Of a DNA stretch of 64,000 bases, positions 1 to 64,000 are shown piece by piece. Numbering within the stretch: the first letter of the stretch is position 1; each line of letters opens with the position of its first letter. Origin of the DNA: Bacteroidota bacterium (GTDB lineage: Bacteria > Bacteroidota > Ignavibacteria > Tepidaquicellales > Tepidaquicellaceae); the NCBI GenBank assembly GCA_018266845.1, contig JAFDZO010000011.1, positions 62,001 to 126,000 of the forward strand, given 5' to 3'. Both the position numbers and the translations under genes were made by a program. Under the pieces are notes generated by a model. It was not told the origin of the DNA and made no database searches. It was given only the letters and a program-made list of their open reading frames with translations.

Positions 1-291
1 ATAGATAAAGTTCAAATATTAGTTTATTCTCAATTAGATGGCTACACTTTTAGTTTGCTCCCATCAACAAGAAAACAAATTAAAAAAGAATTTCCTAATG
101 CATTCCCAGCTAGTAATTTAAATATTTCATTTGATGATTATAATGATTTTAGAGTAAACAAAGGTAACTTAGAAGATCATATATACCCAATTATATTAGG
201 TGTATCTGAGCAAGATTTAAAAACAAAATTTAAAGAAATAATCTTCATAGATCCGCGCACTAATAAAACCTTACATAAAGTTAAAAATTGA
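1..291 (+). CDS. Hypothetical protein, 5' end cut by window edge
   Basis: The reading frame is open from the first base, so the gene starts outside the window; the TTG at 55 is probably internal. The visible 96 residues are rich in Lys, Asp and Ile and have no signal peptide or membrane segment. I do not recognise the family. Its TGA stop overlaps the TTG start of the nuclease-like gene that follows, so the two are probably translationally coupled. It may be a partner or specificity component for that nuclease, but this is only inferred from position. Confidence 0.6.
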   Translation: MDKVQILVYSQLDGYTFSLLPSTRKQIKKEFPNAFPASNLNISFDDYNDFRVNKGNLEDHIYPIILGVSEQDLKTKFKEIIFIDPRTNKTLHKVKN

Positions 292-755
292 ATCACCTTT
301 ATTTTGGAAAAGCAGGTCACCTTTTTGTAATGTCCGAGTTTTTATTGAGAGGATGGAATGTAGCTATTCCCGAAGTAGATATTGGCGACGATATTTTTGT
401 TGTAAAAGATGACCAAGGAATTTTAAAAAAAGTACAGGTAAAGTCTTCTACTTTAAAATCTTATGGAAATGCTGTGAAGGCTGTTATCAATATTAAAAAA
501 TCGCAAATTACCGCGACTAGTCAAGTATACTTTATCTTTCCTATTCGAAAGAATAATAAGTGGTTACCTCCTTTTATAATTCAAGGGCTGGACTTATACG
601 AAATTATAAAAGATAATAACCGTAGATTTTTTTCAACCACTACTGAATCTGTAACATTAAATTTAATGTTTAAGCATAACAAATTCTATCTTTATAAGCA
701 AAATTTCTCAAGATACAAGGAGAATTATAGAGATTTCCCCATTTTAACTCATTAA
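288..755 (+). CDS. PD-(D/E)XK-like nuclease family protein
   Basis: A 155-residue cytoplasmic protein. The N-terminal half resembles small PD-(D/E)XK proteins of the DUF4365/PDDEXK_5 kind: a helix with Glu17 (SEFLLRGW), then Asp34/Asp35 in IGDDIFVV, then Gln50-Val-Lys52 in VQVKSS, which fits the core acidic residue and QxK half of the motif. The C-terminal part is basic and aromatic and unassigned. The TTG start overlaps the stop of the preceding fragment. The 3' end faces arginase with only 12 bases between. Such folds occur in restriction, repair and intron-associated nucleases; the role here is unknown. Confidence 0.6.
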   Translation: MNHLYFGKAGHLFVMSEFLLRGWNVAIPEVDIGDDIFVVKDDQGILKKVQVKSSTLKSYGNAVKAVINIKKSQITATSQVYFIFPIRKNNKWLPPFIIQGLDLYEIIKDNNRRFFSTTTESVTLNLMFKHNKFYLYKQNFSRYKENYRDFPILTH

Positions 756-767
756 AGTTACTTACCC

Positions 768-1712
768 TTAATCCCACAACGTATTCTTACCCAAAGACGA
801 GGCAATAAGCTCCGTTGCAAGCTCCGCTGTTTTATTCCTATGGTCTAAAATCGGATTTACTTCAAGTACTTCAAGCGAGTTCATGCTTCCGCTTGATGCA
901 ATGGTTTCCATGATAAGCTGCGATTCACGATAGGTGAGTCCGCCCGGAACCGGTGTTCCGACACCCTCTGCATAATCAGGGTCAATGCCGTCCATATCGA
1001 AGCTGATATGAATATGGTCAACACGCGATTTAAAATCTTCGAGAACTTTTGTAAGTATATTATGAATACCAAGCTTATCTACATCAGTCATAGTATAAAC
1101 CGTCATCCCCAGCTTTTTAATTGTTTCAGCTTCCAATGCATCAACATCTCTTATACCAATCATTGCAACATTTTCAACCTTTATCTTCGGCTTAAATCCG
1201 CCGATACCGACTAATCTTTTATGACCTAATCCCAATGCAACAGCTAACGGCATTCCGTGAATATTGCCAGAAGGAGTAGTTTCGGGAGTGTTCATATCAG
1301 GGTGAGCATCTATCCAGATTACGCCGAGAGTTTTATTTCTCTTTTTGCAATATGAGGCTATCCCTGCAATACTTCCTATGGCTGTGGCATGGTCGCCGCC
1401 TAAAATAAGAGGGAAGTATTTTTTATTCATAATACCCTCAACTTTGCGGGCAAGAACTTTTGATGTTTTTACAATTTCCGATAAATATTTTAGTTTCGGG
1501 TCGCGGATTCTTTGAGTTTCCGAAATCTCGACATCAATATCTCCATAATCGGTTACTTTATAACCTAAGTCTTCAAGTTTTTTCTCAAGCCCGGCATATC
1601 TTAGGGCAGAAGGTCCCATATCTACTCCTCGTCTATCCGCGCCTAAATCCATAGGAAACCCTATCATTCCGATATTTCTGTTTATCTTTTTATTTCTTTT
1701 CTGGTTAATCAT
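768..1712 (-). CDS. rocF: Arginase (ureohydrolase family)
   Basis: Hydrolyses L-arginine to ornithine and urea with two Mn ions in the cytoplasm. The 314 residues match the usual family length. Metal ligands are visible in order: His108 in GGDHA, Asp135, His137 and Asp139 in IDAHPDMNTPET, and Asp239/Asp241 in SFDMDGIDP. DYAEGVGTPVPGG and LEVLEVNP are further arginase signatures and favour it over agmatinase or formiminoglutamase. The ATG start follows an AT-rich leader. Upstream lies an array of GTAACATT repeats that could be regulatory. The gene appears monocistronic. Confidence 0.93.
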   Translation of the reverse strand: MINQKRNKKINRNIGMIGFPMDLGADRRGVDMGPSALRYAGLEKKLEDLGYKVTDYGDIDVEISETQRIRDPKLKYLSEIVKTSKVLARKVEGIMNKKYFPLILGGDHATAIGSIAGIASYCKKRNKTLGVIWIDAHPDMNTPETTPSGNIHGMPLAVALGLGHKRLVGIGGFKPKIKVENVAMIGIRDVDALEAETIKKLGMTVYTMTDVDKLGIHNILTKVLEDFKSRVDHIHISFDMDGIDPDYAEGVGTPVPGGLTYRESQLIMETIASSGSMNSLEVLEVNPILDHRNKTAELATELIASSLGKNTLWD

Positions 1713-1810
1713 AAAATTAGAATTTTGTAAATATAAAAAAACAACGGCGCAAATTTGAGTGAGAAAATCATCCTAACTTCAGATTTCAAAAGTCAAATTT
1801 CAGATTTAAA

Positions 1811-1959
1811 GTAACATTATTGTAACATTCTGCAGCCTGTTTTAGTTGTCTAAAAAGTAACATTATTGTAACATTTCTATTTTTTGTATCAAAATTGACG
1901 GATTTTTGACGGGTTTTATACGGCAAACATTTTTTAAATAGTAACATTATTGTAACATT
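1811..1959. repeat. Array of three GTAACATT direct-repeat pairs
   Basis: The 19-mer GTAACATTATTGTAACATT occurs exactly at 1811-1829, 1857-1875 and 1941-1959. Within each, the octamer GTAACATT is repeated with an 11-base period, about one DNA turn, as expected of a tandem binding site for a dimeric regulator. The array lies 99-247 bases upstream of the arginase start. The same 19-mer occurs three times at 59031-59215, upstream of the oppC start. Confidence 0.85.
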
Positions 1960-2215
1960 TTTATTAACAGGGTAACTCTTTATATAATAGACAAAAGGTA
2001 CTGCTAAATTTCCTTATATTTATATACCAAAAAGAAGTCGCCTGTTCAAATTACAAAATCTTTTCCTCTCTTCAAAACACTTTCTGCCTATTAGTACTAA
2101 TAGGCAGATTTTTATTAAACGTGAAACTTTTTCGGAGGAAATAATTATTATTGCTTACCTTATAACGCAATAAAAATTCTTGCCGTGCGGAGAAAATAAT
2201 CATCTCACTACACGA

Positions 2216-2397
2216 CAAAAAATTTTTATAACATGTAAATATGTATTTAACCGCAAAGAACGTAAAATATGACAGCAAAGTTCGCAAAGATTTTAGAAAC
2301 GGACTCAAAATATGATTTCTCAACTCGAAATTGTTCAGCCAAAACAGACATTAAAGCGCAGTTAGTTTTATGTTTGAGATATTTAGGAAAAATATTT
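2216..2397. repeat. Dispersed 182-base repeat, copy 1
   Basis: By eye this aligns almost gaplessly with 59464-59646 in the same orientation, with roughly one mismatch per 8-10 bases. It contains the words ACCGCAAAGAACG and AGTTCGCAAAGA, typical of CGCAAAG-rich intergenic repeats. No reading frame is conserved between the copies, so a noncoding element is more likely than a gene. Confidence 0.85.
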
Positions 2398-2404
2398 GAA
2401 GGTT

Positions 2405-2433
2405 CTCCGTCCCAAACCCCGTTTGGGACGGAG
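2405..2433. repeat. Perfect 13-bp GC hairpin (CTCCGTCCCAAAC)
   Basis: CTCCGTCCCAAAC and its exact complement are separated by CCC. A near-identical hairpin sits at 56161-56189. No T-tract follows, so it is not an intrinsic terminator and looks like a dispersed REP-like palindrome. Confidence 0.75.
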
Positions 2434-2638
2434 AGTGCCCGTAAAACTTCGTTTTGCAACGAAGCAGAGCTTCATAAAATATATTCCTTGCGAAGCAGGA
2501 GCTTTGCAAGGAGAAATGCGGACTTTTACACAGCCTCTTTAGGATAGGGTTACAAAATTCTTTGTTGCGTGATAAGAATAATCATTAGTGATTATTATTT
2601 ACATTAATTTTAAAGTTATTTTTGTTAAAATTACAGCG

Positions 2639-3085
2639 GTGAACACTGAAAATTTTAAGCATAAAATTCAGTTAAGAGTAAGAACTTATGAAGTGGACTC
2701 TCAGGGTATAGTCCACAACGCAGTTTACCTTCAATATCTTGAAACTGCGAGAATTGAATACAGAAGAAACCTAGGATACAGAATTTTACCTACAGGGATT
2801 TTTAACGACGGACTGAAGGTAGTTGTAGTAAATAATACAATCAATTATAAAGGTTTCGCTTTTCTGGATGAATTGCTTAATGTTTATACCAGAATAGAAT
2901 GGATAAAAAATTCAAGCTTCTGTTTTGAACAGTTAATTGAAAGTGATAATACGAAAAATATAATCTGCGAAGCTAAAGGTATCTTAGTAAACATCCACCC
3001 CACGGAAAACACACCAATAATTCTGGCTGATAATTTTATTAACGACATAAAAAAATTTGAACCGCAATTAAAACTAATTAAATGA
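2639..3085 (+). CDS. Acyl-CoA thioesterase, 4HBT hotdog family (YbgC/FadM-like)
   Basis: Hotdog-fold thioesterase likely to hydrolyse acyl- or hydroxybenzoyl-CoA thioesters. From the chosen GTG start it has 148 residues, the usual family length. The active-site region reads YEVDSQGIVHNAVYLQYLE, with Asp20, His26, Asn27 and Tyr30 in the expected YbgC-type pattern, followed by ARIEYRRNLGY. An upstream GTG at 2588 would add 17 Ile/Val-rich residues not seen in the family, so 2639 is preferred. Its TGA overlaps the ATG of the next gene (ATGA), which indicates coupling. The substrate cannot be told from sequence. Confidence 0.82.
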   Translation: MNTENFKHKIQLRVRTYEVDSQGIVHNAVYLQYLETARIEYRRNLGYRILPTGIFNDGLKVVVVNNTINYKGFAFLDELLNVYTRIEWIKNSSFCFEQLIESDNTKNIICEAKGILVNIHPTENTPIILADNFINDIKKFEPQLKLIK

Positions 3086-4575
3086 ACTTTCCAAAAAGGA
3101 ATTTCAGAATTTCTTTCATTATTGTATTCACCATTATTAATGCAATAATTTTTTATTCGTGCAAACAGGATTTTGTAACATCTGTTTCGACAGGATTTCC
3201 TGATGATATTAACACTCTTTTTAATTCCACATATTCTTCGACAAGCAATACATGCACAGGCTCATCGTGCCACAATTCAGACTCGAAAGCGGGAGGCTTT
3301 GACCTGACGGACTGGCAGAGCGCGATGAACGGCTCAAACAACGGAACAATGATTATTCCTTATAACGGCTTTTGGTCGCACCTGACTTCTGTTATAAATA
3401 ATGATACAAATCTTTCTCCGGTTTCGACAATTTTACCAGACCTGCACAAAATGCCCTCGGACAAAGTAAACCAGATTATAACATGGATAAATAACGGAGC
3501 GAAAAATAAAGACGGACAGGTCGCAAATCAGGACTTTACTAAAAAAGGATTTATTACTAATCAGGCAGCGGATTTAGTTTCAGTTATCAATACGGATAAT
3601 AATACAGTTACGCGGATGATTTCAGTCGGCGGGCGCTCTTCGCAGCTTGATGCTCCGCATTACATAGCTGTTGACCCGCAGCAAAAATATTTTTATGTCA
3701 GCCTTATACAGGAAGGCTATGTTGAAAAGTATGATATAAGCACCAGCACGCTTGCCGGAAGAATAGCAGTGGGCTTAAACCCCGCCCACATTGTAGTTTC
3801 GCCCGATAATAATTTTATTTATGTAACAAACTTTGATGCTTCAGGAGTTGAAAAACGCACAAAAAAAATCAGCGTCGCAGGCACAATGTCAATAGTTGAT
3901 ACTGCGTCAGCTTTACAAATGACTGCGCCTCATGGAATGGCAATATCGTCAAGCGGTGAGTTTATCTATGTTACCAGCCAGATAGGGGAATATATTTTCA
4001 AGATTAGAGCATCGGATATGGAAGTTGAGCTTTCTGCTCCAATCGCTTCAGATGTTCCTCCTAACGGTAACGGGACTGCAAAATACAGACCGTATCAGTG
4101 TGTACTCTCTCCCGACGGCTCAAAATTATATGTTACTTGTGTCGGAGTATCGGGAAACACGGGAAAGGATTATGTAAGAGTTTATGATGCTGCAACATTA
4201 CTTCCCGATGCAGTTACGCCGGCTATTCAGGTAGGGGATAATCCTTTGCTTATGAAGATTTCAAGGAACAATCAGTATTTGTTTGTTTGCAATAAAAATG
4301 ACAGCTCCGTATCAGTAATTAATCTTTCCACTAACACTCAACAGACAAGAATAACCGGAGTGGGTATTCAACCGCACGGAGTAGATTTTTCTTCAGACGG
4401 GCGCTATGCGTATATTGCATGTGAAACACAAGCCGGTCAGGACGGACATCACCCTACGGTAGGAAGTTACAAAATCGGCGTTACAAGAATTATTAATATG
4501 GCAGATTTTACTCTTAACTCACGAAAACTTGAGATGGGTTCATTTCCTGCGGGAATAGTGTGCATTCCATATTAA
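3082..4575 (+). CDS. Lipoprotein with heme-c motif and YVTN-type beta-propeller
   Basis: A 497-residue exported lipoprotein: hydrophobic N-terminus with lipobox ending at Cys27 (FYSC). A short heme domain carries Cys58-TGSS-Cys63-His64, a CX4CH site rather than the usual CX2CH, with a candidate distal Met in HKMPSDK. From about residue 165 to the end runs a YVTN/NHL-like propeller (DLVSVINTDNNTVTRMISVGG, split here as repeats such as DLVSVINT and FIYVTNFD). Start codon overlaps the thioesterase stop. It probably sits in the outer membrane or periplasm and may transfer electrons; no T9SS tail is present. Function is inferred, not known. Confidence 0.75.
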   Translation: MNFPKRNFRISFIIVFTIINAIIFYSCKQDFVTSVSTGFPDDINTLFNSTYSSTSNTCTGSSCHNSDSKAGGFDLTDWQSAMNGSNNGTMIIPYNGFWSHLTSVINNDTNLSPVSTILPDLHKMPSDKVNQIITWINNGAKNKDGQVANQDFTKKGFITNQAADLVSVINTDNNTVTRMISVGGRSSQLDAPHYIAVDPQQKYFYVSLIQEGYVEKYDISTSTLAGRIAVGLNPAHIVVSPDNNFIYVTNFDASGVEKRTKKISVAGTMSIVDTASALQMTAPHGMAISSSGEFIYVTSQIGEYIFKIRASDMEVELSAPIASDVPPNGNGTAKYRPYQCVLSPDGSKLYVTCVGVSGNTGKDYVRVYDAATLLPDAVTPAIQVGDNPLLMKISRNNQYLFVCNKNDSSVSVINLSTNTQQTRITGVGIQPHGVDFSSDGRYAYIACETQAGQDGHHPTVGSYKIGVTRIINMADFTLNSRKLEMGSFPAGIVCIPY

Positions 4576-4671
4576 AACAGATTTACATAAAAGAAGCAGT
4601 TCTTTATTCAATATTGGATTTTTGTAATTAAATTAATTACTATTGTACTAACTTTAAAAAGCAACCTTTAA

Positions 4672-4680
4672 GGAAGGAGA
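4672..4680 (+). promoter_or_regulatory. Strong purine-rich ribosome binding site before GTG 4688
   Basis: GGAAGGAGA lies 8 bases upstream of the GTG start. This is one of the few clear Shine-Dalgarno-like sites in the window and supports the start of the large secreted protein. Confidence 0.6.
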
Positions 4681-4687
4681 ATCCCTC

Positions 4688-7600
4688 GTGAGAAAAATAA
4701 TACTATTGTTTTCCACGGCGATTTTTGGGTTCATTATTTTTACGGGCCAAAAATCAGATGATAAGCCGCAAAAATGGGCTATAGACCAAAAAGCAATGTG
4801 GCTTTATGATGCAAGTAATACTTATTCTGCGCCTCTCCCTATGGGAAAGGTAGATTACGTCCACCCTGTAACAGAGACAAGAATAATTAACACTCAAAAT
4901 GGGCGCTATGCAGTTTCACCAAATTTGAGAGTTCTACCACGCGTAAACAGTTCACAAACTGAAGTTGTAATTGTTAGAAGTCCGGCAAATCCGTTAGTGA
5001 TGTTCGGCTCTTCAAATGCAATCAGCAACACAGGAAGTTTATTCATTAGTGAAGGTGTTTATGTTACAACTGACGGTGGAAATTCCTGGTTTGGAAGTGA
5101 TACATTGCAGGGTACTCCGGTTGGAAATCACGGAGGAGATCCCGGACCGACAATTGATAAGGACGGCAGAATTCACATGACTCACTTAGGTTATACAACT
5201 TCTGGAATGTTTGCAAATTACTCAACAAATAATGGGATAACATGGTCAGCTAATTTTACAATCGAATCAGGCTCCGTGGATAAAAATTTGGCAGGAACCG
5301 ATGATAACCCATCAAGCCCGTTCTATGGCAGAAGCTATTGCGTTTACACGACCTTTAGCTCACCTTATCCGGCAAGATGCTCATATACATCTAATGGCGG
5401 CGTTTCTTGGTCATCACCTATAACAATGGTTACACCGCAATCCGGCTACATAGCAAGAGGCGAAGATGTTGCAACAGGACCTAACGGGGAAGTATATGCC
5501 TGCTGGTCAAATACTGTTGGCAGCAACCCGGAAGATTTTCTCAGCTTCGCAAAATCAACTGACGGAGGCGTTTCATTTACAGGCGCAAACAACGTTGTTG
5601 ATATGAACGGCTTACTCGTATTTGGAACCGGATTTGCTCCATACGGAATTAGAATGAACAGCTTTCCGAGAATGGCAGTGGATAAAACAGGCGGTCCGAG
5701 AAACGGATGGATTTATATTTGTTCATCACAAAAAAATCTTACACCTGCCGGAACAGATGCTGATATAGTAATGTGGAAATCTACAAACGGCGGAGCTAAC
5801 TGGTCTCCTGCTGTGAGAGTAAATCAAGACCCGCTAAACAACGGAAAACTTCAATTCTATAATGCCATCTGCGTTGACCAAACCGGCGGCATAAATATAG
5901 TTTATTATGATAATAGAAATACCGCCGCTGATTCTTGCGAAGTAATGATGTCCCGCTCTGTTGACGGCGGCAGCACATGGACAGACATCGTTGTCAGCGA
6001 CCACAGATTTAAACCGAAATCTGTTACAATCTCAGGTGTTGCAGCAGGTTACGCCGGAGACTACATTGGCGTAACATCCCAAGGCACAAAAATATGGCCC
6101 TTGTGGATGGACGATGTAACCGGAATGTATAACGCATGGACAGCAGGAGTGCAAATTGCAACTTACCCGCTAAGTCCGTTTAATCTACAGACACCTGCGG
6201 CAGGTTCAAGAATTGTAACTTTCCCCGGCTCGACAACGCCTGTAACTATTACATGGGATACATCAGCAACCGGAGCAGCATATAAATGGATTTTCGGAAA
6301 TCCGACCACTGCAACGCGAAGACTTACTTTAAATGCTACAACAAATTCAATCACAACTACATTAGGCGCGCTTGACGATATACTGGCAGCAGCAGGATTT
6401 ACGAACACTGGGGCTGCAACAGACTCAGCAGTAGGACAATGGGATGTTTGGTCGTTTAAGGTTCCGGGAGCATCAGGCGCAGACTCATTAAAAGCAACAA
6501 ACGGACCACGCGCATTAACATTAAGAAGAGGGCAGGTAAATGTTACTCCATTTGCATTAGTGCAGCCGGCAAACAATACGACACAAATTACCGCTCCAAA
6601 TGATAACTCAAACATCACGATTTCATGGAGAAGCGGCGGACCTGGATTAAAGTATAAATGGCAGTTCAAGAGCGGCGCTTTTGCTTCTCCGGTTACGTTC
6701 AATATTCCATCAAACAATAGCTCTTTTGATACAACTTTAACAATAGTTAATTCAACCTTAGATGGAATGCTGAATGCTCTTGGAGTGCAAAGAGGAGATT
6801 CTATGGTTGGGCAGTGGAGAGTATATGCTTACAGAAGCCCAACAGATTCAACTGCTTCAAGCGAAACGAGAAATTTAACTTTAAGAAGAGTCGGCTCATT
6901 GCCTCTTAATGAAAATTTCTCAGGTACAACTTTCCCGCCGGCTGAATGGGCTTTAACATTCACAGGTACACAATACTGGACAAGGCAGACAGCAAGCGGA
7001 TACGGAGTAGGCTCAGGCTCAGCAAGATATAACATGTGGTCTGCATCAGCAGGCACAGTGCAGTCATTAACAAGTAATGTATTTCCTGCTGTTACCGCTG
7101 GGGCAAATTATCTGCGATTTAACTATTCACACGGATATTATCTCGCATCAGGTGTTTTAGCAGCAGATTCAATCGGCATTTTTACTTCGACTAATGGAGG
7201 TACAACATGGACTTCTTTGATTACTCTCAAGGCAACCCAGACTCCGCAAGTCGGCGTTAACAGCACTTCAAATCTTTCAACAGCGGCTTCGCAAACACAA
7301 TTTACTCCGACCGCTACTCAGTGGGGAACTAAGATATTTGCAATGCCTGTTGGAACAAATCAGGTAAGATTCACGGGATACAGCGTATTCGGTAACGATG
7401 CCTTTATAGATGATATTACGGCAGGCGGACCGACCGGAGTAACGAATCCAATCGGATGGATACCTGAAAAATTTGAGCTGTCACAAAATTATCCTAATCC
7501 TTTCAACCCGGCAACAAAGATAAACTTTGCAGTTCCGAAGCAGTCATTTGTCTCGATAAAAGTATTCGATGTAACAGGCAGAGAAGTAGCGGCTCTTGTA

Positions 7601-7729
7601 AACGATATGAAGACAGCAGGGTATCATTCAGTAGAGTTCAATGCTTCAGCTTTTGCAAGCGGTGTATATTTCTATAAGATTCAGGCAGCTGATTTTGTTG
7701 ATACAAAGAGAATGGTGCTTGTGAAGTAG
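4688..7729 (+). CDS. Secreted BNR/sialidase-like propeller protein with T9SS sorting domain
   Basis: A 1013-residue exported protein. After a signal peptide (about residues 1-20) come at least six Asp-box repeats (for example TDGGNSWF, STDGGVSF, STNGGANW, SVDGGSTW) within a propeller to about residue 490. Next are two related beta-sandwich segments (about 495-740) beginning FNLQTPA and FALVQPA, then a jelly-roll-like domain with INSTANCES of GGTTW and FIDDI, and finally the T9SS type A domain from NYPNPFNPATKI to KRMVLVK. The C-terminal half is paralogous to the 37984-40338 protein while the N-terminal propeller differs. No catalytic residues could be assigned, so adhesion or glycan binding is as likely as hydrolysis. 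Confidence 0.85.
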   Translation: MRKIILLFSTAIFGFIIFTGQKSDDKPQKWAIDQKAMWLYDASNTYSAPLPMGKVDYVHPVTETRIINTQNGRYAVSPNLRVLPRVNSSQTEVVIVRSPANPLVMFGSSNAISNTGSLFISEGVYVTTDGGNSWFGSDTLQGTPVGNHGGDPGPTIDKDGRIHMTHLGYTTSGMFANYSTNNGITWSANFTIESGSVDKNLAGTDDNPSSPFYGRSYCVYTTFSSPYPARCSYTSNGGVSWSSPITMVTPQSGYIARGEDVATGPNGEVYACWSNTVGSNPEDFLSFAKSTDGGVSFTGANNVVDMNGLLVFGTGFAPYGIRMNSFPRMAVDKTGGPRNGWIYICSSQKNLTPAGTDADIVMWKSTNGGANWSPAVRVNQDPLNNGKLQFYNAICVDQTGGINIVYYDNRNTAADSCEVMMSRSVDGGSTWTDIVVSDHRFKPKSVTISGVAAGYAGDYIGVTSQGTKIWPLWMDDVTGMYNAWTAGVQIATYPLSPFNLQTPAAGSRIVTFPGSTTPVTITWDTSATGAAYKWIFGNPTTATRRLTLNATTNSITTTLGALDDILAAAGFTNTGAATDSAVGQWDVWSFKVPGASGADSLKATNGPRALTLRRGQVNVTPFALVQPANNTTQITAPNDNSNITISWRSGGPGLKYKWQFKSGAFASPVTFNIPSNNSSFDTTLTIVNSTLDGMLNALGVQRGDSMVGQWRVYAYRSPTDSTASSETRNLTLRRVGSLPLNENFSGTTFPPAEWALTFTGTQYWTRQTASGYGVGSGSARYNMWSASAGTVQSLTSNVFPAVTAGANYLRFNYSHGYYLASGVLAADSIGIFTSTNGGTTWTSLITLKATQTPQVGVNSTSNLSTAASQTQFTPTATQWGTKIFAMPVGTNQVRFTGYSVFGNDAFIDDITAGGPTGVTNPIGWIPEKFELSQNYPNPFNPATKINFAVPKQSFVSIKVFDVTGREVAALVNDMKTAGYHSVEFNASAFASGVYFYKIQAADFVDTKRMVLVK

Positions 7730-7768
7730 AAAGTAAGAAGTAATAAGTAGTAAGTATAAAGACATTGA

Positions 7769-7805
7769 AGCTCATCTTGGGAAACCGGGATGAGCTTTTT
7801 TGTAT
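7769..7805 (+). terminator. Intrinsic terminator after the 4688 gene
   Basis: GCTCATCTTGG, loop GAAA, CCGGGATGAGC, then TTTTTTG. Two positions pair as G-T wobbles. It lies 40 bases after the T9SS cargo stop. Confidence 0.85.
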
Positions 7806-7891
7806 GTTTTTATAAAATTTTTTAGAAGAATTGATGTTATAATTTCACTTGATTATTTTACATTCGCATTCTATTTTAACCTCACATTTCA

Positions 7892-7910
7892 AATTCTACA
7901 TTGTAGAATT
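7892..7910. promoter_or_regulatory. 19-bp palindrome, possible operator upstream of the Cap15-like gene
   Basis: AATTCTACATTGTAGAATT is a perfect 9-1-9 inverted repeat, 172 bases before the start of the Cap15-like gene, between it and the upstream terminator. The shape fits a dimeric repressor operator. No regulator gene is adjacent, so the role is inferred only. Confidence 0.4.
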
Positions 7911-8082
7911 ACACACCGTGATGGCGAGACGGCAAAGGAAAAAAAATCGTTTTAGTTTTTTTTTTCACTAATATGTATTTTAAGAAATAAACTTTTATGC
8001 TGTCATTATCTTGTGCTTTCTAATATAAACCTTGAATAATTATTTCATTCTTATCTATTAATTTCATCATTGCAATATTTTA

Positions 8083-8721
8083 ATGGTCCAACGTAAAGTA
8101 AATTACAATAAAATCTTTATGCCTCTTGTAGGGTTAAGCTACATTATAGCAATTATATACTCAGCCCTAATTTTAGGAATAAACTTTAAGGCTGTAATTG
8201 GTAATCTAACACACATTAGTATAGTGTTAATTCCTGTCACTATAATTTCTGCTTTGTTTGACAAATATTTATGGAAGCTGAAGCTATTTAAGCCATTGAC
8301 AGAAAGATTAGGTATACCGCCAGATTTAAATGGCAGATGGGAAGGTAAATATATTAGAGAATACCCTAAAAATATGGTTTTAGAGGAAAAATTTGTAGTT
8401 GAGATAGAGCAAAGTTTGTCAAAATTTAATATACATCAATATTACAAGGATAATAGAGATTGCGACAGTATAACCGTAAGTATTGCAGTAGATGGTGATG
8501 TGAATTATGTTTGCTATTATTGGGATGGAGCTGCACCAAATGCTAATGAAACCGAGAAATTTCTTGGATTTACAAAATTAAAGATTATTCATCCTGCTAA
8601 AATGTTTTACAAAAAAAATGAAATGGAATTACGTGGCGAGTATTTTACTAATCGGTTGACGCCGACCAAAGGAACTGTTGAACTAAATTGGAAAAGTAAT
8701 AATTTGCATAGAAAATATTAA
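8083..8721 (+). CDS. Orphan Cap15-like protein (2TM + beta-strand-rich effector domain)
   Basis: A 212-residue membrane protein. Two membrane helices (about residues 11-34 and 42-62) are followed by a beta-rich domain starting PPDLNGRWEGKY. Features recall the SMODS-associated 2TM beta-strand-rich effector family, which includes CBASS Cap15: the GxWxG start, VEIEQSLSKFNI, a Ser/Thr-rich strand (CDSITVSIA), VCYYW, and the end RGEYFTNRLTPTKGTVEL. In CBASS this barrel binds cyclic nucleotides and damages the membrane. No CD-NTase or other CBASS gene is in the window, so this is a stand-alone relative. The surroundings are very AT-rich, which hints at transfer. Assignment is from remembered family pattern. 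Confidence 0.65.
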   Translation: MVQRKVNYNKIFMPLVGLSYIIAIIYSALILGINFKAVIGNLTHISIVLIPVTIISALFDKYLWKLKLFKPLTERLGIPPDLNGRWEGKYIREYPKNMVLEEKFVVEIEQSLSKFNIHQYYKDNRDCDSITVSIAVDGDVNYVCYYWDGAAPNANETEKFLGFTKLKIIHPAKMFYKKNEMELRGEYFTNRLTPTKGTVELNWKSNNLHRKY

Positions 8722-9030
8722 TAAATTCGATTAGCAAAATTGTAAAATAAGTACACTGCTAATGTTCTCATATTAGTACTTTGTAGCAAAAAATTTGAGT
8801 TCTTTTTAATTCGAGCATAGATATCTTTCGTCAGCATCGGAGCATAACTTACCTTCCACAAGAAAGCCCGCTACGAATTTTTCATAACGGGCTTTCCTGT
8901 TTTTTACACAAAAGAAACTTGTCTTTTTCTTTGCGACGCAGAGCATCGCAAAGAGGGAGTTCATAATCTAATTATCAAAATCTTACTACCTTCTACTTGC
9001 TACTTAATACTCACTACCCAATACTCACTA
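8722..9030. other. Intergenic region with terminator, CTTTGCGA hairpin and degenerate repeats
   Basis: Contains the terminator at 8862-8905, a second stem CTTTGCGA/TCGCAAAG at 8929-8953, and from 8981 a run of degenerate TACTTAATACTCACTACC-like words that ends at the stop codon of the minus-strand T9SS gene. No gene is seen. Confidence 0.65.
8862..8905 (+). terminator. Intrinsic terminator downstream of the Cap15-like gene
   Basis: GAAAGCCCG (8862-8870) pairs with CGGGCTTTC (8888-8896) and is followed closely by TTTTTT. It is about 140 bases after the Cap15-like stop. Confidence 0.75.
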
Positions 9031-9939
9031 CTACTTAGAAAGTATCATTTTTCTTACTTCTGTTCTTTCAGGAGTTTTAATTCTGTAGAAATAAATTCCG
9101 CTGGGATACTGTGATGCGTTAAAATCTACTGTGTGCGTGCCTGCGCCTAAATTGCTGTCTAAAAGCCTTGTAACCTCTCTGCCTAACCTATCGTAAACAA
9201 TCAGCTCAACATTTGTTGCTTCATTTAAAGTAAAAGAAATTGTAGTCGTTGGATTGAACGGATTTGGGTAGTTCTTTGCTTTAAAATATGATTCCTTTTC
9301 TTTGCTTGTATCCTGTTTTTCAAATTTAGGCATTGAAGAAAGATTATCCTTATTCGGAATTTCAGAAATTAAAGCTATACCCGATTCAAACTTACCTGAT
9401 TTGTAATTTGAACCTGCTTCAAATTCCAATTGAATCGCAAGCGCATCCTCTTCAGTTACAGAAAAATCATCTTTGAAATTTGAAATAAGTTTAAAGTTAT
9501 CCTCATCAAGCTTTATTTTGACTTCTTTCCATCCGTCAAAATTCATAGTGAAGGGTTTTGATTCAAGCATAATATCCTGATCTTCGTTAAACTTGCTGTT
9601 GTTATCAATGTCATACAACACCTGAATTTTTACATTAACATCGTTCTTTACACCCTTCAGCATAATATTTAAAAAATTACCTGATGATAAAAGAATAGGG
9701 GAATATTTTGTAATTTTACCTATATAAGTATTTGAAGATATGCTAGAGGTTGTGAAAATTTCAGCAAATCCGTTTTCTGCGTTATCTGCTTCATGGGAAT
9801 ACTTCATTTCCACACCGCCCCAAACCCAGTTTGGCATGGCTTTTTTATCAAATGTATCGTACTCAAATACTTGAGAGAATGACGAGGAATAAAAAAAACA
9901 TAGAAATGCAGCAAATGCATACGTGAGTTTTGTAATCAT
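9031..9939 (-). CDS. Secreted protein with T9SS type A sorting domain
   Basis: A 302-residue exported protein. Residues 1-22 form a signal peptide ending SSSFSQ. The central region (about 25-200) is a beta-rich domain of unknown family resembling carbohydrate-binding folds (repeated strands, DGWKEVKIKL). Low-complexity KEKES precedes the T9SS domain, NYPNPFNPTTTISF to RKMILSK. It lies 45 bases downstream of a second, stub-like T9SS gene in the same direction, so both may be co-transcribed. No enzymatic motif is recognised. Confidence 0.82.
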   Translation of the reverse strand: MITKLTYAFAAFLCFFYSSSFSQVFEYDTFDKKAMPNWVWGGVEMKYSHEADNAENGFAEIFTTSSISSNTYIGKITKYSPILLSSGNFLNIMLKGVKNDVNVKIQVLYDIDNNSKFNEDQDIMLESKPFTMNFDGWKEVKIKLDEDNFKLISNFKDDFSVTEEDALAIQLEFEAGSNYKSGKFESGIALISEIPNKDNLSSMPKFEKQDTSKEKESYFKAKNYPNPFNPTTTISFTLNEATNVELIVYDRLGREVTRLLDSNLGAGTHTVDFNASQYPSGIYFYRIKTPERTEVRKMILSK

Positions 9940-9984
9940 TATAACGAGTTTTGTTTATGAAATAAAAGAGGAATAATGCAAAAA

Positions 9985-10377
9985 TTACTTTATCAGCGTC
10001 ATTCTTTTGACAGAGCTAAAGTCATTAATTTGCAATTTGTAGAGATAAACGCCTGCCGTAAGGTTAGAAGCGTCAAATTCCACTTCGTAATTACCTTGCT
10101 GTTTATACTCTGATACTAATGTCGCCACCACGTTACCTACAAGATTATAAACCTTTAAGGAAACGAAACCGCTTTGGTTTAATTTATAACCAATTACAGT
10201 AGATGGGTTGAAAGGATTCGGATAATTCTGGTATAGGCGGTAATCATTAGAATATAATAATGCGCCTGAACCTTTTCCGTTCTTTGAGATATTGAAATGT
10301 TTTTTAGTACTAGCAATCGTTAAGGTGCTAAAAGTAAAAAACAGAACAACGAATAATATAGAAATCCTTTTTACCAT
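9985..10377 (-). CDS. Minimal T9SS sorting-domain protein with no cargo domain
   Basis: From the ATG at 10377 the protein has 130 residues: a clear signal peptide (MVKRISILFVVLFFTFS), about 30 polar residues and then a full T9SS domain from NYPNPFNPSTVI to VKRMTLIK. An upstream ATG at 10458 would add 27 residues ahead of the signal peptide and is unlikely. There is no space for a catalytic or binding domain. It may be a truncated remnant, a processed peptide or a free sorting-domain protein. It lies just upstream of another T9SS cargo gene on the same strand. Confidence 0.75.
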   Translation of the reverse strand: MVKRISILFVVLFFTFSTLTIASTKKHFNISKNGKGSGALLYSNDYRLYQNYPNPFNPSTVIGYKLNQSGFVSLKVYNLVGNVVATLVSEYKQQGNYEVEFDASNLTAGVYLYKLQINDFSSVKRMTLIK

Positions 10378-10542
10378 CTTATTAAAAATACCAATATTCA
10401 ATTTTATTGTCAATATATTTATTTTTTGTATATGTGTCATTTTATAGACACTTAACAATCGCTTTTAAGCTGTTCTTTATACGTTATTTTATGCAGAAAT
10501 GTTATAAAACTATCATCTTTCAAAGCTATAAAGCATAAATCA

Positions 10543-10575
10543 AATTCCCTTTCGTTTCTTCAACGAAAGGGAATT
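10543..10575. terminator. 14-bp hairpin, terminator of the PQQ-repeat gene
   Basis: AATTCCCTTTCGTT, loop TCTTC, AACGAAAGGGAATT: a perfect 14-bp stem just after the stop of the minus-strand PQQ-repeat gene. The T-tract on that strand is weak. The stem-loop core recurs at 12543-12569 after htrA. Confidence 0.65.
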
Positions 10576-10580
10576 AAAGA

Positions 10581-12434
10581 TTACCAGTCTATACCATATT
10601 CGATGACGGCTTTGAAGGGGGCTAAATCAACCTGGCTTACTAACTTAGCTAAGGTAAGCTGCAGCAAACCCGTTCCTTCGGGACCTCCGTAGTTCTTTAT
10701 CCAGCTTGATGCCATTCCGAATTCATCCTTTGCAAGAACAGTGGTAACTTCATTTGGCTCGGTAGCATAATATGATGACCAGAAAGTCCTCAGTCCTGAC
10801 CTTTTTCCATCTTCAGTAGGAAAGGAAGGTGAAAAACTGTTAACAAAGCGCCCCAAGCTGAATTTTATTCCAAAAACTTTTTCTGGAATTTTATAGTCAA
10901 GCGCGCTCAAACCGCCGGGCACTGTATCATTATAAACATACATTAAAGGGTTTTGAGCAAAAAAGACAATCTTCCCGTTAGCATCAAGATATTTTCTTAT
11001 CAGAGCATTTTCATTTTTTTCTGTTTTAATAATTTCAGGGACTTTGTTATCCGCGAACACAACTACACTTGTAGTCTTTGATTCTATTTGCGATTTCATA
11101 AACTCAGCAAGTGAATTTGCATCCATTAATTCATAACCGGCAGATTTGAAATAGTCTCTTATAAACATTCCGGTACTTACAGGAAAATTGCTGAACGACA
11201 TATCCGTTTTGTTACCTTCCCAATATACAACTTTACGGGCTGATGTATTTTTTATTTTGCCGGAGCCTGCTCCTTGTAAAGCATAAAAATTTCCGTCATC
11301 ACTGCTGCAATAAATAATTTTATTTGAGATTACAGGAGTGGAAAACGCTCTGCTGCCAATCGGGAAAGACCAAACTTTCTCGCCGCTCGAATTATCAAGC
11401 GCATATACGTTACCCGAAAAATCCGAGAAGTAAATTGAATTCTCCACTATTGTCAGTGAAGAAAATATCATACCTGCTGCGGTAAAGCTCCACACATTAA
11501 CACCGGTATTTATATCAAAACATTGAAGTAATGCAGAGCTTCCCGTTCCTACAAACAAGTTATTATCTTTGATAGCCGTAGAAAGTACCCAAGGACCTTC
11601 GTAGTCTTTCTTCCATTTTAGCTTTCCATCGGATAAGTTTAAAACGTATAAGATTCCGTCGCGTCCGCCAAAAGCTGCAAGATTATTTTTAACCGATATG
11701 GAAGGGGAGCAATAAACTCCTACTCTGTCAGTACCGGTTTCTTCAATATTAAATGAAGAGTTTTCTGTTGAAAATTTCCATTTCAGCTTTCCGTCGCTTT
11801 TATTGACACCATAGAAATGCCCGCCAATTGTTCCGAAATAAACTGCATCTTCTGAAACTGCCGGAGTGCATCTTATTCTTGCGCCGGAATTAAATTTCCA
11901 TTTTACGTTTTTTGAAAGAATATCTATTGCATAAAGATTTCCGTCTCCGCTTCCGATGTATAAAATTTCATCAACTATATTGGGAGAGGAAAGATAAAAA
12001 TCCCACAAGTTATTAAAACCTAAATCACTTCCAAATTGAAACTTCCAAATCTCATTTCCGCTTGCAGCGTCGAGCGCATATAATTTGCCGTCTCTGCTGG
12101 AAAACCAGACTACATTATTAACCACTGCCGGAGAAGAGCCTATTGCTCCGCCTGTTTTAAACTTCCACTTTTCTGTTCCGCTGGCGGCATCAATAGCATA
12201 AAAGTAACTATCTGTGCTGCCGAAGTATGCAACTCCGTTGGCAATAGCTGGTGTGCTGCGAATTGCTCCCTGAGTTTGAAATGTAAACTTTACTCCATCG
12301 AGCTTATTAATAGCCTGAGTATTGTAAACCCCTGTAAGCTCAGAGTTTCCGCGATACATTGGAAATACCTGCGGGAAAAGAGAATCAGAAGATAAAAATG
12401 AAAAAATAAGAAAAACGAAAGTAAAATTTTTCAT
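10581..12434 (-). CDS. Exported PQQ-repeat beta-propeller protein
   Basis: A 617-residue exported protein. A signal peptide (about 1-21) is followed by PQQ/BamB-like propeller blades at roughly residues 45-385, with repeats such as AIDAASGTEKWKF, ALDAASGNEIWKF, AIDILSKNVKWKF and ALDNSSGEKVWSF. The last 220 residues (from VVYWEGNKTDM) form a separate alpha/beta domain that resembles a glutamine-amidotransferase-like or ThuA-like Rossmann fold (VVVFADN, GKIVFFAQNPL), but no catalytic triad is clear. There is no T9SS tail. A true PQQ dehydrogenase is unlikely because the length and metal-site motifs differ. Confidence 0.75.
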   Translation of the reverse strand: MKNFTFVFLIFSFLSSDSLFPQVFPMYRGNSELTGVYNTQAINKLDGVKFTFQTQGAIRSTPAIANGVAYFGSTDSYFYAIDAASGTEKWKFKTGGAIGSSPAVVNNVVWFSSRDGKLYALDAASGNEIWKFQFGSDLGFNNLWDFYLSSPNIVDEILYIGSGDGNLYAIDILSKNVKWKFNSGARIRCTPAVSEDAVYFGTIGGHFYGVNKSDGKLKWKFSTENSSFNIEETGTDRVGVYCSPSISVKNNLAAFGGRDGILYVLNLSDGKLKWKKDYEGPWVLSTAIKDNNLFVGTGSSALLQCFDINTGVNVWSFTAAGMIFSSLTIVENSIYFSDFSGNVYALDNSSGEKVWSFPIGSRAFSTPVISNKIIYCSSDDGNFYALQGAGSGKIKNTSARKVVYWEGNKTDMSFSNFPVSTGMFIRDYFKSAGYELMDANSLAEFMKSQIESKTTSVVVFADNKVPEIIKTEKNENALIRKYLDANGKIVFFAQNPLMYVYNDTVPGGLSALDYKIPEKVFGIKFSLGRFVNSFSPSFPTEDGKRSGLRTFWSSYYATEPNEVTTVLAKDEFGMASSWIKNYGGPEGTGLLQLTLAKLVSQVDLAPFKAVIEYGIDW

Positions 12435-12532
12435 AATAGTAATTTTACATTGGGAGGGGACTAAAAAAGGTTTAAAAAGTGAGGTTCTTTATTTACGGAG
12501 ATAAGTTAAAAAAGTTCGGAGTATTAACAGCA

Positions 12533-12569
12533 TAATAAAAAACCCCTTCCGTTTCTTCAACGAAAGGGG
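12533..12569 (-). terminator. Intrinsic terminator of htrA
   Basis: CCCCTTCCGTT, loop TCTTC, AACGAAAGGGG with one mismatch; on the minus strand it is followed by a T-run (AAAAAA on the plus strand). Located 48 bases after the htrA stop. Confidence 0.8.
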
Positions 12570-12616
12570 CATGAACTTACATTCCCGTGCAGGAGTCCTG
12601 AACGGAAAATATGATT

Positions 12617-14128
12617 TTACTGAATTTCTATCGCAACAAGTCTTACTTGACCCTGCTCGGTTTTTACTTTTAACACAAGAATATCGCCTTTTGATTTTCC
12701 GTTAATGATGCTCTCTAATTCAGAAACATTTGAGATAGATTTCTTATCAGCTTCTATGATAATCAATCCTTCTCTCAAGCCTCTTTCAAAGCTTTCAGAA
12801 AATCTCTTTACCGATGTTACATAAACTCCGCCGCTTACATCAAATTTTTCCTTTTGGCTTCCCGTTAAGTCCGTTACAGAAAAACCCGTCTTTTCAAATG
12901 ACTTCATGCTCGGCTCTGATTTCTTGCTCTCTTCTTTAGGTGTCGTGTTGCTTGCCGCATTCTGATTTTCATCTCTTGCCTTCAAAGTTACACTCATATC
13001 CATTGTCTTTCCGTCTCTATATACCTTCAGCGCAGCAACATCTCCGGGTCTCTTTTGCCCGATGATTGTTTGTAATTCATTGGCAGCGTTTACATTTTTT
13101 CCGTCAACACTTAGGATAACATCGCCGACTTTTAATCCTGCATTTTCACCTGCTCCGCCTTTTAATACATCCTGAATTAACACACCCTGAGCTTTATCCA
13201 TTCCTAAGCCTTTTGCTTCTTTCTGGTCAACATCTTTAATCGAAACGCCAATATAGCCTCTGCTTATTTTTCCTGATTTTATTAATTCAGTTGCAACGCT
13301 TTTTGCAAGATTAATAGGTATTGCAAATCCGTATCCCTGATAATACCCGCTTTGTGATTTTATCGCCGAATTTATTCCTATAACTGAACCGCTTATATCA
13401 ACCAATGGTCCGCCGCTGTTTCCGGGATTGATTGCAGCATCCGTTTGAATAAAGTTGTTTATTGCATAGCTGTTGCCATCAATGTTAATGTTTCTTCCAA
13501 GCGCTGACACAATACCTGCCGTTACGGTAGAGTTAAGCTGAAGGGGATTACCGACTGCAAGAACCCATTGTCCGACCTGTACATCATCGGAATTTCCTAA
13601 TGATGCAACAGGTAAATCTTTTGCGTCAATTTTTATGACTGCAACATCAGTGTTTGGGTCTGTGCCAATCAAATGCGCCGTAAACTCTCTTTTATCGTTC
13701 ATCTGCACTTTTATTCCATTCTCATTAGCATTTTTGACAACGTGATTGTTAGTCATTATATATCCGTCGTTGCTGATAATGAACCCTGTTCCGGTGCCTT
13801 TACTCGGCATATCCTGATCCGGGGCTTGCTGCCCGTCTGGACCAAAGAAGAAGGGAATATCCTGATGAGGACTATTTTCACCTTTTGAATTTCCTGTTAC
13901 TTCGATATTAACAACAGTGGGCGTAACAGCTTTTGAAATTTCAACGAAGCCTTCATTCAATCCCTTAAGAGTAGGGTTTACACTTTGAATGGGAGGCGTA
14001 GTTTTGAAATCAATGGGTGTATTAGCTACGATAGGCTTTATTCCGCTGAAGCTTGCTATTAATATTCCGCCAAAAGCTACAGCAAACATAACAAGGAAAG
14101 CCGCGGCAATGATTGATTTTTTTGACAT
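12617..14128 (-). CDS. htrA: HtrA/DegP-type serine endoprotease
   Basis: Periplasmic protease/chaperone for misfolded envelope proteins. The 503 residues contain an N-terminal membrane anchor or uncleaved signal (about 4-28), a trypsin-like domain with His129 (TNNHVV), Asp161 (NTDVAVIKI) and Ser238 (NPGNSGGPL), then a PDZ domain around 285-380 (GYIGVSI, GLKVGDVILSVDG) and a more divergent second PDZ around 410-500. An acidic Asn/Ser/Lys linker separates the PDZ domains. All catalytic residues are present. It lies upstream of a terminator and downstream of recO on the same strand, with an 86-base gap carrying its own promoter region. Confidence 0.92.
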   Translation of the reverse strand: MSKKSIIAAAFLVMFAVAFGGILIASFSGIKPIVANTPIDFKTTPPIQSVNPTLKGLNEGFVEISKAVTPTVVNIEVTGNSKGENSPHQDIPFFFGPDGQQAPDQDMPSKGTGTGFIISNDGYIMTNNHVVKNANENGIKVQMNDKREFTAHLIGTDPNTDVAVIKIDAKDLPVASLGNSDDVQVGQWVLAVGNPLQLNSTVTAGIVSALGRNINIDGNSYAINNFIQTDAAINPGNSGGPLVDISGSVIGINSAIKSQSGYYQGYGFAIPINLAKSVATELIKSGKISRGYIGVSIKDVDQKEAKGLGMDKAQGVLIQDVLKGGAGENAGLKVGDVILSVDGKNVNAANELQTIIGQKRPGDVAALKVYRDGKTMDMSVTLKARDENQNAASNTTPKEESKKSEPSMKSFEKTGFSVTDLTGSQKEKFDVSGGVYVTSVKRFSESFERGLREGLIIIEADKKSISNVSELESIINGKSKGDILVLKVKTEQGQVRLVAIEIQ

Positions 14129-14214
14129 ATTTTATAATTCTCCTTTTGTAATTGTAATGCTTTTTAATTTAATTAAGCGGTATTAATATTTCGATAATAA
14201 AAATCCTTTTTAGT

Positions 14215-14910
14215 TTAATTCAAATTCATTTGGCTAAAGACCTTAACCGATTTTAGCTTTAAAAAGTTTTCAGTATGGTCAGATAAATAGTTATCATAAA
14301 TACTCATTAAATTCAAAATTGTTTCACTCGAACCTTCTTCAACTAAAATTTTTTCAATATCGTTTTCCAATAACTGCTTTATTATTTCGAGCTGCATTTT
14401 GTTTAGAAGAAGTTCCTTTGACTTAAACGTATTTCCTTCTGTATCAGATTTATCAATAGGGGAGATACCCAAAACTTCACACAAATGAATCTGAAAATAT
14501 AAATAAACAAAGCTGGTGTCTTCGTCTGTCCTATTAATAAAAGTAAACGTATTGCTGAGCAGCTCAAATAACTCATGGCTGTGTTCATTATCATAAACAG
14601 CCTTATTCATCATTTCAAGAATGCGATAGCCGATTTCGAGCTTATCCAAATCTGACTTCATGCCTGCAAAGTTTGTGATAGTCTCTGCCTTTGAAAGCAT
14701 TTGCAAATCGCGGTTCTGCTTATGATAAAAAACGATTGTAATTTTGTTAAACGGCTCAATTACACCCAGCACCCTTGATTTTAGATTTCGTGCGCCTTTT
14801 ACAATGCAGTTTATCTTGCCGTTTTCCTTAGAATATAAAGAAAGAATTTTACTTGTATCGCCGTATTTTACGGAACGTAACACGTAAGCTTCGTCAGTTA
14901 TGAGTGCCAT
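14215..14910 (-). CDS. recO: DNA repair protein RecO
   Basis: Loads RecA on SSB-coated single-stranded DNA in the RecFOR pathway. The 231 residues fit the family. An N-terminal OB fold (about 1-80) carries the typical TDEAYVLRSVKYGDTSKILSLYS and KGARNLKSRVLGVIEPFN. The remaining helical domain includes the YLYFQIHLCEVLGISP stretch. The four-cysteine zinc site known in some RecO proteins is absent. It stands between htrA and a palindromic repeat pair. Confidence 0.9.
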   Translation of the reverse strand: MALITDEAYVLRSVKYGDTSKILSLYSKENGKINCIVKGARNLKSRVLGVIEPFNKITIVFYHKQNRDLQMLSKAETITNFAGMKSDLDKLEIGYRILEMMNKAVYDNEHSHELFELLSNTFTFINRTDEDTSFVYLYFQIHLCEVLGISPIDKSDTEGNTFKSKELLLNKMQLEIIKQLLENDIEKILVEEGSSETILNLMSIYDNYLSDHTENFLKLKSVKVFSQMNLN

Positions 14911-14940
14911 TGATTTATTCCCAAATATCTTTCTTCTTGT

Positions 14941-15011
14941 TACGAAGCTCCAGCTTCGTACCGTAAGTAATAATGAAGCTTGAATACTTATATTACCAAG
15001 CTGGAGCTTGG
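14941..15011. repeat. Pair of REP-like palindromes
   Basis: TACGAAGCTCCAGCTTCGTA (14941-14960) and CCAAGCTGGAGCTTGG (14996-15011) are perfect palindromes sharing the core AAGCT-CC/GG-AGCTT. They lie in the short gap between recO and a membrane-protein gene. A related imperfect stem (CCTTGCGAAGC/GCTTTGCAAGG) is in the 1.7-2.6 kb repeat block. Confidence 0.75.
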
Positions 15012-15022
15012 CAATGAGATTC

Positions 15023-15517
15023 TTATTTATTTAAGATTATTTTATCAATTAGAATTTTGTTGGTTACAACCACAATAAATCCCAATGAAATCAATAGTGA
15101 AATTATGAAAATAAACCCTTTGTGGTGAAGCTCAGGACTTTGAGCTTTATGTATTTTCCAAAAATATAATATTAAAACAAGTGTTATTGAGTACATGACA
15201 AAAAGAATTTGCAAGATAAGTTGTATTCCAATTGCTATTTGGTCATAACTCGCTACATTAGTGAAATATAATTTATGAATAATCAGATCTGATAACTGCC
15301 ATATAATTAAAAAGAAAAATAATGTAAAAGAACTGTAGTAAATATTTTTTGTAGCTACATAATTACAAAATATGGAGATTGGAACAAACAACAAACCGCC
15401 AATAAGTTCTGCATCCCAATACATATAATGTTTTATAGAGTTGTATTGGAAAAACAATACAAGTGTTAATATAGAAGCACTAATGATAATCGGCCAAATA
15501 TATCTCAGAGATTTCAT
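15023..15517 (-). CDS. Hypothetical membrane protein, about five helices
   Basis: A 164-residue integral membrane protein with hydrophobic segments near residues 8-27, 40-55, 64-84, 95-122 and 136-158. No family motif is recognised. Its stop lies close to the palindrome pair and its start is 23 bases downstream of the pfkB-family gene stop, so it may be co-transcribed with that kinase. Codon use looks AT-rich like the Cap15-like gene. Confidence 0.6.
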   Translation of the reverse strand: MKSLRYIWPIIISASILTLVLFFQYNSIKHYMYWDAELIGGLLFVPISIFCNYVATKNIYYSSFTLFFFLIIWQLSDLIIHKLYFTNVASYDQIAIGIQLILQILFVMYSITLVLILYFWKIHKAQSPELHHKGFIFIISLLISLGFIVVVTNKILIDKIILNK

Positions 15518-15540
15518 AAATCCTACTATGAAATTTATTA

Positions 15541-16461
15541 CTATATCTCTAAGCTCTCAAAATGTGTTAATCTTTTAAACGCGTTAAACCTGTCTCTTAT
15601 CTTATCTTGTGAAAGATTTCTAATTCCTTCAAGTGAAAACTCTTCTACACAAAGCGATGCCATTGTGCTGCCGTAAATAACAGAGAGCTTCAAGTTATCT
15701 TCAGTCAGTGATTTTGATTTGCAAAGCCATCCCAGCATACCTCCTGCAAAAGTATCGCCTGCGCCTGTCGGGTCAAAAACCTGTTCAAGAGGGTAGGCGG
15801 GTGCGGAGAAAATTGCATCATCGGTAAAAAGATAAGCTCCGTGCTCTCCCTTTTTAATCACAATAACTTTTGGTCCCATTTCTCTCATTTTCCTATAGGC
15901 AGTAATTAGATTATATTCTCCGGTTAAAAGCCTTGCTTCACTATCATTTATAACAAGTACGTCAACCAAACCCAAGGTCTTAACAACTTCATCACGCATT
16001 CCCTCAATCCAAAAATTCATTGTATCGCACATTACAATCTGCGGATTGGAAATCTGCTTTATCACCTTTTGCTGTATATTAGGGTCAATATTCCCAAGGC
16101 AGATATATTCACATGCTTTGTAATCGTCAGGAATCTTCGGATCAAAAACACCAAGAGCGTTAAGTTCAGTGGTAATCGAATCACGTGTGTTCATGTCATA
16201 ATGATACTTTCCATGCCAGTGAAACGTCTTTACGTCCTTTAATATTTCCACTCCGGCAGTATCAATCCCTCTTGATTGAAGAAAATCAATCTCTTTCTGC
16301 GGGAAATCATATCCAACGACACCAACAAGCTTAATATCATTAATGAAATAAGACGCAGAAGTAGATAAGAAGGTCGCCGAACCGCCCAAAGTGTATTCAG
16401 CTTTGCCAAACGGAGTTTCAATTGTATCTAAAGCCATTGAACCAACTACAAGAAGACTCAT
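15541..16461 (-). CDS. PfkB-family sugar/nucleoside kinase
   Basis: A 306-residue ribokinase-fold kinase that phosphorylates a sugar or nucleoside with ATP. LGGSATFLST near residue 25 is the substrate-binding glycine motif. DPTGAGDTFAGG at 230-241 is the PfkB signature 2, with Asp236 as catalytic base. VLVINDSEARLLTG is another family segment. The substrate is unclear; adenosine kinase-like and fructose or ribose kinases share these features. A 193-base AT-rich gap lies upstream. Confidence 0.85.
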   Translation of the reverse strand: MSLLVVGSMALDTIETPFGKAEYTLGGSATFLSTSASYFINDIKLVGVVGYDFPQKEIDFLQSRGIDTAGVEILKDVKTFHWHGKYHYDMNTRDSITTELNALGVFDPKIPDDYKACEYICLGNIDPNIQQKVIKQISNPQIVMCDTMNFWIEGMRDEVVKTLGLVDVLVINDSEARLLTGEYNLITAYRKMREMGPKVIVIKKGEHGAYLFTDDAIFSAPAYPLEQVFDPTGAGDTFAGGMLGWLCKSKSLTEDNLKLSVIYGSTMASLCVEEFSLEGIRNLSQDKIRDRFNAFKRLTHFESLEI

Positions 16462-16655
16462 TAAAATGTGTTTAATTTAGGAAAAAGTAAATTATTAAGA
16501 ATGGTTTGATAATTCAAGATTATTAGAATAACACAACACCTAAACGGGGGATAAGTTTATCAAAAAGTTTACCACAACTTATTAACATTGTTAATCATGT
16601 TAGATTTTGTCAACTTTACATAATATATATTATATAACCATTAACCAATACGATT

Positions 16656-17225
16656 TTAACACTTTTTTAACAATTTTAAAGCATTTGCAATGTTCCGTGC
16701 TGAGTTAAAATTGCGCGTTCCTGATATTACTTTTTCAACAACCTCAAAACTGCTTCCGGTATTTAAAGCGCCTTTCAAATGAGAAAATAATTGATGTTCA
16801 TAATAATTTGTACAAAGTATTGCTACGTTGAGTAATTCACGTTCACGAAGAGAAAGGTTTTCTCTGCCAAGTACTTTTCCATAACCCTCTATTATCATCC
16901 ACTCGGCTAAATCAGGGCTCATGTTGTCAAAATTGTGGACAAGTTTGTGATAATTAGCCTGATAGACTTTTTTGCAATTTAATTTGCCCCGCTCTCTGAA
17001 TTTTTTTAAATTATAACTTTCCTTAGAAATGCTTATTTTAAATTGTTTCGAAAATGCCTGAATTCCTACAATTGCAGCAGGAAATCCGCAAAAAAGGTAT
17101 GTTTGAAGCACTGACTCGTAGATTTTTACCGGAGAAACTTTATTTTTGTTCAATTTTTGCAGAATTCTATCTAAATTTCCGGTTTTTTTCGATGCAACGC
17201 AGGATACGAGTTTACATAAGAACAT
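16656..17225 (-). CDS. Carboxymuconolactone decarboxylase (CMD) family protein
   Basis: From the ATG at 17225 the protein has 189 residues with two CMD-like segments: YESVLQTYLFCGFPAAI (first half) and LSLRERELLNVAILC ... HQLFSHLKGALNTGSSFEVVE (second half). The AhpD-type CXXC pair is absent, so peroxidase activity is not supported. An upstream ATG at 17294 would overlap the coding start of the divergent LptF/G gene, so 17225 is preferred. The two genes then diverge from a 31-base gap and may share regulatory DNA. Confidence 0.7.
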   Translation of the reverse strand: MFLCKLVSCVASKKTGNLDRILQKLNKNKVSPVKIYESVLQTYLFCGFPAAIVGIQAFSKQFKISISKESYNLKKFRERGKLNCKKVYQANYHKLVHNFDNMSPDLAEWMIIEGYGKVLGRENLSLRERELLNVAILCTNYYEHQLFSHLKGALNTGSSFEVVEKVISGTRNFNSARNIANALKLLKKC

Positions 17226-17256
17226 TATTTCAGTATTTTCACTTATATTAGCGGTT

Positions 17257-18357
17257 TTGAAACTTCTTGATTCATACATATTAAAGTCCTTCATTAGAAA
17301 TCTTTCATTCGCTCTTTTGAGCTTTATTGTAATATTTATACTTGTAGATTTATTCGAAAACTTAGATAAATTTATAGATAAAGGTTTAAAATTAACTATT
17401 ATCTCTCAATATTATATATATTTTATACCGGAAATCCTAAAATTAATTCTACCATTAAGTGTTTTACTAGCTTCTTTGTTTACAACAAGTAAATTTGTTA
17501 ATTTTGCTGAAATGATTGCTTATAATTCGTCCGGCTTGAGTATTTACAGATTTATGTCTCCAATATTCATTTTCGGAATTTTCCTGACTATACTCACTCT
17601 GTACTTTAATGGCTGGGTTGTTCCTAATGCAAACGCCGCAAAATTCAGATTTGAACGCGAAGTTTTAGGAAAAGGTGGATTTATCGGCTCACAATCAAAC
17701 CTTTATTTTCAGGAATCGGAAAATAGAATAATTCGTATAGAAAACTTTGATTTAGTAAACTCTTCATGCTCCAACGTATCAATACAAAAATTCAAGAAAA
17801 ACAGCATGATTTTCCGGTTTGATATAAAATCAATGGTTTGGGATAGCTCTAAAAGCGACTGGAAGCTGGCACTAACCACAAGCCGAATATTTGATTCTTC
17901 TGCTGCTAAAGAAAAGATGCTCATAGACTCCGGGAAGTTCTTACATGATTATCAGGAGCTAAAAACCATAGCCTTATCCCCTTCTCTTATAAAAAAGAAA
18001 GAAACTAAACCCGATGAGCTAAACCTCACTGATTTAAAAGAATTTATAGAAAATGAAGAAAGAACCGGGCAAAATGTAGTGAAAACCCAAGTAGATTATT
18101 ACTCAAGAATTTCATATCCTTTTGCAGGGCTTGTAACAATCATTTTTGGGGTCTCGCTATCGTCAAATCGTAGAAAAGGGGGCGCAGCTCTTCAGTTTGG
18201 AATTAGTATTCTTGTCTGCTTTATATACCTCGGATTTCTAAAAATTTCACAGACTTTTGGATATAATGGAGATATTCCTCCCCTGCTTACAGCCTGGCTT
18301 GCCAATATTGTTTTTTCGCTCGTAGCTTTTTATTATCTCTTCAAAATAAACAGATAA
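17257..18357 (+). CDS. LptF/LptG family LPS-export permease
   Basis: Inner-membrane subunit of the lipopolysaccharide ABC exporter. The conserved N-terminus begins LLDSYILKSFIRNL and continues DLFENLDKFID, so the TTG at 17257 is the likely start; the frame is open further upstream. About 366 residues: three membrane helices at the start (about 12-32, 55-80, 98-118), a periplasmic beta-jellyroll (about 130-265) and three helices at the end. LPLSVLLASLFT and WVVPNANAAKF are typical LptF/G patterns. LptF and LptG cannot be separated by eye. Its stop directly abuts that of the convergent DUF3467 gene. Confidence 0.85.
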   Translation: MKLLDSYILKSFIRNLSFALLSFIVIFILVDLFENLDKFIDKGLKLTIISQYYIYFIPEILKLILPLSVLLASLFTTSKFVNFAEMIAYNSSGLSIYRFMSPIFIFGIFLTILTLYFNGWVVPNANAAKFRFEREVLGKGGFIGSQSNLYFQESENRIIRIENFDLVNSSCSNVSIQKFKKNSMIFRFDIKSMVWDSSKSDWKLALTTSRIFDSSAAKEKMLIDSGKFLHDYQELKTIALSPSLIKKKETKPDELNLTDLKEFIENEERTGQNVVKTQVDYYSRISYPFAGLVTIIFGVSLSSNRRKGGAALQFGISILVCFIYLGFLKISQTFGYNGDIPPLLTAWLANIVFSLVAFYYLFKINR

Positions 18358-18702
18358 TCAGTTTATTTTTTCATCTTTTTTCGGCTTCACCGGTACCTGA
18401 AAACCAAATCCCTGATTTGAAGGGTGGTTCATTGTGTTAAGATTAATCTCACCAAATTGATTTTCATAGTTATCTACTGTTTGTTTAAACGCATTTAAAA
18501 ACATTTTTGCGTGCTGAGGGGTCATAATAATTCTAGACATCACCTTAGCTTTCACTGTTCCCGGGAAAATTCTTGTAAAGTCTAATATAAACTCCGCCGG
18601 AGAATGGGTTAGAATTGCAAAATTAGAATAGATTCCTTCCGCCTCTTTATCTCCAAGTTCTATGTTAATTTGCTGCTGCTGGTTTAGTTCTTCGTTGTTC
18701 AT
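18358..18702 (-). CDS. DUF3467 family protein
   Basis: A 114-residue cytoplasmic protein of the DUF3467 family, whose function is not known. Recognisable segments are INIELGDKEAEGIYSNFAIL, HSPAEFILDFTRIFPG and SRIIMTPQHAKMFLNAF. A poly-Gln start (NQQQQ) precedes the domain. It meets the LptF/G gene end to end with no spacer. Confidence 0.85.
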   Translation of the reverse strand: MNNEELNQQQQINIELGDKEAEGIYSNFAILTHSPAEFILDFTRIFPGTVKAKVMSRIIMTPQHAKMFLNAFKQTVDNYENQFGEINLNTMNHPSNQGFGFQVPVKPKKDEKIN

Positions 18703-18813
18703 TCTATTTTAGTTTTCGCTAAAATAGAATATTTTTGTATTGAAATTAAGGCAATGAAATTTCTCCTGAATATACCTCTAAATGCCGGAGGCACTAAATG
18801 GCTGAAAAAACTG

Positions 18814-18851
18814 GGGGTGAAACTTACGCCCCCTCGTAAGTTTTGAGGTAA
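18814..18851. repeat. 38-bp repeat, inverted relative to 57379-57416
   Basis: This 38-base sequence (starting GGGGTGAAACTTACGCC, ending TTTTGAGGTAA) is identical to the reverse complement of 57379-57416, next to the tmRNA 3' end. Weaker similarity extends about 20 bases to the left. It contains the stem CTTACG/CGTAAG. The rest of the 18703-18998 gap shows no gene. Confidence 0.85.
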
Positions 18852-18998
18852 GTGTTTGTTAAAACAACTTTTCAATATTCAGCAGGGAATGTTAAGCAAA
18901 TAATAAACAATAATTTATACGACCAAGATATAAATTCTAAGCAATGAAGTGTTCCTCTAAATAGAAAATTCTACTCAAACATGTTTTATCTGCTGAAT

Positions 18999-19538
18999 TT
19001 ATTGTTCTAATCTGATGCCCCATATATTATCAAAGTTTGTTTTTATACCGCCCATACGCATAAGCAAAAACATTTGCCCTCGGGTATGGTTTTCATGAGC
19101 AATAAGACGATTGATAATATCTCGTTTTGTCATCTTCACTTCCCTCACTTCATTTTTAAAAGTTAGAATTTCATCAAGCTCATTAACATCAATCTTATCT
19201 AAAAAATCTAAAACAAATTTTCTCGCATCGGTTATAGCAGAAATATATTCTTTAACTTCAATCGGTTCTTTAGGCGGGTGAGCAAACTCAGCTGGACAGC
19301 CAATCCATACTCCGTAGTAATTTTTGTCTTTCAATTCCTGCGGGACTTTCTCTCCCGTCATATTTTCGTACCAGCCGATTTCACACTCGCCGAGGTGCAT
19401 TAAGTATGCTCCGATGCAGCCTTCATTCGGAATCGGCGGAGCGAATAATTGTTCTTTAGTAACGCCTTCAATACCTTTGAGAGTTTTTCTTCTGGCATCT
19501 TCGAGCATTAGTTTTAGTAGTTGGGATTGTGTGTACAT
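18999..19538 (-). CDS. DinB/YfiT-like putative metalloenzyme
   Basis: A 179-residue four-helix-bundle protein of the DinB superfamily. Three possible metal-binding histidines are visible: one in YLMHLGECE and two in RLIAHENHTRGQ, the latter being the usual DinB C-terminal HxxHxxGQ-like pattern. Such proteins include thiol S-transferases (bacillithiol, mycothiol), but the substrate is unknown. It lies just downstream of the DRHyd-like gene on the same strand with an 11-base gap, so the two may be co-transcribed. Confidence 0.78.
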   Translation of the reverse strand: MYTQSQLLKLMLEDARRKTLKGIEGVTKEQLFAPPIPNEGCIGAYLMHLGECEIGWYENMTGEKVPQELKDKNYYGVWIGCPAEFAHPPKEPIEVKEYISAITDARKFVLDFLDKIDVNELDEILTFKNEVREVKMTKRDIINRLIAHENHTRGQMFLLMRMGGIKTNFDNIWGIRLEQ

Positions 19539-19549
19539 GGGCGATTGAT

Positions 19550-20641
19550 TTAACTTTTTTGTAGTAGTTGTTTAATTCTTTCTCTTAACTCTTCTTTGAA
19601 TGGTTCTAAATTTTTCATATCCCACCAAGTTATTTTCCTATTCCTAATGTCAAAATGTACTTTATTATTTTTAGCAACAAAATTTTCACTATCACTATTG
19701 TGATCTTCGCGACAAGTATAAATAACTCTTATTTCTCGCCCATGGGCATAACCAGCTTCAAAATATACGGAGGGTCTTGCTTCAGTCACATCACTAATTA
19801 TAAATCTACTTTGAGCAATTTGATTTAATATTGAGACATCCAGAGTTTCAGAAGGTTCTTCACCCGAAATAGATATAGCACTAAGATTAAATTCTTCTAC
19901 AATAGGTCGGATAGTTTCTTTAAAAAATTTAATCATATTTGGAGAAAATGAATGAGCAACAAACACAGTTTTAGAAAAAGCTGTAACGTTTGAATCTCGT
20001 TGAATTAAATTTTTAGAATAAGCTAATCCTTCTTTCGTTAAAGAATTATTGCTCATGTTTAAGTAACCATGCTCTTTCAATCTGTTATAGACAAAATTAA
20101 AATTTTTAAAAGGAACAAAAGCTTTCTCTTTTAAATATTTTTCTTCAATTAAACTTCCGTTATAATTTGTTGAATAGTTTCTTAAAATTACTTCTTCAGC
20201 AATATCATCCAGTCTCTTTTCATCTTCGTAATCTACCGGTGGTAATAAAACGGTGTCATTAAATTCTAAATTGTAATTAGAATTACTTGAAACTTTAAAG
20301 TGCTCTTCTAGTGATTTTGTTAAATCGACAGAATTTAACCATTTTCGAAATTCGTATTGCCCATACCCAAACAAAAAAGTATTCACATTGTCTTTATTTA
20401 ATATTTTTGTATCTATATAAATATTGGTAACCTCAAAATTGAATGTGAGTACTGGGCGGTCATCATAATCTGAAGACATTCGTGGTATTGCAAAAAAAGT
20501 TACGCCTGTAACGACAAAATGATTATAAGCAGGAGCATTAAATATTAAGATCTTTACTCCAGCTTTAGTTGTATAAAAATCTCCATTTTTTAAATATGGA
20601 TGATTTTCATACTCCTCTAATTTAGTTTTATATTGCATCAT
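19550..20641 (-). CDS. Deoxyribosyltransferase-like (DRHyd) domain protein with winged-helix-like middle
   Basis: A 363-residue soluble protein. Residues 226-340 resemble the nucleoside 2-deoxyribosyltransferase/DRHyd superfamily: VFVAHSFS, IAQSRFIISDVTEARPSVYFEAGYAHG with Glu295 where the nucleophile is expected, and a closing HFDIRNRKITWW. Residues about 165-215 look like a winged helix (YNRLKEHGYL, NNSLTKEGLAYS). The N-terminal 140 residues are unassigned. DRHyd domains occur in nucleotide-centred immune systems as well as in nucleoside salvage. TIR and SLOG are related alternatives. No partner effector gene is seen beside it except the DinB-like gene. Confidence 0.65.
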   Translation of the reverse strand: MMQYKTKLEEYENHPYLKNGDFYTTKAGVKILIFNAPAYNHFVVTGVTFFAIPRMSSDYDDRPVLTFNFEVTNIYIDTKILNKDNVNTFLFGYGQYEFRKWLNSVDLTKSLEEHFKVSSNSNYNLEFNDTVLLPPVDYEDEKRLDDIAEEVILRNYSTNYNGSLIEEKYLKEKAFVPFKNFNFVYNRLKEHGYLNMSNNSLTKEGLAYSKNLIQRDSNVTAFSKTVFVAHSFSPNMIKFFKETIRPIVEEFNLSAISISGEEPSETLDVSILNQIAQSRFIISDVTEARPSVYFEAGYAHGREIRVIYTCREDHNSDSENFVAKNNKVHFDIRNRKITWWDMKNLEPFKEELRERIKQLLQKS

Positions 20642-20753
20642 TTGTCAAAATTTAAGTAAATATAATTGTTATTTTGGGATAGTGGAATGTAAATATTACT
20701 CTATTCCCTCATCTTTTCGTTTAATCTATCATCTATAATATTTATATTGCAGG

Positions 20754-21056
20754 ATGATTGAACTTAACCACTATCTTTTACTTTCAGCAATTTTATTTTC
20801 GCTTGGAGTTATCGGCGTTCTTATCAGAAGAAATGCCATTATTATTTTTATGTGTATCGAGCTTATGCTCAACGCAGTGAATCTTTCACTGGTAGGTTTC
20901 TCATCTTTTCTTGGAAATGTCAACGGACAGATTTTCGTTTTCATAGTGCTGACCGTTGCCGCAGCAGAAGCTGCTATCGGGCTTGCGATAATCATCGCGT
21001 TGTTCCGAAACAAAGACACCATCAATATTGATGAGATAAACATTTTAAAATGGTAA
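20754..21056 (+). CDS. nuoK: NADH-quinone oxidoreductase subunit K
   Basis: Membrane subunit of respiratory complex I, 100 residues with three helices. The conserved glutamates are in [13 protein letters not shown] and [18 protein letters not shown] start with GCAGG five bases upstream. It is five bases before nuoL. nuoJ is not upstream; a divergent unrelated gene is. Confidence 0.93.
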
Positions 21057-21061
21057 ACTAA

Positions 21062-22975
21062 ATGTCCAAATACTTTTACCTCACTACTTTGCTTCCGCTG
21101 ATAGGATTTCTCATCAACGGAATGTTCGGCAAAAAAATCAATAACGAAAAAATTTCAGGAACCATTTCTTCCCTGCTGGTTTTTATTCCGTTTTTAATCG
21201 GAGTAGGAACGCTGTTCGAGCTGATGGGAATGCCCGCCGACCAAAGAAAAATTGTTCTCAATTATTTTTCATGGATTGCAACGGGAAACCTGAACCTTAC
21301 TTATTCTTATTATATTGACCCGCTTTCGATTTCGCTTTTCTTAATCGTTACGGGCATCGGATTTCTTATCCATGTTTATTCTATCGGCTATATGCACGGC
21401 GATAAAGGATTTGCAAAGTTCTTCTGCTTCCTTAATCTCTTTATCTTTGCAATGCTAAATCTCATTCTCGGAGATTCATTTCTTGTTATTTTCCTCGGAT
21501 GGGAAGGCGTGGGGCTTGCTTCGTACCTGCTAATCGGCTTCTGGTATGAAAAGAAGTTTACCGGCGATGCTGCAAAGAAAGCATTTGTGATGAACAGAAT
21601 CGGCGACTTTGGATTTATGACTGCGATGTTTATGATATTTGCAAATTTCGGAACGCTGAACATTCAGGAGTTTCTTGGGAAAATCGGCGGAATGGGAATT
21701 AACACTCCCCTGCTTATAATGATAGCCCTGCTATTGTTTGTCGGCGCTTGCGGTAAGTCGGCGCAGATACCATTGTTCACATGGCTGCCTGACGCTATGG
21801 CAGGTCCTACACCTGTATCAGCGCTAATTCACGCGGCTACGATGGTAACGGCTGGAATTTATCTTGTGGCAAGAACTTCATTGCTGTATGCGCTTGCTCC
21901 GGTTGCACAGACGGTTGTGCTTGTAATAGGAATAGCGACTGCGGTAATGGCAGCAACTATTGCCCTGAAGCAGGATGACATTAAAAAAGTTTTGGCGTAC
22001 TCTACAGTTTCACAGCTTGGATTTATGTTTATTGCTTTGGGAACGGGTTCATATTACGTAGCAGTATTTCATCTTATCACGCACGCATTTTTCAAAGCGC
22101 TTTTATTCTTGGGCAGCGGTTCGGTTATTCACGGAATGCACGAAGAGCAGGATATTACTAAAATGGGAGGATTGAGAAAATATATGAAAGTTACTTTCAT
22201 TACTTTCTTTATCGGCTCTCTTGCTATATCAGGTATTCCTCCGCTTTCTGGATTTTTCAGCAAAGACGAAATTTTATATAAGGTATTTACAAATGCCGGA
22301 ATCTTTCCGTATGCTCTTGTGCTTATGACTGCGGCTTTTACGGCGTTTTATATGTTCAGGCTTGTTGCGCTTACTTTCTATGGCAAGGAAAGATTTGACC
22401 ACCACCATGTTCACCCGCACGAATCACCTGCAACGATGACTATTCCGCTTATCATTCTTGCGATACTTTCTGCAATCGGCGGATTTATGGGACTTCCGCA
22501 TTTCCTCGGACCGAATGTTTTAGAGCACTGGCTTGAGCCGGTTTTTGCAAATGCGAATACAGTTTTAGCTACAATTCACCCGGAGCACGAGCATGCTCTT
22601 TCTACTGAGCTTATTCTTGTTGCAGTTTCTGTCATAGTGGCTGCTGCGTCCATAATTATTTCTTTCAAAAAGTTCTCAAAGCAGGAAACTTTCCCGGAAG
22701 CAAAAGGATTTGCAAAAGTTTTGGAACGCAAGTATTATGTTGATGAATTATACGATACAGCGTTTGTATTTTCTATCAGAGAGTTATCTGAAATTCTCCT
22801 ATGGAAAGTAGTTGATATAAATATTATTGACGGAATTGTTAACGGGCTTGGCAAGTGGTTTAAACGCTTAAGCGTTGACTGGAGAAAAATTCAAACTGGA
22901 ATTATTCAGGATTATACAACAATTTCCGTTGCGGGAATTGTGATTATCTTGCTGTATATTATATTTAAAATGTAA
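21062..22975 (+). CDS. nuoL: NADH-quinone oxidoreductase subunit L
   Basis: Proton-pumping antiporter-like subunit of complex I, 637 residues, the normal length, with about 16 membrane helices and a long C-terminal lateral helix region. Typical segments are FLGWEGVGLASYLLIGFWY, LPDAMAGPTPVSALIHAATM, LKQDDIKKVLAYSTVSQLG and PPLSGFFSKDEIL. Lys in DIKKVLAYS and the Glu in GWEG are the conserved charged residues of the channel. A terminator follows, and nuoM/nuoN are not in the window. Confidence 0.95.
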   Translation: MSKYFYLTTLLPLIGFLINGMFGKKINNEKISGTISSLLVFIPFLIGVGTLFELMGMPADQRKIVLNYFSWIATGNLNLTYSYYIDPLSISLFLIVTGIGFLIHVYSIGYMHGDKGFAKFFCFLNLFIFAMLNLILGDSFLVIFLGWEGVGLASYLLIGFWYEKKFTGDAAKKAFVMNRIGDFGFMTAMFMIFANFGTLNIQEFLGKIGGMGINTPLLIMIALLLFVGACGKSAQIPLFTWLPDAMAGPTPVSALIHAATMVTAGIYLVARTSLLYALAPVAQTVVLVIGIATAVMAATIALKQDDIKKVLAYSTVSQLGFMFIALGTGSYYVAVFHLITHAFFKALLFLGSGSVIHGMHEEQDITKMGGLRKYMKVTFITFFIGSLAISGIPPLSGFFSKDEILYKVFTNAGIFPYALVLMTAAFTAFYMFRLVALTFYGKERFDHHHVHPHESPATMTIPLIILAILSAIGGFMGLPHFLGPNVLEHWLEPVFANANTVLATIHPEHEHALSTELILVAVSVIVAAASIIISFKKFSKQETFPEAKGFAKVLERKYYVDELYDTAFVFSIRELSEILLWKVVDINIIDGIVNGLGKWFKRLSVDWRKIQTGIIQDYTTISVAGIVIILLYIIFKM

Positions 22976-23009
22976 ACATTTTAGAATAAGGTTTAAAGTT
23001 TATAAAGTA

Positions 23010-23050
23010 AAAAGCCCTGTTGATTTTATTCAGCAGAGCTTTTGCTTTTT
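23010..23050 (+). terminator. Terminator of nuoKL
   Basis: AAAGCCCTGTTGA and TCAGCAGAGCTTT form an imperfect stem with a TTTTAT loop, followed by a T-rich tract. It lies 35 bases after nuoL. Confidence 0.7.
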
Positions 23051-23140
23051 ATAAATCTTCATTAGACTTTATGAACTGCCTATCTAAGATTTAAGATATT
23101 ATGATTCCTAATTGTTCATTACCAATTATTTATTGAAAAA

Positions 23141-23887
23141 CTACTTCTCCTGATTTGCCATGATGTAGGCAGAAAGATTTGCAATATCCTGATTGCTGAT
23201 TGATTCATAGCTGAAGAAAGGCATATATTTCTTTCCGAAGCGTGTCATGTAGGTGATTGACTTTAAGTTGCCCTCAAAATCCCTGAACAAGCTCGGAACG
23301 CTTTTAATTTTCGTTCCGTCCATATGGCAAAACTTACAGGCATTTTTAAATACTTCTTCGCCTTTTGCCTTATCGCCCGTCAGCTTGGCGATTTCTTCCT
23401 GATCTTTTTTCAATTTTTCTTTATCCGGCGCAGGCAGTGCAATTGTTGTGTAAACACTGTTTTTAACTTCTTCATTCCACAGCACTGATTCATAATAAGC
23501 GTTGAGCGATGCAATCTGCTCAGGTGTCATTGCATCTTTATTTTTCAGGTACGTTGTCCAGCAGACAGTTGCGCCGCCTGCATTATTTTTAACTTCGTCT
23601 CCCTTAAATTTTCCAAGATAGGTTTCAGTTCTTTTGTTTGCGCCTCTTATGTTTGAATGAAATTTTGTAAGCGGATTTGAATCATTGGTTCCGTCTGAAT
23701 GGCAGTCAGCGCATTTTAGATTTGTAACAGATGAAGGGGCATAAAATAAATCTTTGCCCTGCTTTACAAGCTCAATGTTCGATTTCGGAGCTGTTTTATT
23801 ATTAGTGGTCTGCCCCTCTTTCTTACCGCACCCGTAAATTAAAACAGATAAAGTTAAAATGAGAATTGAAAGATAAGTTTTTAACAT
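23141..23887 (-). CDS. Diheme c-type cytochrome lipoprotein
   Basis: A 248-residue exported lipoprotein with lipobox Cys20 (LIYGC). Two heme sites: Cys59-AD-Cys62-His63 (LKCADCHSDG) and Cys184-KF-Cys187-His188 (ACKFCHMDG). A candidate distal Met is in KKYMPFFSYE, and the C-terminal SNQDIANLSAYIM is the usual last helix of cytochrome c. It probably shuttles electrons at the periplasmic side of a membrane. No oxidase or reductase gene lies beside it; nuoKL is convergent. A short TTCATTACCAATTATT-like run follows its stop. Confidence 0.85.
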   Translation of the reverse strand: MLKTYLSILILTLSVLIYGCGKKEGQTTNNKTAPKSNIELVKQGKDLFYAPSSVTNLKCADCHSDGTNDSNPLTKFHSNIRGANKRTETYLGKFKGDEVKNNAGGATVCWTTYLKNKDAMTPEQIASLNAYYESVLWNEEVKNSVYTTIALPAPDKEKLKKDQEEIAKLTGDKAKGEEVFKNACKFCHMDGTKIKSVPSLFRDFEGNLKSITYMTRFGKKYMPFFSYESISNQDIANLSAYIMANQEK

Positions 23888-24009
23888 TGTTGAGATTAAT
23901 TTTTTTAATTATAAAATTTTAATTTTCGGGAACTGGATAATTTACAAAATCACGCTGTGAAATAAAATAAATTTATTAATCAAAAATCAGAAGCATTTTT
24001 CCATTCTAA

Positions 24010-24038
24010 AACAAAAAAGGCGGAGAGTATCCGCCTTT
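24010..24038 (-). terminator. Terminator of the outer-membrane barrel gene
   Basis: AAAGGCGGA, loop GAGTA, TCCGCCTTT; the plus-strand AAAAAA to its left gives the T-tract on the minus strand. It lies 19 bases after the stop at 24057. Confidence 0.85.
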
Positions 24039-24056
24039 CTGTGATAATAATAAAAA

Positions 24057-24935
24057 TTATTTCTTTTTTGTCGAACCGGTTTTGTTCATAGCATTTGGGT
24101 AGAAGTTCAATGCAATGTAAACCGTTCCCCAATTCATATTTTTCGACTGCGAGGAATATAATCCGCCGTTTTGATTTCCAAGATTTCCGTAAAAGTTACC
24201 GCCATCATCCCACAATTTTCCGTTTGTTCTTCCCCAATCGTATCTTTCAGAAATATTTGCAGAAGCTTTTTCTTTTAAGAGGAGGTTTCCGAAATCATAT
24301 TTAAACCCTAATGCAAAGCCCATTTGCGGATTTACTTTAAACTCGATTCCTGCGTCAAGATTCACGCCTATTCTGAAGCCGCTTGCTTTAAATCTTGTTG
24401 TATCGTATGAGTTTTCCGTTCTGTTTAGCTCCATTGAAAAATTATTAAAGGATATGTATCCGCCCGCATACGGAGAAACAACATTTGTGAATGATGTCGG
24501 CGCTATTTCAAGACCTAATGATATGTTTAAGGCATTTAAGTTGTAGTTATAGCTTGCAGGAAGCAGAAAGTTTTGCCCTGCATAATTAATTACATAATTT
24601 CCTGATTGCGCCTGCTGAAAAGAGTTAAAGCTTGTGAATCCGATTTGCCCGACTCCCCTTACAATATTAAATTTATCAAAATTAATTTTAGCTTTTCCGA
24701 AAACATTAAACCCGGTTTTTGCGCCAAAATTATTTCTCAAGAAATCCACAGTATCAACCTGTGTAACCTGAAAACCATTGGACGTAGCTGTTGAGAGGTA
24801 ATTATCGCCCTTCATCTGGTCTAAAGGCATTGCAAGCCCAACACCTAACTGAAACGAGGGCTGGTCAAACTGCGAGAAGCCTTTTGAAGTGAAAGCAAAT
24901 AACGCTAATAAAATAAATGGAATTATTTTTTTCAT
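24057..24935 (-). CDS. Outer-membrane beta-barrel protein
   Basis: A 292-residue exported protein. Residues 1-21 form a signal peptide (LALFAFTSKGFSQ). The rest is made of alternating beta strands typical of an opacity/OmpA-like barrel (FQLGVGLAMPL, FNIVRGVGQIGF, GFRIGVNLDAGIEF, MGFALGFKYDF), ending WGTVYIALNFYPN before a basic tail. No T9SS domain is present. It is the last gene of a run of five minus-strand genes with gaps of 1-22 bases. The transport substrate, if any, is unknown. Confidence 0.75.
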   Translation of the reverse strand: MKKIIPFILLALFAFTSKGFSQFDQPSFQLGVGLAMPLDQMKGDNYLSTATSNGFQVTQVDTVDFLRNNFGAKTGFNVFGKAKINFDKFNIVRGVGQIGFTSFNSFQQAQSGNYVINYAGQNFLLPASYNYNLNALNISLGLEIAPTSFTNVVSPYAGGYISFNNFSMELNRTENSYDTTRFKASGFRIGVNLDAGIEFKVNPQMGFALGFKYDFGNLLLKEKASANISERYDWGRTNGKLWDDGGNFYGNLGNQNGGLYSSQSKNMNWGTVYIALNFYPNAMNKTGSTKKK

Positions 24936-24957
24936 ATGAAGTAATTTATTTTATAAA

Positions 24958-25674
24958 TTAAATTAATATTTTTGATAACGCTGCAATTACAGCAGTTTCG
25001 GCTCTTAGTTTTCTTTCACCGAGAGAGAGAACTTTCCAATTGCTGTTTTTAAGTTCATATACCTCTTTGTCTGAAAATCCGCCTTCGGGTCCTGTAAGGA
25101 GCAGCATTTCACCATTTTCATCAAAAACTTGGATTTTATTATTACTGTCAGCAAACTCATACATTGCCAGCTTACAGCCGAAACTCTTAGTTTTACTAAG
25201 CATTTCCGAAAAGGTTTCAACTTTATGCAAAACAGGCTTGAAGCACCTTTGCGACTGGCTCATTGCTGAGAGAATTATCTGATTCAGTCTTTTAAGTTTA
25301 TTCGGAGAGTAATCCGACTTATTTATCACCCGTTCCGAAAAAACAGGTGTAATGCTTTTTACTCCAAGCTCTACTGCCTTTTCTATTGCAAACTCAAGCC
25401 TTTCGCTACTCTTCAGGCTGCAAATATATAAATGAACTTTTGCTTTCGGTTCAAAAATATCAAAATCAGTTTTTAAAATCCTGCAAGTAATTTTATCCTT
25501 TTCTATCGCGATGATTTCACTTTCATAAACATATCCTTCCCCGTCTGTAATATTTATTACATCGCCTTCCCTTTTCCTGAGTACTTTTGTGAGATGTTTA
25601 AACTCAAAGTTTTCTATTATAAGGGAAGATTTATCTTCTGAAATATTTTTCTTTTCAGTATAATAGTATTCCAT
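24958..25674 (-). CDS. rsmE: 16S rRNA m3U1498 methyltransferase RsmE
   Basis: SPOUT-class methyltransferase that modifies U1498 in 16S rRNA. From the ATG at 25674 it has 238 residues, the usual size. The N-terminal PUA-like part has HLTKVLRKREGDVI; the C-terminal knot has LTGPEGGFSDKEV and LGERKLRAETAVIAAL. The frame is open further upstream but that stretch overlaps the omp85 gene, whose stop is one base before this start. Confidence 0.92.
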   Translation of the reverse strand: MEYYYTEKKNISEDKSSLIIENFEFKHLTKVLRKREGDVINITDGEGYVYESEIIAIEKDKITCRILKTDFDIFEPKAKVHLYICSLKSSERLEFAIEKAVELGVKSITPVFSERVINKSDYSPNKLKRLNQIILSAMSQSQRCFKPVLHKVETFSEMLSKTKSFGCKLAMYEFADSNNKIQVFDENGEMLLLTGPEGGFSDKEVYELKNSNWKVLSLGERKLRAETAVIAALSKILI

Positions 25675-25675
25675 T

Positions 25676-27076
25676 TTAAAAAGAAGCGTTAAGTGATAGA
25701 ATAAGCTGACCTTTAAAATAGTTCTCCTGATGCCTGAAAGCCCAGTCGGCTCTTCCGACAAATCCGAAAGGAAGAATAAAATTTAAACCTGCGCCATAGC
25801 CGTTATAAAATCTCGTATAAAAGATGTTGTCTTTTTTGTTCCAAACTCCTCCGGCATCAAAAAACAGCGCGAGAAACATGCCAAACTTATAACTCAAGTC
25901 TTTAAAAACCGGAATTTGTTTAGCCATTGGCATATCTTTTCCGGGGATGTAAAACGGCTCGATAATAGGGATTCTAATTTCATTTGAATACAAAAGGAAG
26001 TTTTCTCCTTCAAACACATATTCGTTCCATCCTCTTATCGGTCTTGCATAATCCAACTGCTGATGATGGTAGTCAGCAATGTTTCCTCCCCAAAAAATAT
26101 TTCCGGCAATTCTTGATGCAAATGAGATTTTATATTTATCAGAAAGCTTAATGGGAATAAACTTCCTTATTGTCAGCCCTGCAGAGTTATAATTTACCAC
26201 ACTGCCGAAACCATACTTCACGTAATTTCCGCTGATTGATGCGCCTGCAAGAGAGTATTCGTATGAATCTCTTGTATCATAATCGAAGTTATAGCCAAAA
26301 GATACAAATTTGTCTTCCCCATCCGGCGATAAAGTTTTGCCGGTTACATAATCCGAGGTAGATACTCCGTTGAATCCAACAGATATGGAATTTGAGAACT
26401 CTTTAAAAATGAATTTTCCGATTGATGCCTGCAAATTCCAGTTAAAAGTTTTATACGTTTTTACTGAATCAGCATTGACGGGCAGGTTGCTTACAGAAAC
26501 AACGCTCTTATTATTATTTACGGAATAGCCGGCGCTAAATGATGAGAAGTAGTGCTGTTTTTTTCCAATCCATGGGATTGAATAGCTTATGTTAACGAAA
26601 GGGTCATAAAAAACTCCGAACGCTAAACCGAGTGTTTCATTTCTGCCTCTGAAGTTTCTCCATTTTACATTCATCCCAAGCCAGAGCTTGTTAAAATCGC
26701 CATCCTTTAATCCTCCCATCGGAATCGGCAGGATATACAAACCTTCCTCAACGGAAACAATTAAGCTGTAGCCTTTATCGCTTGAAGGAACGGGAATGAA
26801 ATCAATCTTTGTAAACAGCCCCAGATTATAGAGTCTTTCCATATCTCTTCGCAAAATGGAGACGCTTGTATATTCATTAGGCTTTGTTTCCATTTCACGG
26901 AGGATAATTTCCGGCTCCGTGGTCTTATTGCCTTCGATTACAATGTTTTCAATCAAAAGACGAATGTTATCTTCGGAAATAACGCTATCCACCACCATCT
27001 TTCCTGAATCCTGCTGGGCGGAAGATAACTGCCAGAAGCAAAAAAATACAACTATGACGGAAAGAAATTTTTTCAA
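25676..27076 (-). CDS. Omp85-family outer-membrane protein with one POTRA domain
   Basis: A 466-residue exported protein of the BamA/TamA superfamily. After the signal peptide (about 1-20) there is a single POTRA-like domain at about 40-112 (IENIVIEGNKTTEPEIILREM, LYNLGLFTKIDF), then a 16-strand-type barrel with many aromatic strand ends and a final LILSLNASF. Full BamA has five POTRA domains and is longer, so this is an accessory Omp85 protein. Its neighbours suggest an envelope operon: CoA-binding protein, DUF2723, this gene, rsmE, barrel protein. Confidence 0.82.
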   Translation of the reverse strand: MKKFLSVIVVFFCFWQLSSAQQDSGKMVVDSVISEDNIRLLIENIVIEGNKTTEPEIILREMETKPNEYTSVSILRRDMERLYNLGLFTKIDFIPVPSSDKGYSLIVSVEEGLYILPIPMGGLKDGDFNKLWLGMNVKWRNFRGRNETLGLAFGVFYDPFVNISYSIPWIGKKQHYFSSFSAGYSVNNNKSVVSVSNLPVNADSVKTYKTFNWNLQASIGKFIFKEFSNSISVGFNGVSTSDYVTGKTLSPDGEDKFVSFGYNFDYDTRDSYEYSLAGASISGNYVKYGFGSVVNYNSAGLTIRKFIPIKLSDKYKISFASRIAGNIFWGGNIADYHHQQLDYARPIRGWNEYVFEGENFLLYSNEIRIPIIEPFYIPGKDMPMAKQIPVFKDLSYKFGMFLALFFDAGGVWNKKDNIFYTRFYNGYGAGLNFILPFGFVGRADWAFRHQENYFKGQLILSLNASF

Positions 27077-27082
27077 CCGGAA

Positions 27083-29011
27083 TTAATTTTTTGGAGCAGC
27101 TTTTAGCTGCTTGATTTTATTCTGAAGCAGCTTTATTTCAGGACCTGCGGGGTTAACTTCGGCAGCTTTATTAATTAAAGCTTCTGCTTCATCATATTTT
27201 AAAAAGTTCATCAGATAATTAGCGCGGCTCATATAAGCATTATAGTATGCGTTCATTAGGAACTGATGGTAATAATCAGTTTGCTTTGAAATTTGAAATG
27301 AGAAATTAGGCATTGCATAGTTATCATATTCGGCAGCAGATTTCATGTATCTTACCAATAATCCCTGAGGAATTTTCATATAGTTATTTGCAAAGCTTTC
27401 AGCTTTTGCTGATTCAATTTCAAAAGTTGTGAAAAAGTTTCTGTTCGGATTTTTCTCAACAAAACTCGTAAGCAGTTCCTTAAAATAGGTCTGAATTTTC
27501 ATTAAGTCCTGCCTGTCGCTTTCAGTAGTCGGCTTTGTATATCTATCGGGGAATTTTTCAAACTTCAATAGCTCATTATAGTAAACCTCGAACTCTCCCC
27601 TGCTGTTTTCATAAACTTCCGGGTAGTGCATTTTTATAAACGGAATATACCATGATTTTCTTAAAAGCTCTTTATCAATTACTACTAAATCTTTTCTTAT
27701 GCCTTCCACATACTGAAAGTACATAGATGCCGAAAGCCAGAAATCCCACTGAGTTGACAAAACAATCGAGTTTTGAGGAGCGGAATTGAATACATTAAAA
27801 GTATAGTCCTTTACATAGTAATTTTGGCTTTCATTAACAGACTTATAGCTGTTTATCATCGGAAACAATGCAACAAAAATTAATATCGTTGAAACAGCTT
27901 TTTGCATTCCTTCCTTAAAACGCTTAACTATGAAGTAAATTCCGAACCCAATCCAGATTGCAGTAACAATGTATGCAAGTAAAAAGTACGAGTCAATATC
28001 ATGAATATCATAATTGCTTGCGTATATAACACAAAATCCTGCCAATAGAGCAGTATAAAAAAACATCTTAATGCTTTTAATAGCCAATTCTATTAATCCC
28101 AGAATTGCAAGAATAAGCGGAGCATAAAAAAACTCTAACGGAAAAGCCCCTGTAAAATATTCAAGCTGCTTAAACATATTATCACTGCCTGTAAACATCC
28201 AGACACTGAATTGTTTTCCCGAAACGTGGCGGTAAAAATTTGCCCATGTATCAGGATGCCCCCATGCAAGTACGGGATTATTTGCCCTAACCGGCAGATA
28301 AATATAAACCGAAAGCCCGATAAGGAATGGTATGGCAAGAAGAGCAATTCTCTGGAAAGAAAGTTTGTTAAACCCGTTAACGGCAAAAAACAAATACAGA
28401 AAGCCTACCGATAAAAATATCGTTGAAAGGTGGTTAGTAAAACTAAGCCCCAGAACAAAAGCGAAAAGCAGCCAGCTTTTTTCCCTTGCAAGCAAACTGC
28501 CTTTTAAATCACCGGATGTAAGATTGCACGCTTTTAGAAATAAAGTAATATTGGCAACTATAAAAAAAGTATGAAGCGAATAAACTTCGATTGCATTTGA
28601 CGTATCCCAAAATGTTTTTGAGAATGCCAGAACTAAAGAGGCGGCAAAAGAAATATTATACACGGAAATATCAGAAAGTCTGTCTTCCCAAGTATCATCA
28701 TTTAACTTTAGTCTAGTAAACAGAAATACCATTAAACTAAAGAACATAGATACGGTAACCGAAGAGATTACTGCGCACATAAAATTGAGACTATACACAA
28801 CCGAGCCGAATGGCAGCAGGCTGAATAAATGCCCAAGAATTGTAAACAGCGGATAACCTGTAGGATGCGCAACTCCGAGCTTTGCGCAGACGGTTGTCAG
28901 TTCTCCGGCATCAATAAATGTAACAGTCGGCGCCAGTGTAGCCACATAGGCAATGAACGGAATGATAAAAGATAAAACCTGATATATTAGTTTAGTTTTA
29001 TTCGTATTCAT
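27083..29011 (-). CDS. DUF2723 (GT117-type) membrane glycosyltransferase
   Basis: A 642-residue membrane protein of the DUF2723/TMEM260 family, which are GT-C-like protein O-mannosyltransferases. The N-terminal signature is APTVTFIDAGELTTVCAKLG (Asp34, Glu37) followed by HPTGYPLF (His49). About ten membrane helices occupy residues 10-395. A soluble domain follows, ending in a TPR-like helix pair (YDEAEALINKAAEVNP). It may glycosylate exported proteins, such as the abundant T9SS cargo, but that link is inferred. Confidence 0.85.
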   Translation of the reverse strand: MNTNKTKLIYQVLSFIIPFIAYVATLAPTVTFIDAGELTTVCAKLGVAHPTGYPLFTILGHLFSLLPFGSVVYSLNFMCAVISSVTVSMFFSLMVFLFTRLKLNDDTWEDRLSDISVYNISFAASLVLAFSKTFWDTSNAIEVYSLHTFFIVANITLFLKACNLTSGDLKGSLLAREKSWLLFAFVLGLSFTNHLSTIFLSVGFLYLFFAVNGFNKLSFQRIALLAIPFLIGLSVYIYLPVRANNPVLAWGHPDTWANFYRHVSGKQFSVWMFTGSDNMFKQLEYFTGAFPLEFFYAPLILAILGLIELAIKSIKMFFYTALLAGFCVIYASNYDIHDIDSYFLLAYIVTAIWIGFGIYFIVKRFKEGMQKAVSTILIFVALFPMINSYKSVNESQNYYVKDYTFNVFNSAPQNSIVLSTQWDFWLSASMYFQYVEGIRKDLVVIDKELLRKSWYIPFIKMHYPEVYENSRGEFEVYYNELLKFEKFPDRYTKPTTESDRQDLMKIQTYFKELLTSFVEKNPNRNFFTTFEIESAKAESFANNYMKIPQGLLVRYMKSAAEYDNYAMPNFSFQISKQTDYYHQFLMNAYYNAYMSRANYLMNFLKYDEAEALINKAAEVNPAGPEIKLLQNKIKQLKAAPKN

Positions 29012-29023
29012 AAAAAGTTAAAA

Positions 29024-29437
29024 TCACTTTTGTACTTTTGGATTTAATTTGTGTTCTACATAGATGCACTTATCTTCAATGTAGGTGAAGCCCATACTTA
29101 TTGCTTTTTCCCGCGCTTCATCATTAATTACTTCAAGCTGCGTCCAGATTACTTTTGGCTTATACGGAAGAGAAAGCACTTCATCAATAATTCCGGGCAG
29201 CGCATCGGGGTTTCTAAAAATGTTCACAATCTCAATTTCATCAGGGATTTCACCCAAAGAACCGTAACACATAATGCCGTCAACTGTTTTTCCGGCAAGC
29301 TTTGGGTTAACTCCGAAAACGGCATATCCGTTATTCATAAGGTATATCCCAATTCTGTTGCTCTCTCTGAAGGGCTTATCGGAATAACCTAAGACGGCAA
29401 TTTTTTTATAAGAATTCAATATCTCAGCCGTATCCAT
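29024..29437 (-). CDS. CoA-binding domain protein (YccU-like)
   Basis: A 137-residue Rossmann-fold protein of the CoA_binding_2 family. IAVLGYSDKPFRESNRIGIYL near the N-terminus and GVNPKLAGKTVDGIMCYGSL are typical. The C-terminus has KVIWTQLEVINDEAREKA. It is the first gene of the five-gene minus-strand run. Function beyond CoA binding is not established. Confidence 0.85.
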   Translation of the reverse strand: MDTAEILNSYKKIAVLGYSDKPFRESNRIGIYLMNNGYAVFGVNPKLAGKTVDGIMCYGSLGEIPDEIEIVNIFRNPDALPGIIDEVLSLPYKPKVIWTQLEVINDEAREKAISMGFTYIEDKCIYVEHKLNPKVQK

Positions 29438-29453
29438 AATGCGTAATTATAAA

Positions 29454-29483
29454 AAAAGGGTTTGAACTTCTTCAAACCCTTTT
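29454..29483. terminator. 13-bp hairpin, terminator of the CADD-like gene
   Basis: AAAAGGGTTTGAA, loop CTTC, TTCAAACCCTTTT: perfect 13-bp stem with A and T tracts on both sides, so it can act in either direction. It lies 24 bases after the minus-strand stop at 29508. Confidence 0.85.
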
Positions 29484-29507
29484 ACAATAAATATATTTCA
29501 AAAAAAA

Positions 29508-30197
29508 TTAATGAACACAATAGTTTTTGTAAACTCCGTCAAGGAATCCCCACATTAGCTTTGAAGAAGCTTCAGCGGCTTTTATTGCATCGTTTTGCTT
29601 TGCATCGCTATCAGTTTTCTTTAATATAATATCCAATTCATCTTTTGAGTGATACACATCTGCCTCCTCGTGAACTGTAAAAAACTCGATTGCTTTATTT
29701 GCATCTACGCCGTAGAATTTCTTTAAGCCGTCAATTTTAGTTCTCGAAATTTCCGGTACCTGCATTTCATAAGCATATAAAGCAGCAAGCCCTTTGATAT
29801 ATTCTTCTGACTTGGTTAAGTCATACATTCCGTTTACCAAATCGTTCACTTCTTTGAGCGGTTCGGCATTTTTTACTTCTTCTTCCGATAATCCAAGACC
29901 TGCGGCAAAGTTAATCCATAATGCAGGATGATTATCAATTCCGGTTTTAAATCCTTCTTCGTCAGCTAAATTTTCAAGTAAAGTTTTTCTGATTTCAATA
30001 TCATCGCAATTTGAATGCACTGCGCTGACAAATCTTGGGAAATGCTTTACGAAGTGATAATATTGTTTTGCATATTCTCTTAATTCGCCGATAGTAAGCG
30101 CGCCTTCGTTCCACCTTTGATAGAACGGATGCTCAAGCAAACTACTTTTTGAAATTACAGAATTGAGTTCATAAACGAAATTTTCTTGATTTAGCAT
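29508..30197 (-). CDS. CADD-like diiron protein (candidate self-sacrificing pABA synthase)
   Basis: A 229-residue heme-oxygenase-fold protein related to TenA/PqqC and closest to chlamydial CADD. The C-terminal metal motif is His176-EEA-Asp180-VY-His183, with Glu144 (YAYEMQVP) and His90 (NHPALW); Glu80/81 are in LADEEG. From memory, chlamydial CADD uses His88, Glu142, His174, Asp178 and His181, each two positions lower, and Lys152, which would match Lys154 here. CADD makes p-aminobenzoate for folate from its own residues. A plain TenA or redox protein remains possible. Confidence 0.75.
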   Translation of the reverse strand: MLNQENFVYELNSVISKSSLLEHPFYQRWNEGALTIGELREYAKQYYHFVKHFPRFVSAVHSNCDDIEIRKTLLENLADEEGFKTGIDNHPALWINFAAGLGLSEEEVKNAEPLKEVNDLVNGMYDLTKSEEYIKGLAALYAYEMQVPEISRTKIDGLKKFYGVDANKAIEFFTVHEEADVYHSKDELDIILKKTDSDAKQNDAIKAAEASSKLMWGFLDGVYKNYCVH

Positions 30198-30285
30198 TGT
30201 AAAAAGTTTTTAATTCTGGAATTAGTAAATTTAAAATATTTTTATTAAAAAGAACATTACAAATTATTTCTTAATATAAATGGCA

Positions 30286-31455
30286 TTACTTATTTTTATC
30301 CCATACTTTCTGAAAATTTTCCAAGTCCTTTTGCCAGACCTCTTCTCCGCCCGTTGAAACCTCCGGGAACATTTTTTTCTTATGCTTCAGGTAGTTCTTA
30401 GCTATTGCATACTCCCCAAGAAAATAGTACACTTCACCAAGCGTATCCCACGAATTGGGGTCAGACGGATTTACTTGCGCCTGAATAATTGCAAAGTCCA
30501 ATGCGCGTTCAAATTCTTTTTTCCTTAGCTCTGTATAAACACAGCTATTGAATATGCTTGTAGGGATGTTTTTGTTTATAGCTACTCTTATTATCTCATC
30601 ACGTGTATTTTTCAGAACACCTGAGCTTATAGATAAATATTTATCCATAATATCCGCAGATTTAATTCCATTCAAATTCACATTCTGTAATCCTTCGTAT
30701 GGCTGCATATCATTATCTTCTTTTTTTTCATGGCTCAGCCGTATTAAAAAATCCGGCTTGATGTTTCTCAGTTTCAAAAAGTTATACAAGTTTTCTTCTC
30801 TGCCGGAAAGAAGCTGCTTGCCGTCAACCGGCTCTCCCATCCATTTAGTGTACATGCAGGCAGCGTGCATACAATTATATTTCGGGAAATAGCAATAAAG
30901 ATAATCTTTTGTAGGCGTGCTGGGAAAGTTCTTTTGGTCAAATCTATATATTATTACTTCGTTAAAACTATCCGCAATTCGCAGCGAGTCCCCCGGAACA
31001 AAAATTATTTTTTCAGCATTCTTGCTTATCACATTGGAATCTGCAAAAGTTTTAATCACTTTAAAATTTTCCTCAGTGGTTATTAAGCTCACATTATTAT
31101 TGAGGAATGGGCTGACGCTTGAAATGCTGTGCGGATGCCAATGGCTATGCGCAAAATATTTTAACGGCTTATTGGGAAAATTGGCTTTTAAAGTCCGAAG
31201 GATTTTTTCGCCGCCGGCTATATCATCTTTAAGCTCTTTCGCGCCGCCGCCAAGGTCAATTATCGGGGCTTCAAGCAGAAACAGAAAATCGCTGAACTCT
31301 ATGATAGTGCTTTTCGAATTTGAAGAATCGAAATACATAAAATACATTCCGTCGTAAATTTTGCGGATTTTATTGCAGGATGTATCCTGCTGCGCAAATG
31401 ATTTCGCGGAAATGCTCATACAAAAAAGACAAAGGAGAATTTTTACAAGTTTCAT
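30286..31455 (-). CDS. Exported degenerate metallo-beta-lactamase-fold protein with TPR tail
   Basis: A 389-residue exported protein with a signal peptide at 1-21. YFAHSHWHPHS at 100-110 sits where MBL-fold enzymes have HxHxDH: His103 and His105 are kept, but the Asp position is His107 and the next His position is Pro108. LEAPIIDLGGG precedes it in the usual place. A second metal site is uncertain. The last 80 residues form a TPR-like pair (NSWDTLGEVYYFLGEYAIAKNYL). Loss of the full motif suggests altered metal use or an inactive fold. It is the only gene in its direction before the methyltransferase. Confidence 0.65.
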   Translation of the reverse strand: MKLVKILLCLFCMSISAKSFAQQDTSCNKIRKIYDGMYFMYFDSSNSKSTIIEFSDFLFLLEAPIIDLGGGAKELKDDIAGGEKILRTLKANFPNKPLKYFAHSHWHPHSISSVSPFLNNNVSLITTEENFKVIKTFADSNVISKNAEKIIFVPGDSLRIADSFNEVIIYRFDQKNFPSTPTKDYLYCYFPKYNCMHAACMYTKWMGEPVDGKQLLSGREENLYNFLKLRNIKPDFLIRLSHEKKEDNDMQPYEGLQNVNLNGIKSADIMDKYLSISSGVLKNTRDEIIRVAINKNIPTSIFNSCVYTELRKKEFERALDFAIIQAQVNPSDPNSWDTLGEVYYFLGEYAIAKNYLKHKKKMFPEVSTGGEEVWQKDLENFQKVWDKNK

Positions 31456-31566
31456 TTTTGATAGATTAGTATATAAATATTACTCAAATAAATAATAAAA
31501 ACGAGTCGAATATATGTAGTTTAATTCTTTCCAAATAACTAAATTAAAATTCATTTTTAATTATAT

Positions 31567-32376
31567 ATGAAAATTTCTGATACCTCGGCGCTTGTCTTAA
31601 ACTGGACTTCCCCGGCTTTATGGAAATCTCAAAATGCCAAAGAATATTTTTCCCGGCTCGATTTAAGCGCAGGCAGCGAATTACTGGCTCTGTTTGACGA
31701 GACAGAAGACTATATGCACACACAGGCAGTAAGTAACAGGAAATTTTTCGTTAGAAAATGCGGAGTGGATTTTTTAGAGAAAAACCCGCACGGACAAGTT
31801 GTAATTCTTGCTGCCGGAATAGCCCCTCTTTCAGTGGAGCTTGCCTCGCTTTATCCTGAAAGCAAAGTTTTTGATGTTGATAAATTTTTAATGAGTGATA
31901 AAGAAAAATATCTTGGAGGGGTCTGTCCGAATATAAAATTCATTGAGTGCGATATTACTAACATAGAGCTGCTGCACGAAAAACTTCTTGAAAATAATTG
32001 GAACAGAAGCGAACCAATGATATTAATTATGGAAGGTATAATATACTACCTTAACAGGTATGATTTAGAGGATATATTAATTTTTTTTGCCGAAAGCAAT
32101 TCGGTATTTGCCTGCGATTTCGGAATTAAGCCGGAATTTGTGAATGGAAACAACAGAAAATACGGAACGGAAGTATTTAGAAAAATTATGGAGAAAGTCG
32201 GCTTATCATCTATGTATTTTTACGAACCAAATAATTTTCTAAAGCTCTTAAAAAAAGCGGGATTCAAATTACCCGTAAGATATACTATGCGTGATGTGCA
32301 AATCGAGCGTACCGGAAAGCCCGAGCCGTTTGATTATGAAGAGCCGGGATGGATTAGCTGTGTGAGAAATAGTTAG
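31567..32376 (+). CDS. Class I SAM methyltransferase, leucine carboxyl methyltransferase-like
   Basis: A 269-residue soluble methyltransferase. It resembles the LCMT/PPM1-type and polyketide-associated O-methyltransferase group: VSNRKFFVRKCGVDFL, then the SAM loop VVILAAGIAPLSVELA, Asp in VFDVDKFLM, IKFIECDI and ILIMEGIIYYL. The natural substrate is unknown. Its TAG stop overlaps the convergent toxin stop by two bases. Confidence 0.78.
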   Translation: MKISDTSALVLNWTSPALWKSQNAKEYFSRLDLSAGSELLALFDETEDYMHTQAVSNRKFFVRKCGVDFLEKNPHGQVVILAAGIAPLSVELASLYPESKVFDVDKFLMSDKEKYLGGVCPNIKFIECDITNIELLHEKLLENNWNRSEPMILIMEGIIYYLNRYDLEDILIFFAESNSVFACDFGIKPEFVNGNNRKYGTEVFRKIMEKVGLSSMYFYEPNNFLKLLKKAGFKLPVRYTMRDVQIERTGKPEPFDYEEPGWISCVRNS

Positions 32377-32762
32377 AATTTAAGTTCATTTCTCAATCTT
32401 ATTTTTATTACAGAATTATTATTTTCTGCGACTACTATAAAAGGTGTTTTTAATATTAAATCTGAATTTAAAAGGTGTTGAAATGTGTCAATGTGAATTT
32501 TTGAAGAAATATGCCCTGGCTTTAGATAAATTATCCCGAAAAAGTTATACAGGTTAGTATAGACAATTTTCCCAAAATCTTTATCTTGCGTAATTATTAC
32601 TCTGCTTTCATCATTGGAGATTTTTAAAACTTCCACATCATTGATTCCAAATAAATTTTCGCTTTTAATATCTTTTATATTAAGATTTAATTTTTTCAGA
32701 TAGTCAATAAAATCAACAGGTAAGTTTTCATCCACTAAAAATTAATAATCTTTTAGCTGCAT
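32373..32762 (-). pseudogene. DUF5615 PIN-like toxin with in-frame TAA at codon 7
   Basis: The conserved body from GTG 32735 encodes a DUF5615 protein: DENLP near the start, VIITQDKDFGKIV in the middle, and a basic tail. DUF5615 proteins are PIN-like partners of DUF433 antitoxins. The coupled start would be the ATG at 32762-32760, which overlaps the DUF433 stop (TAATG). Read from there it gives MQLKDY, then TAA at 32744-32742, then FLVDENLP. The residues FLVDENLP match the family start, so the TAA looks like a nonsense mutation. Restart at GTG 32735 would give a 120-residue protein that keeps the Asp. It may be weakly expressed or dead. Confidence 0.6.
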
Positions 32763-32998
32763 TATGCGTCATGCTTTATTTCGACGAGAATTTCATTTTT
32801 CAAAAAATCTGTCGCATATTGAACAGCTTCCTTTATAGAATCTTCAGATAGGTGAGGGTAAGATGCGTGAATATCTTTTATAGATGAACCGTTTGAAATC
32901 CATTCCAAAATCAATTCTACACTAATGCGAGTACCTTTTATTATCGGCTTTCCTCCCAAAATTAGAGGATCGGCTGTTATATAATTATATTTTTCCAT
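32762..32998 (-). CDS. DUF433 antitoxin
   Basis: A 78-residue DUF433 protein from ATG 32998 (a TTG six bases upstream is less likely). The family pattern is ITADPLILGGKPIIKGTRIS followed by VELILEWISNGSSIKDIHASYPHL and a final EAVQYATDFL, a winged helix-turn-helix. It is expected to bind and neutralise the DUF5615 toxin and to repress the operon. Its leader (32999-33082) is almost the same as that of the second antitoxin gene at 33731. Confidence 0.85.
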   Translation of the reverse strand: MEKYNYITADPLILGGKPIIKGTRISVELILEWISNGSSIKDIHASYPHLSEDSIKEAVQYATDFLKNEILVEIKHDA

Positions 32999-33082
32999 AT
33001 CCAAATTTATAAAATTAATATAACTATTTCACTATATATCTACAAAAAAGGCGTTCATTGTACGCCTTTAATTTTTTCGATA
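32995..33082. repeat. 88-bp duplicated toxin-antitoxin leader, copy A
   Basis: Aligns without gaps to 33728-33815 with about eight mismatches by eye. The block begins at each antitoxin start codon, spans the upstream region and includes the AAAGGCGT terminator hairpin of the preceding gene. Confidence 0.85.
33040..33069 (-). terminator. Terminator of the PIN toxin gene
   Basis: AAAGGCGT, loop TCATTGT, ACGCCTTT; the plus-strand AAAAAA on the left is the T-tract of the minus strand. It follows the toxin stop at 33101. Confidence 0.75.
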
Positions 33083-33100
33083 CCGGTAAAAACACATGCA

Positions 33101-33535
33101 TTAAACATTTTTAACAAGCTGCTTTAACTCGGCTATCTTTACAATGAATGTATTTTCAAATTTATGGAGTGATAATAAATCTTTATCGCCTGTTAAAATA
33201 AAATCTGCGTTAGAATCTCTGGCAAGAGCAAGTAAAAAATTATCATTCTTGTCCCTGCAAACATTTATATCTGATACAACTTTAACTAAAACTCCAAACT
33301 TTAACAGAATTTCAGTTAACAAATTTACCTGTTCTTTTAAAATATATTTTAGGAATTTAGGGCGTGATGAAACTCTGACAATTTCACCGACTAATTCCTC
33401 GCTAATTATCAAATCAATTTTTCCATCATTAATCAGTTTGAAAATAAAATTAAAATCAGTATTTATGAGAAAACTGATAAAAATGTTTGTATCAATAATA
33501 ATTTTAAGATTTGAGCGCCCTTTTTCGTCTTTCAT
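33101..33535 (-). CDS. PIN-domain toxin (COG1569-type)
   Basis: A 144-residue PIN-fold RNase-type toxin. The acidic residues lie in IIIDTNIFISFL (Asp15), SEELVGEI, RDKNDNFLLALA and LTGDKDLL. SSRPKF and the KYILKE stretch match the putative TA-system PIN family. The start overlaps the antitoxin gene by 32 bases, supporting translational coupling. It is the second gene of a two-gene module set between gcvP and the DUF433 module. Confidence 0.82.
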   Translation of the reverse strand: MKDEKGRSNLKIIIDTNIFISFLINTDFNFIFKLINDGKIDLIISEELVGEIVRVSSRPKFLKYILKEQVNLLTEILLKFGVLVKVVSDINVCRDKNDNFLLALARDSNADFILTGDKDLLSLHKFENTFIVKIAELKQLVKNV

Positions 33536-33731
33536 CCTTGACTTCTGCAGTAATCTCTTTTAATGAAAGTTTTTTTTTATTTTTATTTTGATTTCTTATT
33601 TTTTCAACAAGAGCTAAAAAATCTTTGCGGGCTTTTTGAGTATCCGTAATACTAATTAGCTTTAAATCGGCAAGATCATTCAATATGCTTTTTGCCTTTG
33701 GATTTAATATTTTGACCTGTATTGATTCCAT
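33504..33731 (-). CDS. Antitoxin of the PIN toxin
   Basis: A 75-residue basic protein starting MESIQVKILNPKAKSILNDL and containing ADLKLISI and SLKEITAEVKDERRKRA. This pattern is common in small antitoxins in front of COG1569-type PIN toxins. It overlaps the toxin start by 32 bases. The predicted function follows mainly from this pairing. Confidence 0.72.
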   Translation of the reverse strand: MESIQVKILNPKAKSILNDLADLKLISITDTQKARKDFLALVEKIRNQNKNKKKLSLKEITAEVKDERRKRALKS

Positions 33732-33815
33732 ACTCTAATTTAAAAAATTAATACAACTATTTCACTGTATATCTACAAAAAAGGCGTTCATTGAACGCCT
33801 TTAATTTTTCCGATA
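33728..33815. repeat. 88-bp duplicated toxin-antitoxin leader, copy B
   Basis: Second copy of the block at 32995-33082, running from the antitoxin ATG into the terminator after gcvP. The PIN module lies exactly between the two copies. Confidence 0.85.
33774..33802 (-). terminator. Terminator of gcvP
   Basis: AAAGGCGTT, loop CATTG, AACGCCTTT, with plus-strand AAAAAA to the left giving the minus-strand T-tract. It is 29 bases after the gcvP stop. Confidence 0.8.
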
Positions 33816-33830
33816 ACTGTTTACTGATGA

Positions 33831-36701
33831 TTAAATTGTTTCTTCTGCATACTCCTCTATCGGAGGACAGGCACAGATGAGATTCCTATCTCCCGCAGCA
33901 TCGTTCACTCTTCCTACACTCGGAAAAAACTTCTGTTCTTTCAATGATGCAACAGGATAAACTGCCTTCTCTCTGCTGTATGAGTGATTCCAGTTTTCGG
34001 CAGTTATGCTATGCGCTGTATGCGGGGCGTTTTTCAAAACGTTATCCGTCTTATCGTATATGCCGTTTTCAATTTCTTTTATTTCCTGTCTTATATGCTT
34101 CATCGCAATTACAAAACGCTCAAGCTCATGAAGAGATTCGCTCTCCGTCGGCTCTACCATTAATGTTCCCGGAATAGGAAACGAAACTGTCGGAGCATGA
34201 AAACCATAATCCATTAACCTTTTCGCAATATCAACCACTTCAACACCAGCCGATTGTTTAAACTCCCTCACATCAAAAATCAACTCGTGCGCTACCATTC
34301 CTCTATCGCCTTTGTATAGTACTTTGTAGTCTTCCTCAAGTCTTGCCTTTAGGTAATTAGCGTTAAGAATTGCAAGCTGAGTTGCTTTTGTTAAGCCCTT
34401 TTCCCCCATCAATTTTATATAAGCATATGAAATGATTAATATACTTGCGCTGCCCCACGGAGCTGAAGAAACGGCGCTTATAGAGTTTTTGCTTCCCATC
34501 GGCACTACAGAGTGCCCCGGCAAAAACTCAACGAGGTGTTTTGCAACACCGATTGGTCCAACTCCCGGACCGCCGCCGCCATGTGGAATACAGAACGTTT
34601 TGTGAAGGTTTAAATGGCATACATCAGCATGAATCATTGCAGGGCTTGTCAAGCCGACCTGCGCATTCATATTTGCTCCGTCCATATAAACCTGCCCGCC
34701 GTTATTATGGATTATCTCGCAAACCTCCTTGATGTTAGTATCAAAAACTCCGAATGTAGAAGGATACGTAACCATCAATGCTGAAAGATTTTCCTTATGC
34801 TGTTCAGCTTTAGCAGCCAAATCGTTTAAATCAATTTTTCCCTCATCATCACATTGCACAACAACCACCTTCATTCCTGCCATTACAGCGCTGGCGGGAT
34901 TTGTTCCGTGAGCGGATGAAGGAATTAAGCAGACATTTCTATGATGCTCCCCTCTGCTATGATGATAAGCTCTGATTACTAAAAGTCCTGTGTATTCACC
35001 CTGCGCGCCGGAATTTGGCTGAAGGGAAATTCCCGCAAAGCCCGTTATCTCGCACAAATCTCTTTCTAAATCTCTTATAAGCTCTATATATCCTTCTGCC
35101 TGATTTAACGGAGCAAAAGGATGAAGTTCTCCAAATTCTGGATATGTTACGCCTATCATTTCCGTGGTTGCATTCAGCTTCATCGTGCATGAACCAAGCG
35201 GAATCATGGAAACCGTTAATGACAAATCTTTATTTTCCAGTTTCTTCATATAACGCAGCATCTCTGTTTCCGAGTGGTGTGTATTAAACACGGGGTGCGC
35301 TAAAAATTCTGCTCTGCGTTTCAGATTTTCAGGAATGGACTCCGCAGGATTATCATTCCATTTTGCTTCGGCTTCATATACTTCTTCAAACACTGAAACT
35401 ATTTCTTTAACATCTTCAATTGTTGTCTGCTCATTAAGAGAAATTCCTATGGCATCTTCAAAATATCTGAAATTAATACTCTTAGTTTCAGCTATCTCTC
35501 TTACTTTTGCAATTTTATCACATTCAATTTTTATCGTATCAAAAAAAGAATTATTTTTTTGCTTCAGATTTAATGAGGTCAAAGCATCGTTTAATAATCG
35601 GGTATTAAAATTAATAGCAGAGGCGATTTCTTTTATTCCCTCCGGTCCATGATATACTGCGTACATGCTTGCCATTATTGCAAGAAGCACCTGCGCTGTG
35701 CAGATATTGCTCGTTGCTTTTTCTCTTCTTATGTGCTGCTCGCGCGTTTGTAGTGCCATTCTGTATGCTTTATCGCCATGTGAATCAACCGTAACACCTA
35801 TTATCCTCCCCGGAATGTATCTTTTAAATTCTTCCTTTGTAGAAAAAAACGCAGCATGAGGTCCGCCAAAGCCCATGGGAACTCCGAATCTCTGGCTGTT
35901 TCCGACTACGGCATCCGCGCCAAATTCTCCCGGAGGAGTCAGCAATGCAAGACTCATTAAATCCGTTGCAACGCATGTTAATATTCCAAGCTCTTTACAC
36001 TTGCCGAAAAATTCAGAGAAGTCGGAAATCTCGCCATTGTTGTTTGGGTATTGAACCAGGGCGCCGAAGTAATCATTGTTTAGTTCTTCAATAGTTTTCT
36101 TATCTCCAAGAACGATTTCGATTCCGATTGACTCTGCTCTTGTCTTCACAACGTCAATTGTCTGCGGAAAACAATTTTTTGATACGAAAAATTTATTCGC
36201 TTCTTTTTTTGATGCCGGTTTCACTGCATAAAACAAGTGCATAGCTTCTGCCGCTGCCGTACCTTCATCAAGAAGAGAAGCATTAGCAATAGGAAGCCCG
36301 GTGAAATCAACTATCATTGTCTGAAAATTCAAAAGGGCTTCAAGCCTGCCTTGTGAAATTTCAGCTTGATACGGAGTATATTGCGTGTACCAGCCGGGAT
36401 TTTCCAGAATGTTTCTAAGTATTACTGCCGGAGTGATAGAAGGATGATACCCCATGCCTATATAAGATTTAAAAATCTTATTCTTTGAGGCAATGCTTTT
36501 TATTTTTTTTAGAAATTCAAATTCAGAAAGAGGCGCATCTAAATTCATCGCATCCTTTTTTCTGATATTATCAGGAATTGTTTCGTAAATTAAATCTTCA
36601 AGAGATTTCAGTCCGGCAGCGCCGAGCATTATTTTTATCTCATCTTCGTTTGGTCCAATATGCCTTCGCGAAAAATCGTTAATTTTTGTATAAGTTTTCA
36701 T
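33831..36701 (-). CDS. gcvP: Glycine dehydrogenase (decarboxylating), P-protein
   Basis: PLP enzyme of the glycine cleavage system, full-length single chain of 956 residues rather than the split two-subunit form. The start segment [13 protein letters not shown] is typical; the PLP lysine is Lys701 in [16 protein letters not shown]. Other landmarks are [19 protein letters not shown] and [10 protein letters not shown]. gcvT and gcvH are not in the window. A 37-base gap separates it from the REC-kinase gene upstream on the same strand. No glycine riboswitch fits in that gap. Confidence 0.95.
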
Positions 36702-36738
36702 CTGAAATTATATAGTATATTTATCTTTTAAGTTTGTA

Positions 36739-37842
36739 TTATGTATCAAGCAAAAATGAAACCCGCACTTCCGTATATTTTCCCTCTTCACTCTTAATTT
36801 CAAAAACTCCGTTGTAAACTTCGGTGATTTTTTTTGAGATGATGAGTCCAAGACCAAGTCCCTGCTGTTCATATCTTCCTCTTTCAAACTGCATAAACGC
36901 TCCTATTTTTTTAAGGTTCTCTTCGGAAATTCCCCTTCCTTCATCCTTAACAAAAATATCAAGATGGGAGTGTTTATCATTATAACTCGTAGTAATATGC
37001 ACTTTATTTCCCGGCTTAGAATGACGGAACGCATTATCTATTATCTCATCCAGAACATTAAGCAAATTCTCTTTGGAAATTCTTATTTTAGCATCTTCAG
37101 CTATAGCTATATTCCAGTCTTCCGCTCTTCTATATCTTGCGCTCTTTTCATTCACTATTTCTTCAATGCAGCCTTTTACTTCAGTAGTTGTATGCAGCTT
37201 TAAATCATTTGCTTTAGCTTTATCTGAATTTATTATTTCAAGGTTTGCGTACAAAAGATTTTTCTTGATAAGCGCATCGAGCCTCAGCGCTGAATCCTTT
37301 ATCATTCCGTACATCTCAAATCTTTCTTCCTTGCTGAATGCCTCATCCATATCAATCAGAACCTCTACAGTAGTTGCAATCCCTCCGAGAGCGGTTTTCA
37401 TCTCGTGAGGAAGAGCATATATAATGTTCGAACGCAATTCGTCAAGGCGGGTTTCTGTAATTTTTTGAAACTGCTCGGATTTTTGTATTCGAACGTTGAT
37501 TGCATTAATTAGTTCATCAGCGGTGAAGGGTTTGTTAAGATAATCATCCGCGCCGAGTTCCATACCTTCGCGGAGGTCTTTTAGCTCGGATTTTGCAGTC
37601 AGAAAAATGAAAGGTATTTGTGAAGTTGCTTCGTGTTTCTTTAGCTCTCTTATCACACCATGCCCGTCAAGAACAGGCATCATAATATCGCTTATAATTA
37701 AGTCCGGTAAAAATCCTAAAGCCTTCTCAACGCCAATTTGTCCGTTTTCGGCGGTATTTGTCTCAAAGCCTTCTGCATCTAAAATATCCTGAATTGTCTC
37801 GCGGATAAAATCTTCGTCTTCTATAATTAGGATTTTTTTCAT
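36739..37842 (-). CDS. REC-histidine kinase hybrid without sensor domain
   Basis: A 367-residue cytoplasmic signalling protein. Residues 1-120 are a receiver (phospho-acceptor Asp52 in LIISDIMMP, Lys104 in YLNKPF). A dimerisation helix region follows with candidate His146 in YALPHEMKTALGG. The ATPase domain has EIIDNAFRHSK (N box), DEGRGIS (G1) and GLGLGLIIS (G2). There is no sensor or membrane segment, so signals must come from phosphotransfer to the receiver. It may be co-transcribed with gcvP. Such receiver-first kinases are common in this phylum. Confidence 0.85.
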   Translation of the reverse strand: MKKILIIEDEDFIRETIQDILDAEGFETNTAENGQIGVEKALGFLPDLIISDIMMPVLDGHGVIRELKKHEATSQIPFIFLTAKSELKDLREGMELGADDYLNKPFTADELINAINVRIQKSEQFQKITETRLDELRSNIIYALPHEMKTALGGIATTVEVLIDMDEAFSKEERFEMYGMIKDSALRLDALIKKNLLYANLEIINSDKAKANDLKLHTTTEVKGCIEEIVNEKSARYRRAEDWNIAIAEDAKIRISKENLLNVLDEIIDNAFRHSKPGNKVHITTSYNDKHSHLDIFVKDEGRGISEENLKKIGAFMQFERGRYEQQGLGLGLIISKKITEVYNGVFEIKSEEGKYTEVRVSFLLDT

Positions 37843-37930
37843 TTGCTATATCATACAAAAATAATTTTTATTTTAACAAAAATTAAGTAGCAAATTTTTG
37901 TACAAAAAATGTACCATTTATGCTAATCAG

Positions 37931-37959
37931 ATAAAAAAAAAGGCGGCTAAATGCCGCCT
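37931..37959 (-). terminator. Terminator of the 37984 T9SS gene
   Basis: AGGCGGC, loop TAAAT, GCCGCCT; the plus-strand A8 to the left gives the minus-strand T-tract. Located 25 bases after the stop. Confidence 0.88.
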
Positions 37960-37983
37960 GCTAAAAATTTTAATAAACTTTCT

Positions 37984-40338
37984 TTACTTTAAAAGAACCA
38001 TCTTCTTTTTCCCGGTGAAATCTTGTGAAGTAAGTTCATAAAAATATATTCCGCTTGCATAATTTGCGCCATCAAAATCGGCAGTATATGTTCCAGCGTT
38101 TTTGAATTCGCTTACTAATGTTTGCACTTCCCTTCCGAGCATATCATATATTTTCAATGTTACAAAAGAACTTTTTGGAAGTGAAAAATTAATTTCCGTT
38201 TTTGGATTAAAAGGATTAGGATAATTCTGCCCTAACTCATATTTTTCCGGGGAAAGGTTTAATTGAATTGATGCCCCCGTTTCCGTTGTAACCATTATAT
38301 TATCCATAAAAAAGTTATTTCCATGAGCGCTCTTGGCAACAAATTTTATTCTGTTCGTTCCCTGCGGAATCAAATATTTTTTCGTCGCTGACATTTGCGA
38401 AGCGCTGTTTGGAGTGAAGACTGTCTGTAACCCCAGTGTTGACATTACAGGTGATGAATTTATTCCGCTTGAAACTGTTGAAGATGTAATCATATTTATT
38501 AACCTGTTCCAGCTTGTACCTGAGTTTGTCGAGTAAAAAATTGTGCAGGAGTCATTCAGTAGATTTCCATTTTCGATAAAGTAAGCATGGGCATAGTTGA
38601 ATTGAAGATATGTATTTGCTGATGCTGAAGGAAATTCAGGCGTTACAAGCGCTTCTGCAGGGCGTGAAGCAGCTGCTGTCCAGAAATTATACTTTACTAC
38701 CCCTGCTGTAGTGTCTGAACCTGCATAAGTTCTCGACCAATATGTAAATATGTAAGGTGAAGGTTCAGTAAGCCACATAGGGGGTGGAAATACAGACGAG
38801 ATAAAACTTTCATTCAATTGGGATAGCGAAGCTCTTCTGAATATAATTTTTCTATCAGGCAAAAATGAAGAAACTGAATCATTTCCGTAGTACCCTCGGA
38901 TTCTCCAATATCCTGTCATTGAATCTCCACTCGCAACTCCCGATGCCCATAGAAGGCTATCAATTCTTGATTTTGAAATTAATACTGTAGTATCGTATCC
39001 GTTGCTGAATGATTGAATTGATAGCAATGCAGGATCGGAATACGCTGCACCATTCTTAAACAAAAATTTATATTGCAGACCTGCGCTTGACTTATTCCAG
39101 GAAAAAAGAATTTTTGACGTATCTGTTTGAGAAACTTGTATGGTTGTTGCATTAACAGGAGATAAAAGAGAAAATGCCGATAGTATAATTTGCTGTCTCC
39201 TCAATGTAATTGCGCGCGGACCGTTAGCAGCTTTCATCGAATCAACTCCCGAAGCTCCGGGTCCTTTGAATGCTGTTACATCCCATTGCCCAACAGCAGA
39301 ATCCGTAGCAGAGCCGTTGTTCGTAAATCCGGCAGCTGCGAGAATTGAATCAAGCTTTGCAAGAGTTAGCGTAATGCTTATTTCTGAAGTCGAAAGATTA
39401 ATCCTGCGTGAAGATACGGTCGGATTTCCAAAATACCATTTGTAATTTGCGCCCGCGCCGGAGGTATCCCATGAAAAAGTTACGGTCTGTGAAGAGCCGG
39501 GAACAGAAACAATTCTATTTGATGCAGCAGGCGCCTGAAGATTAAAACTATTAAGCTGCCTCGGAACCGCATACGGGATAATAAGTCCGTCATAATAATC
39601 ATTTTCAGGAAGCTCGCCGATTAAAGTCATAGCCGCAGTTGAAGTATTGCACCTGTATAATCCTGCTGGCGGGGAGCCACTGAAATGCGCAGCTAAATAA
39701 AGTGAGTCAGTTGTAGGGTCAAAAGCCATTCCCTGCGGTCCTTGAAAAGAAAAACCCGTGTTCCCTATCAAAGTTGCTGCTGCCGTTGTTTTATTTACAC
39801 TGTATAGATTTGCCGTATAAGCCATTACATACAGTATTCCGTTATTACTGATTGCAAGATCAGTTGCAATTCCCACACCCGGCATTACACCGACTACGGA
39901 AAGTTGACCGGTGGTAAGATTTATTGTACAAAGTCTTCCGAAACCATCCTGAGTGTAAGTAATAGCAAACATCTGGCTGGTGGTTCTGTCCCACGCCATG
40001 CCGGAAACATCCCAGATACCTGAACCGGGGACAGGTCTTTGAACTTCTGCAATAACTTCTCTCTCTCCCATCAGGGTATCAATTTTGACTAAGTAAATAA
40101 TGTTTGAAACATTATCTACTGCATAGATGGTGCGGGTATTAGGGAGCATTGCAGCGGCTCTTATGTAATAGTACTGCGACGAATCCATTATCTGAATGTT
40201 CTGAGGTGTATTCAAAAAAGACTTACACAAGCCCCATGAATTTCTGAAGCAAAAAAACCTGCTGTTATAGTTTTCAGTCTGGCTGAAAGTACTGCTTAGT
40301 ATCATAAACAAAAAAATAGCTGTTAAAAATTTTTTCAT
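37984..40338 (-). CDS. Secreted propeller protein with T9SS sorting domain
   Basis: A 784-residue exported protein: signal peptide (about 1-20), a propeller of about 240 residues (NTRTIYAVDN, MAFDPTTDSLYLAAH), then a C-terminal half clearly related to that of the 4688-7729 protein (FNLQAPAASNRIVSVPGS, GSATDSAVGQWDV), and a T9SS domain from NYPNPFNPKTEI to KKMVLLK. The N-terminal parts of the two proteins differ, so they are domain-swapped paralogs. The two internal repeats are beta-sandwich-like. No enzyme signature is seen. Confidence 0.85.
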   Translation of the reverse strand: MKKFLTAIFLFMILSSTFSQTENYNSRFFCFRNSWGLCKSFLNTPQNIQIMDSSQYYYIRAAAMLPNTRTIYAVDNVSNIIYLVKIDTLMGEREVIAEVQRPVPGSGIWDVSGMAWDRTTSQMFAITYTQDGFGRLCTINLTTGQLSVVGVMPGVGIATDLAISNNGILYVMAYTANLYSVNKTTAAATLIGNTGFSFQGPQGMAFDPTTDSLYLAAHFSGSPPAGLYRCNTSTAAMTLIGELPENDYYDGLIIPYAVPRQLNSFNLQAPAASNRIVSVPGSSQTVTFSWDTSGAGANYKWYFGNPTVSSRRINLSTSEISITLTLAKLDSILAAAGFTNNGSATDSAVGQWDVTAFKGPGASGVDSMKAANGPRAITLRRQQIILSAFSLLSPVNATTIQVSQTDTSKILFSWNKSSAGLQYKFLFKNGAAYSDPALLSIQSFSNGYDTTVLISKSRIDSLLWASGVASGDSMTGYWRIRGYYGNDSVSSFLPDRKIIFRRASLSQLNESFISSVFPPPMWLTEPSPYIFTYWSRTYAGSDTTAGVVKYNFWTAAASRPAEALVTPEFPSASANTYLQFNYAHAYFIENGNLLNDSCTIFYSTNSGTSWNRLINMITSSTVSSGINSSPVMSTLGLQTVFTPNSASQMSATKKYLIPQGTNRIKFVAKSAHGNNFFMDNIMVTTETGASIQLNLSPEKYELGQNYPNPFNPKTEINFSLPKSSFVTLKIYDMLGREVQTLVSEFKNAGTYTADFDGANYASGIYFYELTSQDFTGKKKMVLLK

Positions 40339-40690
40339 TTTTAATTCCCCTATTTATATTCTTAAAATATTTTTAAAATCTGATTTCAGGATTTTTTAAA
40401 GAGTAACTTCGCAGTTTCCCGCGAAGTTATCCTTTTTTGTTAGCGCAAAGATAAACCGAAGTTTACCGTTACAATTTTACATTCAGTGAGTGTTATTGGG
40501 GGTGCTAAAACTTATATTATAAACTTCATTGTACATCTTTGGCTAACAGAGTAAAGTTATAAATTGCAGCGCCGCATTCAAAAGAATTTTTCGGGATTAA
40601 TAACCTTGAAAAACACATTTCGCCCTATACTTTTTCCTTTATATGATATATTTTATTAATAGTTAAAATGTTTTAAGCTAACCTTAAAAA
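40339..40690. other. Intergenic region with hairpin, no gene seen
   Basis: A 352-base AT-rich gap between divergent genes. Apart from the hairpin at 40404-40437, I see no repeat, RNA gene or reading frame. It must hold both promoters. Confidence 0.7.
40404..40437 (+). terminator. Terminator-like hairpin with no upstream gene
   Basis: TAACTTCGC, loop AGTTTCCC, GCGAAGTTA, then ATCCTTTTTTG. It points rightwards, but the preceding gene is transcribed leftwards, so it may end an unannotated short transcript or the upstream antisense RNA. Confidence 0.55.
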
Positions 40691-42142
40691 ATGCACTCAC
40701 ACAGAGCGGTAGAACTCTTAAAAACGTTAAATGAAGATGAGCTAAAAGAATTTGGAGGCTTTATCGAATCTCCATTTTTTAATAACAGAGATGTGTTGGT
40801 CAGGCTTTTTAAAACTGTAGTAAAGTATGCTCCTGATTACAAAAGTAAAGTTCTATCAAAGGAAAAGCTTTATACCAAGATTTATCCCGGTAAAAAATAT
40901 AATGAGCAAACTTTGAGAAGCAGGATGTCCGAGTTTGCATCGCTGATAAGGGAATTTCTGACTCAAAAAAGTTTTTCCGAAGATGAATTTGAAAAAAAGA
41001 AATATTTCATCAAAGAGCTTACTAAAAGAAAAAAATTCGAGCTGGCGGAAAAATTTATTTCAGAAGCAGAAAAAGGAATTGCAGGAGATAAAGATTTCGG
41101 CAATATTTTTTTCAAGCAAAAGCTGCAGCTTCTCACCGAGCATGCTTCATTATGGATAGCAAAAGATGAAAAAGACAAATCGCTTGAATCTGCTTACGGC
41201 AGAGGCGAATTTTTATTAAATTATTTCCTGCTTGAGTATCTTAAAATCAATCATGACATAATCTGCATTGAAATTGAGAAAAAAGAAAAAAAAGATTTCA
41301 GCTTAGCTAATTTATTTTTTGAAAAATTTAATTTTGAAGAATATCTGAATGCTTTAAAGGAAAAAAATTACGAACATTATGCTCTTATCGCATCATACTA
41401 CTACGGAAACATGTCTATGCGCAAGCCTGAAGAAGAGTATTATTTTTACCAACTCAAAAATATTTTATATGAGCATTATAAAATATTTGCATTGGAAGAG
41501 CTTTATAACTACTGGTCGCTGCTTTCTAACTGCGCTTATGTCAATTACCTTAAAAAAGGCAAGAAATTTTTAAATGAGGGGCACGAAATAAATAAATTTT
41601 TTATAGAGAACGAAATTTATGACAACTCAAAACCGTTCTCGCCTTTGGGATTTCAGAACATTCTCATGAATGCAGTCATGGTAGAAGATTTTGACTGGGG
41701 AGAAAAATTTATTGATGAGTTTAAACAAAAACTGCCGACAGAGGCAGCCAATAACAGATATAATTTTTGCAAAGCCCTGATTTATTTTGAAAGAAAAAAT
41801 TACGGGAAATCAAATGAATTTTTAAATAAGGTTAAATTCATAGATGTTGAAATGAATTTAGGAGTCCGTTTAATTTATATAAAAAATTTTTATGAGATGG
41901 GATTGGTTGAAACCGTTGATTCTCAAATAGATTCTTTAAGGCACTTCGTTTCTAAAAATATTGAAAACCTTCACTCGTTTACACAGAAAAATATTAAAAC
42001 GACATTGCATTATATTTCTAAGATGGTAAGCGCGAAATTCGGAGTGAAAAAATTGGATTACAGCGATTTGAAAGAAGCAGAAAGCAACTCTAACTTTTTA
42101 CAGAGAAAATGGATTCTTGAAAAAATTAAAGAACTATTGTAG
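40691..42142 (+). CDS. Conserved hypothetical helical protein
   Basis: A 483-residue soluble protein with many Lys and Glu and no signal peptide. The N-terminal block (LLKTLNEDELKEFGGFIESPFFNNR ... LYTKIYPGKKYNEQTLRSRMSEF as two conserved-looking stretches) resembles uncharacterised proteins common in Bacteroidota-type genomes. The rest is predicted helical with TPR-like spacing (LAEKFISEAEKG, YEHYALIASYYYGN). It has no near neighbours on the same strand. I cannot assign a function. Confidence 0.7.
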   Translation: MHSHRAVELLKTLNEDELKEFGGFIESPFFNNRDVLVRLFKTVVKYAPDYKSKVLSKEKLYTKIYPGKKYNEQTLRSRMSEFASLIREFLTQKSFSEDEFEKKKYFIKELTKRKKFELAEKFISEAEKGIAGDKDFGNIFFKQKLQLLTEHASLWIAKDEKDKSLESAYGRGEFLLNYFLLEYLKINHDIICIEIEKKEKKDFSLANLFFEKFNFEEYLNALKEKNYEHYALIASYYYGNMSMRKPEEEYYFYQLKNILYEHYKIFALEELYNYWSLLSNCAYVNYLKKGKKFLNEGHEINKFFIENEIYDNSKPFSPLGFQNILMNAVMVEDFDWGEKFIDEFKQKLPTEAANNRYNFCKALIYFERKNYGKSNEFLNKVKFIDVEMNLGVRLIYIKNFYEMGLVETVDSQIDSLRHFVSKNIENLHSFTQKNIKTTLHYISKMVSAKFGVKKLDYSDLKEAESNSNFLQRKWILEKIKELL

Positions 42143-42165
42143 AATAATTTATTAGTTAAAATGAA

Positions 42166-42195
42166 AACCCCGCAAGAGGTAACTCATGCGGGGTT
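42166..42195. terminator. Bidirectional terminator between convergent genes
   Basis: AACCCCGC and GCGGGGTT form an 8-bp stem around AAGAGGTAACTCAT, which can extend by AGAG/CTC pairing. It lies between the convergent 40691 and 42234 genes. Confidence 0.75.
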
Positions 42196-42233
42196 CTAAA
42201 TTTCATAAACGCTTCCGCGTTATAAAGATTTAA

Positions 42234-44420
42234 TTATTTTACTAAAATCATTTTCTTAGTAAAGGTATTACCTGCTGTTTCAAGAGTATAGTAATAAACA
42301 CCTGATGACAACGAAGATGCGTCAAATTTTACGCTGTAAGAACCTGCGTTTTTCATTCCGTTTACTAACGTATAAACTTCCTTACCTGACTGGTCATAAA
42401 CTTTCAATGACACAGCACCCGGATTAAGAACATCATATCTTATCTCTGTTGAAGGGTTGAATGGGTTAGGATAGTTCTGATAAAGAGCGTACTTGCTTAC
42501 TACATTTGAAATTGTCTGCTCTTCAACGTTTGTAATGACATTATAGTTTATTGTCATTTTCAATAAGCCTGAGCACTGCATTGCGATTAAGTATCCTCTT
42601 TCAGGAACGATAATTCCCGCTCCGCAGCCGCCGGAAGGCATTGAGTATTGAGTCCATGTTGCGCCGCCGTCTGTTGTGAATGAAGAATTTTGACCGTAGT
42701 TACCTGTTAGGATTACAGCAGGGTCTTCACGGCAGACATCCGAACCCCAACCGCTGAAGGTTGTAGATTGAATTGCTGACCAGTTATCACCGCCGTTTGT
42801 TGTTTTATATCTGTTGCTTCCGCTCCAGTTTGTACAGAATGCAAGTTTAGAATTGAATGCAGAATTACACATTGAAGGGATTTCGCTTAATCCGCTTCCG
42901 CCTGAGTTTGTATGAACCTTAACCCAGTTTACACCGCCGTTTGTAGTCTTGAAAATATCTGCCGGCTGTGATGCGCTTGTTATACCATCTGCAATGAAAA
43001 TATTGTTTGAGTTTTCCCATTCAACTATAACATCGCAAGGACTTCTGAATGGATAGTTACCGCTTACTTCAGTAAAGTTAGCGCCATTATTTGTTGACTT
43101 CCAGAAACCGCCGTTATCGGGGGCATAGTACCATAGATTCGGATTATTTTGGTCATTTTCCAATGGCATTCCATAGTTACTGAAATTAATTGAAAGAACC
43201 GTTGTCCAGGTTGCTCCGTAGTTTGTGCTTCTTACAACTACGTCTGTAGGGCTGCCTTCAATAGCGCACATCATTATATTTGTGTCAATCGGGCTTACAT
43301 AGAAAGAGTGAGCATTTGAAACAGTTCCTGAAGATGCTCCTACAGTTCCGATGTTTGTCCAGCTTTCACCTCTGTTAATGCTTCTGTAAATTGTCTTCCC
43401 ATATACTACGTAAAGTATGTCTCTGTTGTGCGGGTTTAAACAAAGGTTATTTCCGATACCGCCTGAGCCGGAAAGCTTTGATACCCAGCTAAAGCTCATT
43501 GTTGCGCCTGCTGTTAAGTTCCAGCTTGTACCGCCGTCAGTGGTTTTAATAACAGCATCATTTAAGCTGCTGCATGCAAAACCTGTATTAGCATCAGAAT
43601 ATACAACGCCTACTAAGTTAGCAAGCATCGGGTTTGTTTCAAAATTAAGGAACTGCGCGCTTCCGCTCTTATTGTTTCTGATAAAGCCGCCGCCGCCTGC
43701 AATGTGAACATCTGTATTGCTTGTTCCTGAAATGCTTCGGATGTCGGTTCTTGTTCTTGAGTTAATAGATGTAAGCGTTAAAGAGCCGTCATAGAATAGC
43801 ATTACTCCCCACTCGCCTGCAATATAACAGGTAGCTGTGAAGAATTTTACTGCTAAAAGATTTCTGGTTGTTCCGGTTACCAATGTCTGCCATGTATCAC
43901 CGCCGTTATTAGTCATATATGCTGTACCATTGTTACCTGCCACAATTCCGTTTGTTGCGTCTTTGAAGCTGATAGCATTATACTTTACATTTGCAACTCC
44001 GGTATTTTTAGGAGCCCATGTAAGTCCGCCATCGGTCGTTTTATATATAGAACCGTTATCACCGCAGGCATAACCTACAGTAGCAGTTCCGAATGAAACT
44101 CCGTTAATTGAATTAGCAGAGCCTGTACCATAGCCAACTATTGCAGAGTTGACTTTTGTTGTTTTATAAACTTTTCCGTCATTACCGCCAACCCAAACAT
44201 TATCACCAAAAGATGCTGCTGATTTGTAGTTGACTACACCGTTTGTTGTTCTCGACCAAGTTGCTCCCCCGTTACTGGAACGCAAAAATTTACCGTTGTC
44301 GCCGACAGCAAGAATATTTGTGTTGTCAGGCGCTACAATTGCATTCAGCCCCTGTGAATAAGCATTGCAGACGAACAAGGCAAGAAATAAAGATATAAAA
44401 ATCTTTAAATACTTTTCCAT
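42234..44420 (-). CDS. YCF48/BNR-repeat secreted protein with T9SS domain, paralog 1
   Basis: A 728-residue exported protein. After the signal peptide (about 1-22) about ten Asp-box-like repeats fill the length (SSNGGATWSR, TTDGGLTWAP, TNNGGDTWQT, TTDGGTSWNL, TTNGGDNWSA, TTDGGATWTQ), as in YCF48-like and sialidase-like propellers, probably two tandem propellers. The C-terminal T9SS domain runs from NYPNPFNPSTEI to KKMILVK. It is a close paralog of the next gene over its full length, so a tandem duplication is likely. Surface binding is more likely than catalysis, as no active site can be assigned. Confidence 0.85.
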   Translation of the reverse strand: MEKYLKIFISLFLALFVCNAYSQGLNAIVAPDNTNILAVGDNGKFLRSSNGGATWSRTTNGVVNYKSAASFGDNVWVGGNDGKVYKTTKVNSAIVGYGTGSANSINGVSFGTATVGYACGDNGSIYKTTDGGLTWAPKNTGVANVKYNAISFKDATNGIVAGNNGTAYMTNNGGDTWQTLVTGTTRNLLAVKFFTATCYIAGEWGVMLFYDGSLTLTSINSRTRTDIRSISGTSNTDVHIAGGGGFIRNNKSGSAQFLNFETNPMLANLVGVVYSDANTGFACSSLNDAVIKTTDGGTSWNLTAGATMSFSWVSKLSGSGGIGNNLCLNPHNRDILYVVYGKTIYRSINRGESWTNIGTVGASSGTVSNAHSFYVSPIDTNIMMCAIEGSPTDVVVRSTNYGATWTTVLSINFSNYGMPLENDQNNPNLWYYAPDNGGFWKSTNNGANFTEVSGNYPFRSPCDVIVEWENSNNIFIADGITSASQPADIFKTTNGGVNWVKVHTNSGGSGLSEIPSMCNSAFNSKLAFCTNWSGSNRYKTTNGGDNWSAIQSTTFSGWGSDVCREDPAVILTGNYGQNSSFTTDGGATWTQYSMPSGGCGAGIIVPERGYLIAMQCSGLLKMTINYNVITNVEEQTISNVVSKYALYQNYPNPFNPSTEIRYDVLNPGAVSLKVYDQSGKEVYTLVNGMKNAGSYSVKFDASSLSSGVYYYTLETAGNTFTKKMILVK

Positions 44421-44561
44421 TTTGTACGATTTCTTTCTTAAAAGTTAGTTTTTTAAAATTTTTTAGATAAAATTATCGAAGCATAAACATACCAAAACCC
44501 TTTTTTTAAGTCAATATGAAAACTTATTTATAGATTAGAAACTTTTGGCATATTGTGAGAG

Positions 44562-44592
44562 AAAAAAAAGGAGGCAAAGCCTCCCTTTTTTT
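44562..44592. terminator. Terminator between the two YCF48-like paralogs
   Basis: GGAGGC, loop AAA, GCCTCC, flanked by A8 on the left and T8 on the right, so it works in both directions. Located after the stop of the 44623 gene on the minus strand. Confidence 0.88.
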
Positions 44593-44622
44593 ATCACTCT
44601 TATATCACGAGTTTTAGTAAAC

Positions 44623-46818
44623 TTATTTAACAAGAGCCATCTTCTTTGTAAATATGTTTCCGCCCGATTCTAAAGTATAGAAATAAACTCCCGAAGCAAA
44701 GGCTGAAGCATCAAACTTTACGCTGTAAGTTCCGGCATTTTTATAACCGTTTACTAATGAATAAATATTTTTTCCTTCCTGATTATATATGTTCAGCTTT
44801 ACGTCCCCGGCATTTTTAATAGCGTACTTTATTTCAGTAACCGGATTAAAAGGATTCGGATAGTTCTGATACAAATTAAAACTTGAAGGAACTGAACTTG
44901 ATACAATCTGCTCATCTATATTCGTTACAACTGTGTAGGTCATTTTCAATTTACAGATACCGCCGCATTGCTGGGATAATAGAAAATCTCTCCTTGGAAC
45001 TATAGTGCCTGCTCCGCAGCCGATTATTGATAGCGGATACTCAGTCCAACTGGTGCCATGATTTGTAGTTAGGGATACGTTTGGACCATAATTCCCCGTC
45101 ATTACAAGAGTAGGGTCTTCTCTGCAAATATCTGCTGTCCATCCGCTCCATGGTGTGGATTGAATCTGAAACCAGTTATCACCGCCATTAGTTGATTTAA
45201 ACCTCAAACTGCCGCTCCATGTTGTTAGATACATAAGGTTTTTATCAAATGGAGTAGTCATTACGCATGGAATTTCGCTTACAGTGCTTCCGCTTCCCGG
45301 ATTTTGATGCACTTTTACCCAATTAACTCCGCCGTTTGTACTTTTAAACAAATCCGCAGTACCGGAACCGGTAACTCCATCGGCAACAAAGATAACATTA
45401 GGGTCAAACCAGCTAAGAGTAATATCGCAGGGACTTCTGAAGGGATAGCCGCCGCTAATCTCAGTCCAATTTGCTCCATTATTTGTTGATTTGTAGAATC
45501 CGCCGCCATCAGGAGCAAAGTAAAATGTTGAAGGATTATTCTGGTCAATTTCTAAAGGTGTTCCATAGCTGGTGATATTCATGTTTAATATAATAGTCCA
45601 TGTTGCGCCATAATCCGTGCTTCTGACAAGTCTATCTGTGGGAGAAGCTTCTGACGCGGCAAGGAAAATATTTGTATCAGTAGGGCATACATAAAATGAG
45701 TGTGTATTAAAGGATATAACATTACTTGGAATCGTCGCAATCTGTGTCCAAGTTTCTCCTTGGTCTCCACTGCGGAGTATATTTCTTCCATAAGCAACAT
45801 ACATTCTATCTCTATCGTAAGGCAACATTGATATTCCGTTGCCAATACCGCCGGTAGCCGGGGTGCCTGAAATTTTTGTCTGTGAAGTAACCGTCATGGT
45901 TGCCCCTCCTGATAGTTGCCAGCTCTGTCCGCCGTTTGTTGTTTTTATGATTGCATCATTCAAACTGCTTATTGCGTAGCCTACATTCGGGTCTAAATAG
46001 CTTACATCAACAAGGTTAGCAAGCATTGGATTAATTTCAAAATTCAAAAAGTCGCCGCTTCCGTTTTTATTATTTCTAATAAATCCCCCGCCGCCTACTA
46101 TGTGCGCATCGGTGAAGCTCGAGCCGCTTATTCCTCTAATATCGGAAGTAGTTTTTGAATTAATAGGCGTAATTGAAATGCCGGTTAAAGAAAGTATAGT
46201 TCCCCACTCACCGGTAATAAGCGTTCCGCCTGAAAAAGCCTCAACAGATGTGAGATTTCTCGTAACACCTGAATTCACGCTTACCCAGCTTCCTCCTCCG
46301 TTATCGGTCATAAAAATTTTTCCGTTGTCACCGACAACTACTCCATAGTTTGCATCTCTAAAACTGATAGAGTTCAGCGCAGCTGCTGGAATGCCTGAAT
46401 TTGACAAGCTCCAGTTAATCCCTCCGTTGACTGTTTTATAGACTAAGCCTCCGCCGGCGCATGCAAACCCAATCGAAGAATTAACAAACCAAATTCCGTT
46501 TATCGGATTTGACGTGCCTGTTGCATAACTATTAACGCTTGAATTGATTTTGGTAGTCTTATAGACTTTCCCGTCGCTGCCCCCAACCCAAACGTCATTG
46601 CCGAATGCAGACGCGCATTTGTAATCAATTGAGCCGATTGTATATTTTGCCCATGTAGTTCCCCCGTTGGAAGAACGGAAAACTTTTCCTGCATTACCTG
46701 CGGCAAAAACATTGATATTATCAAGAGCTATAACGGCATTTAACCCTTGAGAATAGCTTTCGTGAGAAATAAATAAAAAGAGGATGAAGCAAATAAAAAT
46801 TTGAAATGACTTTTTCAT
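44623..46818 (-). CDS. YCF48/BNR-repeat secreted protein with T9SS domain, paralog 2
   Basis: A 731-residue exported paralog of the 42234 protein with the same order of parts: signal peptide (about 1-23), Asp-box-like repeats (SSNGGTTWAK, TVNGGINWSL, TDNGGGSWVS, TTNGGQSWQL, STNGGDNWFQ), and a T9SS domain from NYPNPFNPVTEI to KKMALVK. Repeated landmark phrases such as GGGGFIRNNK and PMLANLV occur in both. Each gene has its own terminator and promoter region, so they are not simply one operon. Confidence 0.85.
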   Translation of the reverse strand: MKKSFQIFICFILFLFISHESYSQGLNAVIALDNINVFAAGNAGKVFRSSNGGTTWAKYTIGSIDYKCASAFGNDVWVGGSDGKVYKTTKINSSVNSYATGTSNPINGIWFVNSSIGFACAGGGLVYKTVNGGINWSLSNSGIPAAALNSISFRDANYGVVVGDNGKIFMTDNGGGSWVSVNSGVTRNLTSVEAFSGGTLITGEWGTILSLTGISITPINSKTTSDIRGISGSSFTDAHIVGGGGFIRNNKNGSGDFLNFEINPMLANLVDVSYLDPNVGYAISSLNDAIIKTTNGGQSWQLSGGATMTVTSQTKISGTPATGGIGNGISMLPYDRDRMYVAYGRNILRSGDQGETWTQIATIPSNVISFNTHSFYVCPTDTNIFLAASEASPTDRLVRSTDYGATWTIILNMNITSYGTPLEIDQNNPSTFYFAPDGGGFYKSTNNGANWTEISGGYPFRSPCDITLSWFDPNVIFVADGVTGSGTADLFKSTNGGVNWVKVHQNPGSGSTVSEIPCVMTTPFDKNLMYLTTWSGSLRFKSTNGGDNWFQIQSTPWSGWTADICREDPTLVMTGNYGPNVSLTTNHGTSWTEYPLSIIGCGAGTIVPRRDFLLSQQCGGICKLKMTYTVVTNIDEQIVSSSVPSSFNLYQNYPNPFNPVTEIKYAIKNAGDVKLNIYNQEGKNIYSLVNGYKNAGTYSVKFDASAFASGVYFYTLESGGNIFTKKMALVK

Positions 46819-46934
46819 AGATTAGTTTAGTTTTCGCGGTTTTGGGTGAGATGAACTGCGTCTTAGAGGTAGAGAAACTTAGGAAATTAATTTTTCTTTT
46901 TCAATAGGAATAACAAAGTAGATTTTTTAACAAT

Positions 46935-47282
46935 TTAAGATTCAAGTTTTTGCACTTGTTTTGTTTCGTTTAATTCTCCATAAAAAACATCCCAAATCAT
47001 AATTTCAGTTTTTCCGATTTCATTCATAGGACTTCCATTGCTTATCTCCACAGCATCTTCAATACTATCAGCAGAAATTAAGGTTAAGCCACCTGAATGG
47101 TTTTCAAATCCGCCGCCGCCGCAGGCGACGAGCTTCCCTTTTTTATATATGCTTTTCAGCCATTCCATAAGGCGGGGAATTCTATCCTGAAATTCCTGAG
47201 GATTGAAAACACCATCCGGCTCATTTGCTTTCCAGATAAGGGCATATACTTCTTTGAAGGGAGGGGTTGATTCGTTACTCAT
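46935..47282 (-). CDS. YCII-related domain protein
   Basis: A 115-residue soluble protein with a YCII/dimeric alpha-beta barrel pattern: YALIWKANEPDG at the start, GKLVACGGGGFENHSGGLTLI in the middle and ADSIEDAVEISNGSPM towards the end. The glycine run GGGG is unusual. Such proteins are small dimeric enzymes or binders with unknown substrate. It diverges from the T9SS cytochrome gene across a 153-base gap. Confidence 0.68.
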   Translation of the reverse strand: MSNESTPPFKEVYALIWKANEPDGVFNPQEFQDRIPRLMEWLKSIYKKGKLVACGGGGFENHSGGLTLISADSIEDAVEISNGSPMNEIGKTEIMIWDVFYGELNETKQVQKLES

Positions 47283-47435
47283 ATTTTTTTGTTTAGATTA
47301 GTAAAAATGAAAATTTACATGCCCTTTAGTTAAAATGAAATCACTGCATATCTCTCTTTCAATATAAAATAAATTTTTTTAACTTTATTCTTGTTACAAT
47401 TTGTAATCATTTTGTAATAATTCACTTCTACTACC

Positions 47436-49868
47436 TTGAAAAAAGTATTTACAATATTTCTGCTTGGGCTTGCAGTTCTCACGGCTTCTGCCGCTGACTA
47501 TTCAATAGTTTTCGTTTCACGCAACATGGTATCCAACGGAAATGTGCTTTTTCCGCAGGCAACTCTTATTCCCGGAATGGGACCATACGGTAGATTTGCC
47601 GTTACAGGAGGAAGCCTTATGATAAGGGATGAAAGCGGAAACCTCACTACACTCGTTGACAGCACAAAAAATTTTAACGGGATAAGAATTTATGATGTCC
47701 AGCAGCCTAATGTAAATTTTGACGGGAATAGAATTCTCTTTGCAGGAGTCGAAGGACGGGATAGTTCGTGGAGAATTTATGAAATCAGAAAAGACGGAAC
47801 AGGATTCAGAAAAATTACTTTTACCAACAGAAATATCAGCTTAGAGCAGTTCGGTCCTGCTGCATACAGATTTGAAAGATATGATGATATAGACCCTATC
47901 TATCTCCCTGACGGACGAATATTATTTGCTTCAACCAGATTCCCTACTCTTTCAATGAAAGGTTATCCCGCAACAAATTTGTTTGTAATGGATTCGACCG
48001 GAAACGTGCTTAAAAGAGTTACGACTGAACGAAACGGAGCAGAGAAACCAGCGTTGGATAGAATTTCAGGAACCATAATTTACTCTAGATGGTGGCAGAA
48101 TATTGACAGACCAAGCAACTTAACACCGAATAATATTACAAGAGATGATAATCTTGCGCTGACTACTGATTTCGGAAATGTGTGGCAGATAGCAAGCTGT
48201 GTTTCCGATGCTGATGAACTGAAGTTTTACGGCGGCGACCCGCGCTCACGCTTATCACTTAATAATTATAGAGGAAGAATTACATCCTCCGGCGATTTAC
48301 TATCCGTCTTTACTCCAGACAGGTCAATGACTATGACAAGCGGAAGCCCGGGCATAAGAATCACAAAAAAGGGACTTTCCTATTATTCTACTTTAGAAGG
48401 TGTAGATACTACCACATCTACATATTCACAAACTCCGGCTTCAATGAATATCTACGAAGGACCATACGCTACTGATCCGGTAGAACTGCCTGACGGCAAG
48501 ATTCTTTTCTCCTATGCTTCTTCTCCGGTAAATGCAGATTTCTCCTTATATACATACGACTTAAATACTTCAACTAAAAGTTTTTTCCTTGATGTACCGG
48601 GAAAACTTGAACTGAATGCAGAGCCGTTAGTTTCACGCCCGGTTCCATTTTTCCGTCTGGGCTTGGATGACTATGATACGAGCAGCGTTCCGCCGACCAA
48701 TGACCCAAATACATTTTTCAAAGGCGGGCTTTTTAGATTCGATTGCCTGAATGTATATGCAAATGCTCCGATTGACATACCCATTGATGATGCACCTCCG
48801 ATTAAGAAAAGAGCTAAGTTTCAATTCTTTTTAAATTTTCAACGACAGGACCCGAACGGTCAGGATGGTCCGATTTTGTTTAGAGAAATTGATTTAGACT
48901 TTGACGGGAAAATAGCGCAGGGCGATATGCCTTCAAATGTATCTATGTTTGAACAAATTGTTGACAGCACAGGAAAGGTTCTTGTAAATAAAAAAGGAAA
49001 CATTTCTCACGTAATGGGATTGAATTTTGGCGCGCAAGGCTCAGGCACTAAGTGTGTTGGCTGCCATGCAGGACATACATTAGTTCCCGTATCTCATAAT
49101 GTTACGGAAGGAGGATTTACAAATTTATCCACTTCTGCTGCGGTAACTTCAAGCAGTGTATTCAATAATAATTCATCTTACCGCGGACAAAATATCGTTG
49201 ACAGGCGCGCAAAAAACACCGACCTGAAGGTAAACTGGATTTCAAACGGAACTACCGGTGAGTATGCAGATTTACAGTGGGAAATACCGATTGAAGTTCG
49301 CAGATTAAAAATTTATAACATTCTCGAAAATTTTGTTACAGCCACGAACATAAAAGTTCAGGATTGCGAAATCTATATGTACTATAAGGGTGTTCAGGTG
49401 CATTACATTCCTTCTACGGGAGCAATCAGTTCTGACGGAACACTCATAACCTTGAACCCGGTTCAAAGAATTGACAGGATGAAAATTATTGTGAAAAGCT
49501 TTTCCGGAAAAATAATGAATCAGTCAGTAGCCGGGCTTGCAGAAATAGAAGTAAATGCGCGAATATCATATGATGAGCCGCCTCCGCCTGACCCAACACC
49601 TCAATACTATTACTTAAATCAGAACTACCCAAATCCTTTTAATCCGGCAACAAAAATTACGTTCAGCCTTGCCCGCTCTCAATATGCAAAGCTTGAAGTA
49701 TTTGACATCACTGGGCGTTCTGTGGCATTACTTGTTGCGGGAGAAATAACAGAGGGAGAACATACGATTGATTTCAAAGCAAGCTCAATCCTCCCTTCAG
49801 GAGTGTATTTTTATCAGCTGACAACACTTAATTTTTCAGAGACGAAGAAAATGGTGCTGGTGAAGTGA
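47436..49868 (+). CDS. Secreted PD40/HzsA-like propeller cytochrome with T9SS domain
   Basis: An 810-residue exported protein from a TTG start: signal peptide (MKKVFTIFLLGLAVLTASA), then a propeller with PD40-like strands (DIDPIYLPDGRILFASTR, PVELPDGKILFSYAS) resembling hydrazine synthase alpha-type proteins, then one heme-c site Cys540-VG-Cys543-His544 (GTKCVGCHAGH), a discoidin-like strand region and a T9SS domain from NYPNPFNPATKI to KKMVLVK. This would place a heme protein on the cell surface. Hydrazine synthesis itself is not supported, since HzsBC and the other anammox genes are absent. Confidence 0.78.
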   Translation: MKKVFTIFLLGLAVLTASAADYSIVFVSRNMVSNGNVLFPQATLIPGMGPYGRFAVTGGSLMIRDESGNLTTLVDSTKNFNGIRIYDVQQPNVNFDGNRILFAGVEGRDSSWRIYEIRKDGTGFRKITFTNRNISLEQFGPAAYRFERYDDIDPIYLPDGRILFASTRFPTLSMKGYPATNLFVMDSTGNVLKRVTTERNGAEKPALDRISGTIIYSRWWQNIDRPSNLTPNNITRDDNLALTTDFGNVWQIASCVSDADELKFYGGDPRSRLSLNNYRGRITSSGDLLSVFTPDRSMTMTSGSPGIRITKKGLSYYSTLEGVDTTTSTYSQTPASMNIYEGPYATDPVELPDGKILFSYASSPVNADFSLYTYDLNTSTKSFFLDVPGKLELNAEPLVSRPVPFFRLGLDDYDTSSVPPTNDPNTFFKGGLFRFDCLNVYANAPIDIPIDDAPPIKKRAKFQFFLNFQRQDPNGQDGPILFREIDLDFDGKIAQGDMPSNVSMFEQIVDSTGKVLVNKKGNISHVMGLNFGAQGSGTKCVGCHAGHTLVPVSHNVTEGGFTNLSTSAAVTSSSVFNNNSSYRGQNIVDRRAKNTDLKVNWISNGTTGEYADLQWEIPIEVRRLKIYNILENFVTATNIKVQDCEIYMYYKGVQVHYIPSTGAISSDGTLITLNPVQRIDRMKIIVKSFSGKIMNQSVAGLAEIEVNARISYDEPPPPDPTPQYYYLNQNYPNPFNPATKITFSLARSQYAKLEVFDITGRSVALLVAGEITEGEHTIDFKASSILPSGVYFYQLTTLNFSETKKMVLVK

Positions 49869-49874
49869 TTCTTT

Positions 49875-49968
49875 TGGGTATTGAGTATTGGGTAGTGTGT
49901 ATTGGGTATTACAAACTGAATATTTAATGAAATTAAACTTTACTTAATACTCACGACTCATTACTCAA
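49875..49968. repeat. Degenerate GGGTATTGAGTATT repeats after the T9SS gene
   Basis: GGGTATTGAGTATTGGGTA-type words run from 49875 to 49911, and a complementary TACTTAATACTCACGACTCA-type run is at 49941-49968, so the RNA could fold back. They start seven bases after the stop codon. Confidence 0.65.
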
Positions 49969-50038
49969 GACCTAAGTAAAACTATTCAAAGACTAAAAAT
50001 TCCCTTAATACTTATCTCCATACCTGCTATTTTTGTAA

Positions 50039-51328
50039 ATGCAAATTCAAAAACCCCGCGGAACATACGATATTATTCCGTCTGAAATCAATAAAAGAAA
50101 ATATGTTGAAGATACTGCTAAAAAGGTATTTTCAAATTTTAATTTCAGCGAAATCCGCACTCCAACTTTTGAGAACACACAATTATTCAAAAGAGGAATT
50201 GGTGAAGAAACGGATATTGTCTCCAAAGAAATGTATTCATTCAGCGACGGCGAGTTTACACTGAAGCCGGAGATGACGGCATCAGTAATCCGAGCATATC
50301 TGGAAAACAGCTTGTACAACGAGGCTCCCCTGCAAAAGCTATTTTACATTTCAAATATGTTCAGGGCAGAGCGTCCGCAGAAAGGCAGATTCAGGGAGTT
50401 TTCGCAATTCGGAGCCGAAGCAATCGGCAGCGGAGATTATACTATAGACGTAGAAATAATTGCTCTTGCAGACGCAATTTTAAAGGCGCTGGGAGTAACT
50501 GAATTTACGATTAAGCTGAACACGCTCGGAACTATTGAAGAAAGAAAAGTTTATCTTGATGAGTTGAGAAAATATTTTAAACAACATGAGCCAGTCTTAT
50601 CTGAGACAAGTAAAGTCAGATTGGAAAAAAACCCGTTAAGAATTTTAGATACTAAAAACCCCGAAGAAATCAAGCTGCTTGAAAATGCGCCGGTCCTCTA
50701 TGATTTTTTAAACGATGCAACCAAAACGCATTTCCAAAATGTTTTAAGCTCATTAGATGCGCTTAATATAAAATACGAAGTTGATTATAAGCTCGTTCGC
50801 GGACTGGATTATTACTCGCACACTACATTTGAATTTATCTCCACCGCTCTTGGGGCGCAAAGCGCAATTCTTGGCGGCGGCAGATATGATTTGCTTGTGG
50901 AAATGCTCGGCGGAAAGCCCGCTCCGGCAATCGGCTTTGCAGCAGGAATAGAGAGAATTTTAATTCTTCTCGAAGAGAAAGCAAAAGAAAAGCATTTCAC
51001 ATTTCCAGAAGAGCCGCGGCTGAATCTTTACATTGTAAATGCCGGACTAAAGGATAACACAAAGATTCAAAAGCTGCTGCTTAGCCTTCGTGCTGCTGGA
51101 ATAAAATGTGAGTCGGATTTTCTTTCGCGAAGCGTGAAATCACAGATGAAAGAAGCTAACAAACTGAACGCAGAATATACTATCGTTATAGGAGAAAGCG
51201 AGATAGAAACCGGAAAGGGCAAACTGAAAAGAATGTCTGACGGAAAGGAAATTTCAGCGGAGCTAGGAAGAATATATGATGACATTATGTTATTTGAAGA
51301 AATATCAAACAAACAAAATGCGGACTAA
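50039..51328 (+). CDS. hisS: Histidyl-tRNA synthetase
   Basis: Class II synthetase charging tRNA-His, 429 residues as usual. Motif 1 region begins KPRGTYDIIPSE; motif 2 is MFRAERPQKGRFREFSQFG; the histidine A region is VRGLDYYSHTTFEF; motif 3 is PAIGFAAGIERILILLEE. The anticodon-binding domain follows to the end. It overlaps the next gene by 11 bases, so the cluster from here to yidC is probably co-transcribed. Confidence 0.95.
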   Translation: MQIQKPRGTYDIIPSEINKRKYVEDTAKKVFSNFNFSEIRTPTFENTQLFKRGIGEETDIVSKEMYSFSDGEFTLKPEMTASVIRAYLENSLYNEAPLQKLFYISNMFRAERPQKGRFREFSQFGAEAIGSGDYTIDVEIIALADAILKALGVTEFTIKLNTLGTIEERKVYLDELRKYFKQHEPVLSETSKVRLEKNPLRILDTKNPEEIKLLENAPVLYDFLNDATKTHFQNVLSSLDALNIKYEVDYKLVRGLDYYSHTTFEFISTALGAQSAILGGGRYDLLVEMLGGKPAPAIGFAAGIERILILLEEKAKEKHFTFPEEPRLNLYIVNAGLKDNTKIQKLLLSLRAAGIKCESDFLSRSVKSQMKEANKLNAEYTIVIGESEIETGKGKLKRMSDGKEISAELGRIYDDIMLFEEISNKQNAD

Positions 51329-51728
51329 ACAAGTAAGACCTGAAAAAAAAGAATTTGAATACGAATTAACTATTTCAAAAGAATATGATAATCTGAAAGA
51401 TAAAAACTTCGTGCAGTTTGAATTTGTTACGACGAAGGAATTTATGAATTTTCAGTATAAGGTAGTTGTATATGAAAAAATTGATTTAGATAAAAATAAA
51501 ATCGAGTTTAATATTGAAGGGCTTTCAGCTCCTATTATTTCGCTTTCGCAGACAGGAATTGCAAGCTATAAATACAAGCTGTATGAGTTTAACTCAAAAG
51601 AATACGAGCTTACTTTATTGAACCATGCGAAAAGAAAAAATGTTTATAAGTTCAAAGTATTGAAGAAAAATATCAGCATACTTAAATCGCCCGCATCAAA
51701 TAAATTTATAAAAGTAAAAACTGCTTAA
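51318..51728 (+). CDS. Hypothetical protein between hisS and lgt
   Basis: A 136-residue basic protein from the ATG at 51318, overlapping the hisS end by 11 bases; an ATG at 51276 lies deeper inside hisS and is less likely. It has no signal peptide or membrane segment. The predicted secondary structure is beta-rich with Lys/Ile/Tyr-rich strands (VQFEFVTTKEFMNFQYKVVV). I do not recognise the family. It precedes the first lgt by three bases. Confidence 0.65.
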   Translation: MRTKQVRPEKKEFEYELTISKEYDNLKDKNFVQFEFVTTKEFMNFQYKVVVYEKIDLDKNKIEFNIEGLSAPIISLSQTGIASYKYKLYEFNSKEYELTLLNHAKRKNVYKFKVLKKNISILKSPASNKFIKVKTA

Positions 51729-51731
51729 AAA

Positions 51732-52547
51732 TTGTATCCAAAATTATTTCAAATAGGTCCGCTGCCTGTTTACAGCTACGGGCTAATGCTCAGTATTGCA
51801 TTCCTCGTTGGCAACTGGCTTTTCGGAAAGGAGTTAAAGCGCAAAGGCTACGATGAGAACACGGGATTTATTATCACATTTCTTGCTCTTATCGGCGGGA
51901 TTGTCGGCGCAAAACTGTTTTACATTATTGAGGACTGGAACTTCGGCACAGGGCAGGCGCTCATGACTTACTTCAGCAAAGATATATTATTTTCATCATC
52001 GGGACTTACATTTTTCGGCGGACTTGTTCTCTCAATTCTTCTTATAATTATTTATTGCAGAGCGAAAAAAATATCCGTGCTTGAAACATTTGATATGATG
52101 GCTCCCGCCGCAATTCTCGGTTACGGAATTGCGCGTATCGGATGCCACCTTGCAGGCGACGGAGATTACGGAATAATCATCCCGGAAGGTTCTTTCTGGT
52201 CTTTTATTGGAATGGGTTATCCGAACGGAACAGTACCCACTGCTCGCGGTGTAATAGTGCACCCTACTCCGCTTTACGAGGCAGCTGCATCCCTGCTAAT
52301 TTTTTTCTACCTCTGGAGTAAAAGAACAAAATTTCATGTGCCCGGCACACTATTTTTTCTATATCTGATTCTTGCAGGCATAGAAAGATTTTTAGTTGAA
52401 ATGATAAGAGTAAATCCAAAAGTAATTTTTAATCTCAGTCAGGCGCAATTAATTTCTATAGTAATGATTATCTGCGGAGTGTTCTTCTTTATGAGAAATA
52501 AGGAGAAGGAAAAACAATTTAAAACTTCTCCTACAATAAACGAGTAA
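51732..52547 (+). CDS. lgt: Prolipoprotein diacylglyceryl transferase-like protein, copy 1
   Basis: Inner-membrane enzyme that attaches diacylglycerol to the lipobox Cys. 271 residues from a TTG start, with about seven helices. Typical parts are VYSYGLMLSIAF, GARIG-like RIGCHLAGDGDYG, HPTPLYEA and GIERFLVEMIRVNP. In classic Lgt the signature is GRIGNFxNxE; here Asn is Cys and the following acidic pattern differs. Several lipoproteins are encoded in this window (3082, 23141, 61695), so some Lgt activity is needed. The other copy follows at once. Confidence 0.85.
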   Translation: MYPKLFQIGPLPVYSYGLMLSIAFLVGNWLFGKELKRKGYDENTGFIITFLALIGGIVGAKLFYIIEDWNFGTGQALMTYFSKDILFSSSGLTFFGGLVLSILLIIIYCRAKKISVLETFDMMAPAAILGYGIARIGCHLAGDGDYGIIIPEGSFWSFIGMGYPNGTVPTARGVIVHPTPLYEAAASLLIFFYLWSKRTKFHVPGTLFFLYLILAGIERFLVEMIRVNPKVIFNLSQAQLISIVMIICGVFFFMRNKEKEKQFKTSPTINE

Positions 52548-52550
52548 TCA

Positions 52551-53333
52551 ATGTATCCTGTTTTATTTAAAATAGGAAATACTAATATTTACAGCTATGG
52601 TGTCTGTTTGATTATAGCAATAGCATCTGGAATATTTCTATTCTCTTACCTATTTACTAAAAAAAAATTACCGGCAATTACAGTTCCGGTAATAATCTTT
52701 TTTGCTCTGTTCAGTTTCTACATAGGAGGAAAATTATTTTATCTTCTCGATGAACTTCCGTTTACATCTTCCGTAAACATTAAATTTTTCTTTTCTACCT
52801 CTGGTTTTAATTTTTTAGGCGGATTACTCACTTTTTTCGCCCTCATTTTTATTTACTCAAAAATTGCAAAAGTATCTGCATTAGAAATCTTTGACTTAGT
52901 TTCTTTTCCACTACTTTTGATATACTGCATCGGAAGACTCGGATGTCACTTATCTGGGGATGGAGATTACGGAACAATCATACCCCCAAGCTCTCCTTTT
53001 GCATTTCTCGGAACAAGTTATGAAAAAGGTACACTTCCTACTCTTCCGGGAGTGATGGTACATCCTACACCGCTTTATGAAATTGTTATTACTATTCTCA
53101 TCTTCTTGTATTTATGGAGAAAGCAAGAAGACTTTATAGTACCCGGCTTATTGTTTTCTCTCTATCTTATATTAACAGGTATTGAGAGATTTTCAATTGA
53201 ATTTATTAGATTAAATCCTAAAATCATTGCCGGAATGACACAGACGCAGTTAATTTCCCTAATTTTTATCTTTTTTGGAATATTTTTATATCGAAAAACA
53301 AATGCGCAACGATTGAAGGAATTATATGGATAA
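52551..53333 (+). CDS. Prolipoprotein diacylglyceryl transferase-like protein, copy 2
   Basis: A 260-residue paralog of copy 1, starting three bases after its stop. It shares the fold and motifs: IYSYGVCLIIAI, GRLGCHLSGDGDYG, HPTPLYEIV, GIERFSIEFIRLNP. It has the same Asn-to-Cys change in the signature. The sequence is clearly diverged and more AT-rich than copy 1. Retention of the Arg and Glu in IERFxxE suggests activity, but which copy is the main enzyme cannot be told. Confidence 0.8.
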   Translation: MYPVLFKIGNTNIYSYGVCLIIAIASGIFLFSYLFTKKKLPAITVPVIIFFALFSFYIGGKLFYLLDELPFTSSVNIKFFFSTSGFNFLGGLLTFFALIFIYSKIAKVSALEIFDLVSFPLLLIYCIGRLGCHLSGDGDYGTIIPPSSPFAFLGTSYEKGTLPTLPGVMVHPTPLYEIVITILIFLYLWRKQEDFIVPGLLFSLYLILTGIERFSIEFIRLNPKIIAGMTQTQLISLIFIFFGIFLYRKTNAQRLKELYG

Positions 53334-53398
53334 ATCCATTGTTTAATTTGCAGATAATCGCTATATTTAAGATTAAACTTTAAATTTTTAATTAAGCA

Positions 53399-53554
53399 AT
53401 GAAACGTACTTTTCAACCAAGCAACAGAAAAAGAAAAAATAAACATGGATTCCGTGAAAGAATGGCAACAAAAAACGGAAGAAAAGTTCTTGCAAGAAGA
53501 AGAGCTAAAGGAAGAAAAAAACTCACAGTCAGCGACGAATATACACGAGGATAA
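53399..53554 (+). CDS. rpmH: 50S ribosomal protein L34
   Basis: A 51-residue ribosomal protein: [20 protein letters not shown], then [20 protein letters not shown] and a short tail. This is the full L34 length with the conserved core. It lies 65 bases after lgt copy 2 and starts the rpmH-rnpA-yidD-yidC cluster. dnaA, which often precedes rpmH, is not here. Confidence 0.96.
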
Positions 53555-53972
53555 TAATAGCTTTTTCACGAATAATAAGCTCGGCAAAGAGGAAATTATC
53601 AGAGGGCATGAATCATTCTCTAAAATATTTGAATCCTCAAATAAATTTTCCTGCGGCTTGCTGAGAGCATTTGTAAGCGAAAAGCAAAAAAAATTTAACA
53701 GCCCGCCGGTTTACATAAAGGCGGGCTTTGTTGTTACTAAGAAAAAAATTAAAAAAGCTGTTCCGCGAATGAGGATTAAAAGACTTCTCCGCGAAGCATA
53801 CCGGCTTGAAAAAACTTCAATAAAAATTTCAGCCGTTACTTCCTCAAGAGAAATTATTTTTTCCTTATCCGATAGAGGTTATGATAAATTTATTAACGGC
53901 GCGCTTGATGTTACGGCGCTGCGAAACGATATGCGTGATTTGTTAAATAAAATTTTTAAGCGCTCCACTTGA
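53445..53972 (+). CDS. rnpA: Ribonuclease P protein component, overlapping rpmH
   Basis: Protein subunit of RNase P. The conserved RnpA core is at the C-terminal side: [38 protein letters not shown] and LLREAYRL. In this frame the only ATG, GTG or TTG starts before the core are at 53445, 53454 and 53490, all inside rpmH in another frame. So either RnpA carries an unusual 27-42 residue acidic extension encoded over rpmH, or it uses a non-standard start. Overlapping rpmH-rnpA with an extended RnpA is known in Thermus. Its TGA overlaps the yidD TTG. Confidence 0.85.
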
Positions 53973-54202
53973 AAATTGTATTCATATATCTGATAAAATT
54001 TTATCAAAAATTTATCTCGCCGATGTTTCCTGCATCCTGCAGGTTCTATCCAACTTGTTCGCAATACAGTATCGAAGCTTTACAGGAGCACGGCTTCTTT
54101 AAAGGATTTTTTTTATCGGCTAAACGAATTTTAAAGTGCAATCCTTTTTTCAGAGGCGGCTTCGACCCCGTCCCTATGAAAAAGTGCGCTCACAAACATT
54201 AA
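53969..54202 (+). CDS. yidD: Membrane protein insertion efficiency factor YidD
   Basis: A 77-residue membrane-associated protein that helps YidC insertion. [22 protein letters not shown] and [16 protein letters not shown] carry the family cysteines and motif. The TTG start overlaps the rnpA stop by four bases. It is 17 bases before yidC. Confidence 0.93.
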
Positions 54203-54219
54203 ATTTTTTACTCTACTAA

Positions 54220-56025
54220 ATGGATAAAAGGTCAATAATAGGTTTTGTATTAATCGGTGTTGTTATGATGTTCTGGCTCTACTGGAACACATCAAAAACT
54301 CCCCCGCCCCAGCAGAAAAAACAGGACTCCGTAAAAGTTGAAAATAAACAAAACGCTCCCGTTGATACTGTCAAACAGCAGATAAAACCGGAAACGGAAA
54401 CAAGAAAAGATTCTATAACTAACGCTCTAGGAAATATATTTTCAAAAAGCTCTACAGCAGGTTCATTTGATTCTACAGGTTCAAAACCCGCTTCTGAAAA
54501 AATAATTCAGATTGAAAATAAAAAGGTCGCGCTTGAGTTTACAAACTTCGGCGGCACAATTAAAAAGTTTACGATAAAGGATTTCCAGACGTGGGATAAA
54601 AATCCCGTTCAGCTTATCAACTGGAAAAAAGGGAAAGAGCTTCATCTGATATTCACTTCCAAAGACGGCAAGCTTATTAGCACCGCTAACCTTGTATTTG
54701 AGTCCGATTATAAAGAGTGGGACAAGATTAACATTGAAGAGAAAAAAGACTTTGCGCTAAAATATACTTTAAATATTTCGCCTGACGGTTCACAAAAAAT
54801 AGTAAAGACATATACATTCAAGCCTGATTCTTATGAATTCGATGTCAGCTATGAAATGTTTAACAGTGATAAATTTATTACCGGCTCAAAATATCAGGTT
54901 GCGTGGGAAACTTCACTTAATCTCACGGAAAACAGAAGCGATGATGAGGCGACTTTTGCTGAAGCCTTTGCTCTTATGGGCACTGACCTTGAACAGCTTG
55001 ATGCTGCAAAGTTCGATGAGCCTTACAAAGCAGATTTTACAGGAACAACTAAATATGTTGCCAGCAGAAATAAATATTTTGGAATTTATATTATTCCTGA
55101 CGGAGCCCCCGGAGACGGAGCATATTTAACAGGTTCACGCGAGCATCTTCCTGATAACGGCGTAAAAGAAAATTACTCTATAGCCGTTAAAAAGGATATT
55201 AAAGCAGATAACTATGAAAAAGCCAGCTTTAAAATTTTAGTTACACCGCTTGATTTTGCGTTGCTGAAATCATACGGCATTGACCTTGAAAAAACTTTAC
55301 GCTTCAGTCTTGATTTTATAGTGAGACCAATTGCGCAATATCTTATTATTCCGTTCTTTATGTTCCTCCATAGTTTTATACCAAACTACGGAGTTGTGAT
55401 TATTATCTTTGCTTTCGTTCTCAAGATACTATTGAATCCTCTCACAAAATCGCAGATGAATTCAATGAAGAAGATGAGTTCGTTAAGCCCTAAGATGACA
55501 GCTATCCGAGAGAAATATAAAGATGACCCGGTAAAGGCAAATCAGCAGATAATGAAGCTGTATAAAGAGGAGAAGATAAATCCCGCGGGCGGATGTCTGC
55601 CGATGCTTCTTCAGCTTCCGATATTGTATGCTTTGTTCGGTGTTTTCCGCTCAACAATTGAGCTAAGAGGCGCGCCGTTTATATGGTGGATTCATGACCT
55701 TGCTGCGCCGGATATAATTTTTAATCTGCCGTTTACTATTCCGCTTTTCGGAATTCATGCAGTTTCAGGGCTTGCAACATTGATGGGTATTACCATGTTC
55801 ATACAGCAAAAAATGACTGTAACCGACCCCAAACAGAAGGCATTGGTTTATATAATGCCGATTATGATGACGTTGTTGTTCTTTAGTTTCCCTTCGGGAT
55901 TAAATCTATATTACTTTGTCTTTAACCTATTATCAATAATTCAGCAGTACTACACAAACAAAAAGGATAAAGAAAAGAAATCAGAAGTAACGGTGGTTCA
56001 GCCGGAAAAAACAAAGAAGAAATAG
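54220..56025 (+). CDS. yidC: Membrane protein insertase YidC
   Basis: A 601-residue insertase for inner-membrane proteins. It has an N-terminal signal-anchor (about 5-22), a large periplasmic beta domain (about 95-355) and the five-helix core with NYGVVIIIFAFVLKILLNPLT, INPAGGCLPMLLQLPILYALF and FFSFPSGLNLYYFVFNLLSI. The Arg in the core groove falls in ALFGVFRST. Length and order fit the Gram-negative long form. A 328-base repeat-bearing gap follows. Confidence 0.95.
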   Translation: MDKRSIIGFVLIGVVMMFWLYWNTSKTPPPQQKKQDSVKVENKQNAPVDTVKQQIKPETETRKDSITNALGNIFSKSSTAGSFDSTGSKPASEKIIQIENKKVALEFTNFGGTIKKFTIKDFQTWDKNPVQLINWKKGKELHLIFTSKDGKLISTANLVFESDYKEWDKINIEEKKDFALKYTLNISPDGSQKIVKTYTFKPDSYEFDVSYEMFNSDKFITGSKYQVAWETSLNLTENRSDDEATFAEAFALMGTDLEQLDAAKFDEPYKADFTGTTKYVASRNKYFGIYIIPDGAPGDGAYLTGSREHLPDNGVKENYSIAVKKDIKADNYEKASFKILVTPLDFALLKSYGIDLEKTLRFSLDFIVRPIAQYLIIPFFMFLHSFIPNYGVVIIIFAFVLKILLNPLTKSQMNSMKKMSSLSPKMTAIREKYKDDPVKANQQIMKLYKEEKINPAGGCLPMLLQLPILYALFGVFRSTIELRGAPFIWWIHDLAAPDIIFNLPFTIPLFGIHAVSGLATLMGITMFIQQKMTVTDPKQKALVYIMPIMMTLLFFSFPSGLNLYYFVFNLLSIIQQYYTNKKDKEKKSEVTVVQPEKTKKK

Positions 56026-56353
56026 TTTTCAGTTGATTTTCCCTCTTTATTGAGGATATAATACAATTTAGAAAAAAAGACCTATCAGGTCAAAAATACT
56101 ATGCCGAGACGCAATATATTGCGCCTCTACGGAAATCTAAACTTCAGATATACATTTTTACTCCGTCCCAAACCCCCGTTTGGGGCGGAAAAAGAGCAAA
56201 ATACAAATTAAGAAAAAACTGCCAGGTTTTTAATTGTGCCTGCCCCGCCTTGGCGGTACCAGGTCAAAAGCACCTTGTAGAGACGCTGTACATTGCGTCT
56301 CGGCGGAAATCTGAAACTTAAGATATACTGTTCTCTTACCAATAAATAAGTAT
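56026..56353. repeat. Intergenic repeats after yidC: two diverged 72-bp copies and a GC hairpin
   Basis: Two related stretches, 56081-56153 and 56257-56328, share ATCAGGTCAAAA/ACCAGGTCAAAA, a GAGACGC stem and GGAAATCT..AA.CTT.AGATATAC. Each has an inverted repeat: at 56106-56127 and, with GAGACGC/GCGTCTC, at 56280-56301. Between them is a CTCCGTCCCAAAC hairpin at 56161-56189 and CCGCCTTGGCGG. No gene is seen in this gap. Confidence 0.75.
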
Positions 56354-57301
56354 TTGAAATCAAATCCGAAAAATATTTTAGTTGTTCAGATAGGAAAATT
56401 AGGGGATATGGTGCTCACCAATCCCCTTTTTTATGAACTGAAACGTATTTTCCCGGATGCTGCCCTTAAAGTTCTTGCTTCAAAGACTAATTACGAATTT
56501 GCTACGCACCTTACTTCAGTTGATGAAGTAATTTTGTATCAAAAAAGCCTGATTAAAGATATTCTTCTTGCGCGAAAGCTAAAAAAAAATAATTTCGATT
56601 TGTGGATAGATGTCAAAGACGGCTACTCGCGAACACAAACTTCCCTGCTGAAAATTGCAAAGCCAAAGATTTCAATGGGATATAATGTTAGTGAAAAGGT
56701 CTTTGATATAGATTTAAGAGAATATGCTAAGGGAAAGCAAGGAAGGGACTTGAGCCTTGCTGCAGCTTATTACTTTGAGAAAGAGCTGCATTTTACAAAG
56801 CCTGTTTTATCGGATTTTTTAAATCCTGCCGAAAACACAGAGGATGGGGACGTGCTTATAAATGTTTCTGCCGGAAACCCTTCCAGATACCTTGCAGCTG
56901 AAAAATGGGTTAAGCTGATAGAGAAAATGCTTGAATTTAATCCGCATTTTGAGATACATCTGATTGGGTTAGAAAGAGATGCCGAGTTGATTCACAATAT
57001 CAGAAATCAAATTAATTCAAACAATTTAACTTATATGTATAGCTACGAGTTAAAAGAATTAATTAATACATTAAATAGCTTTAAGTTAATTATCTCTCCA
57101 GATACATCTATTATACATTTAGCCTCGGGCTTAAATAAACCGGTTATCGGCTTATATCCAAAAGTGGATTGGAATTACGAAAGGTTTAAGCCGTTAAGTG
57201 ATAATTTTTATACTGTCATTTCAGGCAGCCCTGAAGGCATTGACGATATAACACACGAGGAAATTTTCGAAAAGTTTGTTGAAACCTGGAAAAGAGTTTA
57301 A
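56354..57301 (+). CDS. GT9-family glycosyltransferase (LPS heptosyltransferase-like)
   Basis: A 315-residue cytoplasmic-side transferase of the GT9 family, likely adding a sugar to LPS core. The N-terminus ILVVQIGKLGDMVLTNPLFYEL and C-terminal ISPDTSIIHLASGLNKPVIGLY are family landmarks. Heptose specificity cannot be shown; family members use various NDP-sugars. The start is TTG. It is separate from yidC by a repeat-filled gap and faces the tmRNA gene on the other strand. Confidence 0.85.
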   Translation: MKSNPKNILVVQIGKLGDMVLTNPLFYELKRIFPDAALKVLASKTNYEFATHLTSVDEVILYQKSLIKDILLARKLKKNNFDLWIDVKDGYSRTQTSLLKIAKPKISMGYNVSEKVFDIDLREYAKGKQGRDLSLAAAYYFEKELHFTKPVLSDFLNPAENTEDGDVLINVSAGNPSRYLAAEKWVKLIEKMLEFNPHFEIHLIGLERDAELIHNIRNQINSNNLTYMYSYELKELINTLNSFKLIISPDTSIIHLASGLNKPVIGLYPKVDWNYERFKPLSDNFYTVISGSPEGIDDITHEEIFEKFVETWKRV

Positions 57302-57378
57302 AGATATAGAAATAACTAATTGTATTAACAGAAATTAGATTTCATCTGTAAGAATTAAAAAACTGATTTAACAACAAT

Positions 57379-57416
57379 TTACCTCAAAACTTACGAGGGG
57401 GCGTAAGTTTCACCCC
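57379..57416. repeat. 38-bp repeat beside the tmRNA 3' end
   Basis: Reverse complement of 18814-18851, identical over 38 bases. It can form AAACTTACG/CGTAAGTTT or the alternative ACGAGGGG/CCCCTCGT stem; the two share bases. Confidence 0.85.
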
Positions 57417-57425
57417 TCGTTTTTA
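57393..57425. terminator. Terminator between GT9 gene and tmRNA
   Basis: ACGAGGGG (57393-57400) pairs with CCCCTCGT (57413-57420) and is followed by TTTTT on the plus strand, fitting the end of the GT9 gene. On the minus strand the same stem follows the tmRNA by 18 bases. Confidence 0.65.
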
Positions 57426-57437
57426 CAGTAAATTAAG

Positions 57438-57791
57438 TGGAAATGCCGGGAGTCGAACCCGGGTCCGGAAAGCAGACCATTAAAACTTCTACATATTTAG
57501 TCTCGTTTTCGTTGTCTCGCGATAAACGGCTAAACGGACAAAATGCTTATCGCCAGCCCTGAAAATCTCGTTTTGAACTACAAGGCATCATCCAAAACCA
57601 ACCTCCCTGCTTATCACTTTCAATCTGCCGGGAGGCGGAGAAGAAAGAAAGTGTTAGCTGCTATATTAAGCTGCTAAAGCGTAATTGTAATCGTTGCCGA
57701 TTATATTTTTCTACCCTTTTTTAGGTGCCTGGCAGGACCACCATATGCAGTTTTAACCATCCATACAATCCGTCGAAACCGGTGCATTCCC
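57438..57791 (-). ncRNA. ssrA: tmRNA (SsrA), 354 nt
   Basis: Rescues stalled ribosomes. The 5' end GGGAATG pairs with the 3' CATTTCC to form a 7-bp acceptor stem with a G-U pair; the 3' discriminator is A and CCA is not encoded. The T arm reads CCGGGTTCGACTCCCGG. The mRNA-like part (57666-57698, minus) encodes the tag GNDYNYALAA followed by TAA, with GGC as resume codon. The 5' domain has GGTTTCGACGG. Precursor processing at both ends is expected. Confidence 0.93.
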
Positions 57792-57803
57792 ATAGTCTTA
57801 ACT

Positions 57804-57826
57804 ATTATACAAAATTAGCAATTAAA
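57804..57826 (-). promoter_or_regulatory. Possible tmRNA promoter
   Basis: On the minus strand TATAAT (57809-57804) is 12 bases upstream of the mature tmRNA 5' end, a fair -10 distance for a precursor trimmed by RNase P. TTTTTAAT lies about 15 bases further up; no good -35 is seen. Confidence 0.35.
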
Positions 57827-57847
57827 AAGTTTCTTTATAGCTTAGTT

Positions 57848-58936
57848 TTACCTTTTCAGTTTCGGATCTAAGGCATCTCTCAAACCATCCCCAACCAGAT
57901 TTACCGCAAAAATAGTAAGCATTATTGCTATTGAAGGAAATACAGCCAAGCCCCAGCTTGAGCCGGCTATAATATACTTGTACCCGTCAAAAATCATCTG
58001 CCCCCAGCTTGCCGTCGGCGGCTGAACTCCAAGCCCGAGAAAACTCAAGCTTGCTTCAAACAAAATAGCCGTTGCCAACCCTACAGTACCTGTTACAATT
58101 ACAGGTCCCATGCAATTTGGAAGCATGTGCCGTAAAATTACCCTTGGAGCCTTGAATCCCATTGCCTTTGTAGCCTCTATATATTCAGTTTCCCGCAAAG
58201 AGAAGAACTGCCCCCTCACTATCCGGGCTATATCAACCCAGCCGGTTAAGCCGATTGCTACAAATGCCTGCCAAAAACCTTTTCCAAGCACAACCGAAAG
58301 CGCAATTATGAATAAAATTGAAGGAAAAGCCCAGACTACGTTAATTACCCACATAATGACAGCATCGGTTTTGCCTCTGAAAAACCCAGCCATTGCCCCG
58401 AAAATTATTCCCAAAGTTATGGCTATGCTCTCAGATATAATTCCTACTGAAAGACTTACCCTGCTGCCGTATATGAGCCTGCTTAATACATCGCGGCCAA
58501 ACCTGTCAGTGCCAAGGTAAAAAGTCAGAGTTTTATTCCAGTCAGATTTCGTTTTTCCGCTAAGCTCATTTTTACTTATATCTGCTTCGGAACCGGAAAA
58601 ATCAGTATAGTAAACTTTAGAGTCATCTTCCCGTAAAATTCCTTTTATTGGAATGTAGGTAATCTCATCCCCAACTTTTTTGACAATAACATCTCCTTTA
58701 AACCCTATCGGCTTTACAGAGTATTCCAGAATTTGCTGATTAGGATTAAACGGAGAAATCAACTCCGCAGTCGCTGCAACAAAGAAAAGAAAAACTATAA
58801 TTCCAAGCCCAATCATTGCAAGCCTGTTCCTTTTTAACCGCCTCCATGAATAATGCCATAAACTTTTTGGCTGAGGGTCTATCGAAGTTCCCTCACCGCT
58901 GATTATTTTTTGCTCTGCTTGTTCCTGTGTTGTCAA
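57848..58936 (-). CDS. Peptide ABC transporter permease (OppC/DppC family)
   Basis: Inner-membrane permease of a dipeptide/oligopeptide importer. 362 residues, longer than the usual 300 because of an extra periplasmic loop (about 70-135) after helix 1. DRFGRDVLSRLIYGSRVSL is the typical DppC start of the core; the EAA loop is EYIEATKAMGFKAPRVILRHMLPN. It ends VGDGLRDALDPKLKR. The partner permease at 59755 is separated by over 800 bases of repeats, unlike normal oppBC. ATPase genes (oppD/F) are outside the window. Confidence 0.9.
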   Translation of the reverse strand: MTTQEQAEQKIISGEGTSIDPQPKSLWHYSWRRLKRNRLAMIGLGIIVFLFFVAATAELISPFNPNQQILEYSVKPIGFKGDVIVKKVGDEITYIPIKGILREDDSKVYYTDFSGSEADISKNELSGKTKSDWNKTLTFYLGTDRFGRDVLSRLIYGSRVSLSVGIISESIAITLGIIFGAMAGFFRGKTDAVIMWVINVVWAFPSILFIIALSVVLGKGFWQAFVAIGLTGWVDIARIVRGQFFSLRETEYIEATKAMGFKAPRVILRHMLPNCMGPVIVTGTVGLATAILFEASLSFLGLGVQPPTASWGQMIFDGYKYIIAGSSWGLAVFPSIAIMLTIFAVNLVGDGLRDALDPKLKR

Positions 58937-59030
58937 ATTTATGTTAGTTAGTCGCGGTATAAAACCGTTAAATAAGAAATTTAAAGTAGATAATTCTCAG
59001 ATTTGCAAAAATAAAATTACCTTTCAGAAA

Positions 59031-59215
59031 GTAACATTATTGTAACATTTTTTACCACAAGGCTCATTTTTTCATTATTTTTCAAATAGGATAGTTTCAA
59101 AACAAATTTTAAAGTAACATTATTGTAACATTTTTTATTACGAAGCTCATTTTTTCATTATTTTTCAAGTAATGAAAATCTCAAAAAAAAATCAAAGTAA
59201 CATTATTGTAACATT
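59031..59215. repeat. Three GTAACATT sites within an imperfect 83-bp tandem repeat
   Basis: The 19-mer starts at 59031, 59114 and 59197, exactly 83 bases apart. Sites 1 and 2 are followed by the shared sequence GCTCATTTTTTCATTATTTT and CAA, showing a tandem unit. The third unit is cut short. The array lies 95-279 bases upstream of the oppC start. Confidence 0.88.
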
Positions 59216-59463
59216 TGCAATTTTAAATATTGATTATCTTACACTTATAATTTTTGAAAATGTTACATTAACGGATTTTTCATCAATTTCAAAATGTTTT
59301 GAAATACTTTTATCACACCTTAATACTGTTTGCTATAACAGCTTCTCAACTCACATAAGCAAGTAGCAGCAATAAGGCACATCTGTAGCCATATTAATTT
59401 ATGGTAAATAATATTGCTTAAAAAGTCAAAAATTTTTGTCTAAAGCAAAACTTCATCTCAAAA

Positions 59464-59646
59464 CAAAAAAATTTTTATAACTTGTAAATATGTATTTAAT
59501 CGCAAAGAACGCAAAATATGAAAGCAAAGTTCGCAAAGACCTTAAAAACAGATTTGATATATGATTTCTCAAACTCGAAATTGTTCAACCAAAACAGACA
59601 TTAAGGTGCAGTATTTTATGTTTGAGATATTCAGGAAAAATATTTT
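59464..59646. repeat. Dispersed repeat, copy 2
   Basis: Matches 2216-2397 in the same orientation over nearly its full length. It has AATCGCAAAGAACGC and AGTTCGCAAAGAC, and a more distant inverted CTTTGCC arm follows at 59660-59692. Confidence 0.85.
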
Positions 59647-59754
59647 ACATTTTTTGCGTGCTTTGCCAAAAACTTTGAATCTTTGCCGTTAAATTCAGTT
59701 TTTTAAGAAAAATTTCTGTCGCGTGATGAGAAGCAAAGCTCAAATCGAACAATA

Positions 59755-60681
59755 TTACGATAATTTTACTTTCGGGTCGAGTACAGCATACAAAATGTCA
59801 ACAAAGAAATTTATTACAACGAAAACCACGGCGCTGAAAAGCACAGTCCCCTGTATCATCGGAAAATCGAGTTTTAAAATCGAATCAAAAGCAAGCAATC
59901 CAATTCCGGGCCAATTAAAAATATATTCTATAAAGTATGCTCCGCCTAAAGTAGCTGCAAGCGATGCACTTATAGTAGTTACAATCGGATTAAGCGCATT
60001 TCTTAGGGTATGCTTAAAAATTATTTTACCTGAACTCAGCCCTTTGGCTCTTGCAGTTCTTACATAATCCTGACTCATCGCGTCAAGCATAGAAGAACGG
60101 GTAATTCTCGCGATGATTGCAAGAGGGCGCAGAGCAAGCGTTATCATTGGCAGCACAAGATAGCTTGGTCCCTCTGATATATATCCTGAGAGGGGAAACC
60201 ATTTTAACAGAAATCCGAATACAAGCGCCATAATCAAGCCAAACGCAAACGTGGGAAAAGAAATTCCAAACAGGGCAAACAGCATTGAAGCATTATCCAG
60301 TAATGTATAAGATTTTACCGCCGAAATAATTCCTATCAAAACTCCGAGTATAGCAGAAATGATAAGCGCGCTAACAGCAAGAAGCGCTGTTGCAGGAAAC
60401 TTCTCCATAATGGTCTGAACAACATCTCTGTTTGTTGAATACGAACGCCCCAAATCTCCCTGAATGGCTTTGTTCATAAAGCGGAAGTACTGCACATAGA
60501 TTGGCTTATTTAAACCCAGTTCTTCCCTGACAGCTTCGACGGAAGCAACATCCGCTCTCTGTCCGAGCATTATACGAGCAGGGTCTCCCGGCACAACATA
60601 CAAAAGGCAAAATGTAACTGTTATTACTCCAAGAAGGATTAGGATTGTGTAAAGAAAATTTCTTATAATGTAAGCTGTCAT
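59755..60681 (-). CDS. Peptide ABC transporter permease (OppB/DppB family)
   Basis: 308-residue inner-membrane permease with six helices. FLYTILILLGVITVTFCLLYVVPGDPARIMLG is the typical OppB start (shown here as LYVVPGDPARIMLG), and DYVRTARAKGLSSGKIIFKH is the EAA loop. The C-terminus ends DILYAVLDPKVKLS. It is upstream of oppC on the same strand but separated by the repeat block, and follows an NlpC/P60 gene with a terminator between them. Confidence 0.92.
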   Translation of the reverse strand: MTAYIIRNFLYTILILLGVITVTFCLLYVVPGDPARIMLGQRADVASVEAVREELGLNKPIYVQYFRFMNKAIQGDLGRSYSTNRDVVQTIMEKFPATALLAVSALIISAILGVLIGIISAVKSYTLLDNASMLFALFGISFPTFAFGLIMALVFGFLLKWFPLSGYISEGPSYLVLPMITLALRPLAIIARITRSSMLDAMSQDYVRTARAKGLSSGKIIFKHTLRNALNPIVTTISASLAATLGGAYFIEYIFNWPGIGLLAFDSILKLDFPMIQGTVLFSAVVFVVINFFVDILYAVLDPKVKLS

Positions 60682-60742
60682 TAGCTGCGAAGCTTAATTC
60701 TTAATTTCAAAAATTAATAATGCAATATAACATACAACATAT

Positions 60743-60780
60743 AAAAAAAAAGTCTCGAATTCATATAGAATCCGAGACTT
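60743..60780 (-). terminator. Terminator of the NlpC/P60 gene
   Basis: AGTCTCG and CGAGACT form a 7-bp stem extended by GAATTC/GAATC pairing; plus-strand A9 to the left is the minus-strand T-tract. It lies 20 bases after the stop and thus separates this gene from oppB. Confidence 0.85.
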
Positions 60781-60799
60781 CTAGAAACTTGCGTTTCTC

Positions 60800-61444
60800 T
60801 TACTGCTCGACAACTCTCTTCGCTTTTAAGAAAGACTTAGCATAAGTTTCTTTCTCGAGAGAAGTTACTATCACACCTGTGCTTGAACCTGAATGAACAA
60901 AATATCCATCGCTTAAATAAATCCCTACGTGTGTAACTCTTCCCTTTTTCATTGTGTCGAAGAATAAAAGGTCACCGAATTTTAAATCTTTTACTTCAAC
61001 CTCTGCTCCTACACCTGACTGCTCAAGTGAAGTTCTTGGTAATGCAACGCCGAGGGCTTGATACATTACTGTTTGAACGAAAGCGGAGCAATCGATTCCT
61101 CTTTTTGAGGTACCGCCCCAAAGATATGGAGTATTGAGGTATTCGATTACCTTGTACATTACTTCGTCACTGTTGATAGCCGATGAGTTATTGACTGATT
61201 CGATGTATCCTGCGAGTGAGCTTGATAGAGATTCGAGATTACCTTTGTTAATTTCCGTCTTCGACTTGAAGTTGGTACTAGCCACTTGTTCATTTTTCTT
61301 GTGACTATTAGCAACTTTATTAGAAAGGTTGTCTTTAACCTCTTGGCTCAGCGCGTAAGAGCTGACAAAGAATACTGCCAATACAGATACAGCTATAAAC
61401 TTTAGCGAAAAGGAAGTAGTTCTTGGTTGCCTGCCAATTAGCAT
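60800..61444 (-). CDS. NlpC/P60 cell-wall hydrolase
   Basis: A 214-residue exported peptidoglycan endopeptidase. A signal-anchor or signal peptide spans about 14-33. The NlpC/P60 domain is at 95-212 with Cys119 in RGIDCSAFVQ, His172 in THVGIYL and His184 in YFVHSGSS as the catalytic set. The linker (35-90) is Ser/Lys/Asn-rich. It probably cleaves D-Glu-mDAP type bonds. It sits inside the peptide-transporter gene run, which may link it to peptide recycling. Confidence 0.9.
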   Translation of the reverse strand: MLIGRQPRTTSFSLKFIAVSVLAVFFVSSYALSQEVKDNLSNKVANSHKKNEQVASTNFKSKTEINKGNLESLSSSLAGYIESVNNSSAINSDEVMYKVIEYLNTPYLWGGTSKRGIDCSAFVQTVMYQALGVALPRTSLEQSGVGAEVEVKDLKFGDLLFFDTMKKGRVTHVGIYLSDGYFVHSGSSTGVIVTSLEKETYAKSFLKAKRVVEQ

Positions 61445-61616
61445 TAACTAAATTCCTCCGTTTAGTTTATATATTAAAAGAACAATGTGAATAAAATACA
61501 ATTTTTAACTTTTAATTGCAATAGAAAATTTTCTGCAATTTAAACTTTTATCGAAATTCGTGCCAGAATTTAAGTTTTCAATTTTTCATTTCCGATTTTT
61601 CTGCATAATAATAAAC

Positions 61617-61694
61617 TATGACTCCATAACTCATCCCACTAAAGCGGAACTACTATCGCAGTAATTCATGACTCATAATTCATAACTCATAACT
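61617..61694. repeat. Degenerate GAGTTATGAGTTATGAATTA repeats after oppA
   Basis: On the minus (coding) strand, directly after the oppA stop, are repeats of GAGTTATGA-like words with small variations. It resembles the runs after the T9SS genes at 7730, 8981 and 49875. A small AGCGGAACTACTATCGCAGT interruption lies inside. Confidence 0.6.
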
Positions 61695-63440
61695 CTACTT
61701 ATCCAGCCAAAGCCGTCTGAAATTTACCCGGTGCATAGCATCAAGCGGATATCCTTTTACGTATGGCTGAAGAAGCCTGTAATCTTCATCGTAAAATATT
61801 ATTAACTGCGGAGCATCGTTTATAGCAATCTGCTCAGCCTGTGCATAAATTTTAAATCTTTCTGCCTTATCGGAAATTGTAATGGCTTTTTCAAAAAGCT
61901 CATCGAATGCTTTGTTCTGGTATCGCGTATTATTTATTGGACTAATATCTTTCGGATTTGAAGGAACATTTTTGCCATAGAACAAATTCAAAAAGTTTTC
62001 CGGATCAGGGTAATCTGCAATCCAGCCGAGCCTGTAAAAGTCCGCTCTTCCTGCATCAATATTATCTAAGTGCTGCGCAAACGGTATCTGGTTAATCTTC
62101 ATATTGATTCCCACTTCTTTCAACATACTTTGAATGGCTTCTGCTATCTGAGTATTTCTTCCGCCGCCTTCGTTAATTTGTAGCACTATATCCGGCAAAC
62201 CTTTTCCATCGGGATAACCTGCTTCTGTTAGCAGCTGCTTTGCTTTTTCTTTATCGTAGCTGTACCCTTTTATGCTTTTAAAATCGTAGCCCGGCATTGC
62301 AGGCGGAACGATTCCGTAAATTCCCGGATATGATGACTGTCCGTTTAAAACAAATTTCGTAATCTTATCCCTGTCAATCGCGTAGTTAATAGCCTGACGA
62401 AGCTTTACATTTCCTAATAATTTGCTTGTTGTTAAAAATCCATAGAACTGTGCTGATAAAGACGGAACTCTTTGAAGCTGAAACTTTGCAAAACCGGGCG
62501 TTAATTGTTTATCAGGTCCTACAACTTCTTTAAACGATTCACTCGGAATTCTATAAGACTCGTCAATATTACCGTCTCTGAATTCAAGCAGCTGCTGCGA
62601 TAAATCTTTAATGAATTTGAATTTTACATTGCTTACATAAGGAAGCTGATTTCCATACTGGTCTTTCATCCAATAGTTAGGATTTTTTTTCAGGTTCAAA
62701 TCTTTATCGGGAGTCCAGTCAACAAAAACAAAAGGACCTGTTCCTACAGGATTCTGAAAGAAATCTTTTCCATATTTTTCAACCGCTTCTTTCGGAACGA
62801 CATACGCAAACCCAAGGCAGAGATAATAAATAAAAGGACCAAAAGGTTTTTTGAGCTTCACTTGAAAGGTAGAATCATCTTTCACAATATACCCGGAAAC
62901 CTCTTTTAGTTTTGGCTCTTTATTATTTTTAACTGCATCGCTTATATCATAGAAGTATTCGTAAGCGCCTTGAACTAAATTTTTATAAAAATCAAAACCG
63001 CGCGGAGATGTGCGCGGGTCGCAGACTCTTTCTAGGGAATACTTTACATCCTTTGCTGTGAACTCTCTTCCTTTTCCATTAGGGAAACACGCATTATCAT
63101 GGAAGAGAACTCCCTTCCTTAAATGAAAAGTGTATAGAGTTCCGTCATCGGAAATTTCCCATTTTGTAGCAAGAGCCGGAACAAGATTAAGCGAAGAATC
63201 TAAGTCTATCAATAAATCATAAATCTGATGAGCAACGTGATGCGAAATATCATCATTAATTCCTACAGGGTCAAGACTGCGGACATTATCATTTTCATTC
63301 ATTATATATGTTCCACCGCCTTTAATGCCGCCCTGAAGGCTGGTCATCGTGCTGTCTTGCGATTTTTTTCCGCATCCGCTCATAAAAATTAAGAGGGCAA
63401 TTGTAAATAAAGATAAACTTATTGAATATTTTTTATTCAT
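61695..63440 (-). CDS. oppA: Peptide ABC transporter substrate-binding lipoprotein
   Basis: A 581-residue lipoprotein of the SBP_bac_5 (OppA/DppA) family; the lipobox is MSGC with Cys23. The signature LATKWEISDDGTLYTFHLRKG begins the family domain (about 75), followed by AKDVKYSLERV and NFRRLW at the end. It binds peptides for the OppB/OppC permeases downstream. An NlpC/P60 gene and the repeat block lie between the genes. It follows pyrF by nine bases. Confidence 0.92.
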   Translation of the reverse strand: MNKKYSISLSLFTIALLIFMSGCGKKSQDSTMTSLQGGIKGGGTYIMNENDNVRSLDPVGINDDISHHVAHQIYDLLIDLDSSLNLVPALATKWEISDDGTLYTFHLRKGVLFHDNACFPNGKGREFTAKDVKYSLERVCDPRTSPRGFDFYKNLVQGAYEYFYDISDAVKNNKEPKLKEVSGYIVKDDSTFQVKLKKPFGPFIYYLCLGFAYVVPKEAVEKYGKDFFQNPVGTGPFVFVDWTPDKDLNLKKNPNYWMKDQYGNQLPYVSNVKFKFIKDLSQQLLEFRDGNIDESYRIPSESFKEVVGPDKQLTPGFAKFQLQRVPSLSAQFYGFLTTSKLLGNVKLRQAINYAIDRDKITKFVLNGQSSYPGIYGIVPPAMPGYDFKSIKGYSYDKEKAKQLLTEAGYPDGKGLPDIVLQINEGGGRNTQIAEAIQSMLKEVGINMKINQIPFAQHLDNIDAGRADFYRLGWIADYPDPENFLNLFYGKNVPSNPKDISPINNTRYQNKAFDELFEKAITISDKAERFKIYAQAEQIAINDAPQLIIFYDEDYRLLQPYVKGYPLDAMHRVNFRRLWLDK

Positions 63441-63449
63441 AATAATAAG

Positions 63450-64000
63450 TTATGATTTTTGATTTATTGAATTGTTTAGTTCGGTTGTTTTAGCTCGCAC
63501 AATTTTTTCAAAATCTTTTCTTTCAGTATCCCGCGGAGAAGAGTAAATTATGCTTCGGCTGACATTAATCAGAAAATTTTTGTTATGAAGATTTTTGAAT
63601 AACCCATCCGCCTCGCCATGCTGGCTGCCGACTCCCGGAATGAGCATTGGATAATCAGGCAACTCTTTTGAGTACTTCCCTATCTCCTTTGTGTGATTGG
63701 AGCCGAATACAAATCCGATATTTTCATTTTTATTCCATTCTACACACTTGTCAATAATATGCTCGAACAAAAATTTTTTACCGGCTTTCAATTTCTGAAA
63801 ATCTCCTGAACCGGGATTTGATGTTAAGATTAATACGTAAGTCAGCTTGTCTTTTCTTTCAATGAACGGCTTAATAGAATCGCTTCCCATATAAGGCTGA
63901 AATGTAATTGCATCAAAATTCAATTCATCGAAAAAATTTCTTGCATAAAGCTCGTCAGTATTTTCAATATCACCGCGTTTAGCATCGCAGATTTTTATAA
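63450..64000 (-). CDS. pyrF: Orotidine 5'-phosphate decarboxylase, N-terminus beyond the window
   Basis: Last step of UMP synthesis. The frame is open to the right edge, so the gene is partial. The edge sequence encodes the PyrF catalytic segment IKICDAKRGDI with its Lys and Asp. NFDAITFQPYMG and MLIPGVGSQHGEADGL match the type-2 (longer) PyrF. The TTG at 63923 is inside the gene. It is the first gene of a run with oppA on the minus strand. Confidence 0.9.
   Translation of the reverse strand, partial: IKICDAKRGDIENTDELYARNFFDELNFDAITFQPYMGSDSIKPFIERKDKLTYVLILTSNPGSGDFQKLKAGKKFLFEHIIDKCVEWNKNENIGFVFGSNHTKEIGKYSKELPDYPMLIPGVGSQHGEADGLFKNLHNKNFLINVSRSIIYSSPRDTERKDFEKIVRAKTTELNNSINQKS

Follow-up and report, generated by a model that had tools for sequence, protein, structure and literature searches.

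HzsA, the alpha subunit of hydrazine synthase, is known as an enzyme only from anammox bacteria and was held to be without relatives (PMC12758564). Reports of remote homologs followed in 2023 and 2025 (PMC10732223, PMC12758564), and a broader HZS-like family has been suggested (PMC10732223). The HZS-like alpha proteins are described as clades I-IV, which are linked to beta-gamma homologs and lack key residues (PMC12758564). The proposed catalytic site of HzsA is its heme alpha-I (PMC12607021). At this site, His587 of the CXXCH motif binds zinc, and Tyr591 is the proximal ligand of the heme iron (PMC12607021). Here we describe a protein of Ignavibacteria that shares the propeller and single-heme core of HzsA, and a gene that is linked to it.

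The gene and its product

The window, the whole 64,000-nucleotide stretch of DNA that was analysed, carries an HzsA-like, single-heme T9SS cargo of 810 residues at 47436..49868 on the plus strand. Its start codon is TTG. Since just five codons of open frame precede it, there is no alternative in-frame start. A sequence-only reading had placed a heme site at Cys540, Cys543 and His544 of this protein. The translation and a DNA match at 49053-49067 bear out both the coordinates and these residues, and the propeller peptide quoted in that reading, DPIYLPDGRILFASTR, is read from the translation as residues 153-168.

The domains follow one another in a simple order, all encoded on the plus strand. 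A predicted Sec signal peptide, MKKVFTIFLLGLAVLTASA, is read from the translation (47436..47492, cleavage site putative). The beta-propeller covers residues 22-401, approximately (47499..48638); residues 1-380 of the structural model give a TolB-type match with Z of about 26, and the HzsA match runs over residues 1-536. PD40 is matched in 10 of the 19 members of an alignment of the protein with its orthologs. A middle domain of the heme alpha-I type (residues 402-557, 48639..49106, borders approximate) lies within both the structural match to HzsA 57-600 and the hhalign match to HzsA 115-598. It contains the CXXCH heme-attachment motif, C540-V-G-C543-H544 (49053..49067), which aligns with C-S-G-C-H of HzsA. 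His547 (49074..49076), the final residue of a CHxGH signature, is conserved in orthologs; HzsA has Ser at this place and Tyr591 one residue on.

Residues 563-706 (49122..49553) resemble the DUF7402 and F5/8 type C (discoidin, galactose-binding-like) domains. The DUF7402 (PF24135) match on the window protein itself has an E-value of 4e-4 and scores 20.9 bits against a gathering score of 27, but 16 of the 19 alignment members match, and the relatives L070 (39.2 bits) and L103 (27.9 bits) exceed that score. In L070 the DUF7402 and F5_F8_type_C_2 matches overlap, and fucose-binding modules occur among the Foldseek matches of the window protein model. The T9SS tail that the sequence-only reading had claimed is real: residues 731-807 (49626..49856) form a type A C-terminal sorting domain, with 43.1 bits for TIGR04183 against a cut-off of 23 and 1.5e-9 for Por_Secre_tail (PF18962). 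With TIGR04183 above cut-off and a signal peptide in the translation, the protein carries both marks of type A cargo.

Homology to HzsA and its limits

The window protein and HzsA are remote homologs over the propeller and heme alpha-I half. The NCBIfam model of hydrazine synthase alpha, NF052339, matches the window protein (E 2.3e-8, 32.4 bits, far below the equivalog cut-off of 800 bits) and all 19 members of alignment A1, with a best value of 1.2e-16; the 18 orthologs in A1 are 48-74% identical to the window protein. Searched against the PDB, the A1 profile found HzsA (5c2v) at 4.9e-8, and the sole other row at E<=1 was a winged bean albumin at 0.14. We retrieved 20 anammox HzsA genes and aligned 14. 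When A1 was compared with these 14 in hhalign, the probability was 98.8 and E 8.9e-17 over 422 columns, from the propeller to CHxG.

Structure agrees with the profiles. We modelled residues 22-810 with AlphaFold2 (mean pLDDT 89.9), and VIA-align puts HzsA 5c2v at the top (Z 33.8, rmsd 2.9, 427 residues, model 1-536 to chain 57-600), with TolB as runner-up at Z 26.3. HzsA also leads the Foldseek matches (E 1e-20); the TM-scores are 0.46-0.48, which we read as low because the C-terminal parts differ. The fold of propeller and heme alpha-I domain is thus present, and C540, C543 and H544 align with CSGCH. The HzsA resemblance proposed from the letters is right as remote homology; the propeller could have fallen in an unrelated family, and among the fold matches HzsA came first by far. 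For the Pfam domain PF18582 (middle domain of HZS_alpha, gathering score 26.6 bits), the window protein gives no match at E<=1; 9 of the 19 alignment members match weakly (best 4.2e-4), and L070 scores 24.5 bits.

The differences from HzsA include two residues that have been connected with its chemistry, Tyr591 and Cys303. All 20 HzsA genes encode CxGCHxGSY, whereas the window protein family has CVGCHxGH. All 20 also have two CXXCH motifs; the window protein has one, the heme alpha-II domain is absent and the F5/8C-like domain stands in its place, with the T9SS tail in addition. The zinc ligand Cys303 of HzsA has no conserved propeller cysteine as a counterpart in the window family: C255 is mostly Ile in orthologs, and hhalign aligns none. 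Cys303 is also missing from some anammox bacteria (PMC12758564). The linked genes differ as well, beta and gamma subunits for HzsA and a tandem-propeller T9SS protein for the window protein. CCP_MauG (PF03150) was unmatched at E<=1e-3 in the window's own genome, in a search whose control was positive in E. coli and M. acetivorans, so a gamma-type subunit was not detected.

The histidine directly after CHxG leaves two options for the heme iron, both read from the residues: either H544 would be an ordinary axial ligand, or H547 would replace Tyr591. Since Tyr591 and Cys303 are absent from the family, the catalytic precedent of HzsA may not transfer.

The window family and the described HZS-like alpha homologs have a retained heme alpha-I site, lost key residues and linkage to propeller proteins in common (PMC12758564, PMC10732223). 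The linked propellers differ, being fused beta-gamma and FG-GAP proteins in the HZS-like homologs as described there and a tandem-propeller T9SS protein in the window family. Ser590 and Tyr591 fall in a two-residue gap in the HZS-like homologs (PMC12758564), whereas in the window family CHxG is followed directly by His-Thr or His-Ser.

Conservation of the heme motif

As a bare DNA pattern, CXXCH is poor evidence. The window has 8 matches against 2.98 expected, and at least 8 occurred in 3 of 100 shuffles, a mild enrichment. Conservation across orthologs makes the motif more than chance, and a chance origin can be set aside. In an alignment of 30 rows, window protein included, gathered by protein search without motif seeding, C540 is conserved in all 30 and H525 in all but one, and C543, H544, H547 and C644 are conserved in all 29 rows that reach the site. 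These 29 all have CHxGH, typically as CVGCHxGH and once as CAGCHAGH. Unseeded profile searches added 12 further rows that reach the site (L144-L148, L164-L169, L172), all with CHxGH; L149, L170 and L171 end short of it. All seven Chloroflexota rows reaching the site have CHxGH, one as CTGCHKGH.

The genome that contains the window has 252 CXXCH matches against 118 for a reversed control pattern, and its contigs C6 and C8 carry dense multiheme clusters, which makes production of c-type cytochromes very likely. ResB (system II) was not found in this genome. From the motif and homology, covalent heme c is predicted on C540 and C543.

Distribution and phylogeny

Among 59 related genomes, the window's own included, a protein search at E<=1e-60 found full or partial copies of the cytochrome in 34; genome G048 gave one weak match at 5e-5. 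Across the phylum, 395 genomes were sampled, and 20 matched the family profile at E<=1e-3: 9 gave strong matches (E<=5e-88) and the other 11 short ones. A wider scan of 84,980 genomes, in which one of the two seeds was the heme motif, returned 479 stretches encoding relatives. The best 80 of these 479, at 79 loci, come from Ignavibacteria, Chloroherpetonaceae, Eisenbacteria, Chloroflexota, Acidobacteria, Planctomycetota, Saprospiraceae, Myxococcaceae and others. In 301 Chloroflexota genomes, a profile search without motif seeding turned up six full-length proteins (L164-L169) and three partial or split ones (L170-L172), the remainder being short. The cytochrome had no match in plasmids, leaving plasmid spread unsupported.

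A tree was built from 39 rows: 27 CHxGH proteins, 6 HzsA and 6 other HZS_alpha-type proteins. Each of these three sets forms one group, with support of 100/100 for the CHxGH and the HzsA groups; two branches (L152, L110) are flagged as long by the program, which also warns of unequal composition. The CHxGH group spans several phyla. Within it, Ignavibacteria, Chloroherpetonaceae with neighbours and Eisenbacteria form one branch of 14 rows (99/99). The loci with an adjacent partner gene that were placed in the tree all fall in this branch, as does one sister-family row, L024, without an adjacent partner.

The own genome also encodes an HZS_alpha-type paralog (contig C22 of G000; L119:8537-11308), one of the six other HZS_alpha-type rows. 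It exceeds the Pfam cut-off for HZS_alpha and has a CXXCH like the heme motif of the window protein, but it differs in its CNSCHG motif, its dockerin-like tail and its place on another branch of the tree.

The words 'Ignavibacter', 'Chlorobi' and 'T9SS' are absent from the main text of PMC12758564. In a literature search that covered titles and abstract openings and few subscription journals, the CHxGH group, its T9SS tail and its partner were not found. Taken with the distant homologs already known, this makes the CHxGH group a new variant of HzsA-type proteins. It looks distinct in its own heme signature, a binding-type domain and a partner gene tied to it across phyla, with a surface-sorting tail in Ignavibacteria.

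A linked tandem-propeller protein

Two tandem genes for BNR/YCF48-like tandem-propeller proteins with T9SS tails lie directly upstream of the cytochrome on the opposite strand. Copy 1 (44623..46818, minus strand, 731 residues) matches PSII_BNR and Sortilin-Vps10 of Pfam, and copy 2 (42234..44420, minus strand, 728 residues) is 57% identical to it. Between the partner and the cytochrome lies a small YCII-domain gene (46935..47282, minus strand, PF03795 6.6e-6). A YCII-like frame is also found at the equivalent place in a genome of the same genus (G001, L198).

Clustering of neighbourhoods did not pick up the partner, probably as a result of clusters being merged through their T9SS tails, and targeted tblastn recovered it. 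We searched all 79 loci (best 80 of 479) in this way and counted a partner when more than 250 residues aligned. By this count it is adjacent in 26 loci and not in the other 53. By lineage, it accompanies the cytochrome in 21 of 35 Ignavibacteria loci, 1 of 1 from Chloroherpetonaceae, 4 of 4 from Eisenbacteria and 0 of 39 from others. The 53 loci without it are these 39 from other phyla, three short contigs (L100, L112, L114), L065 with a partial match, and ten sister-family-type Ignavibacteria loci (L051-L058, L089, L099), where the partner is not adjacent, yet is present in genomes of the sister family. Because the 39 loci from Chloroflexota, Acidobacteria, Planctomycetota and others have no partner, the module must work there without it.

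Where present, the partner overlaps the cytochrome frame or is separated from it by no more than about 280 bases in 25 of 26 loci; the gap in L044 is 913 bases, and the overlap in L069 is due solely to a long spurious open frame. The two genes are divergent in most Ignavibacteria and co-directional and close in other lineages, with spacings of 24 bases in L162 and 8 bases in L163. This linkage of a subclade of Ignavibacteria, Chloroherpetonaceae and Eisenbacteria to a tandem-propeller T9SS protein is new here.

Presence and absence tell the same story. In the 59 related genomes, both genes occur in 34, the partner only in one (G042), the cytochrome only in none, and neither in 24, so that 58 of 59 are concordant. 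The thresholds (E<=1e-60 for the cytochrome, E<=1e-59 for the partner) were set post hoc, and G048 was scored as cytochrome-negative. No best partner match lies between 2.1e-60 and 8.9e-20: all 34 cytochrome genomes have one at 2.1e-60 or better, 24 of the other 25 do no better than 8.9e-20, and G042 has 5.5e-113. Single genera show both states: in genus g7 one genome lacks the two genes and four have them, and in genus g8 there is one of each kind. Fisher tests give p 1.2e-15 for the 59 genomes and 1.4e-8 for the 44 of the order; they ignore ancestry, and shared ancestry inflates the statistic.

The model of the partner has a pLDDT of 86.6 and was read as a tandem propeller. Foldseek ranks GH74 xyloglucanases best (8e-19) and PorZ at 8e-17, and the sequence profile matches YCF48 and GH74. 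The partner is similar in fold to these proteins, but it has a T9SS tail and 16% identity. For its first half, VIA-align puts generic 7-bladed propellers at the top. GH74 is therefore taken as a resemblance of fold and not as membership of that family.

Predicted surface location

The window protein is apparently displayed outside the cell, as its signal peptide and tail predict. The T9SS tail of the cytochrome was seen only in Ignavibacteria. The proteins of L064, L067, L069, L144 and L147, which have a partner, end after the F5/8C-like domain, so a surface location is not common to the whole family. The partner still has a T9SS-like tail in L162 and L163, from lineages where the cytochrome is tailless. 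In such lineages either the partner would present the cytochrome or the cytochrome would stay periplasmic.

Proposed function

We favour, at slightly better than even confidence, a T9SS-exported, single-heme surface protein that works with a partner and uses its heme for catalysis or ligand binding. The protein would be exported by Sec and then receive heme on C540 and C543 in the periplasm, and T9SS would carry the folded cytochrome out by way of its C-terminal domain. As in HzsA, the heme pocket would lie in the middle domain beside the propeller. The F5/8C-like domain, at the position of the second heme domain of HzsA, may hold a surface glycan or the partner. Gene linkage suggests a complex with the adjacent GH74/YCF48-fold T9SS protein, which a choice-of-anchor V protein may join in many genomes. 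The heme could then be a catalytic or ligand-binding site for an extracellular small molecule, of the peroxide, NO or hydroxylamine type, or for a redox-active compound, with the F5/8C-like domain and the tandem-propeller partner keeping the pocket near a surface target. A lone heme in a pocket next to the propeller would suit catalysis or ligand binding more than it would suit a wire. The protein is thus probably an uncharacterised surface heme enzyme, and with its partner most likely a surface heme oxidoreductase whose ligation we predict; we offer its catalysis and substrate as conjecture.

The main rival, which we think unlikely, is that the heme is structural or sensing, and that the cytochrome serves to stabilise or mature the partner propeller and does no redox work. 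The strong linkage to one propeller protein would suit this role. There is an analogy in Myxococcus, drawn without a claim of homology, where the noncanonical cytochrome c TfcP stabilises the surface adhesion protein PilY1, which needs it (PMC8833165). However, the full HzsA-type core, heme domain included, is conserved in phyla where the partner is absent.

Electron transfer at the outer face of the outer membrane, which the sequence-only reading had put forward, would make the protein a terminal cytochrome that exchanges electrons with minerals or other cells. The T9SS tail and CXXCH in one protein would fit this role, as would the dense multiheme clusters on other contigs. Against it, there is one heme site, a neighbourhood scan found no CXXCH-bearing neighbour conserved across loci, and the equivalent heme of HzsA is described as having a very low potential and as a candidate catalytic site (PMC12607021). 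We regard this role as quite improbable.

Very improbable, in our judgement, is a site without heme c, which would bind another metal or form a disulfide outside the cell. H547 does complete a C-x2-C-H-x2-H arrangement that could bind metal, and that ResB was not found in this genome would agree with it, but the motif aligns with the heme alpha-I site of HzsA in profiles and inside the fold match, and the multiheme clusters imply functioning heme attachment. A true hydrazine synthase, with which the organism would make extracellular hydrazine, can be dismissed despite the homology to HzsA, given a score of 32 bits where the equivalog model asks for 800, CHxGH for CHxGSY, the lack of a second heme, and a gamma-type gene undetected in the genome, where CCP_MauG was unmatched at E<=1e-3.

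The gene pair is a testable entry to the role of the HzsA fold outside anammox and to surface heme chemistry in T9SS bacteria.

A third member

In L162, L163, L064, L067 and L105 the partner is followed by a T9SS protein of the choice-of-anchor V type, which has a GCxCH motif (NF041895, 8e-34 in L061 and 8e-31 in L162). Its coordinates place it beside the partner in all but one of the 15 genomes of sister family f2 (the exception is G037) and in five genomes of the window's own family (G005, G019, G020, G026, G027). Tentatively, and at well below even confidence, we extend the preferred reading to a distinct and widespread surface complex related to hydrazine synthase. In it, a CHxGH alpha-type subunit would be paired with a double-propeller T9SS protein and a choice-of-anchor V protein that has CxCH, in place of a CCP-like gamma subunit, and the heme would act on a small molecule or a glycan outside the outer membrane. 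If true, this would be a further partnership of the HzsA fold and a clue to the role of the fold before anammox. In the window's own genome, copies of the choice-of-anchor V protein lie at other places, with the motifs GCTCHG, GCICHN and GCGSCHG.

In the same-genus genome G001, the HzsA-like single-heme cytochrome is adjoined by its BNR / YCF48-like partner in four tandem copies (L198, G001:C1:378000-392500). A YCII-like ORF similar to the one in the window lies between the partner copies and the cytochrome, with hisS on the other side.

Choice-of-anchor V proteins, a type that often joins this pair, carry GCxCH or GCxxCH close to the N-terminus (L162:12766-13617, L163:11789-12634 and L194-L196), where a further heme or a metal might bind.

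Within the window, a two-CXXCH cytochrome with Cytochrom_C and Cytochrome_CBB3 domains is encoded at 23141-23887 (-). The gene at 37984-40338 (-) encodes a T9SS protein of 784 aa that matches SusE and DUF4394. A 483-aa ORF at 40691-42142 (+) has no Pfam match at 1e-3.

Elsewhere in the source genome, CXXCH is densely clustered at C6:57939-59338 and C8:66697-71662, and these clusters presumably represent large multiheme cytochromes. Contig C22 of the same genome encodes a second HZS_alpha-type protein of 923 aa (L119:8537-11308), which scores above the PF18582 cut-off, bears the motif CNSCHG and ends in a dockerin-like tail. Its neighbours include other proteins ending in a similar dockerin-like region.
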